Below are positions 1 through 20,460 of a stretch of DNA of 20,460 nucleotides, in pieces. A model generated the notes under the pieces. That model saw only the letters and a list, made by a program, of their open reading frames with translations. It was not told the origin of the DNA and ran no database searches. The translations under genes were made by a program, and so were the position numbers. Within the stretch, counting starts at the first letter, position 1. Each line of letters starts with the position of its first letter. This DNA is from a virus, in the IMG/VR virus record IMGVR_UViG_3300047560_000403, positions 1-20,460 of that record, one strand, 5' to 3'.

Positions 1-758
1 GGCAATATCAAAGTATCAGCTTCGTCGATGAGTCTGCTTAGTGTTGTTGTTCTAAATGTGGGTTGTCCGGGCCAACTATGGAACTCTGGCTTGCCTCCCC
101 ACTCTAAAATCATCATGCCACGTTCATCATCCCATGCATCTGCATAGTTATGTGGGAAAGCATTGCCAATATAGTGCATGTTACCTTTACTTTGACGTTT
201 GTGGAAGTGTCCACTAAAGCCCATTTCGTATCCGTTGAATGCATCTAACTGTATTTCACCATGGTCTGGCATTTGTACCATAGCGTTCATATAAAAGTGC
301 GGTAGTTCGAAGTGTCCAAAGATGTACTTGCTCTTGTTCTTGCCTATGGCTTTCCACTCTTCTCCCACAAGCCAGGGACAGAGGGTAACATCACCAGTAG
401 TAATAGGCTCGTGTACGATAGTAATACCAGGGATATACTTGCCAAACTCCACGGAATGAATATCTCTTTTGTCCTTATAATACAAATCGTGATTGCCGGG
501 AAAGAAATAAAAATTGTCAAAAGCCTGGCCAAGTTTCTCCAATGCCCGCAGGCTATAGTCCATAGTAGTGATATTAAGACTATTTCGATTATGGTGCCAG
601 TCACCCAGGAATATTCCGGTGTCACAGCCTTCCTCCTTTGCTTTAGCAATATACCAATCAACAAATTCTTCACAGTCTTGGTTATGTACTTGACTATTTG
701 ACTTTAAACCAAAGTGAATGTCAGTGAAACATGCGACTTTTTTAAATAAATTACTCAC
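1..758 (-). CDS. 47: gp47-like SbcD/Mre11 recombination nuclease subunit (partial)
   Basis: Catalytic subunit of the phage Mre11/Rad50-type nuclease, which with gp46 resects DNA ends for recombination-dependent replication. The 252 codons visible carry the calcineurin-like metallophosphoesterase motifs in order: D13-x-H15 in FTDIHFG, GDWHHN near residue 52, PGNHD near 88, GHFE near 148 and GHFH near 184. These are the expected two-metal ligands. The frame is open at the left edge; T4 gp47 is 339 residues, so roughly 90 C-terminal residues should lie outside. The chosen start is GTG at 758, reading MSNLFKKVACFTD. It has GAGGA 8 bases upstream (767-771) and overlaps the end of gene 55 by 8 bases, suggesting translational coupling. 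Gene order 55-47 matches T4-like phages. Open + and - frames in other registers here are shadows of this gene. Confidence 0.93.
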   Translation of the reverse strand, partial: MSNLFKKVACFTDIHFGLKSNSQVHNQDCEEFVDWYIAKAKEEGCDTGIFLGDWHHNRNSLNITTMDYSLRALEKLGQAFDNFYFFPGNHDLYYKDKRDIHSVEFGKYIPGITIVHEPITTGDVTLCPWLVGEEWKAIGKNKSKYIFGHFELPHFYMNAMVQMPDHGEIQLDAFNGYEMGFSGHFHKRQSKGNMHYIGNAFPHNYADAWDDERGMMILEWGGKPEFHSWPGQPTFRTTTLSRLIDEADTLIL

Positions 759-1593
759 TTGATGTGTCCTCGTTGTATCGTTTAAGTGCGGCTTCGTGTT
801 CGCCCTGCCCAGTTCTTGAATAACTTGGGTTCATACCATTCATTTCTAAGATGTCGTCACGAATATTTTGGTTGCGCTTTTCAATATTAATAACGCGAAC
901 AAAACTATTAGTAACCGCGGCAGTAAAATAAGCAAACGGATTGTCGCTTTTAGATTCGTCAAACTGTAATCCAATCTGTGTTAGTTGTAAAATGGCTTGT
1001 CCCTTCATTTCATCGTTGTAGGTATAGCCGCGAACGTTACCGCGTGTAGCATAACGCTCACACAGTTTAATCATCATTCTTGCTAGTGTTGGAGTTATTT
1101 GTCCAGCATCTTTATCAAAGTGTCCTTTGACTAAATCGCCCTTCCAATGGCTTTTACCTACACACTCTAACTCATCTTTATCATTGAATTTAAAGTGTTG
1201 GAACGGCGGAAAGTTAACTTTATCGTGTCTATCTGCTGTACTTTTAGGATTCTTTTTGCGTGTACTGTTGCCAGGAACATGTTCAAATGTCATGATTCTA
1301 AAGATTAGTTCATCTTTAGCAATCTTTTTGTAATCTACTTCACAGTCCGCAAGTTTAACCTTTTCACCGCTAGCTCTGCGTCTAGCATAATCAGCATCGC
1401 CTAGTCGTTTGGCTTTATTTCGTTTGGCTTCAGCAATAGTTCTAATGTTAATCTTGTCTACGCTGGGCAAAATGATGTCATACTGATGGTATTCTGGTTT
1501 GGTAAAACTACAGTATGTGCTCTTGCTTCTATGTATTTCTAACAACATGTCTTTGTTGTTTAAGTAGTTCACTTTCGTTGGTATTGTTGTCAT
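751..1593 (-). CDS. 55: gp55-like late-transcription sigma factor with a large internal insertion
   Basis: RNA polymerase sigma subunit that directs the host enzyme to phage late promoters. The N-terminus (NYLNNKDMLLEI, residues 9-20) parallels T4 gp55 NYVNNKELLQAI. The C-terminal half, about residues 165-250 (ERYATRGNVRGYTYNDEM, LQFDESKSDNPFAYFTAA, SFVRVINIEKRNQ), parallels the T4 sigma-2-like core. The protein has 280 residues against 185 in T4. The excess is a charged segment of about 120 residues (roughly 25-150) between these two conserved parts, rich in Lys/Arg and containing NFPPFQHFKF and CVGKSHWKGDL. The C-terminus (ALKRYNEDTSSE) shows no equivalent of the T4 clamp-binding SLDFLYE motif. 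The ATG start has GGAG 9 bases upstream. A sigma-70-like promoter lies immediately upstream, and gene 47 overlaps the 3' end. The family is clear; the function of the insertion is unknown. Confidence 0.93.
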   Translation of the reverse strand: MTTIPTKVNYLNNKDMLLEIHRSKSTYCSFTKPEYHQYDIILPSVDKINIRTIAEAKRNKAKRLGDADYARRRASGEKVKLADCEVDYKKIAKDELIFRIMTFEHVPGNSTRKKNPKSTADRHDKVNFPPFQHFKFNDKDELECVGKSHWKGDLVKGHFDKDAGQITPTLARMMIKLCERYATRGNVRGYTYNDEMKGQAILQLTQIGLQFDESKSDNPFAYFTAAVTNSFVRVINIEKRNQNIRDDILEMNGMNPSYSRTGQGEHEAALKRYNEDTSSE

Positions 1594-1608
1594 TAATCAT
1601 GTCTCCGG

Positions 1609-1644
1609 ATTGTTAATTATAAACTACGCACTTAATAAAGTCAA
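1609..1644 (-). promoter_or_regulatory. Sigma-70-type early promoter for genes 55-47
   Basis: Reading the - strand: TTGACT (1644-1639, 5/6 of the -35 consensus), a 17-base spacer, then TATAAT (1621-1616, a perfect -10). Transcription would start near 1609, giving a leader of about 16 bases that contains the GGAG ribosome site of gene 55. The match is strong enough to expect recognition by the unmodified host holoenzyme, hence early expression of the late sigma gene. The start point is inferred from spacing. Confidence 0.8.
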
Positions 1645-1651
1645 ATAAATA
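1644..1651 (+). promoter_or_regulatory. T4-like late promoter for the baseplate operon
   Basis: AATAAATA matches 7 of 8 bases of the T4 late promoter TATAAATA. The start would fall near 1658, about 17 bases before the ATG at 1675. AAGGA (1661-1665) lies 9 bases upstream of that ATG. The element overlaps the -35 box of the opposing early promoter by one base, and the polymerase footprints would overlap fully. A weaker 6/8 match, TATAAACT at 1618-1625, lies over the opposing -10 box. The motif is short in AT-rich DNA, so the support comes mainly from its position. Confidence 0.55.
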
Positions 1652-1674
1652 TATTACCAAAAGGAAAACAAATC

Positions 1675-2679
1675 ATGGCATTTACAAAAGGACAAAGCGT
1701 AGCATCAAAAATCGGAGCAGGTGTTGCCGTTTTTGGCGCCGCAACACAAGCAGTCAATACAGCCGCTAGATTGGGTTCTGCTCTTTCAAACATATCCGCG
1801 GCAGACGGTGTTGGTACAGCCATGCGAGCAATTAACTTGCCAGCATTTGGCGAATCGATTGGTGATTTAACCAGTGCGTTTTCAGCATTTGGTGGAGATG
1901 AAAATGCAAATGATTGGCGTGTCAGATTAAGTATTCCTAAATGGGCTAGCTTTAGATCAAGTCCTGTGCTTAAACCGCTACGTGACTCGGGCGGTCTAGT
2001 GTTTCCTTTTACCCCGCAAATTGCTATCAAGTCAAGTGCCAAGTATTCAGCAGAATCTGCAACGCATACGAACTATCCGTTCCAAGCGTACAGAAACAGT
2101 GATCCTGGTTCAATTGAAATTAATGCTCCTTTTGCAGTTGAAGATGCTCAACAGGCGCTATATTGGATTGCGGCAGTACATTATTTAAGATCTGTGTCCA
2201 AAATGTTCAGTGGATCTGATCCAAAAGCTGGTAACCCTCCTCCAATTGTCATGTTAAATGGTTACGGCAATTATGTTTTCAAGAATGTTCCGGTGGTAAT
2301 CACCGGTATTAACATTACACTTCCACAAGACGTTGACTATATTAGTTGCGATGTTGTTGGTAGTGCCGCAGGAAGCGTAGCAGGTGTAGCGGATAGTGTT
2401 GGTGGACTAGCAGACGCAATCGGTGATACGTTTGGTGGCGGTGTTCCTGGCATTACAAGTACCATTAGCGATATTGCAGGTGCTATTGGAAGTGTTTCTA
2501 GTTTACTTGGAACCTTTGGTGTTGGTGGAACAACCAGTGGTGGTGTTGCACACGTACCAACCAAGAGCCAGGTAAACGTCACAGTTGTGCCGATATATAG
2601 TAGAGCTTCGGCACGTAAGTTCAGCTTAGACAGATTCGTAACAGGCGGATACCTAAGCAATTCATTTGGATACATTTAA
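1675..2679 (+). CDS. 48: Baseplate tail-tube cap/initiator, gp48/gp54-like
   Basis: Structural protein (334 residues; T4 gp48 is 364, gp54 is 320) expected to cap the baseplate hub and start tail-tube polymerisation. The recognisable core is about residues 80-230: WRVRLSIP, then GGLVFPFTPQIAI, SATHTNYPFQAY, a run ending in HYLRSVSKMF, GNPPPIVMLNGYG and LPQDVDYISCDVV. This pattern recurs in tail-tube-related initiator proteins of T4-like phages. Both ends are unusual: residues 1-60 form a small-residue hydrophobic helix-like stretch (Ala/Gly/Val), and residues 230-300 are Gly/Ala/Ser-rich and probably flexible. The ATG has AAGGA 9 bases upstream. It is first in the + operon, behind the late-like promoter, and only 2 bases separate it from the next gene. 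I cannot decide firmly between gp48 and gp54; the baseplate-initiator assignment is safer than the number. Confidence 0.7.
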   Translation: MAFTKGQSVASKIGAGVAVFGAATQAVNTAARLGSALSNISAADGVGTAMRAINLPAFGESIGDLTSAFSAFGGDENANDWRVRLSIPKWASFRSSPVLKPLRDSGGLVFPFTPQIAIKSSAKYSAESATHTNYPFQAYRNSDPGSIEINAPFAVEDAQQALYWIAAVHYLRSVSKMFSGSDPKAGNPPPIVMLNGYGNYVFKNVPVVITGINITLPQDVDYISCDVVGSAAGSVAGVADSVGGLADAIGDTFGGGVPGITSTISDIAGAIGSVSSLLGTFGVGGTTSGGVAHVPTKSQVNVTVVPIYSRASARKFSLDRFVTGGYLSNSFGYI

Positions 2680-2681
2680 TC

Positions 2682-2981
2682 ATGGCAATATACACTAATA
2701 CAAGTCCGTGGTTTAATACAGATACTACACAAAATTATCTTGATGTCCTAACAATTAGACCAGTTAGCGCAGAACCAGATGACTTTTTGTATGTCATTGA
2801 AAGCCAATACACTTACAGACCAGATTTGTTAGCATTTGACTTATATGGCGAAGCAAATTTATGGTGGGTATTCGTGCAACGCAATTTAGACGTTTTGCAA
2901 GATCCAATATTTGACTTTGTGCCTGGCACAAAAATCTATATCCCAAAGAACAGTAGTCTAAGAACAGTATTAGGAATCTAA
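2682..2981 (+). CDS. 53: gp53-like baseplate wedge protein with LysM-like fold
   Basis: Small wedge component (99 residues, about half of T4 gp53 at 196). Residues 41-89 follow a LysM-like plan: YTYRPDLLAFDLYG, then ANLWWVFVQRN, IFDFVPGTKIYIP. This matches the LysM-type fold of gp53 that clamps wedges together. The N-terminal 40 residues (YTNTSPWFNTDT, then FLYVIES) are a short phage-specific arm, so the larger T4 N-terminal part is missing here. The start lies 2 bases after the previous stop and has only a weak GGAT upstream, so it probably depends on translational coupling. It lies between a tube initiator and hub genes and close to 25 and 6, which fits a baseplate role. Confidence 0.8.
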   Translation: MAIYTNTSPWFNTDTTQNYLDVLTIRPVSAEPDDFLYVIESQYTYRPDLLAFDLYGEANLWWVFVQRNLDVLQDPIFDFVPGTKIYIPKNSSLRTVLGI

Positions 2982-2983
2982 CA

Positions 2984-5170
2984 ATGGCAAATGTGCTATC
3001 AGCAACAACTAACGCAGTAGCAGTTGGAGCAACGCTGGCAGGCGGTGTTGCCAGTGCCGCAAGCGGAATACTAGGCGGTATTGCTGGAATGCAAGTACCA
3101 TCGCCTAATATATTGTCAAAGTATGCAAGTTACGATTATATTATTAGTCTAAGTGCTATGACAATTCAGGATCTTAACTATCCTGATACATCTTATAAAG
3201 CAGGTAAAGTTTTACCTTTGATTTGCAAGTCAGGTTCTGCTCAACCAGAGAACAGAGTTAGAACTGCCTACGGCAAATTTGATTTTTACATCGACCAATT
3301 GACATTTGAATCAATTATCGGCATGGCCAATGCCAAAGCAACCAACGTATCAACTATTCAATTTGATGTATTTGAACCTTACAGCATTGGAACTTTTATT
3401 TTAGCATTACAAACAGCCGCTTATCAAAGTAAATTTGAAAACTGGCGTGATGCTCCTTTCTTATTAACCATAGAATTCCGAGGCAATACAGAAACTGGAT
3501 CGATTGTCAATGTTCCGTTTACTGCAAGACACATTCCTATTAGATTTACAACCATTGGTATGAAAGCAACTGAGAAAGGTTGCAAGTACAATGTCAGTGC
3601 GTATGCTACACAAAGCCAAGCATTGACAACACAGTATTCTAATTTAAAAACAGATACAGTTATCAAAGGTAAAACTGTACAAGAAATTTTACAAACTGGT
3701 GAACAAAGTCTTCAAGCAGTTGTTAACACATACTTAGAAGGTTTTGTCAAAGACAAAACTGTCGCAGTTGCAGACAAAGTTGTTATATTGTTTCCAACAG
3801 AAGAAGAGTTAGCCAGTGCCGCAGGCGCAGGCGCAGGTGGCGGTGCAGGCGACAAACAAAACTCTGCAACTTACAATCCAACACAAGTTACTGGAGACAG
3901 TGCCGCAATCTTTAAAAAGATAGGTATTAATCAAAGTAATTTAATACAAACATCTACTGTTAACGTTTTAGGCAAAGCAAGTTTAGGTTACGGCGATGCA
4001 AGACCAGGTGACCAAGAAGCTGGCATTGAAGAAATCAAATATGATTCTGCCACTGACACTTGGATTAGAGGCAAGATGGTTGTAAATCCTAAAGTAGGAT
4101 CGATGAAGTTTAGCCAAGACATGGACATTCCGGGCGTAATACATCAAGTGCTATTACAAAGTGCATATCCTGAAGAAGCATTAGGCAAATTAAAAGACGG
4201 TATGCGTACTTGGTGGCGTATTGACACACAAGTATTCTATATTGATACAACAGAAAATTTAAAATACACAGGAACTTATCCTAGAATTATTGTTTATCGT
4301 GTAGTTCCGTTTGATGTACATGCAGGCAAGATATCTGCAACTAACGTACAAACTCCTGGCTATGATAATATTAAACGTCAATGCGTTAAACGTTATGACT
4401 ACATTTATACTGGCAATAACAGTGAAGTAATTAATTTTAATATTGACTTTAGTGTAGGATTTGCCAACGTAATGGCATCAGACAGACTAAAACGTTCTCA
4501 GGGCGTTACTGAGTCAGAAAAGAATGCCAAGAAAGATTTAGCAGAAGACAAAAAAGATATTAAAGGATATGCCGCAGGAGAAAAAACTGCTAGCAATCAA
4601 GCAGGTGTGTCAGGCAGTCAGGTAAAATACGATGGAACAAAACAACCATATGACGGTGAAGGTGGTGCAAAAGCAGGTGAAACTGAAGCGCAACGTGCGG
4701 CTCGTATTTTTCACAAAGCGATTACTAACCCAAACGACATGGTTGTTTTAGATTTAGAAATATGGGGAGATCCTTACTGGGTTGTAAACAGTGGTATGGG
4801 CAACTATACTTCTAAACCAGTGCCTGGTATCAAGGATCTTAATAAAGACGGATCAGTAAACTGGCAAAGTAGCGAAGTAGACATTTGGGTTTATTTTAGA
4901 AGTCCTATTGATATTAATCAAGTAACCGGTATGTACGATTTTAAATCTGCAAACCATCAACAAGATTTTACATTTGATAGTAAAGCCGCACCAAGTATCG
5001 GATTTAGTGGATTGTACTGTGTTAACAGAGTTACAAGTACTTTTAGACAAGGACAATTTAGACAAACACTTAAAGGTTTCCGTAGACCATTACAAGATGC
5101 CAAAACAAAAGCATCAAGCGACCAGGTTCTTAATTCCAAGACACCTGCTGAAAAATCAAGCTCGAGTTAA
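2984..5170 (+). CDS. Probable baseplate hub protein (gp27 position), 728 residues
   Basis: Not recognised with certainty. Its place just before the gp5-like spike gene, and its C-terminal motif STFRQGQFRQTLKGFRR (about residues 685-701), resemble the end of hub (gp27/gpD-type) proteins, suggesting it forms the central hub trimer that holds gp5. Visible parts: residues 1-37 are a small-residue hydrophobic stretch (VGATLAGGVASAASGILGG). About 40-270 is a beta-rich domain with YDYIISLSAMTIQDLNYPDT and PFLLTIEFRG. About 275-291 is an Ala/Gly low-complexity linker. About 300-500 is a second folded region. About 500-570 is a charged Lys/Glu linker. About 580-701 (VLDLEIWGDPYW, VDIWVYFRSPIDIN) closes the protein. 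T4 gp27 has only 391 residues, so an extra domain is present. AGGA lies 8 bases before the ATG. Confidence 0.6.
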   Translation: MANVLSATTNAVAVGATLAGGVASAASGILGGIAGMQVPSPNILSKYASYDYIISLSAMTIQDLNYPDTSYKAGKVLPLICKSGSAQPENRVRTAYGKFDFYIDQLTFESIIGMANAKATNVSTIQFDVFEPYSIGTFILALQTAAYQSKFENWRDAPFLLTIEFRGNTETGSIVNVPFTARHIPIRFTTIGMKATEKGCKYNVSAYATQSQALTTQYSNLKTDTVIKGKTVQEILQTGEQSLQAVVNTYLEGFVKDKTVAVADKVVILFPTEEELASAAGAGAGGGAGDKQNSATYNPTQVTGDSAAIFKKIGINQSNLIQTSTVNVLGKASLGYGDARPGDQEAGIEEIKYDSATDTWIRGKMVVNPKVGSMKFSQDMDIPGVIHQVLLQSAYPEEALGKLKDGMRTWWRIDTQVFYIDTTENLKYTGTYPRIIVYRVVPFDVHAGKISATNVQTPGYDNIKRQCVKRYDYIYTGNNSEVINFNIDFSVGFANVMASDRLKRSQGVTESEKNAKKDLAEDKKDIKGYAAGEKTASNQAGVSGSQVKYDGTKQPYDGEGGAKAGETEAQRAARIFHKAITNPNDMVVLDLEIWGDPYWVVNSGMGNYTSKPVPGIKDLNKDGSVNWQSSEVDIWVYFRSPIDINQVTGMYDFKSANHQQDFTFDSKAAPSIGFSGLYCVNRVTSTFRQGQFRQTLKGFRRPLQDAKTKASSDQVLNSKTPAEKSSSS

Positions 5171-5173
5171 AAC

Positions 5174-6673
5174 ATGTCATCACCAAACGATAATATTGAT
5201 AATATACGAACTGGCACCGAAGTAAAGGTTAGACCAGGCGTATATAAAGCAAAAGTAGTTGGCTATCTTGACCCTACTCACATGGGCGCCTTGCAGGTTA
5301 AAGTAGAACGATATTCTGGTAACGATGAAATCCCTGGACAAGTGATTACAGTTGGCTACATGAGTCCCTTCTTTGGATCAACAAGCAAAGACCACGTAGG
5401 TAAAGATCCAAACAACTACGAACAAACACAAAAATCATACGGCTTCTGGATGGTTCCTCCTGATGTAGGAACTACTGTACTAGTATTGTTTGCTAATAAT
5501 GATATTAAGTACGGATACTGGATTGGAGTTGTTCCAGATGAATACATGAACTTTAGTGTTCCTGGAATTGCCGCTACAAAATATGTAGTTACTGATACTA
5601 AAGAATCAGAAAGCAAGTATGTTAGAGTCCCTGTTGCAGAATACAACAAAGAAGTATCAAATCAAGAAAATGATCCAACAAAGATTACTAAACCAGAACA
5701 TCCATTTGCTAAAATTTTACAAGAACAAGGGTTGTTACAAGATGACATTCGAGGAATAACAACTAGTAGTGCAAGACGAGAAACACCAAGCATGGTGTTT
5801 GGTATTAGTACTCCGGGGCCTGTAGATAAGAAAGGTAAAAAAGATAAAGTTGGCCCAGTCGGCAAACAGTTTACCGTTCCAGTTAGCCGCTTGGGTGGCA
5901 GTACATTTGTAATGGACGACGGCGATGATAAATTTCTTCGCAAAAAACCTGCCAGCGAAGGCCCGCCTGAATATGCATCTGTTGAACAAAAAGAAACAGA
6001 CGGCGATCCTAAAATTCCACACAACGAATTAATTCGTTTGCGTACAAGAACGGGTCATCAAATTCTTTTACATAACAGTGAAGATTTAATTTATATTGGC
6101 AATGCTAGAGGCACAACTTGGATAGAGATGACTAGCAACGGCAAGATTGATATCTATGCTGAAGACAGTATTAGTGTTCATACAAAAACAGATTTAAATT
6201 TCCGTGCTGACAGAGATGTTAACATTGAAGCTGGCCGCAACATGAACTTAAAAGGCTTGGCAAAATTCCATGCAGAAGGTAACCAAGTTGAAACAGTAGC
6301 AACCAACGATACTAAAATTACCAGTGGTGGTGCGTCACATATTAACAGTAAAGCATCACACAGAGAAACTGCTGGCAAAATATACATGAACAGTAATCCA
6401 GCTGCCGCCAGTGCAACAGCATTAAAACTAAACCAAGTGCCTAACGAATTAGGCGAAACAGTAGAATCGATTATGATGCGTGTGCCATCGCATGAGCCAT
6501 GGCCACATCACGAAAACTTAGATCCACAAAGTTTCCTACCAACAAAAACAGATAGAGAAGCAGGCGGTAGCGGAGCTACAGCAACGATGTATAAAAAGTA
6601 TACTACACTAAACGATACTTTTGAAAAGTTCTTACCGCCACAACCTGAAGAAGGAGGTTCAAATAACGCATGA
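5174..6673 (+). CDS. 5: gp5-like central spike protein without lysozyme domain
   Basis: Trimeric spike that pierces the cell envelope. Residues about 18-130 form the OB-fold: RPGVYKAKVVGYLDPTHMGA, then MVPPDVGTTVLVLF and YWIGVVPDEYMNFSVPG. Residues about 130-280 are a linker with the conserved-looking ARRETPSMVFGISTPGP (about 200-216) and GGSTFVMDDGDDKF. Residues about 283-405 give the VgrG/gp5-type beta-helix: LRTRTGHQILLHNSEDLIYI, WIEMTSNGKIDIYAEDSI, then DVNIEAGRNMNLKG. T4 gp5 places a T4-type lysozyme between OB-fold and helix; here that space is a linker with no Glu/Asp/Thr catalytic arrangement I can see. The beta-helix is about 120 residues, shorter than in T4. The last codons include AAGGAGGT, the ribosome site of gene 25, and the stop overlaps the ATG of 25. 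Confidence 0.86.
   Translation: MSSPNDNIDNIRTGTEVKVRPGVYKAKVVGYLDPTHMGALQVKVERYSGNDEIPGQVITVGYMSPFFGSTSKDHVGKDPNNYEQTQKSYGFWMVPPDVGTTVLVLFANNDIKYGYWIGVVPDEYMNFSVPGIAATKYVVTDTKESESKYVRVPVAEYNKEVSNQENDPTKITKPEHPFAKILQEQGLLQDDIRGITTSSARRETPSMVFGISTPGPVDKKGKKDKVGPVGKQFTVPVSRLGGSTFVMDDGDDKFLRKKPASEGPPEYASVEQKETDGDPKIPHNELIRLRTRTGHQILLHNSEDLIYIGNARGTTWIEMTSNGKIDIYAEDSISVHTKTDLNFRADRDVNIEAGRNMNLKGLAKFHAEGNQVETVATNDTKITSGGASHINSKASHRETAGKIYMNSNPAAASATALKLNQVPNELGETVESIMMRVPSHEPWPHHENLDPQSFLPTKTDREAGGSGATATMYKKYTTLNDTFEKFLPPQPEEGGSNNA
6651..6658 (+). promoter_or_regulatory. Perfect Shine-Dalgarno for gene 25, inside gene 5
   Basis: AAGGAGGT is a full match to the 16S rRNA anti-Shine-Dalgarno and is the strongest ribosome site in the window. 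It lies 11 bases before the ATG at 6670, within the last codons of gene 5 (Glu-Glu-Gly-Gly-Ser). Combined with the ATGA stop/start overlap, it suggests gene 25 is translated strongly and coupled to gene 5. Confidence 0.75.
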
Positions 6674-7113
6674 GCTCAAACGCACAACTATACGATAAAA
6701 TCGTACTAAAACCAAATATTAAATCTGGAACTGTATCTCCTAAAACCTATAAGGGTTTTAGTACTGTCAGTGCCGAAACTGAAAACTTTGCTTTATATGA
6801 CTTCCAACTTATTCAGCAAGACTTGCTCAACCATTTCCACGTTCGCCAGGGCGAGCGTCTAATGAATCCTACATTTGGTACAATTATATGGGATTTGTTA
6901 TTTGAGCCGTTAACTGACGAGCTTAAAAACTTGATTACAGACAATGTTAATCAAATCATCAACTACGATCCACGCATTAGTGCTAGCCAAGTTATTGTTA
7001 CACAATACGAGTCAGGAATACAAATAGAGTGTACTCTAACATACTTGCCATACAACATCAGCCAGTCAATGCAACTGCAATTTGACCAGAATAATGGGTT
7101 ATTGATAGGATAA
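6670..7113 (+). CDS. 25: gp25-like baseplate wedge subunit / sheath initiator
   Basis: GPW/gp25-family protein (147 residues; T4 gp25 is 132). In contractile tails and type VI secretion (TssE) it links the wedge to the first sheath ring. Family features: ALYDFQLIQQDLLNHFHVRQ near residue 42, then GERLMNPTFGTIIWDLLFEP (61-80), the helix LKNLITDNVNQIINY, and the turn NYDPRI (98-103) where the family has the EPR core. Here the first core residue is Asp100 rather than Glu, a conservative change. The start overlaps the stop of gene 5 as ATGA and is fixed by AAGGAGGT 11 bases upstream. A 48-base gap with a late-like promoter separates it from gene 6. Confidence 0.92.
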   Translation: MSSNAQLYDKIVLKPNIKSGTVSPKTYKGFSTVSAETENFALYDFQLIQQDLLNHFHVRQGERLMNPTFGTIIWDLLFEPLTDELKNLITDNVNQIINYDPRISASQVIVTQYESGIQIECTLTYLPYNISQSMQLQFDQNNGLLIG

Positions 7114-7134
7114 ACTACTCACATAATTCTGTTC

Positions 7135-7142
7135 GATAAATA
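7135..7142 (+). promoter_or_regulatory. Candidate T4-like late promoter before gene 6
   Basis: GATAAATA matches 7 of 8 bases of TATAAATA and lies in the only non-coding gap (7114-7161) of the baseplate operon. The implied start is near 7149. TAGGAT (7151-7156), the ribosome site of gene 6, would follow within a very short leader, and the ATG is at 7162. This resembles the arrangement before the gene at 1675. No terminator hairpin is visible in the gap, so read-through from upstream is also likely. Confidence 0.5.
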
Positions 7143-7161
7143 TAGTATATTAGGATGAATC

Positions 7162-10100
7162 ATGAGTGTAACCACAAGACAAAACAGATTATTAGTATCT
7201 GAAGACTGGAAGAAGATATACCAAAGTTTCCGCAACGCAGACTTTCAAAGCTACGACTTTGAAAACTTGCGTCGCACAATGATTGATTACATCCGTACAA
7301 ATTATCCCGAAGATTACAACGATTATATTGAGTCTAGCGAATACCTTGCCCTAATTGATTTGATAGCTTTCTTGGGCCAAAGCATAGCTTTCCGCGTTGA
7401 CTTAAATGCCCGTGATAACTTCCTAGAATTAGCAGATCGCCGTGAAAGCGTATTACGTCTAGCACGTATGCTTTCATACAACGCCAAGCGTACAGTTAGT
7501 GCCAGCGGCTTACTAAAGTTTACAACAGTTAGCACATCAGAAAACGTCATTGACAGTAATGGCCGTAATTTAGCAGGACAAACAATCAACTGGAATGACC
7601 CAGCTAATGCTAACTGGTATGACCAGTTTATCAAAGTGTTAAATGCCGCCATGGCAAAAACACAACAGTTTGGTAACCCTGTAGACAAAGCAGACATCTA
7701 CGGCATTCCAACAGAACAATACAGATTTAAAAATACGACTGCTGGTGTTCCTGTATTTGCGTTTAGTAAAACAGTAGCAGGACGTCCAATGGATTTTGAA
7801 GTTGTTAGTACATCATTCACTGGCCAAACATACATTTACGAAGAAACACCTAAAGTAGGAAATACAATTTCTTACATTTATAGAGATGATGGCCGCGGAG
7901 CAAGCTCTGCAGGATCTGGCTTCTTCATGCGTTTTGTTCAAGGTTCATTACAATCTGGTTCATTTACAATTACACAACCAGGTAGCAACGAGTCTATTGA
8001 CATTGACGCCGACAACATCAATAATGATGACGTATGGTTATATAAACTTGACCAGTCAGGTAATGAAAGCGAAAAGTGGGAAGCAGTTTCTAACTTGGAA
8101 GCAAACAACATTATCTATAACAGCTTAAACAAGAACATTAGAAATATCTACAGCGTAATTACACGTACTAACGATGCAGTTAGTTTACAATTTAGTGACG
8201 GCACATTTGGTAATTTGCCGTTAGGTACATTCCGTAGTTACTATAGAATTAGTAACGGTTTAGCTTACAGCATTAATACACAAGATATTAGAAATGTAAC
8301 TATCAGTTTCCCTTACACATCTGGTGCAGGCCAAGAAGAAACATTAACAGTTACTATGGCATTGTCAAGTAGTGTTTCAAATGCCGCGGCATCTGAGTCA
8401 AGCAACAGCATCAAAGCTAATGCACCACAAACATACTATACACAAAACCGTATGATTACAGGCGAGGACTATAATATTAGTCCATTGTCTGCAAGCACAC
8501 AGATTGCTAAAATTAAAGCAATTAATAGAACAAGCAGTGGTATTAGTCGCTATTTTGATTTGTCAGATCCAACTGGCAAATACAGCTCAACAACATTGTT
8601 TGCCGATGACGGTGTCTTGTACACAGAAGAGTACGAAAGCAATTTCCGTTTTTCTTATCAAAACAAAACAGACATCGAAGGCATTATTTACAACAACGTT
8701 TTTGATATTTTAAAAGACATTAATTTAAGAAACTTCTACTATAACAAGTTTATCAGTTTCGTTACAGCCAGCTTGGATATTGTTTGGAAAGACATCACAA
8801 CTGACAGCAACAGTTCAACAGGTAACGTTTCATCTGTTGAAGGAAATGTAATTTATAAAGTAGGTTCTTATACAGCAACTGACTTAAAATATTTTAAACC
8901 AGGATGTTTGGTTAAATTTGTTGCTCCTGCAAATTACTATTTTGACGGCTTAAATGGCAACAAACTTGTTTTAGGTAATCCAACAACTGCTGGCGCAGTT
9001 ACATCTATCTGGGCAGAAGTTGTTAGTGTTGTTGATGACGGCACAGCATCAAATACTGGTGTTTTAGACACAGGTTTAGGCCCAATTACATTAAACCGTG
9101 TAGTTCCAACAAATGCAATTATTAGTCAAATTATTCCTAAGTGGAGAACTGTTATTGACACTAGTGTTATCACTACAATGATTGATTTGATTTATGCTAA
9201 CAAGCCATTTGGCCTACGCTACGATGCAATTAATCAAGTATGGACTATTGTGTTTGAATTAAACTTAGATGTACAAAGCAACTTTAGTTTAGGCAAACAA
9301 GGCGACAAAACTAACCAGAAGCAAGATGCTAGCTGGTTGTTATTGTTTACAACAGACAACGAATTTTACACAGTAACTAGCCGTGTTCAACGCTATATCT
9401 TTGAAAGTGATACTCAAGTTAGATTCTATTTTGACACATCAAACAAAATTTACGACAGTAAAGCAAATGCAGTAGTTAAAGATTCTATTAACATTTTAAG
9501 TATTAATACATTACCGCTATTAACATCTGCTTATACAACAGACAAACCATGGGACATCGTTAGCGAGTTTACTGGCTTAGATGGTTATGTAGATACTAAA
9601 AAATTAATTGTAACATTTGCAGACTCAGACGATAACGGTGTTGTTGACAATCCTGAATTGTTCTTAGACATTGTTAACCCGCCATTAGTAGGCGAAACAG
9701 ATAACAGTTTACTACAACAAAAATACAAAATTTTTGGCAAGTATGTTATTAGTCAAGGACAAGAAGATTACAAGTATGTTTCTAATGCAGACAACAAAGT
9801 GCTAATCAAGTACACTAAGAGCTCTGTTGGCAGTTTAAGCCAGTATGCAGATGGACAATATTTCTATTTTGTTGACACAGACACAGTTGTTAAGTTGAGT
9901 AAAAATACTCCTAACAATCAGTTTGTACCAACTTTAGATTATAAAGTATTCCTAGGACGAAGCGACCTTAAGTTCCAATACATTCATAATGCAGATTACG
10001 AATCACGTATTGATCCAGGCGTAAGTAACATCATTGACGTTTATATCCTAACCAAGAGTTATGATACAAAATTCAGACAATGGTTGGCTGGTGTTACATC

Positions 10101-10653
10101 AACTAAACCATTGCCTCCAAGTTCTAGCGAATTGTATGATTTAGTTGCAACTAACTTAAATCTAATTAAATCAATTAGCGATGAAATTGTATACCATCCT
10201 GTAAATTATAAGATATTATTTGGTTCATCAGCCGCACCAGATTTACAGGCAAGTTTCAAAGTTGTTAAAAATGCAAACCGTGTAGTTAGCGATAACGACA
10301 TTAAGACTCGTGTAATCACAGCAATAGAAGAATTCTTTGCTTTAGAAAACTGGGACTTTGGTGATACATTCTACTTTACAGAATTGTCTACTTACGTAGT
10401 AAATCAATTAAGTCCAGATATTTCAAGTTTTGTCATTGTGCCAAGACTAGGCGGTCTTGGATTTGGTAGTTTGTTTGAAATTAAATCAGCAAGCGACCAA
10501 CTGTTTGCCAATGCCGCAACAGTTGACGATGTTGAAATTATTTCAGGAATTACATCAACAACAATTAAATCTGTAGCAGGCACAACTACTGATACTACAG
10601 TATCATCATCACAACAAATAACAAGTTCAAACTACGGAGCAAACAATGGCTGA
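7162..10653 (+). CDS. 6: gp6-like baseplate wedge protein, enlarged (1163 residues)
   Basis: Wedge protein that forms the inner ring joining wedges around the hub. The N-terminal region (about 1-120), with FENLRRTMIDYIRTNYPEDY, LALIDLIAFLGQSIAFRVDL and RRESVLRLARMLSYNAKR, matches the gp6/baseplate-J start. Residues about 340-460 (LQFSDGTFGNLPLGTFR, then APQTYYTQNRMITGEDYNI) are the baseplate-J core. About 1030-1140 (VVSDNDIKTRVITAIEEFF, FYFTELSTYVVNQLSPDI) fits the C-terminal helical/ferredoxin-like end that dimerises gp6 in T4. T4 gp6 has 660 residues; the extra roughly 500 lie between the J core and the C-terminus and read as beta-rich segments without recognisable catalytic motifs. The start has AGGA upstream. 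The stop overlaps the next gene by 8 bases. Confidence 0.88.
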   Translation: MSVTTRQNRLLVSEDWKKIYQSFRNADFQSYDFENLRRTMIDYIRTNYPEDYNDYIESSEYLALIDLIAFLGQSIAFRVDLNARDNFLELADRRESVLRLARMLSYNAKRTVSASGLLKFTTVSTSENVIDSNGRNLAGQTINWNDPANANWYDQFIKVLNAAMAKTQQFGNPVDKADIYGIPTEQYRFKNTTAGVPVFAFSKTVAGRPMDFEVVSTSFTGQTYIYEETPKVGNTISYIYRDDGRGASSAGSGFFMRFVQGSLQSGSFTITQPGSNESIDIDADNINNDDVWLYKLDQSGNESEKWEAVSNLEANNIIYNSLNKNIRNIYSVITRTNDAVSLQFSDGTFGNLPLGTFRSYYRISNGLAYSINTQDIRNVTISFPYTSGAGQEETLTVTMALSSSVSNAAASESSNSIKANAPQTYYTQNRMITGEDYNISPLSASTQIAKIKAINRTSSGISRYFDLSDPTGKYSSTTLFADDGVLYTEEYESNFRFSYQNKTDIEGIIYNNVFDILKDINLRNFYYNKFISFVTASLDIVWKDITTDSNSSTGNVSSVEGNVIYKVGSYTATDLKYFKPGCLVKFVAPANYYFDGLNGNKLVLGNPTTAGAVTSIWAEVVSVVDDGTASNTGVLDTGLGPITLNRVVPTNAIISQIIPKWRTVIDTSVITTMIDLIYANKPFGLRYDAINQVWTIVFELNLDVQSNFSLGKQGDKTNQKQDASWLLLFTTDNEFYTVTSRVQRYIFESDTQVRFYFDTSNKIYDSKANAVVKDSINILSINTLPLLTSAYTTDKPWDIVSEFTGLDGYVDTKKLIVTFADSDDNGVVDNPELFLDIVNPPLVGETDNSLLQQKYKIFGKYVISQGQEDYKYVSNADNKVLIKYTKSSVGSLSQYADGQYFYFVDTDTVVKLSKNTPNNQFVPTLDYKVFLGRSDLKFQYIHNADYESRIDPGVSNIIDVYILTKSYDTKFRQWLAGVTSTKPLPPSSSELYDLVATNLNLIKSISDEIVYHPVNYKILFGSSAAPDLQASFKVVKNANRVVSDNDIKTRVITAIEEFFALENWDFGDTFYFTELSTYVVNQLSPDISSFVIVPRLGGLGFGSLFEIKSASDQLFANAATVDDVEIISGITSTTIKSVAGTTTDTTVSSSQQITSSNYGANNG

Positions 10654-13600
10654 TAGTACCAACCCAAGTGGAAACAAATCAATTAGCGCAAACTTATTAC
10701 CAAGATATTATAGAACAGACGCTAATAAAAAGTTTTTACAAGCCACGGTTGACCAGTTAATACAACCAGGTACCGTTAAGAAAATTAACGGATACATTGG
10801 CCGCCAAAATGCAAAATCTGCAACAGGCGATGACATTTATATTACTGCTCCAACTGCTGATAGACAAAACTATCAATTAGAACCAGGTTTAGTTATTAAA
10901 GACAACTTGGGTAATAATACATTCTTTAAAGATTATCAAGACTACATTAATCAACTAGGAGTGTTTGGTGCAAATACTAAAAACCATGCTCGTTTAAACG
11001 AGCAGGAAATGTATAGCTGGGATCCACATATTAATTGGGATAAGTTTTCTAACTTTCAAAACTACTATTGGCTACCATATGGTCCTGATGTTATTAAAAT
11101 TACAGGACAAGCGCAAGGAATCGAAAGCACATATACTGTTAATATTATGCCAGAGGCAGATAATAATACCTATGTATTCTTTCCTAACACAACTGCACAA
11201 CTAGAAAACCCTACTATTAAATTATATAGAGGGCAAACTTATCGTTTTGAAATTACCAGCGTTGGTAATCCATTCAGTATTAAAACAAAAAGAACAGCAG
11301 GTAAGTTTGACAGATATTTAATACCAGGTATAACTGGCCAAGCTATTGAAGAAGGTGTAATTCAATTTACAGTTCCTTATAATTCTCCAGACATCTTATA
11401 TTATGTCAGCGAGAAAGATGCAAACTTGGGCGGCGTGTTTGAAATTTTGTCTATCGATGAAAACACAACACTAGATGTTAATGCAGAAATTATTGGTAAA
11501 AAATACTATACATTACCTGACGGTACAAAATTAAGTAACGGTATGAAGGTATCGTTTGTTGGTCAAGTATTGCCAGCAGAATACCGTACAGGGCAGTATT
11601 ATGTTGAAGGTGTTGGCGATGCAATTCAACTAATTAACGAGTCTATTTTAGAACTAGTTAGCTCATATACAGCGTCTGAATCTATTGCTTTTGACAGCAC
11701 TCCGTTTGATTCTATGCCATGGAGTGATGCTACAACATTTGCTGGCGTTAAGGATTATGTTGTTATTAACCGCGGCAGTTTTGACCACAACCCATGGTCA
11801 CGTTACAACCGTTGGTTCCACAAAGACGTCATCGAAGCCAGTGCGGCATACAACGGCAAGATTGCTAACATTGACGAAACAGCAAGAGCTACTAGAGCAA
11901 TTATTGAATTTGAACCAAACATTCGTTTGTATAATTTTGGTACAGAAGCTATCGCAGACGTTGACCTAATTGACACATATACAACAGACGTTATGTCTAA
12001 TGTTGAAGGCCAAATTGGTTACAACATTGACGGTGTTGCACTAGCACAAGGCCAACGCATCTTGTTTACTAACGATACAGATGTACGTGTTAAAAATAAA
12101 ATTTACAAAGTTGACTTTTTAATTTTAGACGGTGAACGTAGAATTCATTTAGTAGATCAAGGAGATCCTGTTGCTAATCAGGTAGCGTTAATCAAACAAG
12201 GTTTAAAAAATCAAGGTTTGATGTACTGGTACAATGGTACTAATTGGCTATCAGCACAACAAAAATTAACTGTAAACCAAGCACCTCTTTTTGATATTGT
12301 TGACGACAGTGGCTACAGCTACGGCGACAAAACAGTATACGATGGTTCAACATTTGCTGGAACACGTTTGTTTTCTTACAAAGTAGGAACAGGCACTAAC
12401 GATAGTGTTTTAGGATTCCCATTAACTTATAAGAACATTAACAACGTTGGCGATATTGTTTTTAATTTTAATATTGCTACAGACAGCTTCCAATATAAAA
12501 GTGGTTCTAACATTGTTTCAGGTAGCACAAATGTGGGATACCTTGTTAAAACATTGCCAGACAGAACAGAAGCATTTGTTAACGGCTGGCAAAAAACATT
12601 AACAAAGAATTTACAAAGTTCTGTTAGAATTTACAGAGGGACAACTAAAGTTAATAATTTCGATATTGACTTATTTGAAGATATTAATCAGTTAGATGAT
12701 TTAGTTGTTAAGGTGTACCTAAACGGCGACAGACTTTACAATAATCAGTGGAGCATAGTTAACGGCGGATACTATAAGAAACTAGTATTAAATGCAGACA
12801 TCACAGCGTCAGATATTTTAACAATTCGATGCTATGCGGCTCAGCCGATTAATGCTAACGGTTACTATGAGATTCCTTACAATTTACAAAACAATCCATT
12901 GAACAACGAGATTGGAGATTTTACATTAGGTGAAGTTTCTAACCATGTTAACTCAATGATAGGCAATTTAGAAAACTTTGACGGAATTTTTCCAGGCTCA
13001 AGCAACTTGCGTGACCTTGGAAATGTAACTCCTTATGGTACACGTTTTGTACAACACAGTGGTCCGATAAGTTTATCTTTATATCATATTACATCTGAAA
13101 ACAACAACGTTATCAGAGCATTAGAACAGTCACGTGATGACTACAACAAGTTCAAACGTAATTTTATTACTGTTGCTAAAACGTTAGGTGTGCTTGGTGA
13201 TCCTGTAAAACAAGTAAATTTAATTTTACAAGAAATTAACAAAGACAAGCCTAAAACATTCCCATATTACTTTAGTGATATGATTCCTTACAACGGAAGT
13301 ATTCGCACAGACTTAACTGTTATTGACTACAGAATTAAAACATATCCGTTGACAAATACTTTTACACTAGACACATTGTCTAGCAAAGCAGTATTGGTTT
13401 ACCTAAATGGCGAGCAATTACTTTACAAGAAAGATTATACTTTTAACAGTCAGGGATTCATCGTTGTAAGTGCAACTATTGCCAATGGCGATGCAATTAC
13501 CATTTATGAATTTGAAAATACAAACGGTTGCTTTGTTCCACAAACACCTACAAAGTTAGGCATTTGGCCAAAGTATGAACCAAAAATTTATTTAGATACA

Positions 13601-16600
13601 AGTCTTGTAACACCACGTACAATGATTCAAGGCCACGATGGCAGTCAAACACTTGCCTACGGCGACTACAGAGATGAGTTGATTCTTGAATTAGAAAAAC
13701 GTATCTATAACAATATTAAGATTGAATATGATCCTGATATTTTTGACATTCACGACATTGTACCAGCGTACAATAGAGGCAATGCCTACACATTGAAAGA
13801 GTTTAACGAAGTATTAGCTTCAAACTTTTACAAGTGGGTAAACGTTATCGACAGAGATTTTACTAAACCACTTAGCTATAATAGTAGCGATAGTTTAACT
13901 TTCAATTATAAAGATTTATCAACACCAGACGGACAATCACCGCTTCCAGGTTACTGGAAAGGTATCTATCGTTGGATGCTAGATACTGACAGACCAAACT
14001 TAACACCTTGGGAAATGTTAGGATTTAGCGAAGAACCATCATGGTGGCAAGAGCAATACGGACCAGCTCCATACACAAGAGATAACTTGATTATGTGGGA
14101 CGATTTAGCTGATGGTATTGTACGTCAGCCAGGAGTTCCACCAGTACAATTAACAAAATATGTAAGACCATATTTGAAGAATCGTATTCCTGTTGACGAA
14201 TACGGCAACGTTCAAAGTCCATTATTATCCGGATTAGCCAACGGTATTATTACAAATACTACAGCAGGTGACTTTGTATTCGGCGACGTAAGTCCTGTAG
14301 AAAGCGCATGGCGCCGTAGCAGTTACTATCCATTCAGCATGTTGTTAACATTTATGTTGCTACAACCAAGTAAGGCATTCGGTGTATTGCTTGACCGTTC
14401 ACGTATTGTTAGAAACAAAGCCGGACAATTGATTTACAAAGACACCGGCCTACGTATTAAGCCAGCAGACATTGCGTTACCGAGCATTTATTCTAGTACA
14501 ACTGATGTTAGAACAAGCGGTATTATCAACTATATTGTTGATTATATCATCAGCGATAATTTAAAATCATACAATCAATATGCGTATGATTTAACAAATA
14601 TTGAACCAAGACTAAGTCATCGTATCAGCGGATTTACCAGCAAAGAAAAATTCAAGTTATTGCTTGATAGCAAAACACCATTGACTTCTGGTAGCGTATT
14701 TGTGCCACAAGAAGACTATGAAATTGTTCTTAACAGCTCAAGCCCAATTAAGAAAATTAATTATAGTGCCGTTATTGTAACTAAGTTTACTGACGGATTT
14801 GGTATTAAAGGTTACAGCACTACACAACCGTTTTTCAAGTATTACGATTATACTAAAACAGGAATTCAAATCAACGTAGGCGGCATCAGTGAAAGTTATG
14901 TAACATGGGCTCCACGCAGTCAATACTCGGCAGGTAAAGTTGTTGCTTTTGGCAACAGATATTACAGAGCCAAGTCATTACATACGACCACAGAAGTATT
15001 CAATCCTGTTTATTATGAACTATTGCCTAAGCTACCAATCATTGGCGGCGTTGATGCATACTTGCGTCAAGGCTGGGACAGAACTACTGAGCTAACAGTT
15101 CCATATGGAACTAAATTCCGCACAGTACAAGAAGTTGTTGACTTCTTAGTCGGTTACGGCGAATATTTAAAAGACCAGGGATTTGTGTTTGACGAGTTTA
15201 ATACAACACTTGGCGCAATTACTAACTGGGAAACTAGTGCTAAAGAATTCTTATTCTGGACTACACAAAACTGGAGCGCCGGAGAAGACAAGTGGGAAGA
15301 TTGGAGAGCTAATCAACCATACAAAGCTGGCACTATTGTACGCTATAACGGCGACTACTTCCAAGCAATTAGACTTGTTGAACCTACTGATATTTTCAAC
15401 GAAGAAGATTATGCACGACTAGATGGATTAAGCTCAGTGGGTAGTGCAGTTATTAGTTTAAGCCCATCAGCAAATAAATTAACATTCTCGACACCGTTGT
15501 GTATTGTTGACGATATTCGCAATCCATTTAACGGCTACGAAATTTTTAAAGTTGACGGAACACAATTACAACCAAACTTCTTAAACAACTACAGAGAAGA
15601 CAACACAGTAAGTTACACACCAATTGATGATGGAATTTACGGTGCTACATTCTATCTTGTACAAAAAGAACAAGTTGTTATCTTAAAGAATACAACATTG
15701 TTTAATGACACTATCTATAGTCCAGAAAGTGGCTACAGACAAGAACGAATCAAAGTTGCAGGTTATGTAAGTAGCGACTGGAAGGGTGATTTTAACATTC
15801 CAGGATTTATCTTTGACCAAGCAGTTGTTCAAGAGTGGGATGCTTGGAAAGACTATGCGCTAGGCGACATTGTCAAATATAAACAGTTCTACTATAGTGC
15901 TAAAACTTTTATAGCAGGAACACAAGCATTCGATGCCAACGATTGGATTAAGTTAGATAGCAAACCAGAAGCAAAATTATTGCCTAACTGGACATATAAG
16001 GCAACACAATTTACAGACTTCTATAGCTTGGACAGCGACAACTTTGATGCTAGCCAGCAGGAAGTTGCACAGCATTTAATTGGCTATCAAAAGCGTCAAT
16101 ACCTAAGCAACATTATTCAAGATGATGTGTCTGAATTTAAGTTCTATCAAGGTATGATTGTTGAGAAAGGCACACAAAACGTATTGAACAAGTTGTTTGA
16201 TGTGCTAAGTGCTGACGGACAAGAAAGTATTAAGTTCTACGAAGAGTGGGCATTACGTGTTGGACAGTATGGAGCAAACCAAGCGTTTGAAAATATTGAA
16301 TTTGTCATCGACGAAGCAACATTAAAGAGTAATCCACAGGGCTTTGAATTAGTTAATGTAATTGAGCCAGGACTGTCAGACTTTATTACTAGACAAACAC
16401 CTAACGATGTTTATTTAAAACCTATCGGTTATAATAGTGCCCCATTCCCAACAGTTAGCACTTACACACCTTATTTGAGAACACCAGGCTATGTCAGAAG
16501 TAACGAAGTTAAATTAACTTTAAAAACTATTGACGATATCCTTACACAAGATGTATCATCTTTCTTAGATGGTGAATATGTATGGGTTGGGTTTGAAGGC

Positions 16601-19600
16601 CGTGAATGGAATGTCTACAGATATACAAATTTACAACAACAGATTAACAACATTGAATATACAGGTACAACAGTTGAGATTGAACTAACTGCCGATGTTG
16701 AAAATGTAACACCAGGTTCTGTTATTGCTATTGACCAAGCATCGAATTATACTGGATTTTACAAAGTCAAAGATGTTGTTCTTAAGAAGATTATAGCAAC
16801 TGCTACCTTTAAATCTCAACCTAAACCATTTGCAGACCAAGCAAGAGCTACGATTGCTATTCTAAATAGCCAGCGTTTTGCATCAATCGATGACTTGTCA
16901 TTAACACAAATCAATGACGGCGAATTAGCATGGACTGATGATTCCGGTGACGGCAAGTGGGCAACTTGGAAATTTACTCCAGCATTTGCACAAACAGAAT
17001 TAACAAATAGTGCGCCAGCAAACGGCCTAGCATATGGTAGACGTGTACTGTTAAGCGACAGCGGAACGATTGCTATTTCGTCTACTGGTGTTGGCGACTT
17101 AATTGTATTTGATAGAACAGGCTTGGCAGCACCTTGGCTGCAACGCCAAACAATTACAGCACCGTTCATCTCAAGAACTGAGGGCTTTGGTTACACACCA
17201 ACACCAGATGCTTACACAGGCGATGTAATTGCTATTTCTGCAGACAGTCAGTGGTTAGCATCTGGAACACCACGTGCTTCTAACGTATCTAGTAAGTTCA
17301 AAGGACAATGGAACGTTAACACATCATATGATATTGGTACTGTTGTGTTGCGTAACGGACAACCATATAAAGCAGTTGTAGCACACTTTGGCCACGATCC
17401 ATTGGTAACAGCAACAACCTATACAGATTTAGCAGGAGCAACTGTTATTGGTGCAGGCTATGGCGCAACATTTACTATTGTTTCTAACAAAGGTAACTAC
17501 ACAGCGACAATTACAAATAGCGGATCTAACTATAAAGTGGGTGACACAATTAGAATCACCGGCAATTTAGTTGGTGGCGCCGCACCTACTAACAACGTAG
17601 TGTTGACAGTAGTTTCAATCGTCAACGGCGATTTAAGTGGTCCTATTGCTAACGTTTCTGTAACAGGTAACGCTAAAGTATTCTGGAACAGCATTCCTTA
17701 TATTCCTGTAGATGCAGATGGTAGCAACAGCAATGGTTTTGAAAACCAAGGCGTAATTTCTATCTACAAGAAAGATGCTAATAACATCTTTAGTCTAGTG
17801 GCAACGATGTTAAGCCCAAATCCAACTGCTAATGAAAAGTTCGGCTCAAGTTTAGTATTTGGTGATAATGAATTATTTGTTGGTGCAGAAGGCTATAACA
17901 ACAACACTGGTATTATCTACCGTGTAAGCTATCAGTCTATAGTAATTACAGCAACTTCTTACAACCCATTAGGTAGTTCAGGAACAACTGTTGCATTGTC
18001 TAGTACTGCTGGTATTCTTCCAGGATTGTATTTAAAAGGCAACGGGTTTACAAGCAATCAATATGTTGCTACAGTTAACTCAACAAACAACACCGTTGTA
18101 ATTACAGCCGCTCCAGACACAGCACCAAACGGTATTATCAACTTTGTCGACACTAGTTGGAGATACGATGTTATCAATGCGTTGACAGAAACATTACCAA
18201 GCGATAGCGGATTTGGTAAAGTGTTAGACATGACTTCAGACAATTCTGTATTAATCGCAGCCGCACCAGGCCGTGTTACAGATGGAAAAGTATTTGTTTA
18301 CAAAGTTAATCCGTTGACTGGCGATTATGTTAAGACACAAACAATCGTAGGACAAGATGAACAATTTGGTTCAAGTTTGTCTATATCTAATGACGGCGAA
18401 TATCTTGCAATATCATCTGTATTAGCAGATGGCACTAAGTTGGATCAAGGTGCTGTATACGTTTACAAATTAGTAAACGGACAGTATGTATGCGACCCAG
18501 CTAACAACATCGGACAACTATTAACAACTAACACTCCAGAAGTAGCTGGATTCTTTGGTAGCAAAGTTCTGTTTATGAATGGCTACGAAACGTTGGTTAT
18601 TTACAGCCAAGGTGCTGATAACTATACAACAACAACGTTTAATACAAACGGTGTTACAACATTTGACAACAACTTAACTAAATTTAAGGACCGCGCAGAA
18701 GACAGTGGCCGTGTTGATGTATACGACAGATACAACACCAAGTGGGTGTTTGGTGAAAGTCTTGCCAACAGCGCAGATGGCAGTTCTGGATACAGTTCTG
18801 GATTAGCAGTTGGCGCAAATCAAATTCTAGTTGGAACTCCATACGTTGACGACCAAGGATATAGATCTGGTAAGATTTATTCATATCGTAAAACTGTTGG
18901 TACATACAGCTGGACAATTTTACACAAAGAAAACAATCGTGTTGATTTAACTAAAATTAAGAAAGCATTCTTATATAATAAAGTTACAAACAAATTAATT
19001 TCTTACTTGGATGTGATTGATTCAAATCAAGGAAAGATTCCGGGTGTAGCGGATCAAGAAATCAAATACAAAACTTTCTACGATCCTGCAACATACAGTT
19101 CTGGAAATACTACAGTTAACGTTGACGACGGCATGGCATGGACCAAGTCACAAGTTGGTGCATTATGGTGGGATTTAAGAACTGCTAAATTCTTTGACAG
19201 TCATGATGAAAGTTTAATTTATAGAAACAGCAATTGGAATTCAATATTCCCAGGTGCAAGCATTGACATTTACGAATGGGTTGAAACCAAATTAACTCCG
19301 GATCAATGGAATGCACTTGCAGATACTGAAGAAGGTATTGCTGTTGGTGTTAGCGGTACAAGTTTATACGACAATACAGTTTATTCTATTGTTCGTAAAT
19401 ATGATAACGTTAGCAAGACATTTAAGAACACATACTACTACTGGGTTAAAAATAAGAAGACAGTTCCGAACATTGTGGATAGAAAATTATCTGCACAGGA
19501 TGTTGTTGACTTAATTGAAAATCCACGCGGCTACGGATATAGATATCTAGCATTAACTGGTAACAACAGTTTTAGTCTAGTAAACGTTAAGAGTTTATTA

Positions 19601-20460
19601 GAAGATAAAAATGTGGTATTAAGCATCGAATACTGGACAAGCCCATACACTGATAAAAATATTCACAGTGAGTGGAAGATTATCAACAACAATTCTTCTA
19701 CACAGTTGCCAACTGCAATTGAAAACAAATGGTTTGACAGTCTGTGTGGTAAAGATGAAGCAGGCCGTGTAGTTCCTGATCCAGCATTACCAGCAAAATT
19801 AAAATACGGTATTGAAGTACGTCCACGCCAAAGCATGTTTGTAAATCGCTTCGAAGCGTTGAAGCAGTTCATTGAACAAGTAAACTTGGCTTTACGTAGT
19901 CAACTAATTGTTGAAAGCAGAGACATCACTAAGTTAGAATCGTTTGAAGCAGAGCCAAGTACAATCACTGGCTTGTATGATTCAACACTAGATACAGATG
20001 CTGAATTACGTTTTGCTAATATTGGAACATACGGTAAGCCAACAGTAACACCAGTTATTGTTGATGGCAGAATTACAGGCATTGACATTGTTGAAAGAGG
20101 TAGTGGTTACTTGGTTGCTCCTTACATTGAAATTATTGGGTCTGGTACAGGCGCAGTAGTTAGATCAATCTTAGACTCAAGAGGCCGCGTTGTAGGTGCT
20201 ACAGTTATTTCTTCAGGCTATGGCTATGACGACAATACTATTGCAATGATTAGAAATTACAGCGTATTGATCCACAGCGACAGTATTGCTGAAGGCGCAT
20301 GGAGCATTTATACTTACGAACCTAGCACACTTGTTTGGTCCAGAGTACAAAGTCAAAGCTACGATGTAAGAAAGTATTGGAGCTATGCTGACTGGTATGC
20401 TACTGGTTATAATGAATTTACAGCAGTGGATCATTCTGTAACTTCTATGGTGTCATTAAC
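10646..20460 (+). CDS. Giant modular baseplate/structural protein in the gp7 position (partial)
   Basis: Continuous open frame of 3271 codons with no stop, still open at the right edge. GGAG lies 6 bases before the ATG, which sits inside the end of gene 6. I read it as one virion protein of the type found after gp6 in aquatic T4-like phages, where T4 has gp7 (1032 residues). No T4 gp7 similarity is evident to me. Order of parts: N-terminal head with NLLPRYYRTDANKKFLQATV and KINGYIGRQN (1-160); cupredoxin-like module (173-268); two YLNG modules (686-730, 913-957); a conserved-looking core with FGDVSPVESAWRRSSYYPFS (near 1215); CBM5/12-like motifs near 1421, 1553, 1734 and 2222; an FG-GAP-type propeller (2128-2762); a mixed C-terminal region with a GSGY-type module (about 3120-3200). 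No protease, glycosidase or transmembrane motif was seen. A role as wedge scaffold carrying host-surface-binding modules is inference. Confidence 0.88.
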   Translation, partial: MADSTNPSGNKSISANLLPRYYRTDANKKFLQATVDQLIQPGTVKKINGYIGRQNAKSATGDDIYITAPTADRQNYQLEPGLVIKDNLGNNTFFKDYQDYINQLGVFGANTKNHARLNEQEMYSWDPHINWDKFSNFQNYYWLPYGPDVIKITGQAQGIESTYTVNIMPEADNNTYVFFPNTTAQLENPTIKLYRGQTYRFEITSVGNPFSIKTKRTAGKFDRYLIPGITGQAIEEGVIQFTVPYNSPDILYYVSEKDANLGGVFEILSIDENTTLDVNAEIIGKKYYTLPDGTKLSNGMKVSFVGQVLPAEYRTGQYYVEGVGDAIQLINESILELVSSYTASESIAFDSTPFDSMPWSDATTFAGVKDYVVINRGSFDHNPWSRYNRWFHKDVIEASAAYNGKIANIDETARATRAIIEFEPNIRLYNFGTEAIADVDLIDTYTTDVMSNVEGQIGYNIDGVALAQGQRILFTNDTDVRVKNKIYKVDFLILDGERRIHLVDQGDPVANQVALIKQGLKNQGLMYWYNGTNWLSAQQKLTVNQAPLFDIVDDSGYSYGDKTVYDGSTFAGTRLFSYKVGTGTNDSVLGFPLTYKNINNVGDIVFNFNIATDSFQYKSGSNIVSGSTNVGYLVKTLPDRTEAFVNGWQKTLTKNLQSSVRIYRGTTKVNNFDIDLFEDINQLDDLVVKVYLNGDRLYNNQWSIVNGGYYKKLVLNADITASDILTIRCYAAQPINANGYYEIPYNLQNNPLNNEIGDFTLGEVSNHVNSMIGNLENFDGIFPGSSNLRDLGNVTPYGTRFVQHSGPISLSLYHITSENNNVIRALEQSRDDYNKFKRNFITVAKTLGVLGDPVKQVNLILQEINKDKPKTFPYYFSDMIPYNGSIRTDLTVIDYRIKTYPLTNTFTLDTLSSKAVLVYLNGEQLLYKKDYTFNSQGFIVVSATIANGDAITIYEFENTNGCFVPQTPTKLGIWPKYEPKIYLDTSLVTPRTMIQGHDGSQTLAYGDYRDELILELEKRIYNNIKIEYDPDIFDIHDIVPAYNRGNAYTLKEFNEVLASNFYKWVNVIDRDFTKPLSYNSSDSLTFNYKDLSTPDGQSPLPGYWKGIYRWMLDTDRPNLTPWEMLGFSEEPSWWQEQYGPAPYTRDNLIMWDDLADGIVRQPGVPPVQLTKYVRPYLKNRIPVDEYGNVQSPLLSGLANGIITNTTAGDFVFGDVSPVESAWRRSSYYPFSMLLTFMLLQPSKAFGVLLDRSRIVRNKAGQLIYKDTGLRIKPADIALPSIYSSTTDVRTSGIINYIVDYIISDNLKSYNQYAYDLTNIEPRLSHRISGFTSKEKFKLLLDSKTPLTSGSVFVPQEDYEIVLNSSSPIKKINYSAVIVTKFTDGFGIKGYSTTQPFFKYYDYTKTGIQINVGGISESYVTWAPRSQYSAGKVVAFGNRYYRAKSLHTTTEVFNPVYYELLPKLPIIGGVDAYLRQGWDRTTELTVPYGTKFRTVQEVVDFLVGYGEYLKDQGFVFDEFNTTLGAITNWETSAKEFLFWTTQNWSAGEDKWEDWRANQPYKAGTIVRYNGDYFQAIRLVEPTDIFNEEDYARLDGLSSVGSAVISLSPSANKLTFSTPLCIVDDIRNPFNGYEIFKVDGTQLQPNFLNNYREDNTVSYTPIDDGIYGATFYLVQKEQVVILKNTTLFNDTIYSPESGYRQERIKVAGYVSSDWKGDFNIPGFIFDQAVVQEWDAWKDYALGDIVKYKQFYYSAKTFIAGTQAFDANDWIKLDSKPEAKLLPNWTYKATQFTDFYSLDSDNFDASQQEVAQHLIGYQKRQYLSNIIQDDVSEFKFYQGMIVEKGTQNVLNKLFDVLSADGQESIKFYEEWALRVGQYGANQAFENIEFVIDEATLKSNPQGFELVNVIEPGLSDFITRQTPNDVYLKPIGYNSAPFPTVSTYTPYLRTPGYVRSNEVKLTLKTIDDILTQDVSSFLDGEYVWVGFEGREWNVYRYTNLQQQINNIEYTGTTVEIELTADVENVTPGSVIAIDQASNYTGFYKVKDVVLKKIIATATFKSQPKPFADQARATIAILNSQRFASIDDLSLTQINDGELAWTDDSGDGKWATWKFTPAFAQTELTNSAPANGLAYGRRVLLSDSGTIAISSTGVGDLIVFDRTGLAAPWLQRQTITAPFISRTEGFGYTPTPDAYTGDVIAISADSQWLASGTPRASNVSSKFKGQWNVNTSYDIGTVVLRNGQPYKAVVAHFGHDPLVTATTYTDLAGATVIGAGYGATFTIVSNKGNYTATITNSGSNYKVGDTIRITGNLVGGAAPTNNVVLTVVSIVNGDLSGPIANVSVTGNAKVFWNSIPYIPVDADGSNSNGFENQGVISIYKKDANNIFSLVATMLSPNPTANEKFGSSLVFGDNELFVGAEGYNNNTGIIYRVSYQSIVITATSYNPLGSSGTTVALSSTAGILPGLYLKGNGFTSNQYVATVNSTNNTVVITAAPDTAPNGIINFVDTSWRYDVINALTETLPSDSGFGKVLDMTSDNSVLIAAAPGRVTDGKVFVYKVNPLTGDYVKTQTIVGQDEQFGSSLSISNDGEYLAISSVLADGTKLDQGAVYVYKLVNGQYVCDPANNIGQLLTTNTPEVAGFFGSKVLFMNGYETLVIYSQGADNYTTTTFNTNGVTTFDNNLTKFKDRAEDSGRVDVYDRYNTKWVFGESLANSADGSSGYSSGLAVGANQILVGTPYVDDQGYRSGKIYSYRKTVGTYSWTILHKENNRVDLTKIKKAFLYNKVTNKLISYLDVIDSNQGKIPGVADQEIKYKTFYDPATYSSGNTTVNVDDGMAWTKSQVGALWWDLRTAKFFDSHDESLIYRNSNWNSIFPGASIDIYEWVETKLTPDQWNALADTEEGIAVGVSGTSLYDNTVYSIVRKYDNVSKTFKNTYYYWVKNKKTVPNIVDRKLSAQDVVDLIENPRGYGYRYLALTGNNSFSLVNVKSLLEDKNVVLSIEYWTSPYTDKNIHSEWKIINNNSSTQLPTAIENKWFDSLCGKDEAGRVVPDPALPAKLKYGIEVRPRQSMFVNRFEALKQFIEQVNLALRSQLIVESRDITKLESFEAEPSTITGLYDSTLDTDAELRFANIGTYGKPTVTPVIVDGRITGIDIVERGSGYLVAPYIEIIGSGTGAVVRSILDSRGRVVGATVISSGYGYDDNTIAMIRNYSVLIHSDSIAEGAWSIYTYEPSTLVWSRVQSQSYDVRKYWSYADWYATGYNEFTAVDHSVTSMVSL
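11162..11449 (+). other. Cupredoxin-like module of the giant protein, metal ligands missing
   Basis: Residues 173-268 follow the pattern of cupredoxin-like domains seen in phage structural proteins: PTIKLYRGQTYRFEI, then NPFSIKT, PGITGQAIEEGVIQFTVPY, LYYVSEKDANLGGVFEIL. In copper-binding members the first His (HPF) and the Cys/His before MGG are ligands. Here they are Asn (NPF), Val/Ser and Asn-Leu. The fold is probably kept as a structural sandwich without copper. Confidence 0.5.
12701..12835 (+). repeat. YLNG module, copy 1 (residues 686-730)
   Basis: VVKVYLNGDRLYNN, then a beta segment and LVLNADITASDILTIRCY. This is the 'V-x-LNG ... D-x-L-x-I' pattern common in phage tail and fibre proteins, and it pairs with the second copy about 680 bases downstream. 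Function is unknown; it is probably a small beta module. Confidence 0.5.
13382..13516 (+). repeat. YLNG module, copy 2 (residues 913-957)
   Basis: KAVLVYLNGEQLLYKKDYTF, then IVVSATIANGDAITIYEF. It has the same plan and length as the copy at 12701-12835, but diverged sequence, which points to an old duplication or repeated recruitment of a common phage module. Confidence 0.5.
14903..15026 (+). repeat. CBM5/12-like motif 1 (residues 1420-1460)
   Basis: Plan W-x5-Y-x2-G-x-V...Y-x-A: TWAPRSQYSAGKVVAFGNRY followed by YRAKSLH and a closing NPVYYELL. Spaced Trp/Tyr residues of this kind form the sugar-stacking face in family 5/12 carbohydrate-binding modules. Assigned by pattern only. Confidence 0.5.
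15290..15424 (+). repeat. CBM5/12-like motif 2 (residues 1549-1593)
   Basis: DWRANQPYKAGTIVRYNGDY followed by FQAIRLV and closing NEEDYARL. It keeps the Trp, Tyr, Gly and Val spacing of motif 1. The upstream FLFWTTQNWSAGEDKWE adds further aromatic residues. Confidence 0.55.
15836..15955 (+). repeat. CBM5/12-like motif 3 (residues 1731-1770)
   Basis: WDAWKDYALGDIVKYKQFYY followed by SAKTFIAG and closing FDANDWIKL. This is the closest to the textbook CBM5/12 plan (W-x-Y-x2-GD-x-V-x-Y...Y-x-A...W). Confidence 0.6.
17294..17401 (+). repeat. CBM5/12-like motif 4, inserted in propeller blade 2
   Basis: FKGQWNVNTSYDIGTVVLRN followed by GQPYKAVVAHFGHDPL; the central Trp is residue 2222. Same spacing as the other three, but it lies within a loop of the predicted propeller. 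Confidence 0.55.
17423..17690 (+). other. GSNY-type beta module inserted in propeller blade 2
   Basis: AGYGATFTIVSNKGNYTATI followed by TNSGSNYKVGDTIRITGNLV and GDLSGPIANVSVTG. This Gly/Asn-rich plan ('GSNY-x-VGD-x-I-x-I-x-G') recurs in structural proteins of aquatic T4-like phages. It sits directly after CBM-like motif 4. Blade 2 resumes after it with GVISIYKKD near 17750. Function is unknown. Confidence 0.45.
17930..18165 (+). other. Beta module inserted in propeller blade 3
   Basis: SSGTTVALSSTAGILPGLYL followed by KGNGFTSNQYVATVNSTNNT and VVITAAPDTAPNGIINFVD. This is a compact beta module of a kind repeated in phage structural proteins ('STAGI-x-x-G-x-Y-x-x-G-x-G'). It separates the first strands of blade 3 (FGSSLVFG...IIYRV) from blade 4. 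Confidence 0.45.
20010..20250 (+). other. GSGY-type module near the right edge
   Basis: Residues about 3122-3200: GRITGIDIVERGSGYLVAPY followed by IEIIGSGTGAVVRSILD, then GRVVGATVISSGYGYDDN. Two half-repeats of the 'G-x-I-x-x-(I/V)-x-V-x-x-x-G-x-GY' plan can be seen. It is followed by an aromatic stretch, KYWSYADWYATGYNEF, at about 20367-20420. The module type is common in phage tail proteins; its role is unknown. Confidence 0.45.

Follow-up and report, generated by a model that had tools for sequence, protein, structure and literature searches.

The window, the whole 20,460-base stretch of viral DNA analysed here, encodes a giant virion protein that carries at one site what structure prediction identifies with high confidence as a seven-bladed integrin-alpha-like β-propeller (residues 2128–2762). 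Modules are inserted in two of its blades, one of them within another, and comparison of homologous sites supports the gain, loss and repositioning of such modules over evolution. We consider it probable, on the whole, that the propeller is an adhesive scaffold whose loops serve as sockets for modules, with a role in adsorption. Genes in the window include a late sigma factor and gp25-like and gp5-like baseplate proteins; the features that frame the propeller are as follows.

7162–10653, + strand: gp6-like baseplate wedge subunit (phrog_10646, E 1.4e-301), directly upstream of the giant ORF
10646–20458, + strand: giant virion protein ORF (phrog_10938), 3,271+ aa, open at the 3' end of the window
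14903–14989, 15299–15373 and 15833–15919: three CBM5/12-like motifs in the conserved core of the giant protein (residues 1420–1448, 1552–1576 and 1730–1758)
16013–16654, + strand: conserved N-side anchor (residues 1790–2003), common to cultured jumbo phages
17027–18931, + strand: predicted seven-bladed integrin-alpha-like β-propeller, from the AlphaFold2 model and integrin matches
18911–19900, + strand: conserved C-side anchor block, starting at residue 2756, from alignment

The giant ORF matched the phrog_10938 profile (E 2.7e-298), whose members include the jumbo phages 121Q, RaK2, PA5oct, Atu_ph07 and SCTP-2; relatives of the protein reach about 4,400–5,400 aa. Its homologue also follows a gp6-like gene in PA5oct, Atu_ph07 and 121Q, and the PA5oct homologue is annotated as detected in virions by ESI-MS/MS. 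Gene position alone suggests gp7. Profile–profile comparison of the N-terminal 2,018 residues with five T4 gp7 sequences (hhalign) gave a probability of <1% and hence no support for that identity; because no sequence link to T4 gp7 was found, ‘gp7-like’ is a positional label for the giant protein. A PDB search with the profile of the same 2,018 residues matched only CBM5/12 chitinase and deacetylase domains, and sequence and fold searches returned no solved homologue of the protein outside the propeller. A model of the core of a propeller-less relative (L064; pLDDT 73.8) was largely ordered in both flanks and not in the stretch between them. When solved structures were searched with this core around the site for a gp7 fold, nothing exceeded Z 6.4, and the middling matches up to that value included β domains of phage necks, tails and the phiKZ baseplate.

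Elsewhere in the giant ORF, at about 20025–20250 of the window (residues about 3127–3202), lies a GSGY-type module (RGSGYLVAPYIEIIGSGTGAVV) that resembles the GSNY module described below in style, without significant similarity to it. In another relative (L034) the ORF consists of two overlapping frames (3482–11953 and 11910–18503) with the break inside the propeller region, owing either to a sequencing error or to a real break.

AlphaFold2 modelling of residues 2100–2785 with 45 relatives gave a mean pLDDT of 89.8 and a pTM of 0.86, and the strands of the model fell into seven groups of four (28 blade strands). This bears out the seven-bladed propeller that the initial annotation had proposed from the sequence, and the predicted domain coincides almost to the residue with the boundaries given there (17027–18931). 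The best solved match, found with VIA-align, was the integrin alpha-L head (Z 33.1, rmsd 3.1, 352 residues), covering model residues 13–653. The profile searches that had been suggested as a check, with FG-GAP/integrin-alpha and CBM models, agreed: the family sequence profile found integrin alpha-4 without structural input (E 4e-14), Pfam FG-GAP_2 gave significant matches to the window (E 1.2e-5, past its cut-off) and to 40 of the 46 members of the family, and Pfam CBM_5_12 matched the whole protein at E 4.7e-10, a value that sums several motifs. Of the repeat signature described initially, the G-x-V/I-x-V/Y strand endings held in all seven blades (GDLIVFDR, GVISIYKK, GIIYRVSY, GKVFVYKV, GAVYVYKL, GRVDVYDR and GKIYSYRK); the FG starts were canonical only in blades 3, 4, 5 and 6 and degenerate in blades 1, 2 and 7. 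The integrin calcium motif DxDxDGxxD was found in the strand A–B loops of none of 136 site sequences, and a relaxed form of it in only nine, the window not among them. The propeller is integrin-like in fold but not an integrin.

Relatives were gathered in two independent ways, with the propeller as query and with nothing but the flank downstream of it. The propeller was present in 132 of 136 distinct site sequences (the window counted), and in the flank-only searches, among the matches listed (the nearest 80 each), it was carried by 86 of 86 sites. The four propeller-less sites were those of L064, 121Q, Vibrio phage 2.275 and Salicola phage SCTP-2; in PA5oct and Atu_ph07 the site of the propeller is taken up by different sequence. 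Since these cultured jumbo phages lack it at this position, the propeller itself behaves, at the level of sequence comparison, like something inserted into a conserved protein; within one uncultured group it is stable and, the comparison being unrooted, was either gained there or lost elsewhere. In the Atu_ph07 protein (L068, residues 1660–3173) the site is occupied by about 1,500 residues made up of GSGY-like repeats plus a CBM-like motif. A LamG/ConA-like domain suspected by eye at the SCTP-2 site was unconfirmed by Pfam and PDB sequence searches.

Within the window, model strands and alignment divide the propeller as follows.

17027–17161, + strand: blade 1 (residues 2128–2172)
17207–17290, + strand: blade 2, strands A–B (residues 2188–2215)
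17291–17398, + strand: CBM5/12-like module, N-terminal half (residues 2216–2251), from Pfam CBM_5_12 and alignment
17399–17677, + strand: GSNY β-module inside the CBM5/12-like module (residues 2252–2344), missing as a block in L009, L010, L012 and L029
17678–17707, + strand: last strand of the CBM5/12-like module, VFWNSIPYIP (residues 2345–2354), after the nested GSNY module
17708–17815, + strand: blade 2, strands C–D (residues 2355–2390)
17831–17953, + strand: blade 3, strands A–C (residues 2396–2436)
17954–18142, + strand: inserted β-module in the blade 3 C–D loop (residues 2437–2499), missing in L028, L042, L045 and L063
18143–18190, + strand: blade 3, strand D (residues 2500–2515)
18203–18355, + strand: blade 4, with B–C loop inserts of up to 1,064 aa in relatives
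18362–18535, + strand: blade 5, with large inserts in no relative
18551–18769, + strand: blade 6, with an extended B–C loop (41 aa in the window)
18785–18931, + strand: blade 7, from model strands

The inserts occupy the blade 2 B–C loop and the blade 3 C–D loop, and insert-less relatives align cleanly across the junctions, so that both inserts come and go cleanly, the point that the initial annotation had put up for checking. The β-module proposed to split blade 3 proved to be such an insert. Blade 2 is likewise split as proposed, except that the CBM5/12-like motif and the GSNY module are not arranged one after the other: the GSNY module lies within the CBM5/12-like one, whose last strand resumes beyond it and aligns with FWEKIPYIP of L009 and KWKKVPYIP of L012. 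Relatives have a short blade 2 B–C loop (L005, L007, L015 and L028), an uninterrupted CBM5/12-like module in it (L006, L009, L010, L012 and L029) or, like the window, one interrupted by GSNY (L001, L002 and L004). By alignment, then, the nesting order is giant protein, propeller, CBM5/12-like module, GSNY module.

The seven blades of the core were constant in all 132 distinct propeller sequences, while inserts stretched the site from 505 to 1,796 aa. Most strand-to-strand distances stayed constant; 2B–2C spanned about 15–430 aa and 3C–3D about 5–716 aa, and the 4B–4C, 1D–2A, 6B–6C, 1B–1C and 3A–3B loops varied in subsets. Apparent 7A–7B inserts may be misplaced 7B–7C inserts, as MAFFT and HMM alignments differ, and the alignment placement of very large inserts is approximate. 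On a FastTree phylogeny of the flanking anchors, with moderate support and with size thresholds of our choosing, the size class changed at least 25 times in the 2BC socket, at least 21 times in 3CD and at least 8 times in 4BC.

Module classes were not confined to one socket. CBM-type modules gave 78 matches in 2BC, 13 in 3CD and 11 in 4BC; GSNY modules gave 22 in 2BC, four in 3AB (a placement confirmed by eye in L161), two in 4BC and one upstream of blade 1; and the blade 3 module type was found in 2BC as well (four). The blade 4 B–C loop of L143, L116 and L135 holds 849–1,064 aa, exceeding the propeller itself, and in L143 this insert includes two GSNY modules. The idea that every insert lies on the integrin ligand face was set aside, since by canonical topology 3C–3D and 3A–3B are on the other face.

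The initial annotation had further proposed that the modules could be exchanged between phages. Recurrent gain, loss and change of socket agree with this, but there was no clear case of modules much more alike than the backbones of their phages: module identity exceeded backbone identity by at least 12 points in five pairs only, none dramatic. Recent horizontal swapping between lineages was not demonstrated. In a stronger form of the adhesive-scaffold reading, compatible with it, recombination would often swap modules between phages and provide a fast host-range cassette system. Identical module classes in different sockets would fit such swapping, as would close cores that differ in insert content, such as L120 and L127, which are 82% identical in the core and have 94 versus 240 inserted residues. 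However, cases in which modules clearly resemble each other more than their backbones do number only five, all weak, and most of the data are explained by vertical descent accompanied by gain and loss; we regard frequent swapping as rather doubtful.

The name CBM5/12 calls for care. The best CBM_5_12 stretch in the window (residues 2221–2247) covers profile positions 1–27 of 44, as expected of a module split by GSNY, and the excised 686-aa region alone scored 25.7 against a cut-off of 26.2. Some uninterrupted copies likewise match only part of the profile; some relatives match the full profile, for instance L018 (4–44 of 44). In a simple text scan for exposed binding-face aromatics like Trp687 of chitinase A1, WW, WF or WY occurred in 2 of 99 matches, and 26 of the 99 had some Trp directly following the motif; the window has His-Asp-Pro at the scanned position. 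As these aromatics appear to be mostly missing and the protein's conserved core contains related motifs, carbohydrate binding should not be read off the Pfam name. The core motifs at residues 1420, 1552 and 1730, of a kind that occurs in cultured jumbo phages too, are probably part of the scaffold. In Vibrio phage 2.275 the gene at the gp6-like position (L071, 2566–6429) is annotated as carbohydrate-binding module family 5/12, and CBM5/12-like modules may enter the neighbouring wedge protein as well.

What the propeller does is suggested by its pattern of divergence. Mean identity was 67.3% in the anchors, 47.5% in the propeller core and 52.8% in the modules (1,306 aligned insert pairs with anchors >60% identical), the module values being local alignments and thus biased upward. 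A core that diverges faster than its anchors is as expected of an exposed part and, together with the hypervariable loops and the integrin precedent, points to an exposed adhesive scaffold. The propeller, inserted at a single site in a conserved giant virion protein that is associated with the baseplate in a group of uncultured jumbo phages, would form that scaffold, with its blade loops as sockets for CBM5/12-like, GSNY-type and blade 3 β-modules that have been gained, lost, stacked and nested in one another during evolution. The assembly most likely projects from the tail or baseplate and would touch cell-surface glycans or other envelope components at adsorption, where a change of modules would retune binding. 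We infer that the propeller is exposed on the virion and adhesive, that its ligand is of this kind and that it affects host range. The display platform with recognition modules envisaged initially fits the predicted architecture and the site beside the gp6-like baseplate gene.

Alternatively, the propeller and its modules could be structural, clamping baseplate subunits or holding tail fibres, the modules being neutral or stabilising and free of ligand. The CBM5/12-like motifs in the conserved core and the apparent scarcity of the aromatic signature mean that the modules may indeed be purely structural; the CBM5/12 annotation of the Vibrio phage 2.275 protein at the gp6 position, where a structural role is plausible, and the lack of integrin-type calcium sites point the same way. 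Nevertheless, cultured relatives do without the propeller, and a few loops vary hugely while those next to them stay constant, which resembles diversifying surface elements rather than assembly contacts; a purely structural role is unlikely in our judgement. It is far less probable still that the propeller is enzymatic, perhaps a domain that degrades glycans, with the modules as substrate-targeting parts. Carbohydrate-binding modules are frequent companions of glycan-active enzymes, lyases and lactonases are found among bacterial propellers, and a weak match to Lactonase was seen in one relative, but the closest structural and sequence relatives of the propeller are integrin heads, not enzymes.

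Under the adhesive-scaffold reading, the propeller region may govern attachment in otherwise unannotated jumbo-phage proteins of about 4,000–5,400 aa. Adhesive proteins are known to be modular; here one protein has three successive levels of insertion, and relatives have kept the intermediates (no insert, CBM only and CBM interrupted by GSNY), so that the sequence in which the levels were assembled, and how far the loops tolerate insertion, can be tested directly. The natural inserts also reveal which propeller loops tolerate domains. More tentatively, and as a reading that we hold to be somewhat less likely than not, we suggest that this uncultured group adsorbs through an integrin-like propeller in its giant baseplate protein, with nested-module sockets, so that plug-in recognition would sit in the baseplate itself and not on separate tail fibres.

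The propeller shares with integrin alpha its seven blades and FG-GAP repeats, detected by both profile and fold, but differs in having no DxDxDG calcium motifs and no apparent beta subunit and in being embedded in a tail protein. In integrins, the insertion of adhesion domains into propeller loops is well established, the alpha-I domain of alpha-L, alpha-M and alpha-X being placed in this way; the integrin insert is a von Willebrand A domain, whereas the phage inserts are small CBM-like, GSNY and β-modules in the 2 B–C, 3 C–D and other loops. With other phrog_10938 jumbo-phage proteins, the window protein has in common the conserved flanks on both sides and, where checked, the position after a gp6-like wedge; by contrast, none of five cultured members has the propeller at the site, which is empty or is filled by a CBM5/12-like stretch, by GSGY-type repeats or by different sequence. 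CBM family 5/12 is matched in the window by Pfam, but the window module is split by GSNY and the binding-face aromatics, by the text scan, appear to be usually missing from modules of this kind. The same propeller class is predicted in viral FG-GAP proteins of BFVD (a Megaviridae FG-GAP protein, the Atu_ph07 ‘hemagglutinin’ and a virion protein of cyanophage S-TIM5). A search of open-access literature yielded no description of an FG-GAP propeller in a phage tail or baseplate protein, or of nested modules within one. Among contractile-tail adhesins, β-propeller lectins and domain insertions have been reported in the fibres of extracellular contractile injection systems (PMC12923769). Those fibres are separate tail-fibre proteins, whereas the phage propeller lies within a giant protein encoded beside the wedge gene.
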